Positions 1-64,000 of a stretch of DNA of 64,000 bases are shown piece by piece (the stretch's first letter is position 1; every line of letters begins with the position of its first letter). A program made the position numbers and the translations under genes. The stretch lies in the NCBI RefSeq assembly GCF_035917235.1, contig NZ_CP108423.1, positions 248,001 through 312,000 on the forward strand. Reading direction: 5' to 3'. The notes below the pieces were generated by a model, which was not told the origin of the DNA, made no database searches, and was given only the letters and a program-made list of their open reading frames with translations. The DNA comes from Streptomyces sp. NBC_01294 (GTDB taxonomy: Bacteria > Actinomycetota > Actinomycetes > Streptomycetales > Streptomycetaceae).

Positions 1-26
1 CACCCGACAAGGCCTGACACACCGCT

Positions 27-59
27 GCGCCCGGAGCACCCACAGGGGGCTCCGGGCGC
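27..59. terminator. Strong stem-loop, probable terminator
   Basis: Positions 27-37 and 49-59 form a perfect 11-bp GC stem around an 11-nt loop. There is no T tract, which is usual for Streptomyces terminators. It probably ends a gene lying to the left of the window. Confidence 0.6.
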
Positions 60-328
60 AGCGCCGAGGTGCCCCCGGGGGCGCCAATGGGGCTCCGAAG
101 CAGCTGTGGATACCGCTGCCCAGGCCGAGGTGCCGGCCGGAGACGACGATGCCGCCGAGCTCGCCCCGCACGTCGTGGACCCTGTGCGGGGAGTGTGGCG
201 GCCCGAAGGGCCGATTCGTGATGCGGCGCAGCCGGTCGTGGTCCGGCGGGCGCGCGATGAAGACCGGCGGCAGGGCCGATTCGCCGCCTTCGGACTGCGC
301 CAGCGGGTCCCGCTCGCAGACAGGGTGA
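60..328. other. Gene-free stretch left of the AKR fragment
   Basis: No reading frame here resembles a known protein. An 80-codon plus-strand frame (106-348) has no family features and looks like chance coding in GC-rich DNA. The normal 5' half of the aldo-keto reductase that follows should lie here but is not present. Confidence 0.4.
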
Positions 329-970
329 GTTGCGAGGGTCGGAGCTGATGCGCGGCTGCTGTACCTGCACCGCCGTAATCCGGACGTCCCGATCGAGGAG
401 ACCGTCGGGGCGATGCACGACCTGGTGACCGAGGGGAAGGTCCGCCACCTGGGACTGTCGGAGGTCAGCGCGGCAACCCTGCGGCGGGCGTGCGCGCAGG
501 CGCCCATCCGCGCCCTGCAAAGCGAGTACTCGCCGTTCACTCGCGGCCTGGAACGTGAAATCCTCCCGACCGCACGTGAACTGGGAGTCGCACTGGTGGC
601 GTACGCCCCACTCGGGCGCGGCCTACTCACCGGCACCGTGAACATCGAGGACCTCGCCGAGGAGGACATCCGGCGGAACCAGCCCCGCTTCCTCGGCGAC
701 AACCTCACCGCCAACCTCGAACAGGCCGCGCGCATCCATGCCCTCGCATCCGCCGCCGGCTGCACCCCCGCACAACTGGTACTGGCCTGGCTCCTCGCCC
801 AGGGAGAAGACATCTTCCCGCTGCCCGGCGTCCGTCGGCGCACCCACCTCAGCGAGAACGCGTCCGCCACACAGATCACGCTGCCCGGCTCCCTCCTCCA
901 GGCACTGAACAACACGTTCACGGAAGCAGCCGGCGCCCGCGCACCCGACACGTCCCGCCTGGAGCAATAG
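329..970 (+). pseudogene. Aldo/keto reductase, 5'-truncated
   Basis: This encodes the C-terminal part of an NADP-dependent aldo/keto reductase. The frame is open from just after a TGA at 326-328. It reads [15 protein letters not shown], then [12 protein letters not shown], the SEYSPFTRG segment and [14 protein letters not shown], then the PLPG region near the C-terminus, all hallmarks of the yeast-aldehyde-reductase-like AKR group. Family members are about 320-330 residues; only about 210 codons remain, and the strand-1 GxG region and catalytic Asp/Tyr/Lys segment are missing. The first ATG (413) lies inside a conserved helix, so it is not a natural start. The gene is almost certainly a non-functional remnant cut by a deletion or insertion. 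Confidence 0.7.
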
Positions 971-1110
971 GCCCATGCCCGGACCTGACTCTGATCGCCA
1001 CCACGCCCCTGACCGGCCAGGCGCTGTCGTGGGTGCCGGCTCCGTCGGCCCTGACCGGTACAGGGGACCCGTAGCAACAGGTCTGGTGGCTGGGGGTGGT
1101 TATGCCGGCG
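971..1110. other. Short spacer between two gene remnants
   Basis: This convergent spacer lies between the AKR remnant (plus strand) and the amine-oxidase remnant (minus strand). No coding signal is visible. Confidence 0.3.
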
Positions 1111-1476
1111 TCAGCCGGTCAGGTGGTTGTCGATGTCGCGGGCGGCGCGGTAGCCGCTTTCGGTGGCCCCGTCGATGAAGGACTGCCACGCTTTCGCGGA
1201 GTCGGCGCCCGCGAAGAGCAGCCGGCCCTCGGTGGTGCGCAGGTCGGGCAACACCTGTGCGAGTCGTCCGGGCCGGTAGATGCACCAGGTGCCCAGGGCG
1301 AGGGGGTCGCTGGCCCAGTCCCGGCCGACGACGAATTCGACCTCGACGCCGGGCAGGAGCGGCTGCAGTGCCTCCTGCATGCCGGTGGTGTCGTCGAAGG
1401 CGGTCATGGGCAGGCGTTCGGGGTTGGCGGCGAACACGATCAGCCACGTCCCTCGTGGGCCGCTGGCGTAGGTCAC
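1111..1476 (-). pseudogene. Flavin amine oxidase, C-terminal remnant
   Basis: The product matches the last ~120 residues of FAD-dependent monoamine-oxidase-like enzymes (normally ~450 aa). Visible family features are a GTWCIYRPGR segment, then LRTTEGRLLFAGADSA and WQSFIDGATESGYRAA, which form the FAD-binding C-terminal motif. The N-terminal dinucleotide-binding GxGxxG domain and the substrate domain are absent. The frame starts with GTG at 1476 but is open further upstream into the end of the exporter gene (to beyond 1525) without family-like sequence. The exporter gene ends right where the oxidase is cut, so a deletion probably fused the two. It cannot bind FAD as it stands. Confidence 0.65.
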
Positions 1477-1525
1477 TGCCCAGTTGACGGCGACACGGTC
1501 GGCGACCGGCTGACCGGCCGAGCTC

Positions 1526-3175
1526 TCAGGCTCCCGGTCCGCTCGGCCTCTCGGTGACGGCGGGGGCGGCGGTGGCGGCGGGGGCGGCGGGGGCGGAGTC
1601 CTCGGTGTAGTAGCGCCGTAGGAGTTCCCGCTCGGCGTCCCGGTGCGGGAACATGAAGAAGATCAGCAGCGCACCCAGGGCGATCGCGGCCAGGCCGACG
1701 GTGTACGCCCAGTCGTCGCCGTGGAGGAACGACTGGCGTGCTGCCGCGACGATCTGGTCGGCGTACTGGGGGTGCTGCTGGGCGACCTGCCCGGCGGAGG
1801 CGAACGACTTCGTCAGCTCGCTCTGGACTTGGTCCGACACGTCCTTGCTCTCGGGGGAAGCGGCGATCGCCGCGCTGAAGGCCGAGGCATAGCCGGCCGT
1901 GAGGAGCACGCCCATGACGGACTGCATGATGGCCCCGCCGAGGTCCCGTTGCAGGTCGGCGGTGCCTGAGGCCATGCCGGCCCGTCGCACGGGCACCGAT
2001 CCGGTCAGCGAGTGGGATGCGGGCGTCCCGGCGAAGCCGGCGCCGATTCCGATGAGCACGTAGGCGAAGCCGATCTGCCAGTAGCTGCTGTCCTCGCCCC
2101 AGAACAGCAGCATCCAGGCGAAGGCGAGGAAGAGGAATGTGTAACCGATCAGCAGGGTCGTGCGGGCGCCGCGTGTCTCGACCAGCTTCGCGGACCGTGG
2201 TGCCACGAGCACGATCATCACGACGAGGGGGAGGATGGCGGCGCCGGCTTCGACGGGGTTGTACTCGAGCACGTTCTGCAGGTACTGCTGGCTGATGAAC
2301 GCCGACCCCATCATGGCGCCGTACACGATGATTCCCGCGCATGCGGCGACCCAGAACGTGCGCCGGCCGGCGATGTGGAGGTCGTACAACGGGTTGGGAG
2401 CCCGGCGCTGACGCCAGAAGAACGCCGCTCCGGCAGCCAGGGCGATCACGACGAGGCCGACGACCAGTGCCCCCTGGCCGGGCACGGCGGCGAAATTGAT
2501 CGCCAGCACCAGTCCCGCGATCAGGAGGACGGACAGGATGCCGCCGAGGTTGTCCACCGGTTCGGCTGACTCGTTGGCGTGCGCGGGGACGAACAGCAGG
2601 GCCATGACCAGCGCGACCACGGCGAGGGGAAGGGTGACCAGGAACACCGACCCCCAGTAGAAGCGTTCGAGCAGCGCGCCCGCGATCACCGGCCCGAGCA
2701 GGGAGATGCCGCCGCCCAGGGCCGACCACAGCGCGATCGACTTCGTCCGCTCCGGCCCCGCCCACAGGGCGGTGATCAGTGCCAGGGTGGTGGGGTAGGC
2801 CATGCCGGCCGAGAGCCCGCCGAGGATCCGGGCCACCACGAGGACGGTGTCGTTCGGCGCGTACGCGGCGAGCAGGCAGGCGGGGACGGACAGAGCGATG
2901 CCGAGGAGCAGCAGCAGCTTGCGCCCGTGACGGTCGCCGACCGCACCCAGATAGAGCACCGATGCGGCCAGGCCGAGGGAGTACCCCACGGCGATCATGT
3001 TCAGCGTGGTCTGGGAGGAGTCGAAGGCCTTCCCGATCGCGGGCAGCGCCACGTTGGCCACCGACAGGTTCAAGTTGGCCACCGCGGCAACGACGATCAG
3101 GGACGCCAGAACGAGCGACGCCCGCGCCGGGGCCTCACGCGGAACGTCGGTGCGAGGCGCGCCGCTTTTCGACAT
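1526..3175 (-). CDS. MFS drug/H+ antiporter, DHA2 (EmrB/QacA) family, 14 TM
   Basis: This is an inner-membrane proton-driven exporter of 549 aa, the usual size for 14-helix DHA2 pumps such as EmrB or QacA. The N-terminus is a short polar leader followed by a first helix with NLNLSVANVALPAIG, which corresponds to DHA2 motif D1. GDRHGRKLLLLLG is motif A between helices 2 and 3, and GPVIAGALLERFYWGSVFLVTLP is the motif C region. A soluble Ala/Ser-rich loop near residues 430-480 precedes the last helices, and the tail is Ala/Pro-rich. I chose the ATG at 3175 because GGAGG lies about 6 nt upstream; a longer reading to 3322 adds a non-membrane leader with no ribosome site. The substrate is not predictable. 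No regulator gene is adjacent. Confidence 0.9.
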   Translation of the reverse strand: MSKSGAPRTDVPREAPARASLVLASLIVVAAVANLNLSVANVALPAIGKAFDSSQTTLNMIAVGYSLGLAASVLYLGAVGDRHGRKLLLLLGIALSVPACLLAAYAPNDTVLVVARILGGLSAGMAYPTTLALITALWAGPERTKSIALWSALGGGISLLGPVIAGALLERFYWGSVFLVTLPLAVVALVMALLFVPAHANESAEPVDNLGGILSVLLIAGLVLAINFAAVPGQGALVVGLVVIALAAGAAFFWRQRRAPNPLYDLHIAGRRTFWVAACAGIIVYGAMMGSAFISQQYLQNVLEYNPVEAGAAILPLVVMIVLVAPRSAKLVETRGARTTLLIGYTFLFLAFAWMLLFWGEDSSYWQIGFAYVLIGIGAGFAGTPASHSLTGSVPVRRAGMASGTADLQRDLGGAIMQSVMGVLLTAGYASAFSAAIAASPESKDVSDQVQSELTKSFASAGQVAQQHPQYADQIVAAARQSFLHGDDWAYTVGLAAIALGALLIFFMFPHRDAERELLRRYYTEDSAPAAPAATAAPAVTERPSGPGA

Positions 3176-3322
3176 GGAACCTCCGGGGCAGGCGAAGTTG
3201 GGCTTGGCGAGAGTCTTGCCTGATCCACCGTGCAGCACATCGCCCCATTGGGATGACACGCCCACCGTCGCCGACGCGGTCCGCCCGCCCCGCGGGTGCC
3301 CGCCGCAATGCCAGTCCTCCAA

Positions 3323-3710
3323 CCGGAACCGGCGCGTCCCACGGCCGTCGACCCGGGGCAGTCGCGCCGAGGCATCCGGATGCCCGGCGTAGCTGCACCT
3401 GGAACGGGCAGGGAATCACGCTCGGTACTGAGAGCCGGTCGTCGGGGGACGGAAGCCTGGGCCTTCGGCCCGCTCCCCGAGCCGCATTTTGACCGCTGAC
3501 CAGTGGTGGTGTCGGCGGGGCGTGCCCAGGAGCGGCGTCGGCTCCGGCTTGGGCGGGGACTCGCCCCCGAGTTCGCGGAGGCGCCTCGGGCTGATTCCGT
3601 TTCCATGTGAAACCGATCTTCGGGCGCTCGTTGTGACTGCGGGTGTGCGCTGGGTGCACGCCCCGGAGTGCAGCCGGATGGTGTGCGCTGGGCAGACGGG
3701 GTGGTTGTTC
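3323..3710. other. Gene-free stretch
   Basis: Several overlapping frames run across this interval on both strands but none has recognisable motifs or a good ribosome site. I read it as intergenic, containing the promoters of the exporter (minus) and acyltransferase (plus). Confidence 0.35.
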
Positions 3711-4620
3711 ATGAAGGCTATTTCGACGGGCGCGGAGGTGTCGTGGCATGTGTCGGCATTCCGTTTGGGGCAGGAGGAGCCGGGGGCGGCCGAGTTGGTC
3801 GGCCTGATCCGGGAGTTGCGGGCGCGGACTCTGTTCGATCGCGGGCGTCGGCCGGACTTCCGGACGGCGGATGGCGCCTATACGGACAATCAGGATCTGG
3901 ATTTCGGCGCCTGGCACTTCATCGCCCGCCGGGAGGCGGGCGGCCGGCCGCTGGGCTACGTGAGGCTCTCGACGCCGGAGACCGGGGAGCTCTTCCAGAC
4001 CCGCGCGTATCTGGGTGCGGAGCGCTACGAGGACGTGCTTCGTGCGCACGGGCTCGGTGTGGCGGAAACGTTTGAGCACAGCCGCTTGGTGGTCGAGCAC
4101 CAGGCCCGCAAACTGGGTCTGGGGGTCTATCTGAACGCCTTCGCCATCGCGGCCGCACGCTGCCTCGGCGCCAAGGCGATGATCGGGACGTCGGGTACGG
4201 CGGACGGGCAGGACCGCTTCCACGAACGGTTCGGTTTCCATCCGGTACCGGGAACGCGCCGCTACGTGGAGCACTACACCGAAGACGTGGCGATCATGCT
4301 GTACCGGGCCGCCCAGCGGAGCGGGCAGTACACCGACCTGATCGAGGGGCTGGAAGGGGACTTCCCGGCTGCCACCGTAACCGCCCAGCAGGCCGGGCTC
4401 GGCGCTGCCGTCGAAGCCTGCCTCCTCCCGGACACCGAAAGCCGGCGGCCCGTCGGTGCTGTCGCGGCCGAGGCCGAGGCCGACGGTGCCTGGCGGCCAG
4501 TGCTCCTCGACCTGCAACGCGAACATGACCGAGATGCCTTGGAGACCTCCTGGGATCGGGCGAGGTCCGCCAGGTCCTGGACACGATCGACGAACAGCCG
4601 AGCGAGCTGGTCAGTGGACG
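3711..4620 (+). CDS. FeeM/autoinducer-synthase-like GNAT N-acyltransferase
   Basis: The protein begins MKAISTGAEVSW and continues as a GNAT-fold acyltransferase of the FeeM / autoinducer-synthase type. It has an N-terminal ELRARTLFDRGRRPDF segment, a WHFIARRE strand followed by GYVRL, ETFEHSRLVVEHQARKLGLG (the acyl-CoA or acyl-ACP pyrophosphate loop), and a C-terminal RFGFHPVPGTRRY. Relatives transfer acyl chains from acyl-ACP to amino acids or use S-adenosylmethionine; the substrate here is unknown. The ribosome site before 3711 is weak, and an ATG at 3678 is an alternative. There is no stop at the natural domain end near residue 230. The frame runs on through low-quality sequence (4380-4613) into an EF-hand remnant and then a lipoprotein, as far as 5243, so the 3' end of this gene is damaged. 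Confidence 0.6.
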
Positions 4621-4806
4621 CGGTGTTCACCGCGATGGACTCCGACGACGACAACCAGATCCCCCTTTCGGTCCTGACCACGATGTTCACCCGCGGCGGC
4701 CTCAGCGAGGACGACGCCGCGGAAGCCGCACGCGTCTTCGACGTCGACGGCGACGGCACGGTCACCCACGAGGAATACGCCGCACCCTGGCAGCAAACCT
4801 GGCCAA
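4614..4806 (+). pseudogene. EF-hand calcium-binding protein, C-terminal remnant
   Basis: This stretch encodes the second half of a calmodulin-like Streptomyces EF-hand protein. DVDGDGTVTHEE is a canonical 12-residue loop with the terminal Glu. The preceding loop, DSDDDNQIPLSV, has lost the position-12 Glu and probably does not bind calcium well. Just upstream the natural sequence appears in a different frame (LDTIDEQPSELV), so a frameshift near 4600-4613 broke the gene and placed its end in frame with the acyltransferase. An A/T-rich run follows at about 4804-4842, which is unusual for this genome. Confidence 0.55.
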
Positions 4807-4886
4807 AAAAGCCAGAAAGTATATTTTTTTACCTACTATGCACTCGCATGCCGGTGAGGCCGGGTCCTTCTCGTATGCTCCGACGC

Positions 4887-5243
4887 ATGCGACGCACCTT
4901 CATGCCGCTCGCCGTCGCCGCTCTCGCGCTGACCGGGTGCACCACCGAGCAGGACAAGGCTGCGAGGTACTGGGACGGCCACCGGTTCGGCGAGCAGACG
5001 GCGACGGACTACGCGAGGCGCGTCCTCGACACCAACTTCACGTTCTGCACGACCGGCGGAGAGGTGGCTTCCCGGCAGGACATGTGTACTCGGCCTGGCG
5101 GCGTGGACACCCGGTACCCCGCTTCCGCAGGACGGCGGGAGTGCGCCGACGCTCTGCCCGACGGCCTGGGTGGCGACGAGCGCGAGGCGTGGAACGAGGG
5201 CTGCACCACTGGCATGTCCCGCTCGGCGTCCCGGATGTCGTGA
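4887..5243 (+). CDS. Small predicted lipoprotein
   Basis: The protein is 118 aa, starting MRRTFMPLAVAALALTGC, a signal peptide with a clear lipobox (L-T-G-C), so it should be lipidated at Cys18 and anchored outside the membrane. The mature part is short, polar and has several Cys, with no family I recognise. An ATG at 4875 (MLRRM) is the other possible start. The frame is also open upstream, so it may be read as the tail of the preceding fused frame. The A/T-rich tract at 4804-4842 may supply its own promoter. Confidence 0.55.
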   Translation: MRRTFMPLAVAALALTGCTTEQDKAARYWDGHRFGEQTATDYARRVLDTNFTFCTTGGEVASRQDMCTRPGGVDTRYPASAGRRECADALPDGLGGDEREAWNEGCTTGMSRSASRMS

Positions 5244-5312
5244 CCTACGGCGCCGACCCGAAGAAGTGACCGTCAGCACACCCCGCTTGGCTGCCGGGAT
5301 CGGTGCCGGACG

Positions 5313-5600
5313 CTACGGCAGGGTGTCTCCCGCGGGCTCCGGCTCGAAGGCGTTCCGCAGACGTTCGTCCATCTCAGCCCGCAGTTCAGTCAGCCGCGAG
5401 AACAGCGCCTGTTCCTGGTCAGACAGGTAGTCTCCGGACTTCATCCTTGCCACCAATCCGTCAATGGCGTCCGACAGAACCTCCAAACAGATGCTGGCCG
5501 CCGCGTTGAAGCCGTCGTTGTATTCAGCGTCGAAAACACGGACTGCGCCGGTTCTCATCGCGTCGCCCAGTTCGCGCATGACGCGGTTGCCAATCGACAT
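5313..5600 (-). CDS. Small conserved hypothetical protein
   Basis: The 95-residue product starts MSIGNRVMRELGDAMRTG and is mostly helical and acidic, with an ICLEVLSDAIDGLVARM helix and a charged C-terminal helix. I chose the ATG at 5600 because GGGAGGGG stands just upstream. A longer minus-strand frame (to 5798) adds an Arg-rich, unlikely N-terminus. No function is predicted. Confidence 0.55.
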   Translation of the reverse strand: MSIGNRVMRELGDAMRTGAVRVFDAEYNDGFNAAASICLEVLSDAIDGLVARMKSGDYLSDQEQALFSRLTELRAEMDERLRNAFEPEPAGDTLP

Positions 5601-5772
5601 GCTGCCCCTCCCGTTCATCGTGCTCTTCACCGAGTGATGAACGTACCGTCCGGCTTGCCAAGTTGGCGATCTCGGGCCGCTGGCGCGCTGTCGACGTAGG
5701 GCTCCGCAGGGCCTTCGCCGAGCGGCACGGCGCACTATCCGCCTCGACGGGAACCAGCGCTGAACCGGGTGT

Positions 5773-6111
5773 TCATGCTCTGGCAGCATCGTCACCACAG
5801 CCAGGCGGTGGAGTGCCGCATCCGGGACAGGGCGCGGGCATCGCGGCGCGCGGCGGCACTGCCGATGCGGTTCTGCCGGGGCCGGGGCCGGGCCGACGCG
5901 ACTGCCCTGCGTAGAACCGGCGTATCCCGGCCGCCTTGCGCTGCTTGCGCAGCTCCTGCTTCTTCTCCCGGTCGGTCTTCGGCTTCCGGGGCCGCTTCCA
6001 GATCGCCTCCCAGGCCGGCAGCGGGCCGTACGCTGCGGCGCGCTCCTGGACTGCCTCCCTCAGCCGGGCCGCGACCGCTTCGATCCTCGGGTCCTCAGGC
6101 GGCACGGTCAT
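5773..6111 (-). CDS. Hypothetical basic protein, possible mobile-element gene
   Basis: The product is 112 aa. Residues 5-50 are helical and plausible (RIEAVAARLREAVQERAAAYGPLPAWEAIWKR in two parts), then a Lys/Arg-rich stretch follows, and a Pro/Gly/Cys-rich tail that may be degraded. Its ATG overlaps the stop of the preceding minus-strand frame (ATGA at 6108-6111), a sign that both came from one operon. No family was recognised. Such small basic proteins occur in Streptomyces integrative elements. Confidence 0.4.
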   Translation of the reverse strand: MTVPPEDPRIEAVAARLREAVQERAAAYGPLPAWEAIWKRPRKPKTDREKKQELRKQRKAAGIRRFYAGQSRRPGPGPGRTASAVPPRAAMPAPCPGCGTPPPGCGDDAARA

Positions 6112-6350
6112 GCGACTCCTCCAGTGGATGTGGTCCGGCCCGGCGCGAGCGCCGCGGGCTGCTGGGTGCGCGGCGTCGCCGTGGCGGGCTGCGGTTGGGT
6201 GCGGCGAGCGGCGGCCCGTTTCCGGATACCGCCCTGGAGCTTGGCAGTCATCCGGGCGGCGGCCTCCAACGTCCGGCGGGTCTGCTCCACCGTGGCGACG
6301 TCGGTCGCCTGCTCCCGATTCCGGCCCGCCTTCCGGTCCGGCCTCGGGCT
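6108..6350 (-). pseudogene. C-terminal remnant of an unidentified basic protein
   Basis: The last ~80 codons of a gene remain, with a helical VEQTRRTLEAAARMTAKLQGG segment and an Ala/Pro/Arg-rich tail. The N-terminus is lost where an RHS fragment of the opposite strand begins near 6360. Sequence style and the overlapping downstream small gene recall mobilisation (relaxase) operons of actinobacterial plasmids, but that is only an inference. Confidence 0.3.
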
Positions 6351-6368
6351 CAGGCTGGGGGTAGGGGT

Positions 6369-6650
6369 TTCGGTCGCACCACGCAGTTCCTGGTCAACGA
6401 CCGCGCCCAGATCACCGCAGAGATCGATCCCACCGGCGCGACGACCCGCTTCGAGCACGACAGCCGAGACCGACTCCTCGCGCGCACCGACCCGCTGGGC
6501 CACACCACCCGTTTCACATACGACGAAGCGGGCCGACTGAGCAGCGTGACCCGCCCAGACGGCCGCCAGTCGCAAGCCGAGTACAACGCCCTGGGCCTCC
6601 CTGTACGGGTTGCACACCCTGACGGCAGGGTCATCCTCCAGACGTACGCC
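6369..6650 (+). pseudogene. RHS/YD-repeat fragment
   Basis: About 94 codons encode tandem YD repeats of an RHS-type polymorphic toxin or wall protein, with units such as AEIDPTGATTRFEHDS, ARTDPLGHTTRFTYDEAGRL, SVTRPDGRQSQAEYNALG and VAHPDGRVILQTY. RHS proteins are normally over 1,500 aa. There is no start signal, core cap or toxin tip here, so this is a piece left by recombination. A perfect palindrome at 6653-6678 follows at once. Confidence 0.7.
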
Positions 6651-6652
6651 GG

Positions 6653-6678
6653 CCCCCGGACCGGATCCGGTCCGGGGG
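6653..6678. terminator. Perfect 26-bp palindrome, bidirectional terminator
   Basis: The 13-nt half beginning CCCCCGGACC is followed directly by its exact reverse complement. It lies 22 bp beyond the stop codon of the minus-strand methyltransferase and just after the RHS fragment, where a bidirectional terminator is expected. Confidence 0.65.
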
Positions 6679-6700
6679 TGTGGTGTCAGCCCTTTCGGTG

Positions 6701-7648
6701 TCAGCCCCTGCGTCGGCGGTTCCGGGCGACGATCGCGCGGGTGACCACGGGCGGGAGCAGGTCCTTGGCCAGCTTGCGCCAGCGGGCACCGGGCCGGCGC
6801 GCGGGGGCGGGAGCGGGGGCGGGAGCGGGGGCCGGCGCCGGTTCCGCCGGCGGCGCGGGGTGTAGCGGCTGCGGGGGCACCGGCGCGACCACGCCCTGGT
6901 CCCCGATGCGTACCAGGGGGCGGCCGTCGATCACGTCCACGCCGTGCCAGAGGTCGGTGCGCTCCTCCAGCCACGCGAGCAGTGCCGCCTGGTGGGGCGC
7001 CGGGTCGCCCCAGGTTGCGTAGAGCTTCGAGGCCGAGACGCAGATGGGGTGCAGTTCGCCCGTGATCACGGCGGTCCAGACGGCGGCCGCGACGCCGGGG
7101 CAGTGCTCGGAGCGGTAGTCGTCGAAGACCACCACGGCATCCGGGGTCGCGACGAGACGCGAGGACGCGATGTCCGTGACGACGTGCTCGTAGAGGTGCG
7201 AGGCGTCGACGTGCACGAACCGGCAGCTCGTCGGCTTGACCCGGTCGGCGACGACCGAGGTGGGGGCTTGGATCAGTGTCGGCAGCGCCTCGTGGAAGGC
7301 CAGGTAGTTCGTCTCGAAGCCGCGCCGGGTGAGCGTGGGGTAGGAGCTGCGGTTCTCCGCGACGTTGAAATCGTCCGTCGCGGGCGAGTCGAAGAGGTCG
7401 CAGACGGTGAACTCCTCACCGGGCCGGAGGTACCGTCCGAGGAAGATCGCGCTCTTCCCCATGAAGGCACCGAGCTCCAGCAAGTCGCCCGGCTGCCCCT
7501 CACCGCTGTTCTGACGTGTCAGGAACCAGTCGAAGAGCACCTGGTCGTACGCCGAGAACCAGCCTTTGACCTCGTCGTACGTGGTGGGGACGAGCGGGGT
7601 CGGCTCACCGTCGGGGGTCGTGACGGAAGCTTGTGAAACGTGCGACAC
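6701..7648 (-). CDS. Class I SAM-dependent methyltransferase (Methyltransf_24 type)
   Basis: This soluble protein of 315 aa has a Rossmann methyltransferase core. LLELGAFMGKSAIFLG near residue 55 is motif I, FVHVDASHLYEHVVTDI carries the acidic post-II/III region, and VVVFDDYRSEHCPGV follows at motif IV. This is the arrangement of the Methyltransf_24 family, often linked to sugar or glycan O-methylation. A flexible Ala/Pro repeat (about residues 258-283) joins the core to a basic C-terminal tail. The start ATG at 7648 is the first in frame. No partner genes flank it, so the substrate stays unknown. Confidence 0.8.
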   Translation of the reverse strand: MSHVSQASVTTPDGEPTPLVPTTYDEVKGWFSAYDQVLFDWFLTRQNSGEGQPGDLLELGAFMGKSAIFLGRYLRPGEEFTVCDLFDSPATDDFNVAENRSSYPTLTRRGFETNYLAFHEALPTLIQAPTSVVADRVKPTSCRFVHVDASHLYEHVVTDIASSRLVATPDAVVVFDDYRSEHCPGVAAAVWTAVITGELHPICVSASKLYATWGDPAPHQAALLAWLEERTDLWHGVDVIDGRPLVRIGDQGVVAPVPPQPLHPAPPAEPAPAPAPAPAPAPARRPGARWRKLAKDLLPPVVTRAIVARNRRRRG

Positions 7649-7787
7649 GGAGAGTCATCCTCCAGCGGAGTGGCATCGGTTTTCACGCTGATACCCGGCC
7701 GGGTAACGGAACCCTAAGCCCTGGGCGGAGGTGTGACGAGACGTGAGCGGGATCGATCTGTGATTCCTGCCCGCGCACCCCGTGCGC

Positions 7788-8156
7788 TCAGACCTCGGTC
7801 CGGCCGCGCAGCCGCTCGATGGCGGCGTTGCGGACGCGCCGGGTCCGGGCGGCGGTCGCGAGCTGGTACAGCGCCTCGTACCCGTCCTGGTGCTGGACGG
7901 CGGGGCGCCGGCACCAGTCGGACGCCTCGGTGAGCTGCTCGGCGGACCGGGGCTCGCCGCGGGTGATGACCTTGGGCAGCGTCCACTCGCGCTGCCGCCG
8001 ATCGGGGAACACCCGGGCCGCGAGCACGCCGGTCACGGCCCGGGACCATGCCGGGAAGCCCTCGTCCGCCGGCAACTGCGCCGCGCGGCCGTTCAGACGG
8101 GTGACCACCGCGCTCTCGGCCGTCACCGGGCCGGGATCGCGCGGCACGGCGGCCAC
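7788..8156 (-). CDS. Hypothetical protein, probably 5'-damaged
   Basis: The product is about 122 aa and compositionally coding-like (VITRGEPRSAEQLTEASDWCRRP, then YEALYQLATAARTRRVRNAAIERL). It could start at GTG 8156 or at a second GTG two codons upstream. The same strand and frame class continue upstream across an 11-bp tandem repeat, but out of frame (see 8170-8230), so this may be the 3' part of a longer gene. No family was recognised. Confidence 0.4.
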   Translation of the reverse strand: MAAVPRDPGPVTAESAVVTRLNGRAAQLPADEGFPAWSRAVTGVLAARVFPDRRQREWTLPKVITRGEPRSAEQLTEASDWCRRPAVQHQDGYEALYQLATAARTRRVRNAAIERLRGRTEV

Positions 8157-8169
8157 GGCCTCGGCCTCT

Positions 8170-8230
8170 GGCTCTCCCCCGGCGCTCCCCCGGCGCTCCC
8201 CCGGCTCTCCCCCGGCTCTCCCCCGGCGCT
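8170..8230. repeat. 11-bp tandem repeat, 5.5 copies
   Basis: Units of GGCTCTCCCCC or GGCGCTCCCCC follow each other at 8170, 8181, 8192, 8203 and 8214, with a half unit at 8225. Eleven is not a multiple of three, so each gain or loss of a unit shifts any reading frame that crosses the repeat. Confidence 0.85.
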
Positions 8231-8490
8231 ACGGCCAGGGACTCCAGGTGGCGGCTGTAGCGCCAGTGCTCGGGCGGGGTGGCGGCGTGGTGGTGCGGCG
8301 GCGTCGGAACGGCTCATCGGGCGACGCCTTCGCGGACGTGTCCCGCCCAGGCACCGTCCGGGAGCAGCTCCCAGTCGATCTCCACGGTCCGTCCACGACG
8401 GTCCCGCGCGACGGCCGTCACGGTCTCGGTACGGGCCAAGCAGCCAGCCGAAGCGCCCACTGGAACGCCCAGTCTCACCAGACCTACCGC
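8231..8490 (-). pseudogene. Frame-broken coding remnant upstream of the repeat
   Basis: The minus strand reads a good coding frame, TVTAVARDRRGRTVEIDWELL and WAGHVREGVAR, then a TGA at 8314-8316, then in the same frame TPPEHWRYSRHLESLAVAP up to the 11-bp repeat. High GC in third positions supports this frame. A GTG near 8486 could start it. It may be the 5' part of the gene continued at 7788-8156. No family was recognised. Confidence 0.3.
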
Positions 8491-8689
8491 CTACCCAGCG
8501 ACGCGCTCGCGCAGCAGATCGACCATACGACGTGCGCCTCTTGCTGTCAGTGGCACAGGGAGTGCTTCCTGCATGAGAGCGCCCTCCCTCTTCAGGGACA
8601 GCCGGGGCCGGTTCGTCTCTACCGGGGCTCAGAGGCCCGCCCCGGCGCTACGGTGGTGACCGACGCCGAATGATGCCCAGGAGCACTTG

Positions 8690-8923
8690 ATGAGCGAACA
8701 GCCGGCCCCCGCCAGCACCGTGCGGCAGCAACTGGAGCCCGCGGCCGCCGACGCGGTCCGCGCCTACGCCGCCAAGACCCGCGAGAACGCCGACCGGCTC
8801 GCCGCCGTCCTCGAGGACATCGCCACCAACGGCCTGCCCGCGGTGGAGGAGTGCACGCCCTGGGAGGAACTGCGCGAGGCCCATCTCGCCCGCCTCGCCG
8901 CCCAGCGTCCGGCCGTCGCCTGA
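8690..8923 (+). CDS. Antitoxin of a type II toxin-antitoxin pair
   Basis: This small acidic helical protein of 77 aa (MSEQPAPASTVRQQLEP) has the length and composition of ParD/RelB-like antitoxins: a short N-terminal part for DNA or dimer contacts and a C-terminal helix ending WEELREAHLARLAAQ. AGGAG stands about 7 nt before the ATG. Its TGA overlaps the ATG of the next gene (TGATG), the normal layout when antitoxin precedes toxin. It should neutralise the downstream RelE/ParE-like protein and repress the pair's own promoter. Confidence 0.65.
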   Translation: MSEQPAPASTVRQQLEPAAADAVRAYAAKTRENADRLAAVLEDIATNGLPAVEECTPWEELREAHLARLAAQRPAVA

Positions 8924-9183
8924 TGGCCGGACGGCGCGCCAGAATCGCGTTCGGCGAGTCCGCGGCCAAACAGCTCGAAGACCTCACCACCGAACGCGAA
9001 CTCCACGCCCTGGACCGCGCACTGGTCGCCATCTCCGTCGACCCCGAGATCGGCGGGCCGATCCCGGCCGACGGCACCGGGCCCGAGCTGCGCCAGTACG
9101 CCGACGAGATCGAGGAAGTCCGCGTCCTGTACTTCGTCACCGCACTGCGCACCGTCGTCGTGGTCGCCTACATCGAGACCTGA
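8923..9183 (+). CDS. RelE/ParE-family toxin
   Basis: The 86-residue basic product has the RelE/ParE beta-alpha pattern: RRARIAFGESAAKQLEDL helix at the N-terminus, a proline/glycine loop, LRQYADEIEEVRVLYFV and LRTVVVVAYIET as the closing beta strands. Family members either cut mRNA on the ribosome or poison gyrase; which applies here cannot be told from sequence. The gene overlaps the antitoxin by one base. It sits among mobile-element debris, typical for such modules. Confidence 0.65.
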   Translation: MAGRRARIAFGESAAKQLEDLTTERELHALDRALVAISVDPEIGGPIPADGTGPELRQYADEIEEVRVLYFVTALRTVVVVAYIET

Positions 9184-9310
9184 CCCGGACGACCGCGGTC
9201 AGGTCTCCAGAGGCGGACGTCCCGATGACGGCTTCGGCTCGACGTCCTTCTCGACGCGTTCCGCGAATCCCGGCTCCACCTCGACGCGAGTGTGCGCCTG
9301 GGGTCCCCTG

Positions 9311-9751
9311 TCAGCGGCGGCCAGTGGCCAGGATGACGAGGAACTGGCCACCGCCCGCCTCGATGCCGGCGGTCACCGGCAGCCCCGGTACCAGCCGGGA
9401 GAAGCGGTCCACCAGCCAATCCGCCGCCTCCTGGGCGTCCTTCCTGGACGGACAACGACCCACCACCTCGCGGCCGCCCTTGCGCTCCAGCCTCTCGGCA
9501 ACGGCGATCAGCGGCGCGGGTTCGACTACGTACAGGCGCTCCGGCCAGGCGATGACCACCTTGACCGCGCCCTTGCGCGTGTTGCACCCGCGGTGCGCGA
9601 GCCGCTCGGCGACCTTGGCCTTCCGGTCGGCGGTCCGGCTGTCGACACTGGGCCCCCGCGGGTCGTTCACCGACTCGTCGGGGTCGACCGGTTCGTCACA
9701 CACCCAGCACTGCCAGCCGTCGCGCTCGGCCACATCATCAAGGAGACTCAT
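9311..9751 (-). CDS. HNH-like zinc-knuckle protein
   Basis: The product is 146 aa. Near the N-terminus it has W-x-C-W-V-C (a CxxC pair) and later LAHRGCNTRKG, so the spacing resembles the Cys-Cys ... His-x-x-Cys-N knuckle of HNH endonucleases. The middle His/Asp of a full HNH motif is not obvious, so it may be a DNA-binding relative rather than a nuclease. The C-terminal half (EVVGRCPSRKDAQEAADWLVDRF) is a separate alpha/beta region. ATG at 9751 starts it. Confidence 0.55.
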   Translation of the reverse strand: MSLLDDVAERDGWQCWVCDEPVDPDESVNDPRGPSVDSRTADRKAKVAERLAHRGCNTRKGAVKVVIAWPERLYVVEPAPLIAVAERLERKGGREVVGRCPSRKDAQEAADWLVDRFSRLVPGLPVTAGIEAGGGQFLVILATGRR

Positions 9752-9949
9752 CCGAGCAAACTACCTGCCCGGCCACCACCCCGCGTACCAGGGCCGGCAC
9801 GGCGCGGGTCAGGCCGGCTCCCACCGCGGCCGCAGTACGAGAGATGCTGTCTGGCGCGAGTCGGGGAAGCACGAGGAAACCGGGAGGCCAGGTCTCGGTC
9901 TTCACCGCGCCATCGGGCGCAGCCGTCCACCCCGCGTCGCAGACGACGC

Positions 9950-10264
9950 TCAGGCGGAGGCCATGCGGGCGAGCAGCGCCCGAATCCCGCCGACGCGGTA
10001 GTGGTTGGGGTGGAGGTAGCGTTCACATGCGGTCAGCGACTGCTCCTCCGCTGCGGCCACCAGGTCCGGGAACCGGTCCTGAATCAGAGAGCCGCCGCGG
10101 GTCTGCAACACCACCTGCCCGCCCGGGGAGGCCGGGGTGAAGAAGATCGCGCGGTGCCCGTCGAACTCCTACTCGAAGGCGGCGCCGCCCGCCGGCACTC
10201 CCGGGCCCGGCAGCGCCTCGGCGGCCTGCGCCGGCATCGGCTCAACCGGCGGTCGCAGCGTCAC
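9950..10264 (-). pseudogene. ATP-dependent DNA ligase remnant, nonsense and lost catalytic Lys
   Basis: A GTG at 10264 with AGGAGGGAGG upstream begins VTLRPPVEPMPAQAAEALPG, the N-terminus of Streptomyces accessory ATP-dependent DNA ligases. Codon 32 is TAG (10169-10171). The next codon is GAG, so the expected catalytic motif KFDGHR reads EFDGHR; this Lys normally carries the AMP. The frame stays open after the stop (FTPASPGGQVVLQTRGGSLIQDRFPDL) and ends with an unrelated-looking tail (HYRVGGIRALLARMASA) at 9950. The nucleotidyltransferase and OB domains are otherwise missing. The gene is dead at three levels: nonsense, catalytic residue and truncation. Confidence 0.7.
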
Positions 10265-10366
10265 CAGGTGCCTCCCTCCTCAGTCGGACCGGGCAGCCGC
10301 GCTCTTTACGTGCCCCGTGCCGTCGCGGTTACCTGGAGCGCACAAGGACGAGCCACGGGGGCGGGC

Positions 10367-11032
10367 ATGGCGGGCTGGCATGGAGGATGGGCACGCGGGC
10401 TCTGGCGGACCGCAGTGGCGCTGGCCGCGCCGCCGCTGACCGCGGCCCTGGCGTTCGGGGTGGCCTGGAAGTCGGCGTACGGGTCGCTGGGCAACTGGGG
10501 GTTCTTCCTCGGCGGGCTGCTGCTCCCGCTGGTCCTGCTCGGCTGGCACGCCGCCCTCGCCGCGCGGCGCGGGGCCTCGCTCATCGCGCTGTCCGCCCTC
10601 CCTGCCGGCCTCGGCGCCATCCTGGCACTGGCGTCCGTGGGGCACAGCGCGCTGGAGGACCGGGGCGTCGAGATCAGCTGCGTCGTGCTGAAGGTCACCG
10701 AGCACACCGAGACGCAGTCCTCCATGGACGCCGAGGGCCACTGGACCTCCACGACCCGGACCTCGTACGACCACCGCCTGGACTGCCCCGCGGGCGGCCC
10801 GGAGCACCTGGACACCCCCTCGCGGCTCGCGGAGGAGGGCGGGTCCCTGGCGGTGGTGCACGACCCGCAGGGCAAGGTCTCCCCGCGGGCTGCCGGGGAC
10901 GTCCACGGCCGGGGCCTGCGCATCGCAGCCGAGGTGGCGGTCGGGGCGGCCGTGCTCCTGGGGCTGGCCGGCGGGATCCGGGAGGCGTACGAGAAGCGGC
11001 GCCGGAGGCCGCGGCGGCCGACAGGGCGGTGA
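10367..11032 (+). CDS. Predicted membrane protein with extracytoplasmic domain
   Basis: The product is 221 aa. Hydrophobic segments lie around residues 13-33, 40-60 and 68-90, then a soluble stretch of ~95 residues (EISCVVLKVTEHTETQ, a DHRLDCPAGGPEHL segment and VVHDPQGKVSPRAA), then a last helix (LRIAAEVAVGAAVLLGLAGG) and a very basic tail that favours the cytoplasm. The soluble part resembles a small beta domain seen in many actinobacterial membrane proteins (DUF3592-like), but I cannot name it firmly. ATG 10367 has a GGGGGCGGG stretch upstream. Confidence 0.65.
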   Translation: MAGWHGGWARGLWRTAVALAAPPLTAALAFGVAWKSAYGSLGNWGFFLGGLLLPLVLLGWHAALAARRGASLIALSALPAGLGAILALASVGHSALEDRGVEISCVVLKVTEHTETQSSMDAEGHWTSTTRTSYDHRLDCPAGGPEHLDTPSRLAEEGGSLAVVHDPQGKVSPRAAGDVHGRGLRIAAEVAVGAAVLLGLAGGIREAYEKRRRRPRRPTGR

Positions 11033-11173
11033 AACGCCTGCCCGAGGGCGGCACCTTCCGGCGTTCCGCCACACCCCAGCCCAGCACCGGTGAAATCCGA
11101 TGACGCACACCCAGTGCACATCACAGGACGCCCATCAGGCTCCAGCGGCCCCGCCCCACGTACGGAGGACGAG

Positions 11174-11558
11174 GTGCGTCCGTTGGTCGACGGCCGGGAC
11201 CTGCTGGCGGAAGTCCACCCGGACGGCACGTCGAGCTGCTCAAGCCGGCATTTTGCCTGGCCCCGCCGAGGGATGGCCGTTCGCGGCCTCGGACGAACCG
11301 CGCCGGGTCGAGCTGTCCAACAACGGCTGTGTCACCTCGTGCTGCGGAGGCATCTTCGTCACCATCCGGCGCCAGGGCGACCGGGTGCTCTGGACGTCCT
11401 GGGAGAACACACACGACAACCGGATTCCCTTTCCCACCGACCTGCACTTCGACGCGGCCCAGTACGACGCCGAACTGGCCAGGGCAGGCGCGGACGTCAG
11501 CTGGGAAGAGCCAGTGGACACCGCCGCCCGGCTGCTGGCCCAGGAACTTGCGGACTGA
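11174..11558 (+). pseudogene. Conserved hypothetical protein, frameshifted
   Basis: The 5' part reads VRPLVDGRDLLAEVHPDGTSS in one frame from a GTG at 11174 with GGAGGACGAG upstream. The 3' part reads PGPAEGWPFAASDEPRRVELSNNGC, GGIFVTIRRQGDRVLW and VDTAARLLAQELAD in another frame. Together they match the layout of a common Streptomyces protein of ~130 aa (N-terminal VRPLVDGRD, central CxxGCCGxxxVTIRR, C-terminal TAARLL). The frames switch between about 11225 and 11245. It is either a pseudogene or carries a sequencing error. Confidence 0.5.
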
Positions 11559-11584
11559 CAGGCCCAGAGCACGGGGAGCGCGCA

Positions 11585-11785
11585 GTGATCGCCGTCACAC
11601 CGAAGCGTACGGAGCCCGCACGCGTGACGGTGCGCTTGGGCCGCCAAGGTGTTGCGTGGGCACCGGGGGAGGATTTGGTCCGCGACCTGCTCATGACCGG
11701 TCAGGAACCCGTTCGGGAGCTCGTTCGGCGGTTCGCCCTCGGGCTCACGGCCGAGGACCCCGGCAACACGTTCGGCCCGCGGTGA
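11585..11785 (+). CDS. Hypothetical small protein
   Basis: A GTG at 11585 with GGGAG about 9 nt upstream starts a 66-residue protein (VIAVTPKRTEPARVTVRLG, WAPGEDLVRDLLMTGQEPVRELV). The coding pattern is plausible but no family is known. It follows the frameshifted gene closely and could be a co-transcribed partner or a remnant. Confidence 0.4.
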   Translation: MIAVTPKRTEPARVTVRLGRQGVAWAPGEDLVRDLLMTGQEPVRELVRRFALGLTAEDPGNTFGPR

Positions 11786-12426
11786 GCACCGATTGCCGAT
11801 CCTCCCGGATGGGACCCGCCGGGGCACCGAATGAAGGTGACCAGGGCGACTTTGATCAAGGTGTCGTGCGACCGGTTGACCGCTGGCCCCTGGAAGCGTG
11901 CCGGAGAGCTCAGAAGCGAGCCCTTCGGGGCGCGGCAGGTGCCAAGCCGTCGCCTCAACAGCGTCGGCATCGCCTCCGGCCCGGCCTTTAACGCCCGCGC
12001 CGGCGTCCGGGAAGCCGGCAGCTACCGGACCTACATCACGGCCGACCTACAAGATGCTGACACGTCTTCAGGTCGCCGACACCGCAGAGGAGTTCGACGC
12101 CGCGCTGGTCGGCCGAGGCGGGAAGGTCGGGTCGCGGGCACGGGCACAGCGCAGGGCGGCGATGGTGATGTCCAGCAGGTGGTGCTGGTGGGCCTCGCGC
12201 AGCCCGACCGCCTGGTAGTCATCGGCCGGGCCTCGTTCGCCGGCAACGTCGCCGTGGTAGCGCTGGCCACACTGCAGCTCACCGGGTCGACGGTCGGGCG
12301 CGTTCAAGGAATCTGCAACACCCTGTCCGGTGACAACATCATCACCTGTCACCACCCTGGACTCGGCGCCCTGTCACCAGACCAACCGCCCCAAGCCCGC
12401 CACGCACCGCACTGGGCACGCAGGAT
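11786..12426. other. 640-bp stretch without a supportable gene
   Basis: Frames on both strands (for example minus 12068-12355, with a helix-like LREAHQHHLLDITIAALR) have no start signals or family match. The region may hold decayed coding DNA. Confidence 0.3.
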
Positions 12427-12843
12427 CTACGGCGCGGCTGCTTTGGTGAGCTTCAGGGTCACCGGTCCGTCCGGATCGGGGCGGAGATACACCTTCTTCG
12501 GACCCGCCATGTAGAGCTGGACGTCGACGTCCAGCTCACCGTCATCGGCCTCCAGGTAAACGAAGTTGCTGCGGGTGAAGTCCCATTGACCACTGAAGTC
12601 GACGGGGTCAGCACTTCCCCACCCCGTGACCTCGCCTTCCGAGATGTCCGTGGCGGAGAACGTTCCGTCGGCATCGAGCAGGATCTCGCCGCCCGTCTTG
12701 TCGTTGCGGTACACGCCAGGCAGCTCATCAGGATCGACCGAGCCCGCACACCCCGAAGTGACCACCGCAGCAGCGATCAGTACAGCAACGAGCCCCCATC
12801 CACCTGTCACCCTCTTCACCGCAGCCCCAGCACGCATGTTCAC
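12427..12843 (-). CDS. Predicted lipoprotein
   Basis: The precursor is 138 aa. Residues 9-32 form a signal peptide ending in a lipobox (V-T-S-G-C), so the mature protein is lipid-anchored at Cys32 on the outer face of the membrane. The mature domain is a small acidic beta-rich fold: ELPGVYRNDKTGGEILLDADGTFSATDI, a SGQWDFTRSN segment and a final KKVYLRPDPDGPVTLKL strand. This recalls META-like or other small barrel lipoproteins of Streptomyces, without a firm family. ATG 12843 and ATG 12837 are both possible starts. Confidence 0.7.
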   Translation of the reverse strand: MNMRAGAAVKRVTGGWGLVAVLIAAAVVTSGCAGSVDPDELPGVYRNDKTGGEILLDADGTFSATDISEGEVTGWGSADPVDFSGQWDFTRSNFVYLEADDGELDVDVQLYMAGPKKVYLRPDPDGPVTLKLTKAAAP

Positions 12844-13093
12844 ACGCCTCTCCCCAGAGGTTGGATAGCCGGCCCTGCAGCCGCACCCCCTATTTGAACA
12901 CGCTCAAAATTGAGACTTTCGCCGGGTCCCACCATCGGCACATCGGGACTCGACTGGGCGCGGTGATGCTGGACTGCTGTCCCTGAACGTTCCTGCCACG
13001 GCGCTGACCTGGTGCGAGCCAAGGGGACGGAACCACGCGGCGCGTGTTCGAAATCGGTTGCCGTCGACGTGTCGCGTGCGGTGATACTCCTGC

Positions 13094-13534
13094 ATGAGCA
13101 GGATTGCGCAGGTCATGGTGTTGGCGACGTACGCGGACGAAGTCATGGAGCCTCTCACCCGCTTTGACGAGTCACGCAGCTGGGCGGGCAAGTTCGAGCC
13201 GCTCGGGTTGTTCGTCGGCGGCTGGGTTATGGAGTTCTACAGGCAGTACACGCGCTCGGGTCTGTTGAAGCACTTGGAATCGCTGCCGTGGCCCAACCCC
13301 GAGCAGGTACAGGTACTGATCCATGACGAGGAGGACGACTGCTTCGGCCTGTGGATGATCTACGACGGCGCTCTCGTCGAGGTGCCGCTTCCTCGTGTAC
13401 AGCGGTTCCACGCCCCGGCACCAACGTCAGATGAGTTCTCGCCAAGCCCGGGATATCTCTGGCGGACGGACGGGAAAGCCAAGGTGCCCGCAGGCTTCTC
13501 GACCGAACCTCAAGACCCGCGACCGGCCTGGTAG
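13094..13534 (+). CDS. Conserved hypothetical protein
   Basis: This soluble protein of 146 aa is acidic and rich in aromatic residues (MSRIAQVMVLATYADEV, GGWVMEFYRQYTRSGLLKHLESLPWPNPEQVQVLI, EDDCFGLWMIYDGALVEVPLP in segments). The fold looks alpha/beta and cytoplasmic, similar in style to immunity proteins of polymorphic toxin systems, but no family is certain. ATG 13094 is the first in frame. It stands alone between two minus-strand genes. Confidence 0.55.
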   Translation: MSRIAQVMVLATYADEVMEPLTRFDESRSWAGKFEPLGLFVGGWVMEFYRQYTRSGLLKHLESLPWPNPEQVQVLIHDEEDDCFGLWMIYDGALVEVPLPRVQRFHAPAPTSDEFSPSPGYLWRTDGKAKVPAGFSTEPQDPRPAW

Positions 13535-13649
13535 CGCAACAGCCCAAGCCATCCTGCCCGCCCCCACAAATACATGACGATGCCGCCGTGCCTGCGGCCC
13601 GCACAGCGCCGGCCGCTTACCCCTGCACCAAAGGCCCCCGCACGCCGTC

Positions 13650-14921
13650 TCAGGCATCGGCGGTGGTTCCGTCCCGCTCCGGGAGCAGTTCGGGCATCCC
13701 CTCCACCAGCACGACGACGGCGACGACCTCACCGGCGTCGCAGCGGCCGATCCACACGGGGTAGGTACCGTCCCCGGTGGTGGCGAAGGCCATGAGTTCG
13801 CCGCCGGAAGCCTCGTCCCAGGTGCGCTGCATGAACATGGAACCGTCGTCGATGTCCTCGTACCCGTCCAGGTCCGGCTCTCCCTGGATCAGCCCCCGCT
13901 CGTAGAGCGCGACGAGTGGCTCCCAGGCGGCGGCGTCGGCGAAGCAGCCGGTGGCGCCGTCGGTGTCGAATCCGGCGATCTGTTCCTCGATGAACAGCCG
14001 GGGGTCGTCGTCCGGACCCAGGGCCATCTCCCAGGTCGCGGCGGGGGTCTCGTCGACGAGCAGGCGTACCGCGGTGGGTCCCGTGGTCGTGACCTCCCTG
14101 TCCCGCCACTCGCAGTGGTAGCTGAAGCGGACCCGCGCCTCGTCGAGTACGTACTCCCCGGGCGGGACGGGGACGGTGATCGCCGGCTCTTCGTCCACGT
14201 TGTCCGGGCCGGCGACGGCCAGCAACCCGCTGGGCACGCGCAGGGTGCCGACCCGGCGGGGCTCCACGACGGTCTGCTCGGGGTGGTACCCGTCGGTCAC
14301 CCGCACCCCGGGCCGGAACAACGCGCCGATCGGCCCGGGCTGCGCGGGCCGCGGCGGCCGCCAGCACGTGGCAGGGGCGTCCCCGTGGCCGCCCTCGGCG
14401 ACCTCGGCGACCTCGAAGACCGGCGGCTCGGTGAAGCCGTGCACCTGCGCGGAGAGCAGCGGCCACTCCCCGAAGGCGGGCCGGACCATCCACTGCTCGT
14501 CGTCGCGGTGGGTGGGCGAGGTGGAGTACCCCCGAGGCTCCTCCGTCCGCCGCCCCCGACCGTCCGGGAAGAGGTCCACTATGACGCGCGGGCACTTCGG
14601 GTCGAACTCCGCCATCACCGGACCGGTGTAGTTCCAGGCGACCGTGTACCGGCGCAGCAGCCGCGCCGGGTCGTCCAGCAGCCGCATGTCCAGGTCGTAG
14701 GTGCGGCGGCCCTGGGCGTCGTAGACCCACAGCCCCACGTAGTGGTCCCGCCAGGAGACGAGCCGGACCTCCAGCGGAGCCTCCCGACCCGGCTCCCGGT
14801 ACACCACCACGTACGGAAGCCCGGTGGCATCCCGCTCCCGGGCCTCCCCGGCCGACATCGGCCGCCAGGCCTCGCGGGCCTCCAGGTCCCACGCCTGCGC
14901 GTACCCCACCGCGACGACCAT
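13650..14921 (-). CDS. DUF4241-containing protein
   Basis: The product is 423 aa with two parts. Residues 1-225 are a beta-rich region (WDLEAREAWRPMSAGEARERD, TYDLDMRLLDDPARLLRRY). Residues ~240-420 match DUF4241: RVPSGLLAVAGPDNVDEEPAITVPVPPGEY, then RFIEEQIAGFDTDGATGCF-like and GELMAFATTGDGTYPVWIGRCDAGEVVAVVV at the C-terminus. DUF4241 proteins are frequent in polymorphic-toxin and immunity neighbourhoods but their role is unknown. ATG 14921 is immediately preceded, in its 5' leader, by a 7-bp tandem repeat at 14943-14980. Confidence 0.7.
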   Translation of the reverse strand: MVVAVGYAQAWDLEAREAWRPMSAGEARERDATGLPYVVVYREPGREAPLEVRLVSWRDHYVGLWVYDAQGRRTYDLDMRLLDDPARLLRRYTVAWNYTGPVMAEFDPKCPRVIVDLFPDGRGRRTEEPRGYSTSPTHRDDEQWMVRPAFGEWPLLSAQVHGFTEPPVFEVAEVAEGGHGDAPATCWRPPRPAQPGPIGALFRPGVRVTDGYHPEQTVVEPRRVGTLRVPSGLLAVAGPDNVDEEPAITVPVPPGEYVLDEARVRFSYHCEWRDREVTTTGPTAVRLLVDETPAATWEMALGPDDDPRLFIEEQIAGFDTDGATGCFADAAAWEPLVALYERGLIQGEPDLDGYEDIDDGSMFMQRTWDEASGGELMAFATTGDGTYPVWIGRCDAGEVVAVVVLVEGMPELLPERDGTTADA

Positions 14922-14942
14922 GACCGCTCCCTGTGCCTCGTA

Positions 14943-14980
14943 CCTCGCGCCTCGCGCCTCGCGCCTCGCGCCTCGCGCCT
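14943..14980. repeat. 7-bp tandem repeat CCTCGCG, 5.4 copies
   Basis: Five perfect copies of CCTCGCG and a partial sixth lie 20-60 bp upstream of the DUF4241 start codon, in what should be its promoter or leader. Copy-number change could alter promoter spacing. Confidence 0.85.
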
Positions 14981-15097
14981 GTGCAAGGGAGCCGCCGGCT
15001 GTGACAACGGCCGCAGGTCGTGTCCTTCGGGTCAGGCCGGATCAGTGAGCGGGGTCTGGTGCCGCGCATCACAAGGCCGAAGCCACGGCCGCCAGGG

Positions 15098-15295
15098 TCA
15101 GTAGGCCTCGTCCAGGCTGCGCTCGTTGACGCTGACGCAGCCGCCGTCGCGGTCGAGCTCGTCGAGCCAGACCTTCTCGTTCTCCGCGAGGTACGCGTGG
15201 AGGGCGCACGTGTTGCGCGCGAGGCAGGCGGGGATGTGGCATGCCTCCCTACTGCGGGCGGCGACGAGCCGTTGGCCGTAGCAGTGCACCGGCAA
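15098..15295 (-). CDS. Hypothetical small Cys-containing protein
   Basis: The 65-residue frame reads CYGQRLVAARSREACHIPACLA, then NTCALHAYLAENEKVW and SVNERSLDEAY. Four Cys (two in ACHIPAC) could bind metal. The start is a TTG at 15295 or GTG two codons on; neither has a clear ribosome site. No family was recognised. Confidence 0.4.
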   Translation of the reverse strand: MPVHCYGQRLVAARSREACHIPACLARNTCALHAYLAENEKVWLDELDRDGGCVSVNERSLDEAY

Positions 15296-15373
15296 CGGTG
15301 CGGAGTTCCTTTGGGTGCGCCGCCGCCTCGCGCCGGCGTCGCGACGCTGGACCAGGGGCCGTACCGCACCCGG

Positions 15374-16366
15374 TCAGGCGGGGGCCACGTCGGAGCCCCG
15401 CGTGCGCGTTCCCGCGGCCTCGTGCCGGAAGGAGCGGCGATAGGCGGCGGGCGTGGTGTGCACCAGAGCGTGGAAGCGCCGGCGGAGGTTGGCGGCCGAG
15501 GACAAGCCGGTCCTGGCCGCGATCGTCTCGACGGCCAGATCCGTCTCCTCCAGGAGGGCCCGGGCCGCCATCACCCGCTGCCGCAGCAGCCAGTTGCCCG
15601 GGCTCGTACCGAGCTGCTCGGCGAACCTGCGGGCGAGCGTGCGCGTGGAGACGGCCCCGAACGAGGCGAGGTCGTCGACGGTCAGCGGCTCGTGCAGCCG
15701 CTCGGCGGCCCAGTCCAGGACGGGGGCCAGGGAGTCGGGGGTGCGGTCGGTGAGGGGGAGCGTGGCGTATTGAAGCTGGCCGCCCTCGCGATGAGGCGGC
15801 ATGACCATGTGCCGGGCGACCTGGTTCGCGTAGGCGGCGCCCTGGTCGGTGCGGATCAGGTGTAGGCACAGGTCGATGCCCGCGGCTGTGCCCGCGCTCG
15901 TGGCCACGTCGCCCAGGTCGACGTAGAGCACGTCCGGGTCGACCTGGATCCCGGGATGCCGCGCGGCGAGTTCGTCGGCCATGCGCCAGTGAGTGGTCGC
16001 CCTGCGACCCTCCAGCAGTCCGGCCTCGGCGAGCAGGAAGGCGGCGGAGCACAACGCGACAATACGGGCGCCGCGGCGATGCGCCCGCCGTAGCGCGTCC
16101 ACGACGCCGGGCGAGGGAGCGCTCGCGCGCTGCACCCAGCCGGGGATGAGAACCGTCTGCGCGCGCTGCAAGGCCGACAGCCCGTGCATGACCGCCATGT
16201 CGTAGCCGGCCAGCGTCGGCAGGGGGCCGGGCCGCTCGGTGCAGACGTCGAACGTGTAACGGGCGGGCAGGCCTGGCCGGTTCAGGCCGAAGACCTCTGC
16301 GGCGCTGGCCAGCTCGAACGTGGACTGAGGCGGCAGGAGAAGGCACACCACGCGGTGAAGGCTCAT
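15374..16366 (-). CDS. GlxA-type transcriptional regulator (DJ-1/PfpI + AraC HTH)
   Basis: The protein is 330 aa, typical for GlxA/FtrA regulators. Residues 1-180 are a DJ-1/PfpI-like amidotransferase fold (FELASAAEVFGLNRPGLPARY, VALCSAAFLLAEAGLLEGRRATTHW with the nucleophile-elbow Cys), used as a ligand-sensing domain. Residues 220-315 are an AraC helix-turn-helix pair (LTVDDLASFGAVSTRTLARRF and TIAARTGLSSAANLRRRF). I chose ATG 16366 (MSLHRVV), as GGAGAGG lies upstream; a GTG at 16387 is possible. It is transcribed away from the cupin gene across a ~60-bp gap, so it probably controls the cupin and perhaps the DoxX-like gene behind it. Confidence 0.88.
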   Translation of the reverse strand: MSLHRVVCLLLPPQSTFELASAAEVFGLNRPGLPARYTFDVCTERPGPLPTLAGYDMAVMHGLSALQRAQTVLIPGWVQRASAPSPGVVDALRRAHRRGARIVALCSAAFLLAEAGLLEGRRATTHWRMADELAARHPGIQVDPDVLYVDLGDVATSAGTAAGIDLCLHLIRTDQGAAYANQVARHMVMPPHREGGQLQYATLPLTDRTPDSLAPVLDWAAERLHEPLTVDDLASFGAVSTRTLARRFAEQLGTSPGNWLLRQRVMAARALLEETDLAVETIAARTGLSSAANLRRRFHALVHTTPAAYRRSFRHEAAGTRTRGSDVAPA

Positions 16367-16428
16367 GGCAGAAAAGTACCTCTCCACGTCAATCCTGACT
16401 CTGGGGCGGAGGCGGAGCGGCCGCGAGC

Positions 16429-16758
16429 ATGATCTACGTGACTCAAGAACCCGACCTCGTACAGATCGTCCACGTCGATGACATCGACCCGACCGAGGTC
16501 GCTCCCGGCATCACCCGCAGGCGCTTGCCCGCCACGGAGTGGGCACGTGGGTGGGTGTACGACTTCGCCCCGGGTGCGCAATGGCCCGAAGAGGACGTGC
16601 ACGAGACCGAGGAACGCTACTACGTGGTGTCCGGCGAGTTCATCGACTGCGGCCGACGCCTCGCGGCGGGCAGCTACGTGGTGTTCGCGCCGGGCAGCAC
16701 GCACCGCCCGCGCACGGAGACCGGGGCGCGCATGATCGGGATCACCGTTCTCGGGTGA
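16429..16758 (+). CDS. Cupin-domain protein
   Basis: The single-domain cupin has 109 aa. Cupin motif 1 is seen in WPEEDVHETEERYYVVSGEF and motif 2 in GSYVVFAPGSTHRP; one metal-ligand His (in EEDVHETEE), Glu and the second-motif His are present. Such small cupins bind metal and act as sensors, isomerases or anti-sigma-like domains. The gene diverges from the GlxA regulator. A hairpin terminator (16767-16789) follows it directly. Confidence 0.8.
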   Translation: MIYVTQEPDLVQIVHVDDIDPTEVAPGITRRRLPATEWARGWVYDFAPGAQWPEEDVHETEERYYVVSGEFIDCGRRLAAGSYVVFAPGSTHRPRTETGARMIGITVLG

Positions 16759-16766
16759 CCGGTCGG

Positions 16767-16789
16767 CCGCGCCCGGCGCGCGGGCGCGG
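16767..16789 (+). terminator. Stem-loop terminator after the cupin gene
   Basis: An 8-bp stem (CCGCGCCC / GGGCGCGG) with a 7-nt loop begins 9 nt after the cupin stop codon. Confidence 0.55.
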
Positions 16790-16800
16790 TGATGAGCCAG

Positions 16801-16825
16801 TCGGGTCGGGTCGGGTCGGGTCGGC
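16801..16825. repeat. 5-bp tandem repeat TCGGG
   Basis: Four perfect TCGGG copies and one TCGGC follow the cupin terminator, about 110 bp before the DoxX-like gene, in its probable promoter region. Confidence 0.8.
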
Positions 16826-16935
16826 GTCAGCCGGGGATGGCGGAACGCTTCTGTTCTGTGCACATGCCATGCCGGGCACGTGCACCCGGCCCGAGCGCGA
16901 CCGGCAGACCCACCCAGTGAAGGGATTCTCCTCCC

Positions 16936-17520
16936 ATGTTCGGCACACTCATGCTCATCGCCGTTCCCACCGTGCTGTTCCGGCTGCTCGGCGCCTTCTG
17001 CGTCGAACGGTTCGCGACCTGGCGGGTGTCCGTCCTGCACGGCCTTGCGGTCATGCTCGTGTTCACGGCGAGCGCGCACTTCGTCCCGTCCGCCCTCGGC
17101 CCCGTGCCCGGCCACCACGACCTGGTCGCGATGGTCCCGCCGTTCGTGCCGTTCCCCCGCCTCGCGGTCTACGCGACCGGCGTCCTGGAACTCCTCGGCG
17201 CCGCCGGACTCGTCCGGGAGTCCACCCGGCCGACGGCCGGGCTCGGCCTCGCCGCGCTGTTCGTCCTGATGCTCCCGGCCAACATCCACGCGGCCGTCGA
17301 GCAGATCCCGTTCAACGGGGAGCCGGCGACGCCGCTGTGGTTCAGGATCCCCGAGCAGGTGATCTTCATCGCCGTCGCGCTGTGGGCCTACGTCCCGACG
17401 CGCGGCGCGGCTGCCCGCAAGGCCGACGGGGTCCCGGCTTGGACGTCGTTTCGCGATGGCTCCGCGAGCGGGGGGCTCACACCGCCATCGCCACCGCACG
17501 GATCGACCACCGGCGACTGA
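16936..17520 (+). CDS. DoxX-like four-helix membrane protein
   Basis: The 194-residue product has four hydrophobic segments (starting FGTLMLIAVPTVLFRLLGAF; SVLHGLAVMLVFTASAHFVP; PRLAVYATGVLELLGAAGL; TAGLGLAALFVLMLPANI, and a fifth weak one before YVPT). The pattern, including HFVPSALGPVPG and the ELLGAAGL motif, fits the DoxX/DoxD superfamily, membrane proteins linked to quinone or thiol redox and stress. AAGGGA lies 11 nt before ATG 16936. It may belong to the regulon of the neighbouring GlxA regulator. The last ~30 residues are polar and probably disordered. Confidence 0.75.
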   Translation: MFGTLMLIAVPTVLFRLLGAFCVERFATWRVSVLHGLAVMLVFTASAHFVPSALGPVPGHHDLVAMVPPFVPFPRLAVYATGVLELLGAAGLVRESTRPTAGLGLAALFVLMLPANIHAAVEQIPFNGEPATPLWFRIPEQVIFIAVALWAYVPTRGAAARKADGVPAWTSFRDGSASGGLTPPSPPHGSTTGD

Positions 17521-17651
17521 CCGAGTGATTCGACTTCTCCGTCGAGATACGGCAGTCGTATCAGACAGGGACGCCTTGTCCAGCCACCGCCCGTTCGGAT
17601 GCTGCATGACTGCCACGATGCGCATCCGAATGATCACGAAAGGGTTTGCCG

Positions 17652-18395
17652 ATGCGAGCGGCACTCAGAGCGTTCTTCGCAGCGCTCTTCGCCATAGGAC
17701 TGGTTCTTGCTTCCGGGCCCAGTCCCGCGCAGGCCGACACTCCCGATGCGCAGAACTGGCCGAAGCCGAGGTTCATCAGCTACAACGTCTGCGGGGCCGC
17801 GTGCGCCATCTACGAGGGGTCCAAGGACGCGTGGCGCGACAAGATCGTGAACGCCATGGACGGCTGGGACGCTGATCTGGTCATGCTGCAGGAGATGTGT
17901 CACGGGCAGTGGACCCTGCTGCGCGACTCGCTGGAGGGCCGCCCCAGTGGCAACAAGTACGACTCGGTCTGGGGCGCGACACTGGCGTCCACGAGCGGGT
18001 GTGCGAAGTGAGGCACCGACACGCGTTACGGTCTGGCCATCTTCGCCAAGGGTGCCCCCGGTACGATCAACAACGGCACTCGGTCCGTCAACTTCCTTCC
18101 CGAGGAGACACCGGGAGAGGACCGTATCCTTCTGTGCGCCAGGACGACCGTTACCGGGCGCACGGTCCGTGCCTGCAACACTCACATCGACTGTCCGCAG
18201 AGCGGGGATCGCTGCCGCAGCGGTGAAGCAACCGCTGAGCCGGGGTGTTCACCCAAGGTCAGCGAACCCGGGAAGATCGATTACATCTTCCTGAGCTACT
18301 ACTGGTTCACCACCGTCCGCGGTGACTCCGCAGCCTGCACTCCGGGTATGTCGGACCATCACCTCCTGCGTGGCGCCGCCGCCTGGGAGCACTGA
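17652..18395 (+). pseudogene. Secreted endonuclease/exonuclease/phosphatase protein, disrupted
   Basis: The gene starts MRAALRAFFAALFAIG (signal peptide ending AQA) with GAAAGGG upstream, then PRFISYNVCG and LVMLQEMCHGQW, the N-terminal EEP motifs that hold the metal-binding Asn and Glu. An in-frame TGA at 18009-18011 interrupts it. The frame continues GTDTRYGLAIFAKG, RACNTHIDC and, at the end, KIDYIFLSYYW and CTPGMSDHHLLRG with the catalytic SDH. The central segment with the expected GDFN is missing, so an internal in-frame deletion of roughly 80 codons is likely near 18190-18230. The nonsense codon may come from TGG. The protein is not functional as encoded. Confidence 0.75.
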
Positions 18396-18408
18396 CCGCA
18401 GCAACCGC

Positions 18409-18442
18409 GGCCCCTCAGGAACCGCACGGTTCCCGAGGGGCC
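18409..18442 (+). terminator. Stem-loop terminator
   Basis: GGCCCCTC and GGAACC pair with GGTTCC and GAGGGGCC across a 4-nt loop, 14 nt after the end of the nuclease remnant. Confidence 0.65.
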
Positions 18443-18543
18443 ACATCTACTTCAAGGACGGCGGAACCCGCGCCGACCAGCTCGAAGTCGAGTTCACCGA
18501 CATCGACTACATCGAAGTCTCCTTCCGGAACGCTTCCGCCTGA
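18443..18543 (+). pseudogene. Short coding remnant, C-terminal end of an unknown protein
   Basis: The frame reads HIYFKDGGTRADQLEVEFT and IDYIEVSFRNASA before a stop at 18543. The beta-strand pattern looks like real protein but has no start of its own and begins inside the terminator stem. It could be the tail of a lost secreted protein. Confidence 0.25.
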
Positions 18544-18703
18544 CCAGTCCTGCGTCGCCGAGGTGTGGCCGCATCTCTGGGCCGCTCGTGTGAGTCGAAC
18601 AGCACACAGACGTGGAAAAATGGTGAAAATGGGGCACTGGTCGGGGCACTGCATGCCGTGTGCCGCGGCCCCGGAGGAGCTCCTGGAAGGTGAGGTGGCC
18701 CAG

Positions 18704-20167
18704 ATGGCGGAGCCTTCGTCCGAGGCCCAGGATGCGGGGGCCGTCGAGGCCGGAGGCTACCGGCAGGAGCTGAAACGCACGCTCGGCCCCTTTCAGGTGT
18801 TCGCGATCTCGTTCGCGTTCATCTCGGTGGCGGTCGGCATCTTCGCGACGTACGACGAAGTCCTGCTGACCGCGGGGCCGGTCGGCATCTGGCTGTGGAT
18901 CGTCGCGGCCGTGGGGCAGACCCTCGTGGCGCTGGTGGTGGCACAGTTCGCGGCCCGCATCCCGCTCAGCGGCTCCTCGTATCAATGGGCCTCGCGGCTG
19001 GCCAACCCGAAGATCGGCTGGTGGTTCGGCTGGCTGACCTTCTGCTACCTGGCGATCGGCGTGGTGGCGGTCGACAACGCGCTGGCGAGCCAGGCATTCA
19101 TGCCCCTCGCCGGCATCACACCGGACGAGGGCACCGCACGCCTGATCACGCTCGTGGTGCTGCTCGTCCAGACCGCGCTGGCCGTGGCCTCCACGCGCCT
19201 CGTCAGCCTGATCAACACGGTCGCGGTGGGGCTCGAACTGGCGCTCGTCGTGGTGGTGGCTGTCGCCCTGGTCATCGCCGTCGCGGTCACGGGCGACGGC
19301 TCGGCCGGCAACCTCACCTCGCGCGGTGTCGTCGAGCACTCCCCCGACTACTTCGCAGTCGGCGGCGGGTTGATGCTTGCGATGATCATGGGGCTCGCGA
19401 CACTCGTCGGCTTCGACTCGGCCGCGAACCTGGCCGAAGAAGCCAAGGATCCGTTCCGCACCGTTCCACGCGCGATCGTGGGATCGGTCGTAGCGGCCGG
19501 TGTCCTGGGATTGCTGTTCCTGATCACGCTCACCGTCGCGATCGACGACATCCCGCGCATCAGCAACACCGGCTCACCCGTCGCGGCGATCATGCGTGAC
19601 CAGCTCGGTCCGGCGATGGAAAGGACGCTGCTGGTCGCGATCACCATCGCGTTCTTCGGCGCCGGGATCGTGGCGATGGTCGCGTGCTCACGGCTCGTCT
19701 TCGCCATGTCGCGCGACGCGCGCTTCCCCGCCCACCGCCTGATGCGGCGCGTGAATCCCCGCACGAGGACGCCCATCCCGGCGACCGTGCTGGTCTTCGC
19801 CCTGGGCGTCGTCCTGATGGTCGCGCTGCCCGGCGCCGCCCTGCTGGAACTGATCACGGCCTCGACCATCCTCCCCGCACTCACCTACGGCTCGACGATC
19901 GTGCTCTACCTGGCAGTACGCGGACGCCTGAGCCGCCAGAAGGGGGCCTTCAACCTCGGACGCTTCGAACTGCCGGTCGCGATCTGCGCCCTGGTGTGGA
20001 CACTCTTCGCGTTGTTCGTACTGGTCGCCCCGGAAGAGGCATTGGTCTCCGTCGTGATCGTGGTGGGCCTCCTGTTCCTAGGTGGACTGTTCTTCGCCGC
20101 CATGCTCACGTTCGACCGCCAGGCACTGGAGACGGAGCCGGGTGAGGTGGACTCCTTCACCAAGTGA
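18704..20167 (+). CDS. APC-family amino acid permease
   Basis: This is an integral inner-membrane transporter of 487 aa with 12 predicted helices, normal for the amino acid-polyamine-organocation family. The polar N-terminus (MAEPSSEAQDAGAVEAGGY) is followed by LGPFQVFAISFAFISVAVGIF (helix 1), RIPLSGSSYQWASRLANPKIGW (helix 2-3 consensus), and GFDSAANLAEEAKDPFRTVPRAI, the conserved loop of this group. It resembles GABA/choline-type actinobacterial permeases; the substrate is not fixed. I chose ATG 18704 after GGAAGGTGAGG; an ATG at 18653 and a longer frame from 18563 are alternatives with no support. It is transcribed alone. Confidence 0.9.
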   Translation: MAEPSSEAQDAGAVEAGGYRQELKRTLGPFQVFAISFAFISVAVGIFATYDEVLLTAGPVGIWLWIVAAVGQTLVALVVAQFAARIPLSGSSYQWASRLANPKIGWWFGWLTFCYLAIGVVAVDNALASQAFMPLAGITPDEGTARLITLVVLLVQTALAVASTRLVSLINTVAVGLELALVVVVAVALVIAVAVTGDGSAGNLTSRGVVEHSPDYFAVGGGLMLAMIMGLATLVGFDSAANLAEEAKDPFRTVPRAIVGSVVAAGVLGLLFLITLTVAIDDIPRISNTGSPVAAIMRDQLGPAMERTLLVAITIAFFGAGIVAMVACSRLVFAMSRDARFPAHRLMRRVNPRTRTPIPATVLVFALGVVLMVALPGAALLELITASTILPALTYGSTIVLYLAVRGRLSRQKGAFNLGRFELPVAICALVWTLFALFVLVAPEEALVSVVIVVGLLFLGGLFFAAMLTFDRQALETEPGEVDSFTK

Positions 20168-20396
20168 CCGGGAGACGTCCGGCTTGCCGCTCCCCGCCGC
20201 AGACTGCCGGCCGGCGAAGGACGCGGCCGGTCGAATCAGACCCGCTGTCCGCCGTCCCACCTCGACGCCCAGGGGGCCATGCCGACCGTGGCCGGCCGGA
20301 CCTCGGGCCGGCCGGACCTCGGGCCGGCCGGCCGCCGCCGTCGCCGCTCGTCAGCCTGCCCGCTCGAAGGCGAGGTCAGCACTCGGGGCCGACGTG
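20168..20396. repeat. Convergent intergenic spacer with a 16-bp direct repeat
   Basis: Two copies of a 16-bp unit starting GCCGGCCGGACC lie at 20291-20306 and 20307-20322, followed by a third half-copy. The self-complementary GGCCGGCC cores can form hairpins and may terminate both the permease and the GAP-family gene. Confidence 0.6.
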
Positions 20397-21041
20397 TCAG
20401 GCGACCAGCTCGTAGATGCTCCGGGCCGTCAGCCACAGGCCGGCGAGCAGGGAGAGCGTGACGATCAGCTGCTCCTGGTGCTGCTCCAGCCAGCTCCGCA
20501 GGGCGTTCAACCGGGCGTCCGCGGCCGCGGGCGCCCAGACCGCGTACATCTCCATGACGATGAGGCTGAGGGTGGCCAGCAGGCAGTAGCCGGTCAGTGC
20601 GAGCCAGTCGGTGGCGGTGGAGAGGTCCGCGTCGACGGCGGTCGCGGCGCCGGCGCCGACCAGTGCCCAGGGTTGCAGCAGCCATGCCAGGCCGGCTGCG
20701 GTGGCCGGGGAGGCGTTGTCGATCCGGGCGGTCCAGCGCGGTGGGCCGTGCGGGCGGGGCGGTCGGCGGTGCCGGTGGGCGCCGTACAGCACCAGAGCCA
20801 CGCCGATGGCGAGTTTCGCGGCGATCGCGGCGGTCGAGGGCGCGCTGTGACGGGCCGGGGGCTGTCCGCCGGTCAGCAGCATCACGCAGGCGATGACCGC
20901 GATCAGGTTGGCCAGCCACGACAACAGGAACGCCAGGCCCTGGCGGACACCGTGCCGTGAGGAGAGAAGCAGGATGAAGGCACTGTTGTGCAAAGGCCCC
21001 AAGGTGACGGCCGTACCGATCACCACCAAGTCGAGGACCAT
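20397..21041 (-). CDS. GAP-family (Sap/LysE-like) membrane protein
   Basis: The product is 214 aa with six predicted helices. It begins MVLDLVVIGTAVTLGPLHNSAFILLLSS, the N-terminal helix-loop of the GAP (Sap, sulfolipid-addressing) family, then RHGVRQGLAFLLSWLANLIAV. The central loop is basic, and the second half repeats the three-helix pattern (AAGLAWLLQPWALVGAG, WLALTGYCLLATLSLIVM, QLIVTLSLLAGLWL). Related mycobacterial proteins help export glycolipids; the cargo here is unknown. ATG 21041 is the start. Confidence 0.75.
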   Translation of the reverse strand: MVLDLVVIGTAVTLGPLHNSAFILLLSSRHGVRQGLAFLLSWLANLIAVIACVMLLTGGQPPARHSAPSTAAIAAKLAIGVALVLYGAHRHRRPPRPHGPPRWTARIDNASPATAAGLAWLLQPWALVGAGAATAVDADLSTATDWLALTGYCLLATLSLIVMEMYAVWAPAAADARLNALRSWLEQHQEQLIVTLSLLAGLWLTARSIYELVA

Positions 21042-21445
21042 CGGATCAGCCGCTCCTGGGTGTCAGGACCCTCTGCCACGTGTGGACGGGCGGGACCGGT
21101 CGGCAGAGTCGGGCGGCGGTGCTGCGGTGCTGCACCCCGACTCTGCAGGCGGCGGCCCGGCCGGTCAAGCAGGCCACGCCCGGATTCTCGCCCGTGTCAA
21201 TCCGGTCCTCAGACCGCGTTGGAGATCTGACCGATGCCGTGTTGCCGGAGCTGCTGCTCACCACCGGTCGAGGAGCTCGTGTGTCAGCGGAAGCCGACCT
21301 CGGTGAAGGCACACCCACCCCGCTCTGCGTGAGACAGTGCCTGTCGAGATAAGAGCGTCGGCGCCTGCCGGACGTACTGGCGGTAGCCGGATGCGCCGAA
21401 CTTCACATCGAACGCATGGCCTTCGTGGTGCCAGAGCACAACTCC
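21042..21445. other. 400-bp stretch without a supportable gene
   Basis: A 90-codon plus-strand frame (21080-21352) has no family match or ribosome site. I see no repeats or clear promoter here. Confidence 0.3.
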
Positions 21446-21913
21446 TCAGGAAGCGGGAGCGCCCTCCACCGAGGCTGCGACGTCCTTCAGGTCCTGGGCG
21501 ATGGCCTTGGCCACGGCCTTGGCGCCCAACGCGCCGAACACCTTGGCGAGGAGTCCGCCGAACCCGCCGGGCGGCCGGGCCGAGAACGTCATCCGTACGA
21601 CGGTCACTTCGGGGCTCTCCGCGCGCAGCGTGAACTCCGAGATGTAGTGCGTCTTGTGGGACTCGGCCTCGACGACATAGCGCTCGGCGACCGTACAGGC
21701 CGTGACCCGCATCTCCTCGGTGGCCTGCTTGCCGAACATCCGCCGTGTCTCACGCCACCGTGTACCCACCGCGAATGGTCCATCGCTGAGCACCTCCACG
21801 CTGTCCACGCCGCTCAGGACGGCCGGCATGTTCGCCAGGTCCGTCAACCCCTGCCAGACCCGTTCCGGGGACGCGGTGATCCGCCGTTCCACCGTCACCT
21901 GCGGATTACCCAT
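21446..21913 (-). CDS. SRPBCC-family (START/Bet v1-like) protein
   Basis: The protein is 155 aa, with helix-grip fold features: VTVERRITASPERVWQGLTDLANMP at the N-terminus, VGTRWRETRRMFGKQATEEM, then ISEFTLRA and a long C-terminal helix (GAKAVAKAIAQDLKDVAAS). This is the polyketide cyclase/dehydrase or CoxG-like subgroup, which binds lipids or small hydrophobic ligands. I chose ATG 21913 (MGNPQ) because GAGGGAGCGAGG stands upstream; a frame to 21985 adds 24 residues with no support. Confidence 0.8.
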   Translation of the reverse strand: MGNPQVTVERRITASPERVWQGLTDLANMPAVLSGVDSVEVLSDGPFAVGTRWRETRRMFGKQATEEMRVTACTVAERYVVEAESHKTHYISEFTLRAESPEVTVVRMTFSARPPGGFGGLLAKVFGALGAKAVAKAIAQDLKDVAASVEGAPAS

Positions 21914-22433
21914 GGCCTCGCTCCCTCGCGCATGGGGGCCCGACCGGGCCCCGTCTCGACCCATGGAAACAGCCGGGTCGGACATGTGCCCGCCTTGAAG
22001 CAGCGGCGCGGCCTCGCCACCGCTCCGACGAAAGCGCCGAGCCCTACCAAGCAGCGGTCACCCTCGCACCGCGCGCCAGCGCCCCGGTGCCCCGGTGGCC
22101 CGGGAGCGGGATGCCCCCGCACTCGCGCCGCTTGCACATGCACTCCTCCCCGTGCCCGCATCCGGGTCGGCCAGGACAGCCCCAGCCGGAGTCCGCCTGC
22201 CCTCGACCGGAACCTCTCGGACACCAGGCATCAGGGAGTGGAGGGTCGCGTCCACGAGGCGGCCCACCAGGGCAGTACCCGAGGTCTACTTCCAGGAGGT
22301 GCCGGCCGTCAGGCGGTTCAGGTGCCGGGCGACGGCATGTGTGCCATCGCTCTCGCCGATCCTCTGCGTGCGTCCCGCGCCGATCACGTCCCCCTGTGGG
22401 TCCGCAGTGGAGAGAGCCGGTCGGGCAGGGTGC
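21914..22433. other. 520-bp intergenic stretch
   Basis: No gene supported. The right part is the 3' side of the NAD-kinase-like gene. Overlapping frames on both strands are compositional shadows. Confidence 0.3.
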
Positions 22434-23333
22434 TCACGTCACCAGGTGCAGCGACGTTTCCGCGATGGCCAGGCGTACGCTCTGGCCCCAGGTCAGCTCC
22501 AGGGCGTCGCTCTCCATCCCGTCGCCGAAGACCACGATCCGGTCCGACTCCACGGTCAGCTGCAGCCCCTGCCCCCGCCCCAGCTCACCGGCGACCTTCG
22601 TCGTTCCGGTCGTGGGGGAAGGCCAGGCCTCGCGCACGAACCACAGGAGCCGCCGGTCGCAGGGTGCGGGCAGTCCTGCGGAGCTGCCGCGCTCCAGCCA
22701 CAGGGAACGCAGCCAGCCGGTGGCGCCCGTGCCGGTGCCCACCAGCACCCCGGAGGATGCCTGGGCCTCGCCCGGGCCCTTCTCGCCGTCGGAGCCCAGG
22801 CGGTAGCGGGCCGTCTGGTGGCCGGGCGAGCCCAGGTAGATCTCGTTCAGTGCGAGGAGGCGCTGGGTGTCGTCGGCGACGGCCTCGACCATGGTCAGTT
22901 CCTCCGCCCGGCTCCCGGCGGCGGTCGCCGCACGCAGCAGGGCGGGCGCGTCGGCGCAGCGGTGACGGACCAGGACCCCCGGATTGCGTCCCGGGTCGGT
23001 GTCGATGCCGACCACCGGCTGTCCGCGCAGGTACTTCGCGGTGTTGGCGACCAGGCCGTCCTGGCCGACCACGACGACCACGTCCTCCGGGGCGAACAGG
23101 AAGCGGTCCAGGTCCGCCCGTTCCACCCGGGAGCTGCGCCAGGTGAGCGGCACCGCCGCCGCCACCTCCCGCAGCGCCTGCCGCGTGCGGTCGTGGCGGC
23201 GTACCACCTCGTCGATCGACCGGCCCCGGCTGGAGAGGAAGAACGCGGCCTGCCCGTGCGTCCCGTGCCGGGCGAGCAGTTCCTCGTACTCGGTCCTGCG
23301 GTACACGAGCACCGCCCGCGGGGCCAGGCTCAC
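22434..23333 (-). CDS. NAD(+) kinase-like protein
   Basis: The product is 299 aa and follows the NAD-kinase layout. VVVVVGQDGLVANTAKYL is in the place of the diacylglycerol/NAD-kinase GGDG loop (here G-Q-D-G), VVGIDTDPGRNPGVL follows, LLALNEIYLGSPG corresponds to the NE/D motif, and VGTGTGATGWLRSLW to the TPTGSTAY strand-turn. The second Gly of GGDG is Gln, so ATP binding may differ and kinase activity is uncertain. Its ATG overlaps the stop of the SPFH gene by 4 bp (ATGA), so the two are translated together, and probably act together. Confidence 0.75.
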   Translation of the reverse strand: MSLAPRAVLVYRRTEYEELLARHGTHGQAAFFLSSRGRSIDEVVRRHDRTRQALREVAAAVPLTWRSSRVERADLDRFLFAPEDVVVVVGQDGLVANTAKYLRGQPVVGIDTDPGRNPGVLVRHRCADAPALLRAATAAGSRAEELTMVEAVADDTQRLLALNEIYLGSPGHQTARYRLGSDGEKGPGEAQASSGVLVGTGTGATGWLRSLWLERGSSAGLPAPCDRRLLWFVREAWPSPTTGTTKVAGELGRGQGLQLTVESDRIVVFGDGMESDALELTWGQSVRLAIAETSLHLVT

Positions 23334-24343
23334 GCGCCCGCGCCGCCTTCCGGACGTCCGAGCCTGGAGAGGAGGCCGGTGAGGACGTCAGGAGAGAGCG
23401 TGATGCTCTCGATCCGCGGCAGGTTCTCCGCCAGCCGGGTCACCGCCAGGGCGTGCAGCGTGCCCGGGCCGGCTTCGTCGTGCACGCGCAGCCAGGCGGC
23501 CTGGACCTCGGCGCGCGCGGCGCCCGTCTCGCGCGCCGCCTCGGCGTCCGCGCGGGCCAGGCGGACCTTGCGGGCCGCCTCGGTCTCGGTGCGTATGCCG
23601 TCCGCCGCCGCCTTCTCCTCGGCTTCGCGGCGGGAGTTGGTGCCGCGCTGGTCGATCAGCTGCTCCTCGCGCCTGGCCAGTTCGATCTGGCTGGCCAGCT
23701 CGTTCTCGGCGATGGCACGCTCGCGCTCGACGGCGACGGCCCGCCGTTCGTAGGTGGCCCGGTCCGCCTCCTGCTGGATCTGCTCGCGGGCCGGGGTCCG
23801 CAGGGCGCGCTCGACCTCGGCCTCGGGGCGGATCGCCACGACGCGCACGGTCACCACATCGATGCCGGTGGCCGGGAGTCTGGGCTCAGCGGCGAGACCG
23901 GCGGCGACGCTCCCGCGCACGGAGGCGACGCCGTCCACCAGGGCGACGGCCAGCGGAGTCCGGGCCAGTACGTCCAGCGTGTGCTGCTGCGCGGTCTCGG
24001 TGAGGAGAGTGGCGATCTGTTCCAAGGGAGCGCCGCGCCAGCTCCCGGTGTCCGGGTCGACGGAGAAGTCGAGTCGGTTCGCGGCCTCGGCCGGGTCGCT
24101 GATCCGGTAGGTGACGGTGGCCTGCACGGCGACGTCCTGGAAGTCGGACGTACGGGCGTGGAAGGCCATGGCCAGCTCCCGGTCGTCGACCGGCACTTCG
24201 GAGAGCGCCGCCGACAGCGACCGGTACCAGAAGCTGAGCCCCCGTCCGTCGTGGACGAGTCGGCCGCGCTTGTGGTGGCGGATGTGGGCGGTGGGCGCGG
24301 AGCGCAGATGACGCCAGCCGAAGCGCCGGGTGATGTCGGCCAT
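23330..24343 (-). CDS. SPFH/band-7 domain protein
   Basis: This protein of 337 aa has an SPFH (stomatin/prohibitin/flotillin) domain at about residues 20-190 (FWYRSLSAALSEVPVDDRELAMAF, then VAVQATVTYRISDP and IDVVTVRVVAIRPEAEVERAL). A long charged coiled coil follows at 195-290 (REQIQQEADRATYERRAVAVERERAIAENELASQIELARREEQLID in pieces). It lacks an obvious membrane hairpin, so it may assemble at the membrane through the coiled coil. AAGGGGG lies before ATG 24343 and a promoter is visible at 24371-24399. It is the first gene of a two-gene operon with an NAD-kinase-like protein. Confidence 0.82.
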   Translation of the reverse strand: MADITRRFGWRHLRSAPTAHIRHHKRGRLVHDGRGLSFWYRSLSAALSEVPVDDRELAMAFHARTSDFQDVAVQATVTYRISDPAEAANRLDFSVDPDTGSWRGAPLEQIATLLTETAQQHTLDVLARTPLAVALVDGVASVRGSVAAGLAAEPRLPATGIDVVTVRVVAIRPEAEVERALRTPAREQIQQEADRATYERRAVAVERERAIAENELASQIELARREEQLIDQRGTNSRREAEEKAAADGIRTETEAARKVRLARADAEAARETGAARAEVQAAWLRVHDEAGPGTLHALAVTRLAENLPRIESITLSPDVLTGLLSRLGRPEGGAGA

Positions 24344-24369
24344 GGCTAACCCCCTTCATTTCGTCAGTA

Positions 24370-24399
24370 CGACGATAACGAGACGCGCCCATATCGTCA
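24370..24399 (-). promoter_or_regulatory. Sigma-70-type promoter with overlapping inverted repeat
   Basis: On the minus strand TTGACG (24399-24394) and TATCGT (24376-24371) are separated by 17 nt, a standard spacing, 28 nt before the SPFH start codon. GACGATA (24370-24376) and TATCGTC (24391-24397) form an exact 7-bp inverted repeat with half sites 21 bp apart, lying over both boxes, so a repressor could bind here. Confidence 0.55.
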
Positions 24400-24499
24400 A
24401 GGGGACGAAAAGAAGGTTTCCGGGGAGCTGCCCCGCCGGCAACGGAAGCCGCTCGAACGGGTCCTCGGCCTGCGGGACGGACTGCCCCCGAGCGGTCTC

Positions 24500-24646
24500 A
24501 TGGTCCGTGCGTCCGCACTGACCGAATTCGGCCGCGCCTGCGAGGCGACCGCCCGCACCCTGCGCCTGAATCCGGGCGACCTGGTCGTGATCGACAACCG
24601 CGTCACCGTCCATGGCCGCACCGCCTTTCGGTCCCACGCCTCCAGC
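24500..24646 (+). pseudogene. TauD/clavaminate synthase-like dioxygenase fragment
   Basis: About 50 codons encode RACEATARTLRLNPGDLVVIDNRVTVHGRTAF, the C-terminal segment of Fe(II)/2-oxoglutarate dioxygenases, with the HGRT that contains the second metal His. The expected downstream Arg that binds 2-oxoglutarate is missing, and the sequence changes abruptly after HASS. No upstream part of the enzyme is present. Confidence 0.55.
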
Positions 24647-24751
24647 GTGGCGAAACCACCGCGACCCGACCCCGCGGGCGCCCCACCGGCCTGGCCCGCC
24701 TCCTCCGTCCGGACTTCCTGGGCGACCACTCCCCAGAGCCGGACGCGGTCC

Positions 24752-24931
24752 TCACGTCGGGCAGCCGTTGGCCGGCGGGGGCTTGCCGCCCTGAAGGCTG
24801 AGCGCGGCCACGTTCTTGGCAACGGTGTTCTCGGAGACCTGCCGGCCTTCCGCCCACAGATCCAAGGTGATTCGCAGCGAGCCGTAGGTGTTGCCGGAGG
24901 CCGTGAAGAAATGACGGATCGCCTCCCTCAT
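24752..24931 (-). pseudogene. IS3-family transposase (OrfB) fragment
   Basis: The 59-codon frame reads AIRHFFTASGNTYGSLRITLDL and GRQVSENTVAKNVAAL, the HTH_21 segment of IS3 OrfB transposases (usual form: TYGSPRVTxxLxxxGxxVSxxTVAxLM). It stops at 24752 before the DDE catalytic core. Neither IS end was found. The element is dead. Confidence 0.6.
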
Positions 24932-25063
24932 TCGTCGCGTTCGGAGTTGCCGGAGCCCCCGGCTGCCTCTGCGTCTGCGTCTGCCTCACTGCAGCCGCCG
25001 TCACCTCGCACGCGGCGATCGCACCCACAAGGTCACGACGGCTTCGCGTCAGCCCTGCTCACG

Positions 25064-25858
25064 TCAAGCGACGCGCCCCAGGGAGATCCACATGGTGAAG
25101 GCGTAGAGGAAGTCGCCTCGGTCCGCAGACCGGTCCACTGATGAGCAGAAGCGGTCGAACAACTCCTCCGACAGGTACTCTCGCATGAGGACGCGATTGA
25201 AGATCGGTGCCACAACTCCCGCATCCGCCGGAGAGAGGAAGCGAAGCGTCACGGGCAGCACGCTGGTCTCCCGCAGACCGGACCTCACCATGCGCGACCG
25301 GACGCACCGTCCGGCAGAGTGGCCCGGGAAGAAGCTGCCGACCACTTCGTCCAGGTGGTCGAAGCCGTCTCCGACGGACGAGGACCAGTCGGTGTCGATG
25401 ACACACACCCGGCCTCCCGGCCGCGTTACCCGGGCCAGTTCGGCGATCGCGGCATCAGGGTCCGCCAGGTGCTGCACCACTCGTTCGCAGCGCACTCCGT
25501 CGAAATGGCCATCCGGAAAGTCGAGCGCCGTGACATCCCCGGACTGATACGTCACCGGCCCGCCGTCATGCCGGGCCTGGGCGACCGCCACCGCCTGCTG
25601 GGACCGATCAATCGCAAACACGGCGCCGGCGCTCCCCACCTGCGCTCCGAGCTCTCGCGCGACCTCTCCTGCACCACACCCGGCGTCCAGCAACCGCTCA
25701 CCTTCGGACGGCGCGAAGATCGCCGAAGCGGCAGTCCGGACTCGCTTCATCTCCGGATGACCGGCCACGACATCGAGATAATCGATGATTTTCCCTCGCA
25801 TCTCCGCGGATACGGCATCGATGCGAGCGAACGCGTTATCGGTAGGCCTGATATTCAT
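25064..25858 (-). CDS. Class I SAM-dependent methyltransferase (UbiE/Methyltransf_11 type)
   Basis: The protein is 264 aa. LLDAGCGAGEVARELGAQVG (motif I), FAIDRSQQAVAVAQAR (motif II, acidic ribose contact), and VTYQSGDVTALDFPDGHFDGVRCERVVQHLADP (post-II to IV) are all clear, followed by LARVTRPGGRVCVIDTDW. This is the pattern of small-molecule methyltransferases. GAGGA lies 6 nt before ATG 25858. A glycosyltransferase remnant lies just upstream on the same strand; the two may have belonged to one decayed natural-product cluster. Confidence 0.85.
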   Translation of the reverse strand: MNIRPTDNAFARIDAVSAEMRGKIIDYLDVVAGHPEMKRVRTAASAIFAPSEGERLLDAGCGAGEVARELGAQVGSAGAVFAIDRSQQAVAVAQARHDGGPVTYQSGDVTALDFPDGHFDGVRCERVVQHLADPDAAIAELARVTRPGGRVCVIDTDWSSSVGDGFDHLDEVVGSFFPGHSAGRCVRSRMVRSGLRETSVLPVTLRFLSPADAGVVAPIFNRVLMREYLSEELFDRFCSSVDRSADRGDFLYAFTMWISLGRVA

Positions 25859-25892
25859 TGATTCCTCTTCGTGTTCCAACCAACAATTTCCC

Positions 25893-26171
25893 TCATGCGC
25901 CATGGACGACCGTCGGCATGGTGGATATTTCTTCACGAATGCGGAATGCCGCACGCGTGAACGTAGGGTCGGCGAGCAGCTGCGACCAGCGCCGCCCCCG
26001 CTCCGGTTGCCGCGAGACGTTGCGCTTGCCGCTGAGCCCTGCCGTTCCGGGCCCGACGACGGCGGGAACCCCGAGGGCCACTGCGCCAAAAGTGGCGCCG
26101 GAGCCGCCTTGCCGTACGACAGCCGAGACGGTATCGAGAGCGCCCGCGCCAGCGACAGCAAAGGCAGTCAC
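25893..26171 (-). pseudogene. GT1 (macrolide-type) glycosyltransferase remnant
   Basis: The frame contains VSAVVRQGGSGATFGAVALGVPAVV, which matches the sugar-nucleotide-binding motif of GT1 enzymes (normally HxGxGT), and a C-terminus DPTFTRAAFRIREEISTMPT, normal for deoxysugar transferases. The Arg in VRQGG replaces the usual His. About 30 residues between these parts and the whole N-terminal domain are missing. It cannot be active. Confidence 0.6.
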
Positions 26172-26579
26172 AGGATGTTCCTTGCTCGATCGATGGGAAG
26201 CAGCAGGCGCCCGCTCGCGTCCTTGCGATCTCTACCGCGCGTGCGACACATCGCTACCGCCCCTCGAGCTGCTCACTGTCATGTACCGATCGGTTGACTG
26301 CAGGCAGCAGCCAGGGCTGAACCTCGGCCCTTAAGAGCATATGCTCGCATACGCCGGTGAAGCACAGCAGCAGGTGCTGCTGCTGTGCGGAACGACGCTG
26401 ATCCGGAGGGCCGTCGGCCGACTTCATGGAGGTGGCACACGACCTTCGTCGGCCCCTGGGAAAGACCGGCGGAACCGAACAAGCTCACGCCGGCCAGGGT
26501 CCGCAGGGCGTTCAGGAACCCACGTGCGAACGTGCTTCGACCGACGCCACTGTCGGACACGCTCCGTATGCTGCCGCCC
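26172..26579. other. 400-bp stretch with a strong stem-loop
   Basis: No gene supported. A hairpin (26362-26388) stands alone inside it. The A/T content rises locally near 26335-26350. Confidence 0.35.
26362..26388. terminator. Perfect 12-bp stem-loop
   Basis: GCACAGCAGCAG (26362-26373) and CTGCTGCTGTGC (26377-26388) pair exactly around a 3-nt loop. It may terminate transcription or be left over from a mobile element end. Confidence 0.5.
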
Positions 26580-26740
26580 ATGAGCATGAACGGGGATACC
26601 TGCGCGTCACGCCTGCCGAACTGGACCGGGCCCTGAAGGATCCCGAGTGGGCGCGGGATCTCGCCGAGGAGATTCAGGACGTGCAGGCGGAGGGTGAGCC
26701 TGCACCGGCAGAGGCGCGGCACTTCACCACACAGGCCGAG
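26580..26740 (+). pseudogene. DUF1877-family protein, frameshifted 5' fragment
   Basis: The gene starts MSMNGD at ATG 26580, then the expected YLRVTPAELDRALKDPEWARDLAEEIQD and APAEARHF continue in a different frame. One base appears to be missing near 26597. After ARHFTT the similarity to the family (about 160 aa) ends. Two defects make this a pseudogene. Confidence 0.55.
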
Positions 26741-27026
26741 GTCTACCCCCAGATCTGGGACTCGCCTGCCTCACTGGACGGCCGAGCAGGCCGTAGAGCT
26801 CAGCCGCGGACCCCCATGGATCAGAAAGCCGCCTCACAACGACCGGCCCGGTGACCCTGTCGGTTGGGTAGGCGGCGCCGGCGCCGGCGAGGGATCAGCC
26901 CGCCGCGTCGCCCGCGTCACCACCTCGTGCAGGAGCCGCTCGGCGGCCCTACGTGAGCGTGAGTCCGTGCAGCGGACCGGAGAAAGCGCCTTCCATGCCC
27001 GCACGCGACGGGTAGCCTGCCCGGTC

Positions 27027-28286
27027 ATGGCACCTTTGTCTCTGATCGTCCTCGGCGCGGGCGACCGCGGCACCGGACACGCCCGCTGGGCGCTGAAGCA
27101 TCCCGATCGGGCCCAGGTCGTCGCCGTCGCCGAGCCCCGGCCAACGCGGCGTCGGCGATTCGCGGCCGAACACGGCATCGCCGCCGACGGAGCGGTCTGC
27201 GACTGGCGGGAGCTGGCCGCGCGCGGCCGGATCGCCGATGCCGTGCTGATCTGTACGCAGGACCGGATGCACCTGGAGCCCGCGCTGGCCTTCGCCGAAC
27301 TCGGCTACCACATCATGCTGGAGAAGCCGATGGCGCTGGACGAGCCGTCATGTCGCGCCATCGTCGACGCCGTCGAGCGGGCAGGGGTGGTCCTGGCCGT
27401 CGGCCATGTCCTGCGCTACACCCCTTACACCCAGGTGTTCAAAGACGTTCTCGATTCCGGACGGCTCGGCGACGTCGTGAGCGTCCAGCACACCGAACCG
27501 GTCGGCCACTGGCACCAGGCGCACTCCTTCGTCCGCGGGAACTGGCGCCGTACGGACGAGGCCACGTCCATGCTGATGGCCAAGTCCTGTCACGACCTGG
27601 ACTGGCTCCAGTACGTCATCGGCCAACCCCCCACTCGCGTCTCGAGCTTCGGACGCCTCTCCCACTTCACCCCCGCGAACCGCCCTGCCGGCGCTGCCGA
27701 CCGCTGCCTGGACTGCTCCATCGAGCCGCAGTGCGCCTTCTCCGCCCGGCGCATCTACGGGGAGCGGCTGGCCGGTGGTAACCACGGCTGGCCGCTGTCC
27801 GCCGTCGTGGACGAGCCGACCGAGAAGGCACTCGACGCGGCTCTGCGGTCCGGTCCCTACGGCCGCTGTGTCTATGCCTGCGACAACGACGTGGTGGATC
27901 ATCAGGTCGTGGCAATGGAGTTCGCCGGCGGCACGACGGCCACCTTCACCATGACGGGTCTCAGCCAGATGGCCAATCGCCGTACGGTGGTCTTCGGCAC
28001 CCGGGGCGAGCTGCACGGCGACGGCGCCACCCTGCGCGTCCACGACTTCCTCACCGGACACGACGAGATCATCGACACCACGCCCGCGGGCGGCATGTCC
28101 GCCGCCGGCGGCCACGGGGGCGGCGACGCCGGACTGATGGACGCCTTCGTCACGGCCGTCGCAACCGGCGATGCCTCGCTGGTCCGCTCCGGCCCCCGTG
28201 AATCCCTCCTCAGCCACCTCGCAGTCCTCGCGGCCGAACGCGCCCGACTCGCGGGAACCGTCGAACACGTCATCCCCCGCGCATGA
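27027..28286 (+). CDS. Gfo/Idh/MocA-family oxidoreductase
   Basis: The protein is 419 aa. The N-terminal Rossmann domain has LIVLGAGDRGTGHARWAL and VVAVAEPRPTRRRRFA; EKPMALDEPSCRAIV carries the family EKP motif whose Lys is catalytic, and HDLDWLQYVIG the downstream His/Asp. A four-Cys cluster (CLDCSIEPQC ... CVYAC) in the middle, common in this subgroup, may bind zinc. The family oxidises or isomerises sugars and inositols. It converges on the formyltransferase gene with a 4-bp gap, so it is transcribed separately from the lipstatin-type operon and a role in that pathway is not implied. Confidence 0.85.
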   Translation: MAPLSLIVLGAGDRGTGHARWALKHPDRAQVVAVAEPRPTRRRRFAAEHGIAADGAVCDWRELAARGRIADAVLICTQDRMHLEPALAFAELGYHIMLEKPMALDEPSCRAIVDAVERAGVVLAVGHVLRYTPYTQVFKDVLDSGRLGDVVSVQHTEPVGHWHQAHSFVRGNWRRTDEATSMLMAKSCHDLDWLQYVIGQPPTRVSSFGRLSHFTPANRPAGAADRCLDCSIEPQCAFSARRIYGERLAGGNHGWPLSAVVDEPTEKALDAALRSGPYGRCVYACDNDVVDHQVVAMEFAGGTTATFTMTGLSQMANRRTVVFGTRGELHGDGATLRVHDFLTGHDEIIDTTPAGGMSAAGGHGGGDAGLMDAFVTAVATGDASLVRSGPRESLLSHLAVLAAERARLAGTVEHVIPRA

Positions 28287-28290
28287 CCGG

Positions 28291-28992
28291 TCATACGAGC
28301 GTTTCGTGCGGGGACGGTAGGAGCAGCGCGCGGGTGAGCTCGGGGGCATGGGCGGCGAAGGGGCCGAGGTCGGTGGCGCGGGCGTAGGCAGGGTGGTGTC
28401 GATAGGTGTCGAGCCGGTCCAGGGCCCGCAGACCGTAGTACGCGGACGGTTCCGCCGCCGCAACGCGTGCTGAGTGGGCGGTTCCGGCGGCGACGGCCGG
28501 GAGGATCTGCTCGAAGAGGGCGTGACAGGCGCGGATCCCGCGGAGCATGACGTGGTGGTATCGGTCCTCGGGCCCGATGGGGAAGCGGTGTTCGGCCAGG
28601 ACCGGACCGGTGTCGATGCCGGCGTCAACCTCGTGGGCGGTGGCGCCGTACTCCGTGTCGCCGTGCAGCAGGGCGAACAGGACGGCGACGGAGGGCAGTC
28701 CGCGATGTCGAGGCAGTAGACCGTTGTGGATGTTGAGGATGCGCAGGCCGTCGGCCCGGAGCAGGGGCTCCCGGAAGATCTGCCGGTTGTTGAGGGACCA
28801 GACGATGCCGTCGGTGCAGGCCCGGGCCAGCGTGTCGGCGTGGGTGTTGATGTCCGCCGCCGCGAGGTGGGGTGCGTCGGCGGCCGCGGCGTCCAGCGGG
28901 TCGGCGGAGCAGACCAGGTCGACCGGGTGGCCGCGGGTGGCCGCGTGGGTGACGGCGCGGCGGAGCAGGGCTCCCTCTCCGACGAAGATCAT
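28291..28992 (-). CDS. lstF: LstF-like formyltransferase (N-formylation of the aminoacyl side chain)
   Basis: The enzyme is 233 aa with the formyl_trans_N fold. LRILNIHNGLLPRHRGLPSVAVLFALLHGD contains the Asn-x-His pair of the formyl transfer site, and YGATAHEVDAGIDTGPVL carries the conserved H and D. The C-terminal domain of tRNA formyltransferases is absent, so it acts on a small or carrier-bound substrate. In lipstatin biosynthesis LstF formylates the amino group of the amino acid delivered by the NRPS. The ATG overlaps the lstE stop (ATGA, 28989-28992). The name rests on gene order and family, not on measured identity. Confidence 0.8.
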   Translation of the reverse strand: MIFVGEGALLRRAVTHAATRGHPVDLVCSADPLDAAAADAPHLAAADINTHADTLARACTDGIVWSLNNRQIFREPLLRADGLRILNIHNGLLPRHRGLPSVAVLFALLHGDTEYGATAHEVDAGIDTGPVLAEHRFPIGPEDRYHHVMLRGIRACHALFEQILPAVAAGTAHSARVAAAEPSAYYGLRALDRLDTYRHHPAYARATDLGPFAAHAPELTRALLLPSPHETLV

Positions 28993-31900
28993 GCGGCGGC
29001 CTCCTCGCGGGCGGCGGTCAGGTGTGCGCAGACCTGCCCGAGCGTCAGGTTCCGTACGAGGCAGTCGAGACGGCCTGTGAACCGCTGGGCCTGACCGGGA
29101 GTCAGCAGGTCCGAGGAGACGGCGGTGACCATCTCGACGAGGGCCAGGGAATCGCCGCCGAGGGCGTGGAAGTCGGAGTCCGCCGACAGCAGTTCGCCGT
29201 CGACGCCGAGGATCTCCGACCAGTGGTGCCTGACCCGGGCCTCCAGGGTGGCAGGTGGGGACGCGACCGGCGCGGTGTGGGCGAAGGGGTCCGGTAAGGC
29301 GTCGAGATCGGCCTTGCCGCTGACCGTGCTGGGCAGTGTGTCGAGCACGACGACATGGGCGGGGACGAGGTACGCGGGGAGTGTCCGGATCAACTCGGTC
29401 CGCAGGGCCCGGGCCAGATCCGCGCGTATCGCGGGGCCGACGGTGGCGTCCGGCAGGACGTACGCACAGAGCACCGCCGCCGTGGAGTGCGGGCGGCGAC
29501 GGGGCACGACGACGGCGCGGTGGACGGCGGTGTGGGCTTCGAGGGCGGCGACGACCTCGGCGGGGTCGACGCGGTGCCCGGCGATCTTCATCTGCTCGTC
29601 GATGCGCCCGGCGAACTCGACGGAGCCGTCGGCCAGTCGGCGTCCGAGGTCACCGGTGCGATAGGAGCGGACGCCGTCGGGGCCGGTGGTGAAGGGGGAG
29701 GGACGGCCGTCGGACGGCCCGAGGTAGCCGCGGGCCACCTGTACCCCGCGTACGACGATCTCGCCGGTGCGGCCGGTGTGGTCCGGTCCGCTGCCGATGG
29801 TCTCGCCGTCGGTGACGAGGTCGACCTGGGCGTACGGGCCGGGGAGGCCGATCGGGACGGTGGCGCCGGTCTCGCCACCGTCCACGGTGTGGGCGAGCAC
29901 GGCGACGGCCGCCTCGGTGGGCCCGTACGCATTGATCACACGGCAATCCGCCCCGAAAGCGGCGCGTGCGGACCGTACGGCGGCGGGGGTGAGGGGCTCG
30001 CCACCCAGCAGCAGGGTGCGCAGGGAGTGCGTGTGACCGCTGCCCGCGGCGCCGAGGAGGGCGAGGTGGGAGGGCGTGAGCGCGAGGGTGTCCGCGCGGT
30101 GCTCTGCGACGAGCTCGCGCAGGGCGGCGGGTGAAGGGGTGCCGGGGGCGAGTACGGCCGTGCCACCGGCCAGCAGCGGCAGGAAGAGGGGGAAGCACGA
30201 GATGTCGAACGCGTAGGAGGAGGCGAAGCCGAAGCGCGTACGACCGGTGACCCGGCAGACGTCCGTCATCCAGCGGACGAATCCCATGAGGCTTCCGTGC
30301 TCGATCTGCACGCCCTTGGGGCGGCCGGTGGAACCGGAGGTGTGGATGACGTACGCGAGGTCCGCGGGCCGCACGTCTGCCGAGGCAGCGGGTCCGGCAG
30401 CACGGACCTCGCGGACATCCTCCGTGTCCGCGTCCGCATCCGCATCCGCGTCCGTGTCCGGGCCGGTGCCGGGGTCAGAGCCAGGGGCAGGACCGTCGAG
30501 GAGGTCCTCGACCGCGAGCAGGGTCCCGGGTACGAAGGGGGCGAGTTCCTCGGCCAGGTGTCGCCCGGTCAGACAGAGCGCGACGGCTGATCCCTGGAGG
30601 ATCTCTCCGATCCGTGCGCCGGGATGGCCGGGGTCGAGCGGCACGTAGGCGGCGCCCGCCTTGAGGATGCCCCACAGGGCGCACACTCCGGCGGACGTGC
30701 GGTCGACGACCAGCCCCACCAGGTCCTCGCGCCCCACGCCGCGCCGCGCGAGCCGGGCCGCGACGGCGTCGGAGCGCCGGTCGAGTTCGGCGTACGTGAC
30801 CACGCCCTCGGGCCCGTCGAGCGCGGGCGCGTCGGGCGTGCGGGCGGCCTGGGCGCGGAAGGCGTCCACGACGGTGAGCTTGTCGGCCGCCGGATTCGAG
30901 TCCGGGACGGCCGGATCCGCGACGGCCGCCGGATTCGGGTCCGGAACGGCCGGATCCAGGACGGCCGCCGGATTCAGGTCCGGGGCGGCCGGATCCAGGA
31001 CGGCCGCTGGATTCAGGTCCGGGGCGGCCGGATCCGCCTGCGGCAGCGCCGCCTGTGGTGCGGGGCCCGTGGCCGAGGCCTCTCCTGCGGGACCGCGCGC
31101 CGGTATGGCTGCCGACGCGGGAGGAGATGCGGTCGCCGGAGCGGCCGCCCGACCGTCGGAGCCGGTCGCGGTGCCCGGGTAGAGCCGCGCCGGCGTCGCC
31201 GACCGGGCTTCGTGCGACCCCGCGAGTACGCCGCCCCCTTCGGCATCGGCATCGGCATCGGCATCCGCATCCGGCCCGGCCCGGCGAACTCCCGGGGCCA
31301 TGTCCTCGCCCTCGAAGCCGGCCAGGACCGTGCCCAGTAACTCCGCGGCGCGGGCCTCGAGGTCCCGGCCCCCGCCGCGAACGCCGAGCGTGATCTCGGT
31401 CGCCGTGCCGCTCTCGGCGGCCACCAGGGAGAGCGGGACCAGTGGGGCATGCACCGGCAGCGCGTAGACCGTCGACGCCGTGAAGCCGCCGCCGGAGAGT
31501 TCCGCCAAGTCCAGGCGGCCGAGGTGGGAGACGACGGCCGAAGCGAGGTGCCGGTCGGTACGTGAGGCCACGGCCTGGGCGGTGCGCAGCAGCCCGGCGG
31601 TCACGGGCAGCGGCAGCGGCGCGAGGGCGGTCTCGAATCCGGCGGCGAGTTCACGGCCTTCGGCCAGGGCGGTCAGCAGGGTGGTGTGCGCGGCCGTCCA
31701 GTCCGCCCCGGGCCGCAGGTCCAGGAACAGTGGCAGGCTCAGGTTGCCCGTGGCCGCGATCCCTGGGCGGTGGCGGCGCAGGTCGACGGGGACCATGACA
31801 CGGGTGTCGATCCGCGCGGCGTCGGTCAGGGCCTGGGCGAGGCGGGCGGTGAGCGCGGGATGGCGGCCGGGCAGGGTGCGGCGCAGCCACAGTGTCCGGA

Positions 31901-32585
31901 GGGGGCGGCTGCCACCGCTGCCCGGGCCAAGCAGAACGAGCGGACCGAGCGGGGAACGCCGGGGAGGACTCGGCGTGGGCCGCGGCCCCTTACTGCCGAG
32001 CCGGCGCAGCAGCCCGATGTCGGTGTCCGCGTCGAGCGCGGGCCGGGCGGGCTCGCCGCGCAGGGCCCGGAAGACCTCCCGTACCCAGGTCAGGGCGCCG
32101 TGACCGTCCATCACGGCGTGCGAGGCGCTGAAGACGACGGTGGTCGCCTTCCCGTCCGCGCCGGGCACGATCAGCACCTCGCAGCCCGGCGGCACCGCTC
32201 GGCGCGACGGCCCGGTGGGCAACTCGACCGTCCCCGGCGCCGAGTCGGCGTACGCACCGGCGCGCGGTACCTCGTACCGGACCTGCGGCAACGGCCCTTC
32301 GGCGCGCCACATCGCCCCGGCGCGCACGAGCCGCGATCCCGGGCACGACTCGGCGGCCCGTGCCAGGGCTGACTGGAAGTGCTCGGGGTCGGGTACGCCG
32401 TCGCCCTCGACGACGATGCGCAGAGCCATGGCCCCGCGGGCGTCCCCGGCGGCGAGGTAGAGGCGTTCGGTGGGCGATACCGGGCGCCGGTAGCGGGCGT
32501 CGGCACGGCCACCGACACCGGCACCCGTACTCGCACCCGCACCCGCACCCGCACCCGCACCCGCACCGACCTGAGTGGATGTCAT
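28989..32585 (-). CDS. lstE: LstE-like NRPS module (condensation - adenylation - carrier)
   Basis: This single NRPS module has 1,198 aa. After a Gly/Ala-repeat N-terminus, a condensation-like domain covers about 35-425 and has SHAVMDG at 155-161 (HHxxxDG with the first His replaced by Ser). A low-complexity linker (about 430-565) holds Asp/Ala runs and four 13-residue repeats. The adenylation domain (about 570-1095) shows YVIHTSGSTGRPKGV (A3), SSYAFDIS (A4, with the Asp that binds the amino group), NAYGPTEAAV (A5), YRTGDLG (A7), and TVSGKADL (A10 Lys). The carrier domain has HALGGDSLAL near 1145. The likely job is to load an amino acid (Leu in lipstatin) and esterify it to the beta-lactone hydroxyl. 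Two TTA codons lie at 416 and 1097. The ATG overlaps the lstD stop. Confidence 0.85.
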   Translation of the reverse strand: MTSTQVGAGAGAGAGAGASTGAGVGGRADARYRRPVSPTERLYLAAGDARGAMALRIVVEGDGVPDPEHFQSALARAAESCPGSRLVRAGAMWRAEGPLPQVRYEVPRAGAYADSAPGTVELPTGPSRRAVPPGCEVLIVPGADGKATTVVFSASHAVMDGHGALTWVREVFRALRGEPARPALDADTDIGLLRRLGSKGPRPTPSPPRRSPLGPLVLLGPGSGGSRPLRTLWLRRTLPGRHPALTARLAQALTDAARIDTRVMVPVDLRRHRPGIAATGNLSLPLFLDLRPGADWTAAHTTLLTALAEGRELAAGFETALAPLPLPVTAGLLRTAQAVASRTDRHLASAVVSHLGRLDLAELSGGGFTASTVYALPVHAPLVPLSLVAAESGTATEITLGVRGGGRDLEARAAELLGTVLAGFEGEDMAPGVRRAGPDADADADADAEGGGVLAGSHEARSATPARLYPGTATGSDGRAAAPATASPPASAAIPARGPAGEASATGPAPQAALPQADPAAPDLNPAAVLDPAAPDLNPAAVLDPAVPDPNPAAVADPAVPDSNPAADKLTVVDAFRAQAARTPDAPALDGPEGVVTYAELDRRSDAVAARLARRGVGREDLVGLVVDRTSAGVCALWGILKAGAAYVPLDPGHPGARIGEILQGSAVALCLTGRHLAEELAPFVPGTLLAVEDLLDGPAPGSDPGTGPDTDADADADADTEDVREVRAAGPAASADVRPADLAYVIHTSGSTGRPKGVQIEHGSLMGFVRWMTDVCRVTGRTRFGFASSYAFDISCFPLFLPLLAGGTAVLAPGTPSPAALRELVAEHRADTLALTPSHLALLGAAGSGHTHSLRTLLLGGEPLTPAAVRSARAAFGADCRVINAYGPTEAAVAVLAHTVDGGETGATVPIGLPGPYAQVDLVTDGETIGSGPDHTGRTGEIVVRGVQVARGYLGPSDGRPSPFTTGPDGVRSYRTGDLGRRLADGSVEFAGRIDEQMKIAGHRVDPAEVVAALEAHTAVHRAVVVPRRRPHSTAAVLCAYVLPDATVGPAIRADLARALRTELIRTLPAYLVPAHVVVLDTLPSTVSGKADLDALPDPFAHTAPVASPPATLEARVRHHWSEILGVDGELLSADSDFHALGGDSLALVEMVTAVSSDLLTPGQAQRFTGRLDCLVRNLTLGQVCAHLTAAREEAAA
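30885..31040. repeat. Four tandem 39-bp units inside lstE
   Basis: Units start at 30885, 30924, 30963 and 31002 and encode a 13-residue Pro/Ala/Asp repeat (NPAAVLDPAAPDL type) in the linker between condensation and adenylation domains. Being in-frame, copy changes would only alter linker length. Confidence 0.85.
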
Positions 32586-33721
32586 GACTGTGTGTTCCCT
32601 TGTTCGGTGTGTTCGGGTGCGGGGCGGCGGGCCGGTGCGGCGGTACCGCTCCGGGCGGCCGGGCCGGCGGTCCAGGCGGCGACGCCGCCCACCTCCGTCA
32701 CCCATTCCTGCAGCGCTCGCAGCCCGTCGGTCTGGGTGCGCGGAGCCGTGTAGCCGAGGTCGTGTCGGGCGGCATGGGTGTCGTACGTCGCCGAGCGGGT
32801 CAGCAGCGCCATCATGTAGCGGCTCAGGGGCGGAGCCGCCTCCGTACCGCCTCTTCCTCCGCTGCCCGCGGACCGGTGGCGCAGGTGCCAGCCCGTCTCG
32901 ACCGCCGCGGCCATCGCGCGGCCGAGGACGAGCGGGATGCGCGGGGCGGGCGGCGGGCAGTCGAAGAGGGCGCCGACCCGGGCCAAAAACGGCCACAGGT
33001 CCGTCTCTTCGCGGTCCACGACGAAGTAGGCCTTGCCGCCGACCTGCCCGGCGGGGGCGAGCACGGCCCGCAGGCAGGCGTCCACCGCGTTGTCGACGTG
33101 GCAGAGCGAGACCAGCACCCGTTTGCCGCCCGACAGGTCGGGCAGTCGTCCCGCGCGCATGGCGTCGACCATGCGCGGCAGGAATCCGGCGTGGTCGCGC
33201 GGCCCCCAGATGCCGCGCGGCCGTAGGGCGCAGGTGGTGAACTCCGGCCCGTCCGCCGCCCGTACGTACTGCTCGGCGATCGCCTTCGTCTCGCAGTAGT
33301 GGTTGAACCACCGCTCCGGGTACGGGGTGCTCTCGTCGATGCCGAGACGGTCGCCCTCCCGTACCCGCATCAGCGCGCTCGGGCTGGAGACGAACACGAA
33401 CCGCCGCGCGCCCGCCGACCGCGCCGCCGCCAGCAGCCGCTGCGTACCGGTGACGTTGGCGGCCTCGAACTGCGCGCGGCTGCCGTGGTCGACGACCCGC
33501 GCCGCGCTGTGCAGGACCGCCTCGCAGCCCTCTGCCGCCCGCCCGAGCGAACCATCGTCGGTGAGGTCGCCGGTGACGACCTCGACGCCGGGCAGGGAGC
33601 GCAGCCGTGCGGCATCGCTGCCTCCCCGTACGAGGGCGCGGACCTGATGGCCCTGGCGCAGCGCGCCGTCGACCAGGTGCCCGCCCAGGAATCCGGATGC
33701 TCCGGTGACCAGGATCTTCAC
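32582..33721 (-). CDS. lstD: LstD/OleD-like NAD-dependent beta-keto reductase
   Basis: The protein is 379 aa of the extended SDR / 3beta-hydroxysteroid dehydrogenase group. VKILVTGASGFLGGHLV is the Rossmann loop, VVTGDLTDD the adenine contact, FVSSPSALM the catalytic Ser strand, and HYCETKAIAEQY the YxxxK catalytic pair (Y-C-E-T-K). By homology with OleD and LstD it reduces the 2-alkyl-3-keto acid made by the ketosynthases to the beta-hydroxy acid. The start is GTG 33721, which overlaps the lstC stop (GTGA). Ala/Pro-rich residues form the tail. Confidence 0.85.
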   Translation of the reverse strand: MKILVTGASGFLGGHLVDGALRQGHQVRALVRGGSDAARLRSLPGVEVVTGDLTDDGSLGRAAEGCEAVLHSAARVVDHGSRAQFEAANVTGTQRLLAAARSAGARRFVFVSSPSALMRVREGDRLGIDESTPYPERWFNHYCETKAIAEQYVRAADGPEFTTCALRPRGIWGPRDHAGFLPRMVDAMRAGRLPDLSGGKRVLVSLCHVDNAVDACLRAVLAPAGQVGGKAYFVVDREETDLWPFLARVGALFDCPPPAPRIPLVLGRAMAAAVETGWHLRHRSAGSGGRGGTEAAPPLSRYMMALLTRSATYDTHAARHDLGYTAPRTQTDGLRALQEWVTEVGGVAAWTAGPAARSGTAAPARRPAPEHTEQGNTQS

Positions 33722-35802
33722 AGCGCCCGCCACCAGGTCGCGCCGTAGAGCATGGTGCGCCCGACCACCGCGGCGGTCCCGTGTCCGGCCGCCCTGCCGC
33801 GCGGCAGCGCGAGCGGGATCTGCGCGGCGTGCACGCCGATGCTGAGGAATGCGTCGGCCCACCACAGCCACCGCAGCACCGGGATGTCGGGGACTCCCCC
33901 GGCCGCGGCCCACACCGCTCCGCCGACGAGGTACGCCCATCCGGCGAGCGGCACGATCCGGACCGCGCGGCGACCCGGGGAGGATGTGGGCCGGGCCTCC
34001 TGCTGCTCGGCCCAGCGGGCCAGCTCCTCGCGGCCGATCTTGGCGTTGTGCCGGATGTCCACGGGGAAGGCCGGGTGGCGCAGGAACTCCTGGAGGCCGG
34101 CGGTCGCGGCGTGTGCCCCGGCCATCGTGCGCAGTTCGGCGACCAGCTCCGTCCATGTGCTTTCGTCGAGCGCTGCCCCGTCCGCCCCTGTCTCGGTCTC
34201 CACGCAGACGACGGGCCGTTGCGCTCCGGCCGGCCCGATGCCGACCAGGGCGGTGCGCCGGACCAGGGGGTGGGCGTTGAAGACTCCCTCGCAGCGCACG
34301 GTGTGCAGGTCCCGGTAGCCGGTGCGGACCCGCTGTGCGGCGCGTCCGCAGAACCACAGCCGTCCGTCGGCGTCGAGGTGGCCGAGGTCGCCGGTCCGGT
34401 GCCAGGTGCGGGGGTCTTCGCCGCCGGGTCGTTCCTCGGTCACCTTGTGGGCGGCGTCGGACTGGGGTGCCCGGTGGTAGCGCCGGCTGACGGAGTCGCC
34501 GTGGACCAGGATCTCGCCGACGCGCCCGGTCGGCAGGCTGGTTGTGGAGTCCAGTCGAGCGAGCGGGCCGTCGGTGACGGGGGCGATGATCACGCGGGTG
34601 CCGGGGACGGGCCGGCCGACGCAGGTCCCTTCGCCCGCGGCGGCGCGGGCCGCGGTACCGCCGCTTCCGCGGCGGGTGTCGGTGTCGGCACCGGCATCGG
34701 CGTCGACATCGGCGTCGTCACCGAGGATCTCGGCCGCCTCGATCGAGGTGATCGGCAGAACCTCCGTGGCCCCGTACGTCACATGGATCCGCGCCTTCTC
34801 GTCGAGTACGCGGCGCAGCGCGGCCACGACCGCGTCTGGCACGGGGGCCCCGCCGGAGACGACGCAGCGCAGGTCGGGCAGCGGGTGGCGGCCGCGAGCG
34901 GCGCCTGTGAGGTGACCGGCCAGGTTCCGCAGCAGGGCCGGCGAGGCGAACATCGTGGTGACGCGGAATCGTTCCAGCGCGTCCACGAGCAGCGCGGGGT
35001 CCGCCTGGGCGACCCGGGCGGGGGCCAGCGGCGCGAGGACCAGGGTGGATCCGTAGACCAGGTCGAGCACCCCGTAGAAGGGCAGCGTGACCAGGGATAC
35101 GTCGTCGCGGGTGCGGCCGTGGACGGCTTCTATCTGGCGGGCGATGGACAACGCCATGCGGTGGGTGTATTCGACTCCCTTGGCGGGGCCCGTGCTTCCG
35201 GTGGTGAAGCCGATCATCAGCAGGTCGTCCCCGCCGGCCGGTGCCGCCGCGTCCGCACGGCTTCCGGTCGCGGGGGTGGTGCGCAGCGCGGAGAGGGTGT
35301 GGCCGCGGCCGAGCCGGCGCCGTCCCAGGGTGACGGGCACGCGTACACCGGCGAAGGTACGGCGGCCCAGGACGCGCACGAGCTGGGCGAGGGGCGGCCC
35401 GATGAACGCCTCGGCGCCCACGGCCCGGTAGCAGTGCAGCATGCGCCGTACCCCCATGCCGGGATCCACGACGACGGGCACGGCCCCGACCCGGAACAGC
35501 GCGAAGCAGAGGGCGAAGAGCTCCGGCCCGGGTGGGGCCATCAGCACCGTCCTGGTGCCCCGGGTGATCCCGGCGCGCCGGAATCCGCGGGCCAGCTCCT
35601 CGACCGTCTGCTGTAACTCGCCGTAGGTGATGGTGCCGTAGCTGCCGGAGCCTCGGCCGTCGGGATGGATGACGGCAGGTTTGTCGGGAAAGGCACGGGC
35701 GTTTCGCTCGAGCCACCCGGCCACGCTGTCGGTAACGGTGGCCGGCTGCTCCGCGGCCCGGCCGCCGCCGTCGGTCAACCTCGTCTGCGGCACGGGGCTC
35801 AC
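33718..35802 (-). CDS. lstC: LstC/OleC-like acyl-AMP ligase, beta-lactone synthetase
   Basis: The enzyme is 694 aa. A long ANL adenylation core has FTTGSTGPAKGVEYTH (P-loop), THVTYGATEVLPI region (IHVTYGATEV), HRTGDLGHLDADG, and NAKIGREEL with the C-terminal Lys. The subgroup is that of OleC and LstC, which activate a beta-hydroxy acid with ATP and close the beta-lactone. The last ~100 residues are hydrophobic (WAYLVGGAVWAAAGG; WLWWADAFLSIGVHAAQIPLAL), so the enzyme has a C-terminal membrane domain. I chose GTG 35802, overlapping the lstB stop (GTGA), like the other junctions; a start at 35829 is possible. A TTA codon stands at codon 63. Confidence 0.85.
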   Translation of the reverse strand: MSPVPQTRLTDGGGRAAEQPATVTDSVAGWLERNARAFPDKPAVIHPDGRGSGSYGTITYGELQQTVEELARGFRRAGITRGTRTVLMAPPGPELFALCFALFRVGAVPVVVDPGMGVRRMLHCYRAVGAEAFIGPPLAQLVRVLGRRTFAGVRVPVTLGRRRLGRGHTLSALRTTPATGSRADAAAPAGGDDLLMIGFTTGSTGPAKGVEYTHRMALSIARQIEAVHGRTRDDVSLVTLPFYGVLDLVYGSTLVLAPLAPARVAQADPALLVDALERFRVTTMFASPALLRNLAGHLTGAARGRHPLPDLRCVVSGGAPVPDAVVAALRRVLDEKARIHVTYGATEVLPITSIEAAEILGDDADVDADAGADTDTRRGSGGTAARAAAGEGTCVGRPVPGTRVIIAPVTDGPLARLDSTTSLPTGRVGEILVHGDSVSRRYHRAPQSDAAHKVTEERPGGEDPRTWHRTGDLGHLDADGRLWFCGRAAQRVRTGYRDLHTVRCEGVFNAHPLVRRTALVGIGPAGAQRPVVCVETETGADGAALDESTWTELVAELRTMAGAHAATAGLQEFLRHPAFPVDIRHNAKIGREELARWAEQQEARPTSSPGRRAVRIVPLAGWAYLVGGAVWAAAGGVPDIPVLRWLWWADAFLSIGVHAAQIPLALPRGRAAGHGTAAVVGRTMLYGATWWRAL

Positions 35803-36707
35803 CACCCCTCGGGCCGGTAGAGGGCGCACGCCGCGCTGGGGCCGGCGCCGACCGACACGAACAGGATCTGGTCGTGGTCGTCGCGGCGTACGCCGTCCAT
35901 CGCCTGGAGGTAGCCGAGTACCGGCGCCGCGGTGTGCGGCTCCCCCCGGACCGCGGCCGCGTCAGCGGATGCGCCCGCGGACGGGGACGCGGGCGGCGAC
36001 GGGGACGCGGACGGGGACGCGCCCGCGGACGGGCCGATCACCAGCGTCCGGTCGAGGTCGATGCCGATCTCCTGCGCGTAGTCGGCGGCGGCGCTCGCCG
36101 CGAACGCGCTCAGCCGCTCCGCGTGGCCCGGCTCGCGCCGGACGGTGATCGTGGTCCGCCCGTGCCGGCCCATGGTGTCGGTGTCGAGGTAGCCCTCGAC
36201 ATCGGTGGGCCGGTCGGCGGTGTAGTGGCGTACCGGCCCGAACCCGGCGTGGGGGTCGGCGCTGCGCTCCAGCAGGAGGGCGCCGGCCAGGTCCGCGTAC
36301 GGGTAGCCGGTGTCGCGGTCCGCGTCGCCGCCGGGGTGGACATCGGCAGCGGTGATCAGCAGCCGCTCGGTGCTGCCCGTGTCCAGCAGGGCCTGGCCCA
36401 CCTGGACGGCGTTGAGTACGCCGCAGGCTCCGTTCATCAGGTCGAAGGAGAAGCCGGCGGCCGGTTCGGGGTCGGCGATGTAGTCGAGGTTGATGCCGAC
36501 CTCCTTCTGGACCAGGGCCGACATGGCCGGTTCGAAGGTGTTGTGCTCGCGGTAGACGCCGACGTTGATGAGTACGCCGATGGAGGATGCCGACACCCGC
36601 GCCCGAGCCAGGGCGCCACGGGCGGCCCGGCCTGCGAGGTCCACGACGGACGTCGGGGCGGACGTGTCGGGCAGGGCTGTGCCGGCTGCCGTGATGACCA
36701 TGCCCAT
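35799..36707 (-). CDS. lstB: LstB-like ketoacyl synthase III partner subunit
   Basis: The protein is 302 aa with a thiolase-fold ketosynthase III body. Residues 88-100 (FDLMNGACGVLNA) hold a Cys at 95, and VYREHNTFEP places Glu59 where OleA uses a Glu from the neighbouring subunit. The usual His and Asn motifs near the C-terminus are not recognisable; in their place is a Ser/Pro/Ala stretch (SPSASPSPPASPS) followed by FVSVGAGPSAACALY. It therefore looks like the non-autonomous half of a heterodimer with LstA. In lipstatin biosynthesis LstA-LstB joins two fatty acyl-CoAs head to head without decarboxylation. Start ATG 36707, 3 bp after lstA. Confidence 0.85.
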   Translation of the reverse strand: MGMVITAAGTALPDTSAPTSVVDLAGRAARGALARARVSASSIGVLINVGVYREHNTFEPAMSALVQKEVGINLDYIADPEPAAGFSFDLMNGACGVLNAVQVGQALLDTGSTERLLITAADVHPGGDADRDTGYPYADLAGALLLERSADPHAGFGPVRHYTADRPTDVEGYLDTDTMGRHGRTTITVRREPGHAERLSAFAASAAADYAQEIGIDLDRTLVIGPSAGASPSASPSPPASPSAGASADAAAVRGEPHTAAPVLGYLQAMDGVRRDDHDQILFVSVGAGPSAACALYRPEGW

Positions 36708-36710
36708 GAC

Positions 36711-37769
36711 TCAGACCCCCACGTTCGTGAGCGTCGCGGACAGGGCACCGGTGACCACACCGGAGGCGGCCGGCACCAGCAGGTACGTGGCCCCGGGGCG
36801 GGCGTCGCCCGCCCTGAGGTGCTCGCACAGCGTCAGGAAGTGCGAGGTCGTGGCGGTGTTTCCGTACCGCTCGACCACGGAGAGGGAGGCAGGCATCGGA
36901 GCGGCGAACTCGGCCTCGGCCGTCTGGTTGGCGTAGTCGATGAAGCGGGTGCCGACCTGGTGCTGGATGACGTAGTCGAACTCCTCACCGGCGAACGTCC
37001 GCCCCCTCTTGGCCAGGAAGTCCCCGTGGAACCGCGGCCACAGCTTGAGCCGGTCGCGGTTGTGCATCTTCTTGTTGTCTGTGTACAGGGCGATGCCCGG
37101 GGTGCGGTCGCTGGGCATGCCCATGCACAGGTGGGAGTACTCGGAGCAGGTCATCAGCTCGATGTAGTGGATGCGGTCGGCTGCGTCGGCGGAAACGTCG
37201 AGGACGACTGCGGACGCCGAATCCCCGACCGAGAGCGAGGCGAACTGCGGGTCGTAGGAGTCGGTCATCTCGCGTGCGGCGGTCTGCGCGACGCGGGTGG
37301 CCTGCTCGCCGCTGACGACCAGCCCGCGGCGCACGGCACCGGAGCGGATCATGCGGTCGAGCAGCCACACGCCGGTCATCATTCCGGCGCAGGCGTTGGA
37401 GACGTCGAAGTGGATGGCGGAGCGGGCGCCCAGCTCCCTGGCCAGCATCGCGGCGAAGGACGGTTCGAAGGTGAACCGGCCGCCGTCCTTGAAGCGCGTG
37501 ATCGAGGCGGAGATGACGATGTCGAGGTCGGCGGCCCGGTAGCGGGAGGACTCGAGCGCGTCCCGCGCGGCGGACAGGGCCATCCCGAACGAGTCCTCGC
37601 CGGCCGCCGGTTCGGGGTCGTGGACGCGCCGCTCGGCGATCCCGGTGATCTTCTCGATGTCCACCTCCCCCAGCCCCGGGACCAGGGCGGCGAGTTGGGG
37701 GGTGGTCTGGACTGTGGCCGGAAGGCAGATGCCTAAGGCTTCTATTCGGCTGTATGCGGTGGTGCTCAT
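36711..37769 (-). CDS. lstA: LstA/OleA-like ketoacyl synthase III, catalytic subunit
   Basis: This KAS III of 352 aa has the complete Cys-His-Asn triad: FDVSNACAGM with Cys127, VIQHQVG with His270 and RYGNTATTS with Asn304. FTFEPSFAAM offers Glu102 as a possible OleA-type base. It should carry the acyl chain on Cys127 and, with LstB, perform the Claisen condensation that builds the alpha-alkyl beta-keto acid. It is the first gene of the operon, with GGAG 12 nt before ATG 37769. Codon 12 is TTA. Proteins of the same kind serve olefin and nocardiolactone pathways, but gene order here fits lipstatin. Confidence 0.87.
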   Translation of the reverse strand: MSTTAYSRIEALGICLPATVQTTPQLAALVPGLGEVDIEKITGIAERRVHDPEPAAGEDSFGMALSAARDALESSRYRAADLDIVISASITRFKDGGRFTFEPSFAAMLARELGARSAIHFDVSNACAGMMTGVWLLDRMIRSGAVRRGLVVSGEQATRVAQTAAREMTDSYDPQFASLSVGDSASAVVLDVSADAADRIHYIELMTCSEYSHLCMGMPSDRTPGIALYTDNKKMHNRDRLKLWPRFHGDFLAKRGRTFAGEEFDYVIQHQVGTRFIDYANQTAEAEFAAPMPASLSVVERYGNTATTSHFLTLCEHLRAGDARPGATYLLVPAASGVVTGALSATLTNVGV

Positions 37770-37900
37770 GTGTGTCGTTCTCCGTAGCGTTCCACCGAGG
37801 GCATGGGAGTGCCAGAGCGGTGGTTGACAGAGGGATTCAAGAGGAGCCCGAGGAATAACGGACAGTCAAGTTACCGTAGCGTACGGAGATGTCCCCGAGA
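37770..37900 (-). promoter_or_regulatory. lst operon leader and promoter region
   Basis: Upstream of lstA the base composition is less GC-rich than the surroundings. On the minus strand TTGACT occurs about 100 nt before the start codon, and a short inverted repeat (CCGTA/TACGG, 3-nt spacer, 37874-37886) lies just behind it. The latter could be an operator. No clear -10 box can be assigned, so the exact promoter stays open. Confidence 0.35.
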
Positions 37901-38286
37901 TGTCAGGGATTCGCAAATCCGGAAGATACGGTCGAATATCGGCCACCCGTCGCCACCCTGGCATCAAGCAGAACCAGAGCCTCCGCCGCTCTCGGCGGCA
38001 CCCACGCCCTCGAAAACCTGTCCGGAACCACTCGGTCCACCCCCGTCGGCACGACCGAGGCGGAACTCAGCGCGAAGCTGGCCTCCAAGTCCCGCCGACG
38101 GCGGGGCAGCGCGCTCGGGTGCCGTGAGCTCCCGGACGGGTGGGGTGTCCCGGCCGGGCGGCAAATGGCCGAGGCCTCTTCGCGGCGGAGCGACATCTCC
38201 ACGTAGGACAGGGAGACGAGGCCCGCTTCGCGGGCCGCTCCGCGCCGTGCCGGGCGTCAACTCCCCCCTCCGCCGCCACCGGCACC
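37901..38286. other. 390-bp stretch without a supportable gene
   Basis: Frames exist on both strands (for example plus 37889-38206) but none has family features or a convincing start. No regulator gene was found beside the lst operon. Confidence 0.3.
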
Positions 38287-38445
38287 TCACGCCCCGCCCA
38301 GCACCTCGGCGTACTCGGTGAGCCGACTTTCCTGGTCCCGGGTCACGTGCCGGACCTCCCAGACGAGCGCGGCCGTGTCGACGACCTCAGGTGCCGATGC
38401 GCGGCCGTTGGCCGCAGGGCGGACGCCGGTCAGCTCGGCCGGCAC
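38287..38445 (-). CDS. Possible small protein linked to a tandem repeat
   Basis: The minus-strand frame starts at GTG 38445 (VPAELTGVRPAANG) and ends with a coding-like helix, DTAALVWEVRHVTRDQESRLTEYAEVLGGA. The same frame is open further upstream through a 12-bp repeat that encodes GVPV units. No family is known. It could also be the end of a lost gene. Confidence 0.3.
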   Translation of the reverse strand: MPAELTGVRPAANGRASAPEVVDTAALVWEVRHVTRDQESRLTEYAEVLGGA

Positions 38446-38451
38446 GGCGGC

Positions 38452-38511
38452 CAGTACGCCGAGCAGTACGCCGACCGGTACGCCGACCGGTACGCCGACC
38501 GGTACGCCGAG
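38452..38511. repeat. 12-bp tandem repeat, 5 copies
   Basis: Units of the form CGGTACGCCGAC (first two begin CAG) stand at 38452, 38464, 38476, 38488 and 38500. The unit length keeps frame, so a crossing gene would gain or lose four residues (GVPV on the minus strand). Confidence 0.85.
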
Positions 38512-38626
38512 CGTCGCGGCGAAGCCGTTGCTGGTGCGGCCGGGGCTTTCAAGGAGTGAGCATGCCCGTCGGCGCGCTCATGGAGCGTGCACGGGTGCGC
38601 AGCAGCTGTCGGCCGGACGCGGGCAG

Positions 38627-38680
38627 GGCAAGGCAAGGCAAGGCAAGGGAACGCGACACGAGGGAACGCGACACGAGGGA
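38627..38680. repeat. Adjacent 5-bp and 15-bp tandem repeats
   Basis: Four GGCAA units (38627-38646) are followed by two copies of a 15-bp unit starting GGGAACGCGAC (38647-38661, 38662-38676) and a 4-bp remainder. They lie 25 bp downstream of the deoxynucleoside kinase stop codon. Confidence 0.8.
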
Positions 38681-38705
38681 GCTGGACGCGCCGCGTGGCA
38701 CAGCT

Positions 38706-39368
38706 TCAGGCCCGAAGCCCGCCCGCTGCCAGGGCCTCCTTGACCTCCCGCGCCACGCGCGCCGCGTCCTCGGGGTTGTTCACCACGTCCGTGTGGTTCA
38801 TGTCGACGACGAGGACTTCGCTGGCCGAGTAGTGCTTGTGCACCCAGTCGTCGTAGCCGGACCACAGCGTCCGGTAGTACTCGATGAGGTTCTCGTCCTG
38901 CTCGAAATCGCGGCCCCGCAGCCCGATGCGGTGCAGGACCGTCTCGAAGTCCGCCTTGAGGTAGACCATGAGATCGGGTGCCTTGCGGTACGGCAGGCCG
39001 TCGATCTCGCGCATCATCTCCTCGAGCAGCCCCTCGTACACCCGCATCTCGAGGGAGCTGATCCGGCCCAGGTCGTGATTGACCTTGGCGAAGTACCAGT
39101 CCTCGTAGATGGACCGGTCGAGGACGTTGTCGCCCTGCTTGTACGCCTCCTTGATCGAGGCGAACCGGGTCTGCAGGAAGTAGAGCTGGAGGAGGAAGGG
39201 GTAGCGCTTCGCCTCGATCTCCTCGGGGCTCGCCGTGTAGAAGAGCGGAAGGATCGGATTGTCTTCCACGCTCTCGTAGAAGACCTCGCTGCCCAGCTCC
39301 TTGGCAAGCACTTCGGCCACGCTCGTCTTGCCTATTCCGATCATGCCACCGACGCAGATCACTGACAT
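38706..39368 (-). CDS. Deoxynucleoside kinase (dNK/dGK-dCK family)
   Basis: The enzyme is 220 aa, the usual length. VICVGGMIGIGKTSVAEVLA is the ATP-binding P-loop, FYESVEDNPILPLFY carries the Glu that contacts the deoxyribose, and VLDRSIYEDWYFAKVNHDLG holds the DRS motif with the catalytic acid region. LMVYLKADFETVLHRIGLRGRDFE with the Arg-rich lid follows. It phosphorylates deoxynucleosides (dAdo, dGuo or dCyd) for salvage. ATG 39368 starts it; a 9-bp repeat lies about 170 bp upstream. It is transcribed alone. Confidence 0.9.
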   Translation of the reverse strand: MSVICVGGMIGIGKTSVAEVLAKELGSEVFYESVEDNPILPLFYTASPEEIEAKRYPFLLQLYFLQTRFASIKEAYKQGDNVLDRSIYEDWYFAKVNHDLGRISSLEMRVYEGLLEEMMREIDGLPYRKAPDLMVYLKADFETVLHRIGLRGRDFEQDENLIEYYRTLWSGYDDWVHKHYSASEVLVVDMNHTDVVNNPEDAARVAREVKEALAAGGLRA

Positions 39369-39625
39369 ACCTCACTTCTCCCCGGGGGTCTTCTGTTCGC
39401 GGGCGAGTGGGCTGAGCGCCCCACACCACTGAGACGCGTATCGGCGGTCACTCGATTCCCCGAGATCTTCATGATCAGCGCCATCTGGTCCCTGTCCGGA
39501 CCGGGGCCCGACGCAGGACCCCCTCCGCGACCGGCCGGACCGACCGGACCGACCGGACCGACCGGACCGACCGCTTCGCAGTTGCCGCGGACGGCGACGA
39601 GTCACCGGCCCACGGCCGCCTTGAA
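39369..39625. other. Upstream region of the deoxynucleoside kinase gene
   Basis: No gene supported. It contains the CGGACCGAC repeat at 39536-39571 and the probable kinase promoter. Confidence 0.3.
39536..39571. repeat. 9-bp tandem repeat CGGACCGAC, 4 copies
   Basis: Four perfect units stand head to tail, upstream of the deoxynucleoside kinase gene. Direct 9-bp repeats could also be sites for a regulator, but a slippage array is the simpler reading. Confidence 0.8.
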
Positions 39626-39904
39626 TCATAAGTGACGCTGCACCCCACACCGGCCGGAGCACCGGCTCCCACCCCACCTCGCTCTACGGCGCCACCGACA
39701 TCGGCAGTGATCTTCGAACCCTTCGGGCCGGATGCCGTTCGGGGTACCCGGCCCGGGTGGGTGCCCGGTGGCCTGCGTCTGCCGGGGAATCCGCCCGTGC
39801 AGAAGGGCGGCGCCGGAATCGGGCCAGGGCTTCATTTCCCGGTAGGCGTAGAGAGCGCTGCTTTCCACCTCGGCGAGAAGGTCCTTCCGGGACTGCTCGT
39901 CCAT
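39626..39904 (-). CDS. Hypothetical protein, 3' end doubtful
   Basis: The frame starts MDEQSRKDLLAEVESSALYAYREMKPWPDSG at ATG 39904 (ATG 39934 is also in frame). The first ~35 residues look like a true acidic helical protein. The rest is Pro/Arg-rich and may be out of frame, so the gene may be truncated. No family was recognised. Confidence 0.35.
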   Translation of the reverse strand: MDEQSRKDLLAEVESSALYAYREMKPWPDSGAALLHGRIPRQTQATGHPPGPGTPNGIRPEGFEDHCRCRWRRRARWGGSRCSGRCGVQRHL

Positions 39905-40074
39905 GCCCCGCGCCTCTGACCAGGTGCGGGCCATGACGCGCTTCGGTCACGCCGCAGCCTGCGGTGTCCCTGCGGCCGCGGCATGATCCGCCGAACAGAC
40001 TCCAGGGGGCTGGTTGATCTTGCCCGGTCGACGCAGTCACACAGGGCCGGCCTGACCCTGACTAGGATCGCGGT

Positions 40075-40470
40075 GTGTTCGAGTACCACGGGTGGATCAC
40101 GATCAGGGAGACCGCGGCCAACGAGGATGATGATGTCCGGCTGCGGCAGATCATCGATGAGCTTCGGCTTCGCATCGCCGAGATGGCCGACCCGTACCTC
40201 CTCGACCTCAGGTGGATGAACGGTGAGCCGTTCATCCACCTGGGAGGCAACGCCAATCACCGCTCAGCGACCGATGTCATTGACTTGTTCGAGCATGTGG
40301 CTGAGGTGGCACCCGGCTCTTACGGGCTTCTTCATATGCACGATGACGAGGACCCGGGCCACGAGAACGAGGCACGCGTGCTCAGACTCGCTCGGGGCAC
40401 GATCACGCAGCACACGGAGGCACTGCTGTCTCCGTGTATCCCGAAGCTGGAAGACCCCTTCACCGGCTAG
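40075..40470 (+). CDS. Imm7-family immunity protein
   Basis: The product is 131 aa starting at GTG 40075 with MFEYHGWITIRET, the N-terminal signature of Imm7. WMNGEPFIHLGGNANHRS, LFEHVAEVAPGSYGLLHMHDDEDPGHENEARVL (in segments) and a closing LSPCIPKLEDPF complete the family pattern. Imm7 proteins protect cells from cognate contact-dependent or polymorphic toxins. No toxin gene is nearby; the RHS fragment at 6369-6650 is far off. It is thus an orphan immunity gene. Confidence 0.8.
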   Translation: MFEYHGWITIRETAANEDDDVRLRQIIDELRLRIAEMADPYLLDLRWMNGEPFIHLGGNANHRSATDVIDLFEHVAEVAPGSYGLLHMHDDEDPGHENEARVLRLARGTITQHTEALLSPCIPKLEDPFTG

Positions 40471-40619
40471 AGACTGCCCGGCTCACGCGCGGAGCGACAA
40501 GCGGATCACGGCTGCGGTGACCGTGCCGTGCCGTGCCGTGAAATACGTAGGCCCGTTTGCCGGATGAGCCCCACCCACCTCCTGAGAGGTCGGCCGCCTC
40601 CGGAGCCGCCCACGGGCGG

Positions 40620-41033
40620 TCAGGAGCCCGCAGGGTTGTGAGGAGTCAGTCGGCGGTAGGCGGCGCGGGCACTGGCGATGCGGGCGATGGCGGTTCCGGT
40701 GCTCGCCGCCGCCAGGAGACATCCGAGACGACCCAGGTCGTAGCCGGCGGACCAGGTGAGTTCGCCCATGGGTGGTGTGGCAAAGCCGTTGAGGGCGAGC
40801 CAGCAGACCAGGGCCGTACCCGGTGCGGCGACGAGCCGGGCTCCGGTGCTCAGCACCGCGCACACCACAGACAGCACAAGGAGGTCGATCGTGGGGTCGC
40901 CGTGGCCGTTCAGGTAGTTGAGGACGGTGACCAGCACGAGAGCCGCGGCACCTGCGGCTGCCCACACGGAAGGAGTTGCGACGGGTCGGGGCACCGGACG
41001 AACACCGGAACTCAGACGCCTCCACTGCACCAC
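40620..41033 (-). CDS. Predicted four-helix membrane protein (DUF4118-like)
   Basis: The protein is about 137 aa from GTG 41033. Hydrophobic helices are at VWAAAGAAALVLVTVLNYL, IDLLVLSVVCAVLSTGARLVAAPGTALVCWLALNGF (two helices) and LGRLGCLLAAASTGTAIA. The arrangement, with a PTIDLL loop and an APGTALVCWLALNGF hairpin, resembles the KdpD-type DUF4118 membrane domain, here without a kinase part. A further upstream reading to 41336 is implausibly Arg-rich. Its function is unknown. Confidence 0.5.
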   Translation of the reverse strand: MVQWRRLSSGVRPVPRPVATPSVWAAAGAAALVLVTVLNYLNGHGDPTIDLLVLSVVCAVLSTGARLVAAPGTALVCWLALNGFATPPMGELTWSAGYDLGRLGCLLAAASTGTAIARIASARAAYRRLTPHNPAGS

Positions 41034-41257
41034 GCGATTCTCCCGTCGCCTCGGCCCCCGCCATTGGAGACCTCCGTCATGATGCCCGAGCCGGAGAGGA
41101 ACGGGCGTGGGGCCAGAAGGCAGCCGACCAATTCGGGCGACTCGCGGACGGAACGGTGACGGCATGAGGTCGCTCCACCGTCCACCTCCGTCTTCCGCCG
41201 ACGACCGACCCCGCCTACTCCTCCCGCACCATCCGCCACCACCTGCGACGCCGGGGA

Positions 41258-41538
41258 ATTGTTGATCACGCGGGCGGCGCGTGCGGGCTGCGTGGCGAAG
41301 CCGACCTCCTCGGGGATCCCGGCCGACCGGTGGCACCCCCGGCGTTCTCGGCCAGCGTCCAGCAGCTCTTGCGTGGCAAGTCCGACAAGAGCCCGAGCGC
41401 GAACTCCCGGGCCCGCCGCCGCGGTTCCACTCGCGCAGAACGCCTCGCGATGCAGCCCATCAGAACCTCGAACATCTCCTGCCAGCGGGCCGGATCTATG
41501 CCGTGATCTGCGGCCACCGTCTGATCCTCCGTCTTCAC
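41258..41538 (-). pseudogene. IS701-family transposase with internal deletion
   Basis: From GTG 41538 the frame reads WQEMFEVLMGCIARRSARVEPRRRAREFALGLLSDLPRKSCWTLAENAG, the start of IS701 transposases. Then, in another frame on the same strand, AGIPEEVGFATQPARAARVI appears, which is from the middle of the same protein (usual form AGIPDGVGFATKPALARRMI). About 160-200 codons with the first DDE residues are missing between them. The two halves meet near 41320. The element is dead. Confidence 0.65.
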
Positions 41539-41694
41539 ACACCGGTGATCGCCGGCGGCCTCACCCGTCCCTGGACCGGCCCCGACCCGCAAGATCATGA
41601 CGGCCGGAGTACCAAGCGGCCACGTCCCCGCAACCCAGTGTCACCATTCGGATACTTTGAGCCGACGCGGGCCGACCTCGGGGAGTGAGCGATC

Positions 41695-42561
41695 ATGGCG
41701 ACGGTGCTGGTGACGGGCGCGACAGGGAACGTCGGTTCGAAGGTCGCCACGGAGCTGCGTGAGCGTGGCATTTCGGTTCGTGCCTTCGTCCGTGACCTGG
41801 ATCGTGCGGCCGCCGTTCTCGACGGCAAGACCGAGATGGCGCACGGCGACTTCGCAGAGCCGGCGTCGGTCCGGCGGGCACTCGACGGTGTCGAGCGGAT
41901 GTTCCTACTCTGCGCGAACGACCCCAGACAGGTGGAGTACGGGACGAACGCGATCGACGCGGCAGCGGCCGCGGGTGTCCGACAGGTGGTCATGCTGTCC
42001 ACGATCGGGGCACGGGCCGGTTCCTCGACGGTCTTCTTCGACCAGCACGGCCGCATTGAGGAGCACCTGCGCGGCTCGGGCATCCCTGCGGTGGTGCTGC
42101 GCTCAAGCCACATGATGTCGAACATCCTCGGTTCTGCCACGACCATCCGGCAGGCCGGCCGCTTCTTCCTGCCTGCCGGCGACGCGCGCATCGCAATGGT
42201 CGATCCACATGATGTCGCCACCGCCGCTGCCGCGGCGTTGGTCACGTCCAGGCATGACGGCCGGACTCACGTCCTCACCGGCCCGGAGGCGATCACCTAC
42301 GCCGAGGTCGCACGGCTGCTGTCGAGCGCCTTGGGCCGCCCGGTCGAGTACGTGAACGTCCCGGACGATGCAGCGGTCGCGGGAATGGCCCAGGCCGGCC
42401 TGCCGCAGTGGCTCGCGGAGCAGGTGGTGGCCGTCTTCGAGGCGCTGCGCGGCGGTGAGAACGCTTCCACCACCAGCTCGGTGCGGGAACTGACGGGCCG
42501 TGAACCGCGCGGCTTCAAGGAGTTCGCCCGCTGGGCGGCCCCGTTGCTGGTCGGCGAGTAG
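41695..42561 (+). CDS. NmrA-type NAD(P)H-binding reductase
   Basis: The protein is 288 aa of the atypical SDR/NmrA group. VLVTGATGNVGSKVATEL is the dinucleotide-binding loop, SVRAFVRDLDRAAAV the NADPH contact, FLLCANDPRQVEYGTNAIDAAAAAGV the conserved middle, and a C-terminal LTGPEAITYAEVARLLSSALGRPVEY element recognises the substrate. There is no YxxxK, so it may be a redox sensor or a quinone reductase such as QorB. GGGGAGTGAG precedes ATG 41695. No regulator is adjacent. Confidence 0.85.
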   Translation: MATVLVTGATGNVGSKVATELRERGISVRAFVRDLDRAAAVLDGKTEMAHGDFAEPASVRRALDGVERMFLLCANDPRQVEYGTNAIDAAAAAGVRQVVMLSTIGARAGSSTVFFDQHGRIEEHLRGSGIPAVVLRSSHMMSNILGSATTIRQAGRFFLPAGDARIAMVDPHDVATAAAAALVTSRHDGRTHVLTGPEAITYAEVARLLSSALGRPVEYVNVPDDAAVAGMAQAGLPQWLAEQVVAVFEALRGGENASTTSSVRELTGREPRGFKEFARWAAPLLVGE

Positions 42562-42951
42562 CACCTACTCGGCGCCGGCAAGACGCCACGAGCCCGCCGG
42601 GGCGCTGCGCCGTTGCGTTGGTGCGAGGAGAGGCAGGAGACCGCGTTCCGCGCGGAGGAACTGCCCAGAGGTCCCAACACGATCGGGAGCAGGAGCAGGA
42701 GCAGGGGCAGGAGCGGCAGCGAGAACAGAGCGCCCAGCGACAGCGGCAGCGGCATCAGGCAGCCAGGACCGGTCCAACCAGCCGGTCCGGGACTTCTGGT
42801 GGCTCCTCCACCCCTACGCCTCCGTCTCTTTCTGATCTTGGGCCGTCCTCCGGCTCGCGCAGAGCCCTCCCGCCCGCCCTAAATCGCTGGCGCGCGCCGG
42901 GCGGCAGCGGGATGATCCGGAACGTCCGGGCCGCCCAGTGAGGGAGTTGTG
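42562..42951. other. 390-bp intergenic stretch with a GGAGCA-rich run
   Basis: No gene supported. An imperfect repeat of GGAGCA/GGGGCA units lies at about 42685-42725. Short frames across it encode only low-complexity peptides. Confidence 0.35.
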
Positions 42952-44499
42952 ATGACCGTTGTCGCGTCCGAGGCCTCCGGGTCCCAGCCGGCCCAGCCGG
43001 AAGTCCGCGTGGCGGGCGGGGCGCTCCGTGGAACCTGCGAGGAGGGTGTGGCGGTCTTCCGCGGCATCCCGTTCGCCGAGCCGCCCGTCGGCGCGCTGCG
43101 TTTCGCCGCACCGAGGCCCGTACGAGGATGGGACGGCGTGCGGCCGGCGGCGTCGTACGGCCCGCCGCCCCCTCAGGGCGGCCACTTCGGCATGGATGCG
43201 CTGGCGCGGGACGCGGCGGGCGACGACTGGCTGACGGTCAACGTCTGGTCGCCCGAACCGAGCCCGGGCGCAGGGCTGCCGGTGATGGTGTGGATCCAGG
43301 GCGGCGCCTACTCGATCGGCATGTCCGGTCTCCCCGAGTACGACGGCTGCCGCCTGGCCCGTGACGGCGGTGTCGTCGTGGTGACGTTCAACTACCGTGT
43401 GGGACTTGAGGGGTTCGGGCAGATCGAGGGAGCGCCCGCCAACCGGGGCCTGCTGGACCAGGTCGCCGCCCTGGAATGGGTGCGCGACAACATCCGGGCC
43501 TTCGGCGGTGACCCGGGGCGCGTCACCGTCTTCGGCCAGTCGGCGGGCGCCGGATCGGTCGCCGCGCTGCTGGCGATGCCGCGCGCGGCCGGGCTCTTCG
43601 GCCGGGCCGTGGCACAGAGTGTGCAGGGCACGTTCTTCTCGCCGGAGCTGGCCGCCGACATCGCCGCCGCTTGCGCTGCCGAGCTGGGGTTGGAGCCCAC
43701 GGTGGGCGACCTGTCCGGGGTCGACCCCGTAAGGCTGTCCGCCGCAGGTGACGCGGTCGGCGCCAAGATGGAGCGGTGGGCGGACCGCTGGGGTCCGGTC
43801 GCACACCGGGCGATCCCGTTCTCGCCGGTCGTCGACGGAGACGTCCTGCCGGTCACGCCGTGGCAGGCTCTGGCCGACGGCGCCGGTCGGGACGTCGAAC
43901 TCCTCGTCGGCCACACCCGCGACGAAACACGTCTGCTCGCCGCGCTCGACGGATTGCTCGGCCAGGTCACTCCGGAGCAGGCGGAGACCGCCCTGAACAT
44001 CTTCGGCCCAGGCCGGGACGCCGCGCGCCGCTACCGCGACGCGTTTCCCACCGCGGGCCCGGACGAGCTGTACGAGCTGGTCAACTCCGACTGGCTGTTC
44101 CGCATGCCGTCCCTCCACCTCGCCCAGGCCCAGGCTGCCGCCGGCGGCCGTGCCCACGTCTACGAGCTGACCTGGTCCGCCCCGGGCATGGGCGGCGCCC
44201 TCGGTGCCTGTCACGGCCTCGACGTGCCGCTGGTCTTCGGAAACCTGGACCGCGGCCAGCCCGCCGTGCTGATCGGGGAACGCCCGTTCCCGGAGGCGGA
44301 AGAGCTGTCCGCACGGATGCGGGCCGCCTGGACCGCGTTCGCCGCCCACGGCGACCCCGGCTGGCCCGCGTACGACACGGAGCAGCGCCTCGTACGGCTC
44401 TTCGGCGCCCGACCGACCCTCGCCGCCTACCCGGAGGAGGCCTCCCGCCTGATCTGGCAGGACCACGCCTTCCCCGCACTGCCGCTACTCGGCCGCTAG
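42952..44499 (+). CDS. Type-B carboxylesterase/lipase
   Basis: The product is 515 aa, the normal size for type-B carboxylesterases. GIPFAEPPVGALRFAAPRPVRGW is the N-terminal signature, VMVWIQGGAYSIG the oxyanion-hole GG, FGQSAGAGSVAALL the nucleophile elbow with the catalytic Ser, and GACHGLDVPLVFG the catalytic His. A Glu/Asp in between (GHTRDETRLL region) completes the triad. There is no signal peptide, so it is cytoplasmic. AGGGAG lies before ATG 42952. A second esterase of the same family lies at 48114-49612 in broken form. Confidence 0.9.
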   Translation: MTVVASEASGSQPAQPEVRVAGGALRGTCEEGVAVFRGIPFAEPPVGALRFAAPRPVRGWDGVRPAASYGPPPPQGGHFGMDALARDAAGDDWLTVNVWSPEPSPGAGLPVMVWIQGGAYSIGMSGLPEYDGCRLARDGGVVVVTFNYRVGLEGFGQIEGAPANRGLLDQVAALEWVRDNIRAFGGDPGRVTVFGQSAGAGSVAALLAMPRAAGLFGRAVAQSVQGTFFSPELAADIAAACAAELGLEPTVGDLSGVDPVRLSAAGDAVGAKMERWADRWGPVAHRAIPFSPVVDGDVLPVTPWQALADGAGRDVELLVGHTRDETRLLAALDGLLGQVTPEQAETALNIFGPGRDAARRYRDAFPTAGPDELYELVNSDWLFRMPSLHLAQAQAAAGGRAHVYELTWSAPGMGGALGACHGLDVPLVFGNLDRGQPAVLIGERPFPEAEELSARMRAAWTAFAAHGDPGWPAYDTEQRLVRLFGARPTLAAYPEEASRLIWQDHAFPALPLLGR

Positions 44500-44561
44500 T
44501 CCGGTTCCTTTTTGAGCGATAGTTGCCGAGCCCAGCCCATGACTGTTGGCCGCCGCGACAG

Positions 44562-44918
44562 ATGCGCAGGGCAGTTGTTGCGACCTTCGGAGGAGATTTG
44601 GACCTGCTTGCGGTTCTCGATGAGGCGGTGACTGCCCTCAAGGCTCCTCTGGGGGTGACCGACCGGAGCCAGGGCTGGACCGATGAACTCCGGCGCGAGA
44701 TCCAGGAAGAGATTTCGATCAGCCGTTCAGTGCTGCGTCGCCACGGCCCAGGCATGGTGAGGTACATACGTCCGCGCCTGGACGAGTGGATGGAGAGCGA
44801 AGGGCTGGGGCCTGGACGACTTCAGCACCTGGTGTCAGATGTGCAGCGGCGGCTCAGGACTCCGGGAGGCACCCGCCGCCGCGACGAAGGGTCGATGTGC
44901 GTGACGGCTGTGCCCTGA
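44562..44918 (+). CDS. Hypothetical helical protein
   Basis: The frame encodes an acidic helical protein with LDLLAVLDEAVTALKAPLG, DELRREIQEEISISRSVLRR and VRYIRPRLDEWMESEG. ATG 44562 gives 118 aa; a TTG at 44598, placed right after GGAGGAG, fits the ribosome site better and gives 106 aa. No family was recognised. Confidence 0.5.
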   Translation: MRRAVVATFGGDLDLLAVLDEAVTALKAPLGVTDRSQGWTDELRREIQEEISISRSVLRRHGPGMVRYIRPRLDEWMESEGLGPGRLQHLVSDVQRRLRTPGGTRRRDEGSMCVTAVP

Positions 44919-45331
44919 ACATCTCGGGCCGGTACTCCGCTGCTGCCAGGGCTGACGTGTGCCGGCCCGGCCCGGGAGGACGACCCCAGAGGCCCGAGCG
45001 TTCCCGGGCCTCCTGGAAGGTCCAACCACGGCGGTGGCGCGCAGGGTCCACTTCAGCACGGTGAGGCTCCGATTTCGGAGTGTGATGACATGCGCCTTGA
45101 TCGCCGCCACCCATCCGGTGTCCGGGCATCGTCCGCAGGTCGGGACCGTATCCCCCGCACGGAGAGAGGCGCGGCCGCCGCGGGGTGCCGCCCGCCCCGA
45201 CGGACTGGCAGCTTCACCTGCACTGACCTGGTACGGGGCTCCAGGATCAGCAGGGTGATTGACTCCGGTTTGACACGGCTCGGGCGGATGGCAGGGTGGT
45301 AGGAGGCGGGGTCAAGGCTGGGAGGCTCGGC
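44919..45331. other. 410-bp stretch without a supportable gene
   Basis: Short frames on both strands (45053-45302) lack family features. The right end should contain the promoter of the DoxX gene. Confidence 0.3.
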
Positions 45332-45766
45332 ATGGCATCCGGTTCGGCATGGTGTTCCGCAGCGCGGCAACTTCCGCTCAGGCTCACGGCTGGCGTCTTC
45401 TTCCTGAACTCCGGGATCTCGAAACACGGTGCGGATGAGGCCACCGCTGAGGGGCTGAAGCAGTTCGCCGCCATGACCTACCCCTTCCTGGGCAAGCAGG
45501 ACGCCCAGAAATTCGTCCGGCTGCTCTCCGCCGGGGAGATCGCCATTGCCGCCACGCTGCTCGTGCCGGTCGTCCCCGCCGCTGTCGCCGGGGCTGCACT
45601 GACCGCCTTCTCCCTCGGCACCCTGGGGCTCTACCTGCGTACGCCGGGGATGCGGGAGGAAGGCAGCCTGCGCCCGACCGAACAGGGACTCACGCTGGCC
45701 AAGGACGTCTGGCTGCTGGGCATCGGCGTCTCCCTCATCGTCGACGGCGTGAACGAACACCGGTGA
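45332..45766 (+). CDS. DoxX-family membrane protein
   Basis: The product is 144 aa. LPLRLTAGVFFLNSGISKHGADEATAEGLKQFAAMTYPFLG is the characteristic first helix and loop of DoxX, with the conserved G-x-S/K segment. LLSAGEIAIAATLLVPVVPAAVAGAAL and FSLGTLGLYLRTPGM are the next helices, and KDVWLLGIGVSLIVDG the last. DoxX proteins sit in the inner membrane and are tied to thiol or quinone redox balance. It precedes the GH15 gene by 150 bp on the same strand. Confidence 0.8.
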   Translation: MASGSAWCSAARQLPLRLTAGVFFLNSGISKHGADEATAEGLKQFAAMTYPFLGKQDAQKFVRLLSAGEIAIAATLLVPVVPAAVAGAALTAFSLGTLGLYLRTPGMREEGSLRPTEQGLTLAKDVWLLGIGVSLIVDGVNEHR

Positions 45767-45913
45767 CGCGCCAGGAGCTCGTCGGCTGCCACGGCGGCCG
45801 TACGCGCTCCGTGCCCGCCATCGGATCCGCCCGCCACGGCGCCGTCCTCAGCTCGACATCAGGCGGACCGGGGCTTCATCCCCTGGCCCGGCCACGGCGG
45901 CAGGGAGGCCGGC

Positions 45914-47749
45914 ATGGCGTTCGACAGGTCTGGCTTCGAGCAGGCGGACAGCGGCCGTTACATCCCGATCTCCGAGCACGGCCTGATCGGCGATCTCCGT
46001 ACAGCCGCCCTGGTCGGCACTGACGGCACCATCGACTGGTACTGCTGCCCGCGCTTCGATGCGCCCAGCGTCTTCGGGTCCATCCTCGACGCCGACCGGG
46101 GCGGGTCGTTCGAGTTGGCCGCCGAGGTCCCGACCCGCACCCGACAGTTCTACTTCCCCGACACGAACGTGCTGATCACGCGGTTCTTCGCCGCGGACGG
46201 GGTGGCTGAGATCCAGGACTTCATGCCCGTGGTCGACGAGTCGCGCGAGGCGGCCCGTCACCGGCTGATCCGACGGGTGATCTGCGTCCGCGGAACCCTC
46301 CCGTTCAGGGCACGGATCGCCCCCCGCTTCGGCTACGGCGCCGAAGCGCACACCGCGCACCTCGAAGGCCACACGGCGGTGTTCCGCTCCCCGTCACTGA
46401 CGCTCGCGCTGACCGCCACCGCACCCCTGGAAGGCGACGGCCTGGACGTGTGGTCGCACTTCAAGCTCCTTGAGGGCGAGTCCCACGTGTTCGCCCTCGA
46501 CCAGATCGGCGACGGCGTCCCGCCCCGGTCATGCCCTCGCGCCGAGGCGCAGGAGCAGGCCGAGGCGACCGTCCGGTTCTGGCGCCACTGGCTGGCCGGG
46601 TCGCGCTACCACGGGCGGTGGCGGGAAATGGTGAACCGCTCCGCGCTGGTGCTGAAGCTGCTCACCTACGCGCCGACCGGTGCGATCGTCGCCGCCCCCA
46701 CCACCAGCCTGCCCGAGCAGATCGGCGGCGAGCGCAACTGGGACTACCGCTACGTCTGGGTCCGCGACGCCGCCTTCTGTGTCTACGCGATGCTGCGCCT
46801 GGGGTTCACCTCGGAGGCCGAGGCGTTCATGGGGTTCATCTCCGAGCGGGGCATCCTGCGGGGCAGAGGGGAGGCCGGTCCGTTGCAGATCATGTACGGC
46901 ATCGACGGTCGCACGGATCTGCCCGAGTACGACCTTCCGCACCTGGAGGGATACCTCGGCTCCGCACCGGTCCGGGTGGGCAACGCCGCCACCGGCCAGC
47001 TCCAGCTGGACATCTACGGCGCGCTGATCGACTCGATCTACCTCTACGACAAGTGGGGGCAGCCGATCAGCAGTGACCGCTGGGACGAGGTCGGTGCCGT
47101 GGTGGACTGGCTGTGCGAGCACTGGGACCAGCCCGACGAGGGGGTGTGGGAGACCAGGGCGGGCCGGCGGAACTTCGTGTACTCGCGCCTGATGTGCTGG
47201 GTGGCGCTGGAACGCGCGATGCGCATGGCGAACCGCCGCGGCCTGCCGGCGGACCTGCCCCGCTGGCGGGAGTCCCGGGACGCGATCTACCGGCAGATCA
47301 TGCGGCGCGGCTGGTCGGCCGAGCGGGGGGCGTTCGTCCAGGGACTGGACGACCACGTGCTGGACGCCTCGCTGCTGATGATGCCGATGGCCAAGTTCAT
47401 CTCGCCCACCGACCCCAAGTGGCTCTCCACCCTGGACGCGCTCACCACGGACCTGGTCTCCGACTCGCTGGTGTACCGCTACGACCCGACCGCCAGCCCG
47501 GACGGCCTGTACGGCCCCGAGGGCACTTTCTCGATCTGCTCGTTCTGGTACGTGGAGGCGCTGGCCCGCGCAGGCCGGCTGGAGGAGGCCAGGCTCGCCT
47601 TCGAGAAGATGCTCACCTACGGCAACCACCTCGGCCTGTTCGCGGAGGAGATCGGCCCGACCGGAGAACAACTGGGCAACTTCCCCCAGGCCTTCACCCA
47701 CCTCTCGCTGATCAGCGCCGCCTTCAACCTCGACCGCGCGCTGGGCTGA
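45914..47749 (+). CDS. Glycoside hydrolase family 15 protein (trehalase/glucoamylase)
   Basis: The protein is 611 aa, typical for actinobacterial GH15 enzymes. The N-terminal beta domain starts YIPISEHGLIGDLRTAALVGTDGTIDWYCCPRFDAPSVFGSILDAD. The (alpha/alpha)6 barrel contains PTTSLPEQIGGERNWDYRYVWVRDAAF, where the WDYR-WxRD segment forms the subsite, and CSFWYVEALARAGR and LFAEEIGPTGEQLGNFPQAFTHL, whose Glu are the catalytic acid/base. Mycobacterial and Streptomyces relatives cleave trehalose. No signal peptide is present, so it acts in the cytoplasm. The start is ATG 45914. Confidence 0.9.
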   Translation: MAFDRSGFEQADSGRYIPISEHGLIGDLRTAALVGTDGTIDWYCCPRFDAPSVFGSILDADRGGSFELAAEVPTRTRQFYFPDTNVLITRFFAADGVAEIQDFMPVVDESREAARHRLIRRVICVRGTLPFRARIAPRFGYGAEAHTAHLEGHTAVFRSPSLTLALTATAPLEGDGLDVWSHFKLLEGESHVFALDQIGDGVPPRSCPRAEAQEQAEATVRFWRHWLAGSRYHGRWREMVNRSALVLKLLTYAPTGAIVAAPTTSLPEQIGGERNWDYRYVWVRDAAFCVYAMLRLGFTSEAEAFMGFISERGILRGRGEAGPLQIMYGIDGRTDLPEYDLPHLEGYLGSAPVRVGNAATGQLQLDIYGALIDSIYLYDKWGQPISSDRWDEVGAVVDWLCEHWDQPDEGVWETRAGRRNFVYSRLMCWVALERAMRMANRRGLPADLPRWRESRDAIYRQIMRRGWSAERGAFVQGLDDHVLDASLLMMPMAKFISPTDPKWLSTLDALTTDLVSDSLVYRYDPTASPDGLYGPEGTFSICSFWYVEALARAGRLEEARLAFEKMLTYGNHLGLFAEEIGPTGEQLGNFPQAFTHLSLISAAFNLDRALG

Positions 47750-48040
47750 CGCAGCATCACCGCCGGGGCGGGGGGCGGCGGTGCCCGCCGGCTTCCCTCG
47801 ACTCGATCGGGCTCGTCCAGTTGCTCAGTCTGCTCGCAGCGAGGGATGTGCTGCGCGACGCAGGCTGTCCGGACGCCGCCTGGTACGACCCCGCACGGAC
47901 CGGCGCGGCCAGCAGGCCGATCTCACCGCCTGTGTCGGAGTCGCCGTACAGCAGGATCCAGGAGGGTGTGGCCGACCCGGCCGAGGCTTCGGGTGGGGCG
48001 CGTCGACATGTACCTGCCCATCTCGGCGGATCGAATAATA
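47750..48040. other. 290-bp stretch upstream of the second esterase
   Basis: A plus-strand piece reads LDSIGLVQLLSLLAARDVL, which vaguely resembles an acyl-carrier-protein Ser site, but it has no start and no further match. A long minus-strand frame (47757-48266) has no family features. I leave it unannotated. Confidence 0.25.
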
Positions 48041-48070
48041 TTGACGCTCGCCATAATTTCGCAATAACTT
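48041..48070 (+). promoter_or_regulatory. Candidate promoter in an A/T-rich patch
   Basis: TTGACG (48041-48046) and TAACTT (48065-48070) are 18 nt apart in an A/T-rich patch that stands out from its surroundings, 44 nt before the esterase start codon. The -10 match is weak. Confidence 0.4.
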
Positions 48071-48113
48071 GAGGGTCCGATGGCATCGATTCCGTTCTGG
48101 AAGGACGCACTGG

Positions 48114-49612
48114 ATGGGTTTCACTCAGGACCGCCCTGCTCCCGTCGTGAACACGCGCTCGGGCCCGATCCGCGGCGTCGTCGAAGGCGACCTGGCCGTG
48201 TTCAAGGGCGTGCCGTACGCGGCGCCGCCCGTCGGGCCCCTCCGGTGGCGCCCCGCGCAGCCGCATCCGGGCTGGAGCGGCACCCTCGACGCGACGGCGT
48301 ACGGGCCCGGTTCCCCGCAGGCCGTCCGCGAGGGCGACCGATACTCGGCGGCCACGGCTTCCCGCCCTTCGACGAGGACTGTCTGACGCTCAACGTGTGG
48401 ACGCCCGGCACCGACGACGCCCGCCGTCCCGTCCTGGTCTGGATCCACGGGGGCGCCTTCATCTCCGGGTCCGGCGCCATGCCCAACTACTCCGGCGAGA
48501 CCTTCGCACGGGACGGCGACCTGGTGGTGGTGAACCTCAACTACCGGCTCGGACCGCTCGGCCTCCTGTCCTGCACATCGGACGACGGCGCGGAGCACCA
48601 CAACGTCTGGCTGACGGACCAACTGGCGGCGCTGCACTGGGTCCAGGACAACATCGCCGCCTTCGGCGGGGATCCCGACAACGTCACCGTCGCCGGCCAG
48701 TCCGCCGGCGCCCTGTCCACCGCGGCACTCGCGGGCCACGGAGGTGACGGCCGTCCGTTCCGCCGGGCCATCCTCCAGAGCGTCCCGCTCGCCATGCCCC
48801 TCGCCACGCCTGCCGAGTCCCTGGCCCGAACCGCCGCCTATCTGGAGATCGTCGGCGCGAAGGACGTGGACGAGCTGCGCACGGTGCCGTGGCCTCGGCT
48901 GGTCGAGGCCACCGCCGGACTCCTCACGGCCACCATGGAATGGGGACACTGGACCGCGCCGTTCATGCCGGTGCTCGACAAGGGGACGGCGGCGCGGCAG
49001 CCCGTCGAGAACCTGCTCGACGGTCCGGGCGCCGACATCGACGTCCTCATCGGCTGGACCAGGGAAGAGTCCGCCTTCACCTTCGCGCTGGGCGAGACGT
49101 ACGCGTCGTCGACCGAGGAGCAGGTGCTCGGCCGGGCGCGGGACAGCCTCGGCGACGGCGCGGCCGAGGCGTACGCGGCGTACGCGGCCGCCCGCCCGGG
49201 CGCACGGCCCGTCGACGTCCTCGTCGACCTGACCACCGACGAGCTGTTCAGGAAGCCCACCCTGGCGTTCGCGGAAGCGCGGGCGGCACGGGGCCGCCCG
49301 GTCTGGGCGTACGAGTTCTGCTTCCCCACACCCGCGCACGACGGCCGCCTGGGTGCCCCGCACTGCCTGGAACTTCCGTTCGTCTTCGACAATTTCGACA
49401 GGTGGTCGCACGCGCCGTTCCTGACGGGAATGGACACCAGGATCAGGGACGGCCTCGCCAGGACCATGCACCAGGCATGGATCTCGTTCATACGCACCGG
49501 CGACCCCAACCACCCGGCCATGCCGCGCTGGGACCGGTACGACCGGCCATCCCGCACCACCATGAGCTTCGACACCGTCACCACGACCGTTTCCCCTCTC
49601 ACGCCGCGCTGA
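48114..49612 (+). pseudogene. Type-B carboxylesterase, frameshifted
   Basis: From ATG 48114 (AAGGA upstream) the frame reads MGFTQDRPAPVVNTRSGPIRG, then VFKGVPYAAPPVGPLRW, the esterase N-terminus, up to about REGD at 48340. The rest, GGHGFPPFDEDCLTLNVW, VLVWIHGGAFISGSG, VAGQSAGALSTAAL (nucleophile Ser) and GAPHCLELPFVF (catalytic His), lies one base back in another frame to 49612. One base seems deleted near 48335-48345. All triad residues survive, so the damage is recent or a sequencing error. The stop overlaps the convergent phosphatase gene by 14 bp. Confidence 0.75.
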
Positions 49613-51686
49613 GGGGCCCGCCTATGGGCTGCTCCGTCCAGATGGTCTTCCCCGAGCCGGTGAACCGGCAGCCCCAACGGTCGGTGAGCTGGGCCACGAG
49701 GAAGAGGCCACGTCCGCCTTCGTCCGTCTCCCGTGCGCGACGCAGGCGCGGCTGCGTACTGCTGGGGTCGGAAACCTCGCACACGAGCACCCGGTCGCGG
49801 ATCAGCCGGAGCCCGACCGGGCCGCCCGCGTAGCGGATCGCGTTCGTGACGAGCTCGCTGACGACGAGTTCCGTCACGAAGCCCAGTTCGTCCAACTCCC
49901 AGTCGGAGAGCCGGCCCACCACCAGCTCACGGGCGTGCGCGACGAGGGAAAGGTCCGGTTCGAGTTCCCACGCGGCGACCTGATCGGACGCGAGGGCGTG
50001 GGTGCGGGCGAGCAGCAGGGCGATGTCGTCGGCGGGCTCTTGGGGCAGCACGCTGTCGAAAACGCCCTGACTGATCTCGCCCAGGCTCCGGCTCGAGTTC
50101 GCGCCGGCGAGCGCTCTCCGCAGTCTCTCCATTCCCTCCTCGATGTCGCCGCCGCGGCTGTCGACGAGTCCGTCCGTGAAGAACGTCAGAATGCTGCCGG
50201 GCCGTACGTCGAACTCCGTGACCTCAAAAGGAATTCCGCCGACTCCGAGCGGTGGTCCCGGCACCATGCCGACGAAGGCGGGCTCGTCACCCGGCGGCAG
50301 AAGGACCGGCGGCGGATGTCCTGCGGTGGCGGCGGCGCACCGCCCCGTCACCGGGTCGTAGACGGCGTAGAGACACGTCGCTCCGAGCACCGCGGGCTCC
50401 GCGCGGGATGCGCCGGTCACCTGCTCGCTGGAGAAACCGAGCACCAGATCGTCCAAGTGCGTGAGCAGCTCACCCGGATCCAGATCGAGGTCGGCCAGGG
50501 TCCGCACCGCGGTCCGCAGCCGCGCCATGGCCGCGGTGGCCTCGAGTCCGTGGCCGACGACGTCCCCGACGACGAACGCCACGCGCAACGACGGCAGCGG
50601 GATCACATCGAACCAGTCCCCGCCGACTCCCAAGCCGCCGCCCGCCGGCTGGTAGACGCCCACCGTCTCCGCGGCGGCGGAGTCCGAGGCCGAGCGCGGC
50701 AGCAGGCTTCGCTGCAGGGCCACCGCCGACCGGTGTTCCTTCGTGTAGCGGCGCGCGTTGTCCACGCCGAGGGCGGCCCTGGCGGCGACGTCCTGGAGCA
50801 GGGCCGCGTCCTCCTCGCTGAACGCGGAAGGCAGCTGACTGCGCCACACCGTGACGCAGCCGAGGATCAGGCCTCGCGCGTAGAGCGACACCGCCACGGA
50901 GGAGTGCGCCCCCCGCGGGACGAACAACGGCAGGCTCTCCGGATCCACGCCGAGTCTCGCGTGCAGGATGGCGACGTCCGGCACCAGCACGGGCAGCCCC
51001 TTCATGAGGGGACGCATCAACGCACTGTCCGTTACGGGGGGAATCGCCTCTCCCACCGCCAGGAGGTCCTCGGCGGATATCTCCGGGCTCTGCGCGGCCG
51101 CGGTCCGGCGCAGGCGGACGTCGCCGCTGGTGTCGAGGTGTGGGGGCTCGTCGCCCACGAGCACCTGTTCGGCGATGTCCACGGTCGCCAGGTCGGCGAA
51201 ATCGGGGACGAGCAGATCCACGAGGGTCTCGGCCATCTCGATCACGTCCAGGGAGGCGCCGATGCCCGCGGCGGCGGCGTGCGACAGCCCCGTCCGGCGT
51301 CGCGACGCATCTCGCTCCGCCGCCTCCGCCGCGGTTTCCGCCGGGGTGACCAGGACGAGCCACTGCGCCTCGGCGTCGCCGTCGCAACCACCTGGAGTGC
51401 GGGCTTGAGCTGCAAGCCGGACAACCGTGCAGAACAGTGGGACCTTGTGACCCGCATGGTCTCCGTCTGGAAGTCTCACCAGGCGCCCGGCCGGTCCCGC
51501 CTCCGTTCCGGCGCGCGGCAGCAGCCCCAGCAACGGAGCACAGGTCCGGCCCGGCGGGCAATCCAGCAGCGTCGCGGCCCGCTCCGAACGGGCGACGACC
51601 ACGCCTGCGTCGTCCAGTACGACCGCTGCCGTTTCGCTGACGGGCACCGAGGCCGGCCTCGGGCCACGACGCTCCGGTTCACGCAT
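49599..51686 (-). CDS. SpoIIE-type PP2C phosphatase with PAS/GAF and HATPase domains
   Basis: The regulator is 695 aa. A PAS-like N-terminus (ETAAVVLDDAGVVVARSERAATLL) is followed by a GAF domain (about 160-330; IEMAETLVDLLVPDFADLATVDI, LFVPRGAHSSVAVSLYARGLILG). The SpoIIE/PP2C domain at 335-570 has GGDWFDVIPL and VVGDVVGHGLEATAAMARLR with metal-binding Asp. The C-terminal RsbW-like HATPase has TELVVSELVTNAIRYAGG (N box) and DEGGRGLFLVAQLTDRWG (G box). It combines phosphatase and anti-sigma kinase parts, so it likely controls an alternative sigma factor through a partner not in this window. I chose ATG 51686 with GGAGG upstream. Confidence 0.9.
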   Translation of the reverse strand: MREPERRGPRPASVPVSETAAVVLDDAGVVVARSERAATLLDCPPGRTCAPLLGLLPRAGTEAGPAGRLVRLPDGDHAGHKVPLFCTVVRLAAQARTPGGCDGDAEAQWLVLVTPAETAAEAAERDASRRRTGLSHAAAAGIGASLDVIEMAETLVDLLVPDFADLATVDIAEQVLVGDEPPHLDTSGDVRLRRTAAAQSPEISAEDLLAVGEAIPPVTDSALMRPLMKGLPVLVPDVAILHARLGVDPESLPLFVPRGAHSSVAVSLYARGLILGCVTVWRSQLPSAFSEEDAALLQDVAARAALGVDNARRYTKEHRSAVALQRSLLPRSASDSAAAETVGVYQPAGGGLGVGGDWFDVIPLPSLRVAFVVGDVVGHGLEATAAMARLRTAVRTLADLDLDPGELLTHLDDLVLGFSSEQVTGASRAEPAVLGATCLYAVYDPVTGRCAAATAGHPPPVLLPPGDEPAFVGMVPGPPLGVGGIPFEVTEFDVRPGSILTFFTDGLVDSRGGDIEEGMERLRRALAGANSSRSLGEISQGVFDSVLPQEPADDIALLLARTHALASDQVAAWELEPDLSLVAHARELVVGRLSDWELDELGFVTELVVSELVTNAIRYAGGPVGLRLIRDRVLVCEVSDPSSTQPRLRRARETDEGGRGLFLVAQLTDRWGCRFTGSGKTIWTEQPIGGPLSAA

Positions 51687-51760
51687 GTCGCCTCCACGCA
51701 CCGTGACCTTCAGTATCGTCCCCGGCGGGAGACCCGGCGACCCGCGGCGCACGGGAGAAC

Positions 51761-52009
51761 GGCCTGTGGCATCAGGGGGTCGGGCCGACGGTGTTCGCAA
51801 CGTTCGAGTCCGAGACCGACCACTTCGGGTCCCGCGCCCAGCAGACCATGCTCAACTTCCGGGTCCGCGATCTGGATGCGATGCTCGCGCAGTTGCGCGC
51901 CAGGGGAGCGGACGTGGCCGAAGAAACGCAGGACATGGAGGGTGTCGGCCGCTTCGGCTGGGTCACCGACCCCGAGGGCCATCGGATCGAGCTGTGGCAG
52001 CCCGCTTGA
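51761..52009 (+). pseudogene. VOC/glyoxalase protein, 5'-truncated
   Basis: The frame reads GLWHQGVGPTVFATFESETDHFGSRAQQTMLNFRVRDLDAMLAQLRARGADV in segments, and ends VGRFGWVTDPEGHRIELWQPA. It is the C-terminal two thirds of a VOC-superfamily protein of about 120 aa, with the closing ExxxxxGxxxxxxDPxGxxxEL pattern. The first ~45 residues, with a metal ligand, are missing; the opposite-strand phosphatase start lies just left. A GTG at 51791 is the first start codon. Confidence 0.6.
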
Positions 52010-52084
52010 CCCTCGTCGCGCCGTACCGCTGGTACCTGCTCGACCGGGATGGCGGGGCGGCCGGCGGCGCGGGAGGCTGGGGGT

Positions 52085-53014
52085 ATGCGAGGGCATGGCG
52101 CGGGCCGGCTGGCAGCCACGCTGGCCGCCGTTCTGCTGGTGGCGGCGTCCACCGGTCCGGGATCTCCCGGCGCCGGAGATCCCGGACGCCCGGTGGACAT
52201 CGGCGGCGGGCGGAGCCTGTACCTGCAGTGCGCGGGGTCCGGGAGCCCCACCGTGGTGCTGCTCGCGGGGCTGCACGAGGCATCCGACTCCTGGTCGCTG
52301 ACCGACACCACCCCACCCGTGCCGAAGGAGCCCGCGGTGCTGCCCGGGGTGGCCGCGTTCACACGGGTGTGCACCTACGACCGACCGGGCACCCTCCGCT
52401 ACACCCAGCCACCGACGCTCACCACGCGCAGTTCCCCCGTACGGGGCACCCGGCCCCTGGCCGCCATGGTCCAGGACCTGGACCGGCTGCTGTCCGCCGG
52501 GCGCGTACCCGGGCCCTACCTGCTGGTGGGGCACTCCTTCGGCGGGATGCTCGCCCTGAGGTACGCGCAGGCGCATCCGGAACACGTCCGCGGGCTGGTC
52601 CTGGTCGACGCCCTCGGGCCCGGGCTGAAGCCCGCGATGGGGGCGGACTGGGCGGCGTACGTCGACGCCCTGCGGCATCCCGGGACGCCCTTCGACGCCG
52701 ACCCCGCCTTCGAGCAGGTCGACATCGACGGCGGGGTCACCGCCATCGCCGAGGGCGGCCCACTGCCGCCGGTACCGGTGGCGGCACTCAGCAAGACCGC
52801 TCCCTTCGCGGCTCCGCCCACCATGTCGAAAGACCTGCTCGCCGAGCTGGAGGCGGCCTGGCCGAAGGCGCAGCAGGCGCTGGTGGGTCTGCGGCCGCAG
52901 ACCCCGCACCTGTTGGCGACCGGCAGCGACCACTACGTCCAGCTCCACGACCCGGACCTCACGATCGCGGCGATCCGCCTGGTCGCGGACCGGGGCGGCT
53001 CGCCCGGCACGTGA
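52085..53014 (+). CDS. Secreted alpha/beta hydrolase
   Basis: The precursor is 309 aa with a signal peptide (RGHGAGRLAATLAAVLLVAASTGPG). The mature enzyme has the alpha/beta-hydrolase fold: PTVVLLAGLHEASDSW (oxyanion strand), VCTYDRPGT, and LLVGHSFGGMLALRYA with the nucleophile Ser in G-H-S-F-G. LVLVDALGPGLKPAM follows, and TGSDHYVQLHDP carries the C-terminal catalytic His. ATG 52085 is the start. No neighbouring gene suggests the substrate. Confidence 0.85.
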   Translation: MRGHGAGRLAATLAAVLLVAASTGPGSPGAGDPGRPVDIGGGRSLYLQCAGSGSPTVVLLAGLHEASDSWSLTDTTPPVPKEPAVLPGVAAFTRVCTYDRPGTLRYTQPPTLTTRSSPVRGTRPLAAMVQDLDRLLSAGRVPGPYLLVGHSFGGMLALRYAQAHPEHVRGLVLVDALGPGLKPAMGADWAAYVDALRHPGTPFDADPAFEQVDIDGGVTAIAEGGPLPPVPVAALSKTAPFAAPPTMSKDLLAELEAAWPKAQQALVGLRPQTPHLLATGSDHYVQLHDPDLTIAAIRLVADRGGSPGT

Positions 53015-53067
53015 CGTTCCCCCGCGCGCGGGCCGCCGCGCGAAGCGCGAAGTGGCATCCTGTGGGC

Positions 53068-53958
53068 ATGACGTCCGAGGTCACGGCCGCGGCGTGGGCG
53101 GCGCGACAGGTCGCCCAGGTCCGCGATGACCCTGCCGGGCGGACGGCCTTGATGGAGCGCTGCTATTCCGGCCCGTTCGGCAAGGCGCCCCAGCACCTGC
53201 CGTTCCGCCGGGCCGCGCTGTCGTTCATGCGCTGGCAGGTACGGCGGGGCGTGCTGCGGCCGGCGTCCGGCGACCTGCCAGGCAGTCCGTGGTGGCGTGA
53301 GGTGAACGAACGCATTCTCCGGGACGGCTGCGAGGCGGTGGGGCTCAGCGGCGGACTTGCGGGGCCGCCCTCCTCGCGTACGGTCGACCACTGGCTGTCC
53401 TTCGCCGAACGCCCCACCGCCCGGGCCTGGTACCGGGCGCACAACGGGAGCGTGGTAGCCGCCTACCTCGAGAACCGCGGCCTCGCGGAGGCGGAGAACG
53501 AGAGCGAGCGGTTCTTCATGAACGTCGTCCTCTGCCGCGTGCTCTACGCCCACACCCTCGTCGCGGCGCCCCGGATCTCACTCGGGCCGCTGCGTCCGCT
53601 CGCCCCGTTCCTCGGTGATCCGAGGCTGGGCATGACCGGGATCTTCCTGCAGCTGTCGCGGGTGCTCCCCGACGAGTACCCGCTCCGCGGCACGGTGCAG
53701 TGGCACCTCGACAGGGAGATCGGGTTCGGCCGGCTCCTCGATTTCGGGGTGATCGTTCCGCGCCTGCAACAGCTCTACGAGTGGTCGGCTCACGAACTCT
53801 CCGCGCCGGGCCTGCTCGGCTGCGTCCGTGAAGGAGCCCCGATCTACGCCTGGCCGTTCGACGACCGGCACGTCTGGCAGCCTCCGCGCTCCTTCGCCCT
53901 CCGGATGGTCCACCGGACGCTCCCGCCCGCACGACTCGCCCCGCCGCCCGGTCCGTAG
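53068..53958 (+). CDS. Conserved hypothetical protein
   Basis: The product is 296 aa, soluble and mostly helical. The N-terminus reads VTAAAWAARQVAQVRDDPAG, followed by LPFRRAALSFMRWQVRRGVL, WYRAHNGSVVAAYLENRGLAEAENESERFFMNVVLCRVLYAH in segments and a C-terminal WPFDDRHVWQPPRSFALRMVHRTLPP. This looks like a known Streptomyces-only family of uncharacterised proteins, with no catalytic motif visible. The start is ATG 53068, in a region rich in short frames. Confidence 0.7.
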   Translation: MTSEVTAAAWAARQVAQVRDDPAGRTALMERCYSGPFGKAPQHLPFRRAALSFMRWQVRRGVLRPASGDLPGSPWWREVNERILRDGCEAVGLSGGLAGPPSSRTVDHWLSFAERPTARAWYRAHNGSVVAAYLENRGLAEAENESERFFMNVVLCRVLYAHTLVAAPRISLGPLRPLAPFLGDPRLGMTGIFLQLSRVLPDEYPLRGTVQWHLDREIGFGRLLDFGVIVPRLQQLYEWSAHELSAPGLLGCVREGAPIYAWPFDDRHVWQPPRSFALRMVHRTLPPARLAPPPGP

Positions 53959-54166
53959 CCACGGCCGCGAGCCGCGGAGGACGCGCCGTACGGACGGACG
54001 TGCCGTACAAGTCGTCCCGTACGGACGTGCCGCGCAGGGCGCGCCGTTCGGGCGGACGCCCTGTCAGAACCCCTGATGGCGAAGCCCGCTCCGGTGGAGC
54101 CGCCCCCGGACGCCCGCTGTCGGTGCCACCTGTCAGTATCGCGGACAACCCGCCTCGAGGAGACCC

Positions 54167-55219
54167 ATGGGCACCTGGGACGTCGGCCCCTTCGACAACG
54201 ACACCGCGGCGGACTTCTGCGGCTCCCTCGACGAGACCCCGGAAGCCGGCCGGCCCGGCCTCGTGCGGGACGCGCTCGTCCGGGTCCTCGACGCCGGCGA
54301 CCCGCTCGATCAGCACCTGGCGGTCGAGGCGGTGGCCGCCGCGGCCCTCGTCGCCGCCCAGTGCCCCGGTGGCCGTCCCCTCACCAGCGCCTACGCGCCG
54401 GACCTGCCCGTCCCGGAGCTCCCGGCCGACCTGCGGGACACCGCCGTCCGCGCCCTGGACCGGATCACGGCCCCGCCGTCGGAGCTGCGGGAGCTCTGGG
54501 AGGAGACCGACCGGTACCTCCACTGGCTGCGCAGCCTGCACCTGCTGCGCCGGGTCCTCACCTTCCCGGCAGCGCGACCGGTGGCCGACTCCTGGGCCAG
54601 GATCGACGCGTGGATGCGACGGCACTCCCCCGCCTCCTACGCCCTGCTCGCGCCCCCGGCCGATCACGCCGAGGTCGAGGCCGCGCAGGAAGCGATGGGG
54701 ATACGTTTCCCCGCCGACCTGCTGGACTCACTGGCCTGCCACAACGGGATCACCGAGTGGGACAACCTGCTCCCGGGCCGACCGCCCCTGTCCGTCGCGG
54801 GGATCCTCGGCCACTGGCAGATGTGCGTCGAGATCGCCGGGGACGACCCCGACCTGACCGAGGCCTCCGAGTGGAACGACGAGCCCTGGTGGCACCCGCA
54901 GTGGATCCCCTGGGCCCAGAGCGACGGCGACTCCGACGTCATCGACATGCGCGAAGGGCCCGGCCAGGGCCGCCTGGGCAGCGCGTCGCACGGCGACACC
55001 GGCCACTTCGACGACGGCTGGCCCTGCCTCGCCACCTACCTGACCGCGGTGGCCGATGCCTTCGAGCACGGCTCCGAGGTCGACGGGGCCGTCCCCTTCC
55101 TGACCACGCAGGGCACCGTGTGGTGGGACGGATCCGGCACGACCGACCTGAACGGCGAACCCCTCACACCCGCCCCGCGATCGCACGGGCAGGCCGCCGC
55201 GCACCGCGGAGGGCGGTGA
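54167..55219 (+). CDS. DUF4259 - SMI1/KNR4 fusion protein
   Basis: The product is 350 aa with two domains. Residues 1-130 match DUF4259: MGTWDVGPFDNDTAADFCGSL, VRDALVRVLDAGDPLDQHLAVEAVAAAALVAAQ. Residues 140-330 match SMI1/KNR4: EAAQEAMGIRFPADLLDSLACHNGITEWDNL, WHPQWIPWAQSDGDSDVIDM, and GHFDDGWPCLATYLTAVADAF. The second domain is the SUKH immunity fold that neutralises nuclease toxins. A fusion of the two is not a textbook arrangement. The start is ATG 54167 after GGAG. Confidence 0.8.
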   Translation: MGTWDVGPFDNDTAADFCGSLDETPEAGRPGLVRDALVRVLDAGDPLDQHLAVEAVAAAALVAAQCPGGRPLTSAYAPDLPVPELPADLRDTAVRALDRITAPPSELRELWEETDRYLHWLRSLHLLRRVLTFPAARPVADSWARIDAWMRRHSPASYALLAPPADHAEVEAAQEAMGIRFPADLLDSLACHNGITEWDNLLPGRPPLSVAGILGHWQMCVEIAGDDPDLTEASEWNDEPWWHPQWIPWAQSDGDSDVIDMREGPGQGRLGSASHGDTGHFDDGWPCLATYLTAVADAFEHGSEVDGAVPFLTTQGTVWWDGSGTTDLNGEPLTPAPRSHGQAAAHRGGR

Positions 55220-55254
55220 GGCCTTTCGTTCGCCGGGTCCGTGATCCTGGAGGC

Positions 55255-56352
55255 ATGCGTGCCGCCCGTCTGATCCGTATGGCCCTGCTCATCCAGTCGA
55301 GCCCCGGCCTGACCGCCGCCGCTCTCGCCCGCGAGCTGGACGTTTCCGAGCGGACGGTGATCCGCGATGCCCAGGCCCTGCAGGAGGCCGGCATCCCCGT
55401 CCGGTCGGAGCGCGGCCGGACCGGCGGCTACCACCTGGCCCCCGGCTACCGGACCCGGCTGACCACGCTGCATCCGGCCGAGGCGGAAACCCTGTTCCTG
55501 TCCGGGCTGCCGTCGGCCCTGCGGGACCTGGGACTGTCGGACGCGGCGGACACCGCCCGGCTGAAACTGACCGCCACCCTGCTCCCGTCCGTACGCGCGG
55601 CCGCCGAGGCGTCGGTACGCCGCTTCCACCTCGACGCCCCGGCCTGGTTCCGCGAGCCCTCCGCACCCGAGCTGCTGCCGGAGCTGGCCCGCGCGGTGTG
55701 GTCGGACCGGACCGTCGAGCTGTCCTACGCCCGGCCGGGCCGGGACGGCTCGCCGCCTTCCGCGGTGTCGCGGGTGGTGGACCCGTACGGGCTCGTCCTG
55801 AAGGCCGGCACCTGGTACGTCGTGGCACGTCTCCGTACCGGGGACGGGGATGGGGATGGGGACGCCGCTGGGGAGGGGCGCGACGGCGATTGGCGCACGT
55901 ACCGCGTCGACCGTGTCACGGCCCTGGCGCCCGCCCCCGGCGTCCAGGAGCCGTTCGTACGCGATGCGGCCTTCGACCTGGCCGCGCACTGGGAGGCGCG
56001 CTCGCACGACTTCGCCCGCGCGCTGTTGCGCACCACCGTCACGGTGCGGCTGACCGCGTGGGGGCTGCGCCGGCTGCCGGCCGTCGTGGACGGAGCCGCC
56101 GTCGAGGACGCGCTGGCCTCCGCGAGCGCCCCGGACTCCGCCGGTCTGGTCACCCTCGACCTGACCGCGGAGTCCGAGGAGGTCGCCTTCGACCAGCTGG
56201 CCGGGCTCGGCGCGGACGCCGAGGTGCTCGCCCCGGCCTCCCTGCGCGCCCGCTTCCGTGAGCGCGCGGCGGCCCTGGCCGCCCTCTACCGGCCGGAGCC
56301 GAAGGGCGCGGAAGGGGCGAAGGGGGCAGCCGGGGCGAAGGGTCAGCGGTAG
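55255..56352 (+). CDS. YafY-type WYL-domain transcriptional regulator
   Basis: The regulator has 365 aa. An HTH_11 domain at 1-60 (ALLIQSSPGLTAAALARELDVSERTVIRDAQALQEAGIPVRSERG) is followed by the conserved GGYHL turn and a WYL domain at about 140-260 (VVDPYGLVLKAGTWYVVARLR, YRVDRV). A C-terminal WCX-like extension completes it. WYL domains sense nucleic acid or small ligands and control stress or DNA-repair genes. GGAGG lies before ATG 55255. Its stop overlaps the convergent SDR gene by 10 bp, and the two often pair as regulator and target. Confidence 0.88.
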   Translation: MRAARLIRMALLIQSSPGLTAAALARELDVSERTVIRDAQALQEAGIPVRSERGRTGGYHLAPGYRTRLTTLHPAEAETLFLSGLPSALRDLGLSDAADTARLKLTATLLPSVRAAAEASVRRFHLDAPAWFREPSAPELLPELARAVWSDRTVELSYARPGRDGSPPSAVSRVVDPYGLVLKAGTWYVVARLRTGDGDGDGDAAGEGRDGDWRTYRVDRVTALAPAPGVQEPFVRDAAFDLAAHWEARSHDFARALLRTTVTVRLTAWGLRRLPAVVDGAAVEDALASASAPDSAGLVTLDLTAESEEVAFDQLAGLGADAEVLAPASLRARFRERAAALAALYRPEPKGAEGAKGAAGAKGQR

Positions 56353-57323
56353 TCCTCGGCGGAGGCTTCCCTGCCGCCGTGGATGACGTCCTCGAAGTAG
56401 GCCCAGGCGTCCGGGCGGCTGCCGTCCGCGTCCCGCACCCCGTAGGTCTTCGCGAGCTCCCCGCTGGAGGTGGACTTCCCGTTCCAGCGGGCGGCCCGGC
56501 CGGGATCGGCGGCCAGCGCGGCGACCGCGCGGGCCAGGTACTGCGGGGACTCGGCGATGGCGAAGGCCGGCTCCCGGGCGATCGCGTCGCGCCAGTTCTC
56601 CTCGCTCACCCCGAAGTGGGCGAGCATCTGCTCCGAGCGCAGGAAACCCGGCGAGACCGCGACCGCCGTACCCCCGTACTCCGCCAGCTCCTGGCCCAGC
56701 CCGAACGCGAGCCGGATCGGGGCGTTCTTCGCCAGGTCGTAGTACATGTTCTCGCGGTAGCGGCGGTTGGAGCGCGCCGTGCCGTCGGTGACCTCCACGT
56801 GCAGCGGCGCGTCCGAACGGATCAGCAAGGGCAGCAGCAGCGCCGCGGTGATCACGTGAGAGCGCGCGCCGAGTTCCAGGATGCGCAGGCCGTCGGCGAG
56901 GGGGGTCTCCCAGCTCTTCTTCCCGAATACGGAGCCGGCGAGGAGGTGCTCACCGCCCCACAGGTCGTTGACGAGGATGTCGAGCCGCCCCTGTTCCCGG
57001 TCGATCCGCTCGACGAGGGCGCGTACCTGGTCCTCGTCGAGGTGGTCCGTGGGCACCGCGATGCCGGTGCCGCCGGCCGCGGTGACCAACTCGGCTGTCT
57101 CCTCGATGGTTTCGCTCGTCCGGCCGACCTCGCTGGCCCGGGTACGGGTGGTGCGGCCGGTGACGTACACGGTGGCGCCGGCCCGGCCGAGCTCGACGGC
57201 CTGGGCGCGTCCGGCACCGCGGGTGGCCCCCGCCACGAGCGCGATCCGGCCGGCGAGCGGGCGCCGCGGGTGGTCGGGGCCGGCGTTCCGGATGGTGATG
57301 TCCTCGTTGCTCATGTCATCCAT
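56343..57323 (-). CDS. Short-chain dehydrogenase/reductase
   Basis: The enzyme has 326 aa. GRIALVAGATRGAGRAQAVELGRAGATVYVTGRT holds the TGxxxGxG cofactor loop. ILVNDLWGGE is the NNAG-like strand and VEVTDGTARSNRRYRENMYYDLAKNA includes the Y-x-x-x-K (Y-Y-D-L-A-K) catalytic pair. VSPGFLRSEQM follows in the PG position. The extra C-terminal region (SGELAKTYGVRDADGSRPD) marks the subgroup often annotated as SDR family oxidoreductase in actinobacteria. ATG 57323 and 57314 are both possible. Confidence 0.85.
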   Translation of the reverse strand: MDDMSNEDITIRNAGPDHPRRPLAGRIALVAGATRGAGRAQAVELGRAGATVYVTGRTTRTRASEVGRTSETIEETAELVTAAGGTGIAVPTDHLDEDQVRALVERIDREQGRLDILVNDLWGGEHLLAGSVFGKKSWETPLADGLRILELGARSHVITAALLLPLLIRSDAPLHVEVTDGTARSNRRYRENMYYDLAKNAPIRLAFGLGQELAEYGGTAVAVSPGFLRSEQMLAHFGVSEENWRDAIAREPAFAIAESPQYLARAVAALAADPGRAARWNGKSTSSGELAKTYGVRDADGSRPDAWAYFEDVIHGGREASAEDYR

Positions 57324-57449
57324 CGTTCACGCCAATCCCGACAGATCCTGTCACCCTTTCTCCGCACCTCGCCGATCACCCGACGCCGCGCGCCGTCGGC
57401 CGTACGCCACCCGAGGCGTGCCGATCAGCACCCATCCTGGCGGCTACCT

Positions 57450-57686
57450 CGCCGGCGGACCGGAGGGTCCGCGTCCCGGTCACCGTCGTCGGCGGCAAGC
57501 CGAAGTCCCTGACGGTCCATCTCGTACGACGACGGCTACACCTGGCGCAGGGCCCCGGTCGCGTCCGGCGCGGTGACGGTGAAGAACCCGCCGAAGGGCG
57601 GCCACGTGTCCCTGCGGGGCACGGTGACCGACGCCTCGGGCAGCAAGTCGGAGATCACGATCACCCGGGCCTATCTGACGGACTGA
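57450..57686 (+). pseudogene. S8 (subtilisin-like) peptidase C-terminal remnant
   Basis: One frame reads RVPVTVVGGKPKSLTVH; another, from about 57520, reads SYDDGYTWRRAPVASGAVTVKNPPKGGHVSLRGTVTDASGSKSEITITRAYLTD in segments and stops at 57686. These match the C-terminal beta domain of Streptomyces secreted serine peptidases. The catalytic domain is absent, and the frame change plus a nearby TGA show decay. Confidence 0.55.
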
Positions 57687-57777
57687 TCGCCGCGGCCCGG
57701 TCGCGCACGGAGGCTCGTCGGGCTCCGTGCGCACCGGGCCCGCACTCGTGCCTCCGGGTGCGGGGCCCGTACTCCGG

Positions 57778-57821
57778 CCTCCGGGTGCGGGGGCCCGTAC
57801 GCGGGTCCCCGCACCCGGAGG
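57778..57821. terminator. Very strong stem-loop, bidirectional terminator
   Basis: A perfect 15-bp stem (57778-57792 with 57807-57821, core CCTCCGGGTGCGGGG) around a 14-nt loop lies 3 bp beyond the stop of the minus-strand transcobalamin-like gene. A direct copy of the left arm precedes it near 57750. Confidence 0.75.
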
Positions 57822-57824
57822 GGA

Positions 57825-59252
57825 TCAGGCGCCCCAGCGCAGGGCGATCGTGTCGCCCACGTTGATCACCTTCTCGCGGAGCGCGCCGGCGAAGGCGGAG
57901 CCGTCGACGCTCACCTTCCAGGTGTTGCCGCCGCTGTTGGCCTTGCCGTTGACGTTAGTGATGGTGCCGGTGCCCGACGAGGGGGTGACGCCGGTGACAC
58001 AGCCCGACGGGGTGGCGCCGCTGGTCGCCGCGTTCAGGACGTCGCCGAGGGTGGTGGTCGTACCGGTCGGCGTGAAGGCCACCGAGCAGACCTTGAGGTT
58101 GCCGGCGCCGTCGTCGACGGTCAGGGCGAGCTTGGTGGCGGTGCCGGCGGTCAAGGTGGACTGCGCGACCCACTGCGGGGCCCCGGGGGTGACCGGGACG
58201 GGCGGGGCCGTGGTGAATCCGCCACCGGCCACGGCGCGCAGCGCGTCGATCGACGCGTAGGCGGTCGGGGTGGTGTCGGACGGCTTGTACTTGAAGCCGC
58301 CCGCCGGGTTGTACTGGTTGGCGATCAGGAAGTCGATCGGGGTCTTGCCGTTGACGGTGAGGAAGTCACCGGTCTGCGGGTTGATGCTGCAGGCGTTGAG
58401 GCCGGCGACGCCCCAGCCGTTGGAGCTGGTGTTGACCCCGTACAGGGAGTTGAAGGCACCGGAGTTGGCGACGAGCTTGCCCTTGAGGAAGTTCTTGGCC
58501 TGGACGACGTCGGTGTCGGTGTTGGGGACGCCGGAGACGCAGAGGGCGGCCATCGCGGCGCCGGTCATGTCGACGTCGCTCGCGGAGTTGAGGACGGTGG
58601 GGTTGCCCTCGGCCTTCTGGTAGGTCCAGCCGCCGTCGACGTGCTGGTTGGCCCGGATGCGCGTGACCATCGAGTCGGTGAGTGCCTGCGGAACACGGGC
58701 GCCGCCGGCCTGGGTCTTCGCGCCGCCCAGGGAGAGGGCCGCGAAGACGGTGCCGTTGAAGTTGCCGGACGGCCCGAAGTAGCCCGCCTCGGCGGTCTGC
58801 CAGTACGAGTAGACGTGCGCGATGAGGTTGCGGGAGGCCGACACGCGGGCCGGGTCGATGCCCGCGGCGTACGCGTTCAGGGTGCCGCGCTCGTAGTCGG
58901 TGACCACCGGTGCGCCGGAGGGCCAGCCCGCGGTGGACAGAAGGTTGCGGTAGACGGTCCGGGCGTTCTTCGTGGTGTCCCCGCCGGGGGCGACGTCGAC
59001 GACCGCGGTGCCGGCGGCGGCGAAGGTGCTGAACGCCCACTCGTTGGACAGGCCGGAGCCGGCGTACGAACCGTCGGCCGCCTGGAGGGACTTGAGGTAG
59101 GCGACGCCGTTGGTCTTCGACGTGGCGATCTGCGCCGGCGACGAGGTCGCGAAGGCGGGCAGCGCGGTGAGGGCGAGGGCGCCGAGGGCGGCGGGCACCG
59201 CGAGCGCGAGGCGGCGGGGCGTGCGGGGACGGGGCGTGCGGGGACGGGACAT
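57825..59252 (-). CDS. Secreted transcobalamin-like protein (alpha/alpha barrel + DUF4430 domain)
   Basis: The precursor is 475 aa. A signal peptide (TPRRLALAVPAALGALALTALPAFA) is followed by a barrel of prenyltransferase/squalene-cyclase-type repeats (residues ~40-350): GVAYLKSLQAADGSY, IRANQHVDGGWTYQKAEGNP and PIDFLIANQYNPAGGFKY are repeat units. The C-terminus (~385-475) is a DUF4430-type beta domain (TTLGDVLNAATSG, ITNVNGKANSGGNTWKVSVDG, INVGDTIALRW). This is the domain order of animal transcobalamin and intrinsic factor, which bind vitamin B12 between the two domains. A cobalamin riboswitch lies in its leader. AGGAG precedes ATG 59252. It probably binds cobalamin outside the cell; binding is inferred, not shown. 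Confidence 0.85.
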   Translation of the reverse strand: MSRPRTPRPRTPRRLALAVPAALGALALTALPAFATSSPAQIATSKTNGVAYLKSLQAADGSYAGSGLSNEWAFSTFAAAGTAVVDVAPGGDTTKNARTVYRNLLSTAGWPSGAPVVTDYERGTLNAYAAGIDPARVSASRNLIAHVYSYWQTAEAGYFGPSGNFNGTVFAALSLGGAKTQAGGARVPQALTDSMVTRIRANQHVDGGWTYQKAEGNPTVLNSASDVDMTGAAMAALCVSGVPNTDTDVVQAKNFLKGKLVANSGAFNSLYGVNTSSNGWGVAGLNACSINPQTGDFLTVNGKTPIDFLIANQYNPAGGFKYKPSDTTPTAYASIDALRAVAGGGFTTAPPVPVTPGAPQWVAQSTLTAGTATKLALTVDDGAGNLKVCSVAFTPTGTTTTLGDVLNAATSGATPSGCVTGVTPSSGTGTITNVNGKANSGGNTWKVSVDGSAFAGALREKVINVGDTIALRWGA

Positions 59253-59389
59253 GGCCTGCTCCTGGAATCGGCGGACGCCGGCCACTGCCTGGACACGCCG
59301 CAAGGAGCCCGCTCACGGTGGCGGGGCAGGGGCATGGCCGGAGAGCCGCCGTCCGGAACGCGTGGTACGGCTTCTGTGGTGCATCGCCG
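59253..59389 (-). other. Leader between riboswitch 2 and its gene
   Basis: These 137 nt join the riboswitch to the ribosome site. The segment contains GGTGGCGGGGCAGGGGC-like runs that could pair with the ribosome site when ligand is bound. Confidence 0.35.
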
Positions 59390-59500
59390 GATGGGCATTC
59401 GGGCTCGGAAACGGCCCCCGCCGTCCCACACCGCTGCGCGTCAGCTCCGGCATCGCACCGGATTCCCCCACGTGGCAGCCCAGGACGCTACCCGAGTGAT
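59390..59500 (-). promoter_or_regulatory. Cobalamin riboswitch 2, upstream of the transcobalamin-like gene
   Basis: On the minus strand the core reads GGGGAATCCGGTGCGATGCC, then GGAGCTGACGCGCAGCGGTGT, which follows the cobalamin riboswitch consensus GGGAA..GGTG..A..CCGG..CTG.CCCGCA.CGGT. It is bracketed by GTAGCGTCCTGGGCTGCC at the 5' side and by GAGCCCGAATGCCC, the B12-box position, at the 3' side. Ligand binding normally hides the ribosome site or terminates transcription. Confidence 0.75.
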
Positions 59501-59589
59501 CAAGGGACCGCCAGCCACCGGATCCGTGACGCGGACCGCCTCCGCCCGGGGCTGGTCCGCTGAGACTCAGGCCACCTTGACGCGTCGTC

Positions 59590-59708
59590 GGGATCCGTGT
59601 TGCACTCCGCCTGATAACTGCTCAGCACCAGGGGAAGCCGGTCGAATTCCGGCGCTGTCCCGCAACCGTAGGCCCGGTTCTTCCCGGGCGAGCCGGAATG
59701 CCTGGTGT
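59590..59708 (+). promoter_or_regulatory. Cobalamin riboswitch 1, upstream of the surface/ECF operon
   Basis: The plus strand reads GGGGAAGCCGGTCGAATTCC, GGCGCTGTCCCGCAACCGT, a variable hairpin (GCCCGGTTCTTCCCGGGC), and then GCCGGAATGCC. This is a full match to the conserved core and B12 box of cobalamin riboswitches. Flanking CACCAGG (about 59626) and CCTGGTG (59701-59707) form the closing stem. It lies 125 nt before the likely GTG start of the next gene. Confidence 0.9.
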
Positions 59709-59832
59709 TGGGCCACAGTACGAAGAGCGCCGTCGCGGATTGCGGTGTGGTCGTCGCAGCCTCTCCATGGCCTCAGGCCGTGCAGGGGCGCATCGCCACG
59801 TACGCAGCCGCCCGGCAGAGACGAGGGCTGCG

Positions 59833-62799
59833 GTGGGGACCGAACAGCAGGCAAAACGGCAATCGGGGACGAGACGGCGGCTCCTCTCCCTCGTGACCGC
59901 GACCTTCCTGACGCTCGGTGCGGGAGTGGCCCTCCTCACGGTTCCCTCGTCCGCCAACGCCGACCCGATCGAGCAGTGCACGGCCACCACCGGCGCCGTC
60001 GTCGCCGTCGACTTCGGACCCTTCGGCGGCAAGGTCGAGCGCGGCTGCGACACCACGCCGACGACCGGTTACGAGCTGCTGCACACCGGCGGCTTCACGA
60101 CCGAGGGCACCGTCCACGACGGCCCGGCCTTCATCTGCCGCATGGGCAACGGCTCCTTCAACTCCGGTACGCAGTACCCCACTCCGGACAAGGAGGACTG
60201 CGTCCTCACCCCGCAGGCCACCGCGTACTGGTCGTACTGGATCGCCTCGCCCGGTCAGAAGAACTGGACCTACAGCCCGCTCGGTGCCATGTCGCGCACC
60301 CCGAAGCCCGGTGACGTGGACGCCTGGGTGTTCGGCGGCACCGACATCGGCGGCACTTCGGGCAAGCCCACCTTCTCCCCCGACGACGTGCGCGCGGGCG
60401 GCGGCGCCCCCTCACCGGACCCGACCGGGCCGACCGTGCCGCCGACCGTTCCGCCGGGCGCGGTCGACGTGGCCGCCGCCACCCGCTGGCTCACCGGGAA
60501 GCTGACGGACGGGGAGCGCGTCGTCGACGAGGGCTCCACCACTCCGAACCACTTCCTCACCAGCGAGGTCGTATTCGCCCTGGCCGCCACCGACAGGGAG
60601 AGCCCGGCGGCCCGGAAGGCCGCCGACTTCCTCGCCACGCCCGAGCAGACGGACGCGTACGCCTACCCGGCCGGCAAGGACGGGATCCCCGACGCCGGCG
60701 CCGCCGCGCGCCTCGCGCTCGTCGCCGAGGCCACCGGCAAGGACCCCCGTGCCTTCGGCGGCCACGACCTGCTCGGCGACCTCGTCAAGTACGTCTGCCC
60801 CAGGGACATCGGTGACGGTGAGACCGTCGAAGGCTGTCTGACCAGGGGGGACTTCCGGACCACCGGCCAGGCCGACGCCCAGGCCATGGCCGTCATCGCC
60901 CTCCTCAACGGTGGCGTGACGCCTCCCGCCGACGCCGTGAACCGGCTGAATGGCCTGCAGTGCGAGGACGGCGGCTTCACCGGCATCCTCATCCGCGCCG
61001 GCGAATGGTGCGACAGCGACGCGAGCTCCACGGGCCTGATCGCCCTGGCCCTCAAGCGGGCCGGCGGCCACGACGCGGCCGTCGAAAGGGCGCGGGCCCA
61101 GCTCAAGAAGTCCCAACTGGCGAGCGGCGCCTGGCCCTCCGCCTCCTTCATGACCACCGGCAGCCCGGCTTCCACCGGTTGGGCCGCCCAGGCCCTGCGC
61201 GCCCTCGGCGACGCCGGCCACGCGGACGCGGGCCTCTCGTGGCTCTCCAAGCACCAGTTCCCCGAGGGCGGTTTCGGCTTCGAGGCGGACGACACCGCAT
61301 CGCGCGTGTTCGCCACCGTCCCCGTCGCCGTCGCGGGTGCCAAGAGCGACCTGGTGGCCCTGACGGGCAAGAAGGCCGACCCGACGCCGACGCCGACCGA
61401 GCCCAAGCCGACGCCCACGGATCCCAAGCCCACACCGACCGAGCCCAAGCCGACGCCCACCGAACCGAAGCCCACACCGACTGAACCGAAGCCCACGCCC
61501 ACCGCCCCCAAGCCGACGGTCCCGCCGGGCGACGGACCGGACATCAAGAAGGGCGTGGCGTACCTCACCGCCCCCAAGCAGCTGATCCAGGGCCGCTACT
61601 ACGAGAGCGAGCCCGGTGGGGGCCGTGCCGACTACGGCATGACCATCGACGGCGCCTACGCCCTCGCGGCCACCGGCGGTGACAACGCGACGCTGCGCAA
61701 CATCGTCGACTTCTTCGACAAGGGCGGCAAGGACGCCCAGAACCGCGGCATCCACGACTGGACCCTCGTCGGCACGAAGTACGCGTCCGGCGGCTCCATC
61801 GGCAAGGCCGCCGTGCTCGCCGAGGCCGTGGGCCGCGACCCCCGCAACTTCGGCGGCCAGGACCTGATCTCCGCGCTCGCCAAGATCACCTGCCAGGCCA
61901 AGACCTCGACCCGCCAGGAGTGTGCGTCCAAGGGCAACTACGCCTACGCCACCTCCGTCTTCAAGCAGTCGCTCGGCGTCATCGCCCAGGTCCGCGCCGG
62001 CGAGACGGCCGCCGCGGCCGAGCCGATCGCGTACCTCAAGAGCCTCCAGGACCCCTCCGGCGGCTGGGTCAGCCTGATCGGCGAGCCCAGCACCACCGAG
62101 GTCGACTCCACCGCCATGGCCGCCATGACCGTGGACCTGCTGCCCGACGCCGACTCGCAGCGTGCCGTGGACCAGGCGCTGGCCTGGCTCGCGGCGCAGC
62201 AGAAGGCAGACGGCGGTTTCGAAGGCGCCTCCGGGAACTCCGTCAACTCCGCCGCCCTCGCCATCCAAGGGCTCTCGCTGGACGCGGCCAAGTACAGCGC
62301 CCAGATCGCCAAGGCCCGCACGTTCCTCGCGAGCCAGCAGAACGCCGACGGCGGCTTCAACGTCGCCAAGGGCAGCCAGCCCGGTTCCGACGTCCGGGCC
62401 TCCACCCAGGCCATCAGCGGCACCACCGGCGTCTCCTTCGGCACCCTCACCCGCAGCCTGGACGGCACCACCCCGCAGCCCGTCCCCAGCTCCACGGCCA
62501 CCTCGGGCGGCACCGGTGGTACGAGTGGCAGCGGTGGTACGGGTGGTACGCCGGTCATCGTGACGCCCGGCGAGACCACGGGCGGCGCGGGCAGCGGCGT
62601 CGCCGTCGCGCAGGGCGGTCCGGGCGGTCCGGGCGGTCCGGGCGGTCCGGGCGGTCCGGGCGGTCCGGGCGGCAACCTCGCCTCCACCGGCGTCCAGGTC
62701 GGTGTGCTGGCGGGTACCGCAGCCGCGCTGACGCTGGCCGGCTGGCGCCTCGTCGTCATGGCGCGCGCACGCCGCAACCCCGCGGAGGCGGACCGATGA
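59833..62799 (+). CDS. LAXTG-anchored surface protein with two alpha/alpha barrels, B12-regulated
   Basis: The precursor is 988 aa. After a signal peptide ending SSANA comes a ~125-residue Cys-rich module (GAVVAVDFGPFGGKVERGC, HDGPAFICRMG, AYWSYW). Then follow a first barrel of prenyltransferase-like repeats (about 190-505), a Pro/Thr linker of EPKPTPT units, and a second barrel (about 555-825) with YLKSLQDPSGGWVS, WLAAQQKADGGF and FLASQQNADGGF. A Gly/Pro stretch leads to LASTG, a helix and a basic tail: a sortase-E type LAXTG signal, so it is wall-anchored. I chose GTG 59833 with GAGGG 5 nt before it; an ATG at 59767 is possible. It should present cobalamin to the transporter. Confidence 0.8.
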   Translation: MGTEQQAKRQSGTRRRLLSLVTATFLTLGAGVALLTVPSSANADPIEQCTATTGAVVAVDFGPFGGKVERGCDTTPTTGYELLHTGGFTTEGTVHDGPAFICRMGNGSFNSGTQYPTPDKEDCVLTPQATAYWSYWIASPGQKNWTYSPLGAMSRTPKPGDVDAWVFGGTDIGGTSGKPTFSPDDVRAGGGAPSPDPTGPTVPPTVPPGAVDVAAATRWLTGKLTDGERVVDEGSTTPNHFLTSEVVFALAATDRESPAARKAADFLATPEQTDAYAYPAGKDGIPDAGAAARLALVAEATGKDPRAFGGHDLLGDLVKYVCPRDIGDGETVEGCLTRGDFRTTGQADAQAMAVIALLNGGVTPPADAVNRLNGLQCEDGGFTGILIRAGEWCDSDASSTGLIALALKRAGGHDAAVERARAQLKKSQLASGAWPSASFMTTGSPASTGWAAQALRALGDAGHADAGLSWLSKHQFPEGGFGFEADDTASRVFATVPVAVAGAKSDLVALTGKKADPTPTPTEPKPTPTDPKPTPTEPKPTPTEPKPTPTEPKPTPTAPKPTVPPGDGPDIKKGVAYLTAPKQLIQGRYYESEPGGGRADYGMTIDGAYALAATGGDNATLRNIVDFFDKGGKDAQNRGIHDWTLVGTKYASGGSIGKAAVLAEAVGRDPRNFGGQDLISALAKITCQAKTSTRQECASKGNYAYATSVFKQSLGVIAQVRAGETAAAAEPIAYLKSLQDPSGGWVSLIGEPSTTEVDSTAMAAMTVDLLPDADSQRAVDQALAWLAAQQKADGGFEGASGNSVNSAALAIQGLSLDAAKYSAQIAKARTFLASQQNADGGFNVAKGSQPGSDVRASTQAISGTTGVSFGTLTRSLDGTTPQPVPSSTATSGGTGGTSGSGGTGGTPVIVTPGETTGGAGSGVAVAQGGPGGPGGPGGPGGPGGPGGNLASTGVQVGVLAGTAAALTLAGWRLVVMARARRNPAEADR
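61383..61520. repeat. Pro/Thr-rich repeat linker
   Basis: About seven imperfect 21-bp units encode PTPTEPK-type repeats between the two barrels of the surface protein, forming a stiff wall-spanning spacer. Confidence 0.75.
62614..62667. repeat. 9-bp tandem repeat GGCGGTCCG, 6 copies
   Basis: Six perfect copies encode a collagen-like Gly-Gly-Pro run directly before the LAXTG anchor. Being in frame, changes in copy number only alter the stalk length. Confidence 0.85.
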
Positions 62800-63713
62800 A
62801 CTCCCGCTTCATGCGCGCCCTCGCCCGCGCAACGTCCGTGCTCGGACTGACGGTTGCGGCGTTCGCCGCCACCGCCGGCCCGGCCGGGGCCGCCCCGCAG
62901 CCGATGGGCCAGTGCACGACCTCGTCCGGTGTCGTCCTCGCGGTGGACTTCAGCCACTGGGGCGGGCCCGTCTACCGCTCCTGCGGCACCGCGCCCACCA
63001 CCGGCTACGAACTCCTGAACCAGGGCGGCTGGGCGACCACCGGCACCGGCCACGACGGCCCCGCCTTCATCTGCCGGATCGGCTACAGCGGCCACCAGGG
63101 CGGCAAGCAGTACCCGACCCCGCAGCAGGACGACTGCGTCCTCACCCCGCCCGCCTCCGCCTACTGGTCGTACTGGCACGCGAACCCCGGCCAGAACACC
63201 TGGGAGTACAGCCAGCTCGGCGCCATGCTCTACAAGCCGAAGCCCGGCAGCGTCGACCTGTGGATCTTCGGCGGCACGAACATCGAGGGCACCGAGGGCA
63301 AACCCACGGTCACCCCCGACCAGTTGCGCGCCAAGAACACCAGGCCGACCGGCGGGCCCGCGCCCAAGGACACCCGCACGGCCGCTCCCCTCCCCCCGAG
63401 CGTCAACACGGGCCCCAAACCGGAGAACCCGCCGCCGCCGACCACGGCGCCCGGCCCCACGGCTTCGGAAAGCCCCTCGGCCTCGGCGAGCCCCTCCGAG
63501 AGCGTCTCGCCCACGCCCTCCGCGCCACCTTCGTCCAGTGCCCCCGCCGAGGCCGCGCCCGCACCCGGCCCCGCGGTCGTCGACGCGGCGCCCGCCGCCG
63601 ACACCCAGCACGACGCGGGCTCGTACCTGCCCGCCGTCGCCACCGGAGCGCTGGTGCTGCTGATCGGCGCCGCCGCCGTGTTCGCGGCCAAGCGCCGCCG
63701 TCGTGCGGAGTAG
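62796..63713 (+). CDS. Membrane-anchored protein with the same Cys-rich module
   Basis: The precursor is 305 aa. A signal peptide (MRALARATSVLGLTVAAFAATAGPAGA) leads to one ~125-residue module close to the N-terminal part of the gene before it: GVVLAVDFSHWGGPVYRSC, PTTGYELLNQGGW, HDGPAFICRIG, QYPTPQQDDCVLTP, AYWSYW and VDLWIFGGTNIEGTEGKPT, with four conserved Cys. A Pro/Ser/Ala-rich stalk (residues 185-270) precedes a transmembrane helix and an Arg/Lys tail, so it stands on the membrane facing out. The ATG overlaps the previous stop (ATGA). It is the likely membrane-proximal link to the ECF transporter. Confidence 0.75.
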   Translation: MNSRFMRALARATSVLGLTVAAFAATAGPAGAAPQPMGQCTTSSGVVLAVDFSHWGGPVYRSCGTAPTTGYELLNQGGWATTGTGHDGPAFICRIGYSGHQGGKQYPTPQQDDCVLTPPASAYWSYWHANPGQNTWEYSQLGAMLYKPKPGSVDLWIFGGTNIEGTEGKPTVTPDQLRAKNTRPTGGPAPKDTRTAAPLPPSVNTGPKPENPPPPTTAPGPTASESPSASASPSESVSPTPSAPPSSSAPAEAAPAPGPAVVDAAPAADTQHDAGSYLPAVATGALVLLIGAAAVFAAKRRRRAE

Positions 63714-63717
63714 CCGC

Positions 63718-64000
63718 GTGTCACGCACCATCACGGCCGCGGCCAAGCCGCCCGCGTCCGGCCTCGCGCCGGATGCGGGCGGCCGCCGTCTGCCCCGCAC
63801 CGTGCATCCCGTCGCGTGGTGGATCTGGGCCCTGGCCCTGGCCACGGCGGTGAGCCGCACCAACAACCCGCTGCTGCTGTTCCTCGTCCTCGCGGTCCTC
63901 GGCTACGTGATCACCATGCGCCGTACCGAGGCCCCCTGGGCGCGGGGCTTCAAGTACTACCTCTACCTCGCGCTCACCGTCGTCGCGATCCGCGTCGTCT
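63718..64000 (+). CDS. ECF transporter transmembrane subunit (EcfT), 5' part
   Basis: The frame starts at GTG 63718, 5 bp after the previous stop, and runs off the window with 94 codons. After a polar leader it reads LPRTVHPVAWWIWALALATAV, LLLFLVLAVLGYVITMRRTEAPWARGFKYYLYLAL, typical of the first helices of EcfT (CbiQ-like) proteins. EcfT couples the ATPases to the substrate-binding S subunit. The ATPase and S component are expected immediately to the right of the window. Confidence 0.75.
   Translation, partial: MSRTITAAAKPPASGLAPDAGGRRLPRTVHPVAWWIWALALATAVSRTNNPLLLFLVLAVLGYVITMRRTEAPWARGFKYYLYLALTVVAIRVV

What the first reader, a model, noticed from the sequence alone, without database searches (positions are those of the whole stretch)
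57825..64000. A bacterial transcobalamin-like capture system under double cobalamin-riboswitch control
Seen: two cobalamin riboswitches back to back; on one side a secreted alpha/alpha-barrel plus DUF4430-type protein, the same domain order as animal transcobalamin and intrinsic factor; on the other a wall-anchored two-barrel protein, a membrane-anchored protein and EcfT. Known: barrel plus beta domain binds B12 in animals; DUF4430 is classed as transcobalamin-like C-terminal; EcfT drives vitamin import. Inferred: free B12 is caught by the secreted or wall protein and passed to the membrane protein and the ECF transporter. I do not know of an experimental description of such a relay in Streptomyces.
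Basis: partly seen in the sequence, partly recalled or inferred. Interest (0 to 1): 0.88.

Follow-up and report, generated by a model that had tools for sequence, protein, structure and literature searches.

The report
Riboswitch-controlled vitamin B12 capture-and-import locus
A Streptomyces locus with two back-to-back vitamin B12 sensors appears to make a secreted protein built like the B12 carrier of animal blood together with wall and membrane proteins and a complete membrane importer, and the same arrangement recurs in related bacteria.

Summary
Two divergent cobalamin riboswitches (RF00174, 36.7 and 32.5 bits) lie between P1 (secreted, barrel plus DUF4430-like domain) and an operon: P2 (two barrels, LASTG wall signal), P3 (membrane anchored), EcfT. 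Right of the window follow a fused EcfA-EcfA and an EcfS, completing an ECF importer. The Cys-rich module of P2 and P3 is remotely DUF4430-like. Rfam found the riboswitch pair at 11 of 11 further P1 genes in sampled Streptomyces; a custom model found it at 72 of 77 named loci. A stand-alone DUF4430 protein elsewhere in this genome has its own B12 riboswitch; across 61 genomes such proteins co-occur with a second EcfS (9 of 10 versus 1 of 51). The genome also has B12 synthesis genes and a simpler ECF locus whose type of EcfS is in 114 of 121 genomes. Best reading: an elaborated corrinoid-scavenging ECF system. The idea was predicted in 2007 for other bacteria (Burroughs et al.); I found no experiment on this version.

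The parts
57825..59252 (-). P1: secreted protein, 475 aa; signal peptide, one alpha/alpha barrel (squalene-cyclase-type repeats), C-terminal DUF4430-like domain
   Evidence: ORF; NCBIfam squalene-cyclase-type match E 1.3e-4, far below cut-off; hydrophobic 14-36 only; orthologues in 12 of 121 Streptomyces genomes including this one
57831..57965 (-). DUF4430 (SLBB, transcobalamin C-terminal-like) domain of P1
   Evidence: Pfam PF14478 13.4 bits, below cut-off 23.8; hhalign vs genuine DUF4430 profile 30.6, best of 100 column shuffles 21.3
59373..59510 (-). Cobalamin riboswitch in front of P1
   Evidence: RF00174 36.7 bits, gathering 31.5; 120 nt between it and the P1 ATG
59591..59723 (+). Cobalamin riboswitch in front of the P2-P3-EcfT-EcfAA-EcfS operon
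   Evidence: RF00174 32.5 bits
59833..62799 (+). P2: wall-anchored protein, about 988 aa: signal peptide, DUF4430/SLBB-like Cys module, two barrels, Gly/Pro linker, LASTG sorting signal (start codon GTG 59833 chosen by comparison with relatives)
   Evidence: Pfam SQHop_cyclase_C 45.6 bits, Prenyltrans 34.8; SCO2321_fam 139 bits, below its cut-off 300; LASTG at residue 949
59950..60358 (+). N-terminal Cys-rich module of P2 (approximate limits)
   Evidence: aligned with the P3 module; hhalign vs DUF4430 33.0, best of 100 column shuffles 22.6; SCO2322_fam E 0.004, below cut-off
62677..62691 (+). LASTG sortase motif of P2, followed by hydrophobic segment and basic tail
   Evidence: LA/LPxTG within the last 80 residues of 24 of 26 aligned sequences
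62796..63713 (+). P3: membrane-anchored protein, 305 aa: signal peptide (by eye), DUF4430/SLBB-like Cys module, Pro-rich stalk, C-terminal transmembrane helix
   Evidence: SCO2322_fam E 4.1e-5, below cut-off; hydrophobic 274-299; profile comparison
63802..64000 (+). EcfT (continues to 64920 beyond the window); followed outside by fused EcfA-EcfA (64917-66572) and EcfS (66569-67477)
   Evidence: PF02361 CbiQ 41.6 bits; ABC_tran 167.7 bits, two stretches; PF12822 ECF_trnsprt 31.2 bits vs cut-off 30.7

Best explanation
This is an elaborated corrinoid (vitamin B12 family) scavenging system. When cellular cobalamin is low, two back-to-back cobalamin riboswitches allow expression of P1 on one side and of P2-P3-EcfT-EcfAA-EcfS on the other (shown: riboswitches, gene order, conservation; inferred: OFF by cobalamin). 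P1, P2 and P3 are extracellular ligand-capture proteins made from two building blocks, the alpha/alpha barrel and the DUF4430/SLBB domain, which together enclose B12 in animal transcobalamin (inferred from domain similarity). P1 is released, P2 is fixed to the wall, and P3 sits on the membrane beside the ECF complex and presents the ligand to EcfS (inferred). A further stand-alone DUF4430 protein encoded elsewhere in the genome belongs to the same system (supported by its riboswitch and by co-occurrence).
For: Riboswitch pair: window; 22 of 22 expected riboswitches at 11 of 11 other P1 genes, 11 of the 22 at or above the gathering score, the rest 26.8-31.1 bits with E<=0.0054; both in 72 of 77 named loci with a custom model; strong pair in Solirubrobacter (86.6 and 75.5 bits) and, by position, at three Patulibacter P1 homologues. 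Covariation: 97.9% of cells paired, score 0.337 vs 0.077 or less when slid. Synteny: divergent EcfS in 57 of the 62 loci with enough upstream sequence. Modules DUF4430-like. Own genome: all three places hit by the DUF4430 model (P1 twice, below cut-off, and one stand-alone gene) follow a cobalamin riboswitch. Stand-alone DUF4430 and second EcfS co-occur: 9/10 vs 1/51 genomes, Fisher p 5.7e-9, not corrected for kinship. Other riboswitches here precede metE, nrdA, cobN, cbiB-cobQ: an ordinary B12 regulon.
Against: No ligand-binding evidence. EcfS found no PDB chain; its only NCBIfam hit is a weak folate-family one (19.3 vs cut-off 60). P1's DUF4430 match and the P2/P3 modules are below curated cut-offs. 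No link from the barrels to solved transcobalamin in the PDB listings. The P1 and P2/P3 DUF4430-like domains do not match each other above shuffles (score 15.2; 5 of 100 shuffles as high). Two of the five covariation measures are not above shuffles (pairs changed on both sides 7, reached by 96 of 500; further pair types 11, reached by 419 of 500). Five of 62 P1 loci have no divergent EcfS (L105, L112, L129, L131, L132), and in one sampled genome P1 and the Ecf genes are apart. This genome has B12 synthesis genes, unlike the usual hosts in the 2007 prediction.
Confidence: 0.75

Rival explanations
1. The system imports a B12 precursor or part (cobinamide, a lower-ligand base such as dimethylbenzimidazole or alpha-ribazole) rather than intact cobalamin, topping up the cell's own pathway.
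For: The genome keeps cobN, cobIJ, cobQ and cbiB; a review lists cbrUVT for cobyrinate diamide uptake and cblTS for dimethylbenzimidazole uptake (PMC8123684, passage); ECF-CbrT carries cobinamide too (PMC5997447, passages).
Against: Three capture proteins built of the two transcobalamin-type domains suit a bulky corrinoid better than a small base (inference). Cobinamide would still count as a corrinoid.
Confidence: 0.17
2. P1 is mainly a sequestering or withholding protein, released to deny B12 to neighbours or to keep the producer's own leaked B12 near the mycelium; the operon opposite is the importer proper.
For: P1 shows no anchor, has its own riboswitch, and in one genome (G012) P1 lies 2.6 Mb from the ECF genes; in L112 it has no operon beside it.
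Against: A divergent EcfS is adjacent in 57 of 62 loci with enough flank; sequestering and importing are not exclusive.
Confidence: 0.2
3. The barrel proteins are terpene-cyclase or prenyltransferase-like enzymes acting outside the cell, and the riboswitch link is indirect.
For: Databases name relatives squalene oxidase/prenyltransferase repeat proteins; barrel profiles hit squalene-hopene cyclases in the PDB.
Against: The motif DxDD followed by [TS][AG] (cyclase acid motif, recalled) is absent from 27 of 27 P1 and 26 of 26 P2 sequences; proteins are exported, accompanied by DUF4430-like domains and tied to an ECF importer.
Confidence: 0.03
4. An ECF system for another vitamin or cobalt that merely falls under B12 control.
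For: EcfS substrate is unproven; EcfT matches the CbiQ cobalt-transport family.
Against: The only Pfam match of the S component is PF12822, not a CbiM cobalt component; control by two cobalamin riboswitches and the capture proteins argue for a corrinoid.
Confidence: 0.05

Closest known systems
Transcobalamin-clade SLBB proteins with alpha/alpha toroid in CbiO/CbiQ operons (Burroughs et al. 2007, PMC1796856)
   Same: Secreted or wall-anchored toroid plus SLBB proteins, sometimes two paralogues, with CbiO-like ATPase and CbiQ-like membrane gene; predicted B12 scavenging
   Different: Here in a genome with B12 synthesis genes; divergent double riboswitch; P1 (toroid then SLBB-like), P2 (SLBB-like then two toroids) and membrane-tethered P3 together; an EcfS identified; a further stand-alone DUF4430 gene with its own riboswitch
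SCO2321-SCO2322 type locus of Streptomyces (NCBIfam NF053823, NF040672)
   Same: Barrel protein, SCO2322-type module protein, EcfT, EcfAA, EcfS behind a cobalamin riboswitch (31.4 bits, cut-off 31.5) elsewhere in this genome (L023); an EcfS homologue is in 114 of 121 Streptomyces genomes
   Different: One barrel, no LAxTG two-barrel protein, no divergent P1; EcfS 44% identical. The rest of that locus was not checked in other genomes
Animal transcobalamin / intrinsic factor
   Same: Domain order barrel then DUF4430-type domain in a secreted protein (P1)
   Different: No detectable sequence match of the barrel; wall and membrane proteins and an ECF importer in place of a receptor; binding untested
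ECF-CbrT of Lactobacillus delbrueckii (PMC5997447, passages read)
   Same: ECF-type importer, shown there to carry cobalamin and cobinamide
   Different: The passages read mention no extracellular capture protein; EcfS here not detectably similar to a solved chain
Surface B12 binders of gut Bacteroides (PMC6143338, PMC8941943; search listings with the start of the abstract only)
   Same: Surface proteins capture B12 for uptake
   Different: Surface lipoproteins and BtuH of Bacteroides; not compared by sequence here

Membership tests
Cobalamin riboswitch RF00174 | Score at or above Rfam gathering threshold | tested here: met
   36.7 and 32.5 vs 31.5 bits
Cobalamin riboswitch RF00174 | Ligand-dependent switching | not testable with these tools
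   needs in-line probing or reporter
ECF transporter | T component of CbiQ family | tested here: met
   PF02361 41.6 vs 25 bits; no NCBIfam match at E<=1
ECF transporter | Paired ATPases | tested here: met
   551-aa protein, ABC_tran 167.7 bits with two stretches; NCBIfam cbiO 232.8 vs 211.8 passes, ECF ATPase equivalog 297.2 vs 315 does not
ECF transporter | S component | tested here: met
   PF12822 31.2 vs 30.7 bits
B12-specific ECF (CbrT) | Similarity to a B12 S component or B12 binding | tested here: inconclusive
   no PDB chain at E<=10 with one sequence; binding not testable
Transcobalamin-clade SLBB scavenging proteins (Burroughs 2007) | Export signal and surface or secreted location | tested here: met
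   hydropathy scan and LASTG, a simple scan only; P3's signal peptide by eye
Transcobalamin-clade SLBB scavenging proteins (Burroughs 2007) | DUF4430/SLBB domain | tested here: inconclusive
   P1 13.4 vs 23.8 bits; profile scores above all 100 shuffles for P1 and P2/P3 modules; stand-alone protein 32.1 bits passes
Transcobalamin-clade SLBB scavenging proteins (Burroughs 2007) | Alpha/alpha toroid in the same protein | tested here: met
   P2 Pfam above cut-off; P1 only weakly, NCBIfam E 1.3e-4 far below cut-off; P3 has none
Transcobalamin-clade SLBB scavenging proteins (Burroughs 2007) | Operon with CbiO/CbiQ-type genes | tested here: met
   EcfT, EcfAA, EcfS follow P2-P3
Transcobalamin-clade SLBB scavenging proteins (Burroughs 2007) | Beta-hairpin insert of the beta-grasp fold | not testable with these tools
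   structure prediction switched off
Transcobalamin-clade SLBB scavenging proteins (Burroughs 2007) | Host usually lacks key B12 synthesis genes (a tendency, not strictly defining) | tested here: not met
   cobN, cobIJ, cobQ, cbiB above curated cut-offs; the whole pathway was not checked
SCO2321 / SCO2322 families | Score above NCBIfam cut-off | tested here: not met
   P2 139 vs 300; P3 24 vs 85; core paralogues 542 and 212.8 pass
Animal transcobalamin | Sequence homology of the barrel | tested here: inconclusive
   no transcobalamin among PDB matches of P1 and of profiles A1, A2 and A7
Squalene-hopene cyclase | DxDD acid motif (recalled) | tested here: not met
   no DxDD in the window's P1, P2, P3; no DxDD[TS][AG] in 27 P1 and 26 P2 sequences

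The most novel reading that the evidence does not exclude
A diffusible bacterial B12 carrier: P1 and the stand-alone DUF4430 protein leave the cell, bind cobamides in the surroundings as transcobalamin does in blood, dock on the wall protein P2, and hand the ligand through P3 to a dedicated EcfS, so that a genus with its own B12 synthesis genes runs an extracellular carrier-receptor relay tuned by separate riboswitches for carrier and importer.
Probability: 0.35. Interest if true: 0.82.

Novelty: new variant of a known kind. Interest (0 to 1): 0.62.

Why it matters
How Gram-positive bacteria collect B12 outside the membrane is, in my view, poorly known, and Pfam still lists DUF4430 as of unknown function. 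This locus gives a compact, conserved test bed: three or four candidate capture proteins of transcobalamin-type domains plus a full importer, under B12 control, in bacteria that also carry B12 synthesis genes. It bears on the proposed bacterial origin of animal B12 carriers (Burroughs et al. 2007) and on vitamin sharing and competition in soil.

Tried and rejected
Rejected: chance origin of the riboswitches (conserved pairs). Rejected: terpene-cyclase enzyme (no DxDD[TS][AG] motif). Rejected: importer incomplete, since EcfAA and EcfS lie just right of the window.

Led nowhere: PDB sequence searches for a transcobalamin link (the A3 and A5 module profiles gave only unconvincing matches); EcfS against PDB; Pfam gave nothing useful for P3. 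Direct comparison of the P1 C-terminal domain with the P2/P3 module was no better than shuffles; they are linked only through genuine DUF4430 proteins. The passages shown of PMC2667541, PMC3766115 and PMC12713380 did not name this system. Paper searches: in an open-licence library only. The custom riboswitch model R1 was built from loci of the same family, and at least three of the 77 loci (L058, L069, L118) have the contig lengths of contigs used for it, so its counts are not independent; the Rfam checks are.
Full report
WHAT IS THERE. In the whole window Rfam gives two hits over a gathering score, both cobalamin riboswitches (RF00174): 59373-59510 minus, 36.7 bits, and 59591-59723 plus, 32.5 bits. 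They point away from each other. Left of them, on the minus strand, is P1, 57825-59252, 475 aa; its ATG lies 120 nt behind the riboswitch, with what looks by eye like a ribosome site. Right of them, on the plus strand, are P2 (about 59833-62799), P3 (62796-63713) and EcfT (63802-64920, cut by the window end). The genome was searched and stretches fetched: the operon goes on with a fused EcfA-EcfA (window-equivalent 64917-66572) and an EcfS (66569-67477), each overlapping the gene before it by a few bases. Pfam: EcfT CbiQ 41.6 bits; EcfAA ABC_tran 167.7 bits with two stretches; EcfS PF12822 31.2 bits against a cut-off of 30.7.

DOMAINS. A simple hydropathy scan gives P1 one hydrophobic segment (14-36), P2 two (16-38 and 958-976, the latter after LASTG at 949), P3 one (274-299). 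P3's N-terminus looks like a signal peptide by eye but did not pass the scan's threshold. P2 carries squalene-cyclase/prenyltransferase-type barrels above Pfam cut-offs, with PDB profile matches in two separate regions. P1's barrel is seen only weakly: Pfam E 0.059 and NCBIfam E 1.3e-4, about 20 bits and far below the curated cut-offs. P1's DUF4430 match covers residues 430-474 but is below cut-off (13.4 vs 23.8 bits). The Cys-rich module of P2 and P3 resembles the SCO2322 family weakly (E 0.004 and 4.1e-5, both below cut-off).

DUF4430 KINSHIP. As a reference profile (A3) I used seven DUF4430-type proteins found beside relatives of the operon (the one tested with Pfam has 29.6 bits vs 23.8) plus four segments from Solirubrobacter and Patulibacter. 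hhalign scores: P2/P3 module 33.0, P1 C-terminal domain 30.6. In 100 column shuffles each, the best scores were 22.6 and 21.3; reversed profiles scored 14.5 and 9.4. P1 domain against P2/P3 module scored 15.2, reached by 5 of 100 shuffles. So both are linked to DUF4430 but not directly to each other. hhalign's own probabilities are only 45% and 43%; the profiles are shallow. A paper states that transcobalamins carry DUF4430 in the C-terminal region (PMC4350170, passage). PDB sequence searches listed no transcobalamin.

CONSERVATION OF THE PAIR. P1 has an orthologue in 12 of 121 Streptomyces genomes including this one, 76-91% identical in the other 11. Rfam in its permissive mode finds both divergent riboswitches at all 11 others: 22 of 22, of which 11 reach 31.5 bits and 11 lie at 26.8-31.1 bits, E<=0.0054. 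An alignment of 24 riboswitch sequences keeps 97.9% of cells paired; the covariation score is 0.337 against 0.077 or less with slid partners and a mean of 0.109 in shuffles, none of 500 as high. Two other measures do not exceed the shuffles: pairs changed on both sides (7; 96 of 500 as high) and further pair types (11; 419 of 500 as high). The structure counted was derived from the same alignment, and most both-sided changes separate the P1-side set from the operon-side set, so they count few events.

A profile of P1 found 77 loci in named genomes: Streptomyces, Kitasatospora, Actinacidiphila, Dactylosporangium, Micromonospora, an actinomycete bin, and at 29-42% identity Patulibacter and Solirubrobacter. 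A riboswitch model built from the 24 sequences was run over all 77: a riboswitch in front of P1 in 75 (in L112 with the stand-alone DUF4430 gene in between), a divergent one in 72, both in 72 (hand-made lists, tally). L100 and L127 have neither; L112, L128 and L130 lack the divergent one by this model. Three of the 72 rest on weak divergent hits (L132 E 0.0019, L129 E 0.0043, L131 E 0.085). Rfam supports them: L129 86.6 and 75.5 bits directly; L131 73.4 and 67.4 bits and L132 80.2 and 64.4 bits at matching positions, and for L128 a pair of 81.0 and 74.8 bits (contigs there are numbered, so their identity is inferred from position). Dactylosporangium has 36.6 and 36.4 bits, Micromonospora 29.9 (below cut-off) and 32.4.

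SYNTENY. In the 11 other sampled genomes, divergent EcfT-EcfAA-EcfS follow in 10; my simple gene caller also called P2 in 9 and P3 in 8 of these. In G012 P1 lies at 8.12 Mb and the Ecf genes at 5.49 Mb, and P2 and P3 were not called at either place. In the 77 named loci, counting only minus-strand matches upstream of P1, P2's second barrel is present in 69, EcfT in 60, EcfS in 57; among loci with enough upstream sequence the counts are 66 of 73, 60 of 67 and 57 of 62. EcfS is absent despite enough sequence in L105, L112, L129, L131 and L132; L105 has P2-like and P3-like sequence but none of the three Ecf genes. P3 hits (69 of 77) can include cross-matches to the P2 module. In the Patulibacter and Solirubrobacter loci no EcfT or EcfS was matched; in L128, L129, L131 and L132 the divergent gene encodes a DUF4430-type protein followed by a barrel protein, and in Solirubrobacter genes resembling ribonucleotide reductase follow P1 (my reading of the sequence).

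REGULON. The genome has 13 RF00174 matches, 11 over the cut-off; six of the 13 form three pairs at mirrored positions, leaving 10 distinct places. They precede methylmalonate-semialdehyde dehydrogenase, metE, nrdA, cobN and cbiB-cobQ (gene positions, NCBIfam names), a 71-aa and 249-aa pair that looks like a cobalt transporter (my guess; no NCBIfam match for the 249-aa protein at E<=1e-10), P1, the P2 operon, the core ECF locus (31.4 bits, just below cut-off) and a stand-alone DUF4430 protein. The DUF4430 model hits only three places in the genome at E<=1: the stand-alone gene (C1:975160-975642, 32.1 bits) and the two copies of P1 (14.9 bits, below cut-off) (gene limits). All three follow a cobalamin riboswitch.

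CORE PARALOGUE. At C1:5.69 Mb (L023) a riboswitch precedes a 402-aa barrel protein (SCO2321 family, 542 bits), a 227-aa SCO2322-family protein (212.8 bits), EcfT, EcfAA and EcfS (the EcfS is cut in L023 and seen whole). An EcfS homologue at E<=1e-20 occurs in 114 of 121 Streptomyces genomes, mostly one copy at about 43-55% identity; I did not check the rest of the core locus in those genomes. The window's locus thus looks like an added, expanded version. A third type of locus in other genomes (L051-L055) has the Ecf genes with, in varying combinations, a P3-like gene, a barrel gene and a stand-alone DUF4430 gene; within these stretches Rfam reports cobalamin-class riboswitches at E<=0.01 in 4 of 5, the ones I would assign to the Ecf operon all below cut-off; L051 has none.

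CO-OCCURRENCE IN TRANS. Among 61 genomes searched for the stand-alone DUF4430 protein, 10 have it. Ten of the same 61 have two or more EcfS matches. The overlap is 9; only G019 has a second EcfS without it and only G006 has it without a second EcfS: Fisher p 5.7e-9, not corrected for relatedness. Rfam finds a cobalamin riboswitch upstream of the gene in 5 of the 10 (35.3 bits here; 38.0, 30.5, 27.1, 25.7 elsewhere, three of them below the cut-off); in 4 others it lies downstream of EcfS on the same strand; for G006 none was found. At P1 loci of the 77 named genomes the gene is seen in a minority, either behind P1, mostly with its own riboswitch by R1, or behind EcfS.

HOW IT MOST LIKELY WORKS. 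Shown: the genes, their order, riboswitches, conservation. Inferred: low cobalamin lifts repression on both sides; P1 is released; P2 is attached to the wall by a sortase at LASTG; P3 stands on the membrane; each uses barrel and/or SLBB-like surfaces to hold a corrinoid; EcfS takes it up, powered by EcfAA. The order of transfer is a guess from location. The genome has cobalamin synthesis genes (cobN, cobIJ, cobQ, cbiB tested; the full pathway was not checked), so the system would save a long synthesis or supply forms the cell cannot make.

WHAT IS KNOWN. Burroughs et al. 2007 (PMC1796856; passages and part 1 of section 7) described bacterial transcobalamin-clade SLBB proteins with toroids, signal peptides, wall anchors and CbiO/CbiQ neighbours, predicted B12 scavenging, and noted that hosts usually lack B12 synthesis. 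This anticipates most of the idea. ECF-CbrT is an experimentally studied B12 importer (PMC5997447, passages). In S. griseus the riboswitch before methylmalonate-semialdehyde dehydrogenase is already reported (PMC8914203, passages). The ten paper searches listed under Tried and rejected showed no description of the present locus; the search for SCO2321-SCO2325 gave one paper, on skin delivery of proteins, of which I saw only the listing. Listings were capped for some searches, and the library lacks most subscription papers. Verdict: a new variant of a known, largely predicted kind.

Noticed in passing
G000:C1:305001-320000 and its inverted copy near 7.91 Mb; also riboswitches at 465683 and 7760816: The locus lies in a terminal inverted repeat: 15000 of 15000 compared bases are identical in the second copy, and a riboswitch pair of equal score at mirrored positions suggests that the repeat reaches about 466 kb from each end, so the whole locus is present twice (unless the assembly mirrored an end).
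   Followed up: partly
L022:6663-7577 (G000 near 975.7 kb); L038:16234-17154; L054:11777-12715: A protein of the Peripla_BP_2 type without an obvious signal peptide (PF01497, 61.4 bits for the L038 copy; the others look alike by eye) lies beside the stand-alone DUF4430 gene in this genome and in L038, and beside the barrel gene in L054: a possible further B12-handling protein.
   Followed up: partly
L027:936-1106 and L039 (G012): In G012, where P1 has parted from the Ecf genes, a strong extra cobalamin riboswitch (85.6 bits) lies behind P1 on the plus strand, after a regulator-like gene resembling the one before the methylmalonate-semialdehyde dehydrogenase riboswitch of this genome; a rearrangement at riboswitch sequences is possible.
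   Followed up: no
L100 and L112: In S. niveus L100 P1 lies next to EcfT-like sequence with P2, P3 and both riboswitches not found; Actinacidiphila epipremni L112 has riboswitch, stand-alone DUF4430 gene and P1 in a row without the operon.
   Followed up: no
window 59373-59723 and relatives: The P1-side and operon-side riboswitches form two clearly different sequence sets, are short (about 130-140 nt) and score only about 27-41 bits, which hints at a compact class or a different preferred cobalamin form.
   Followed up: partly
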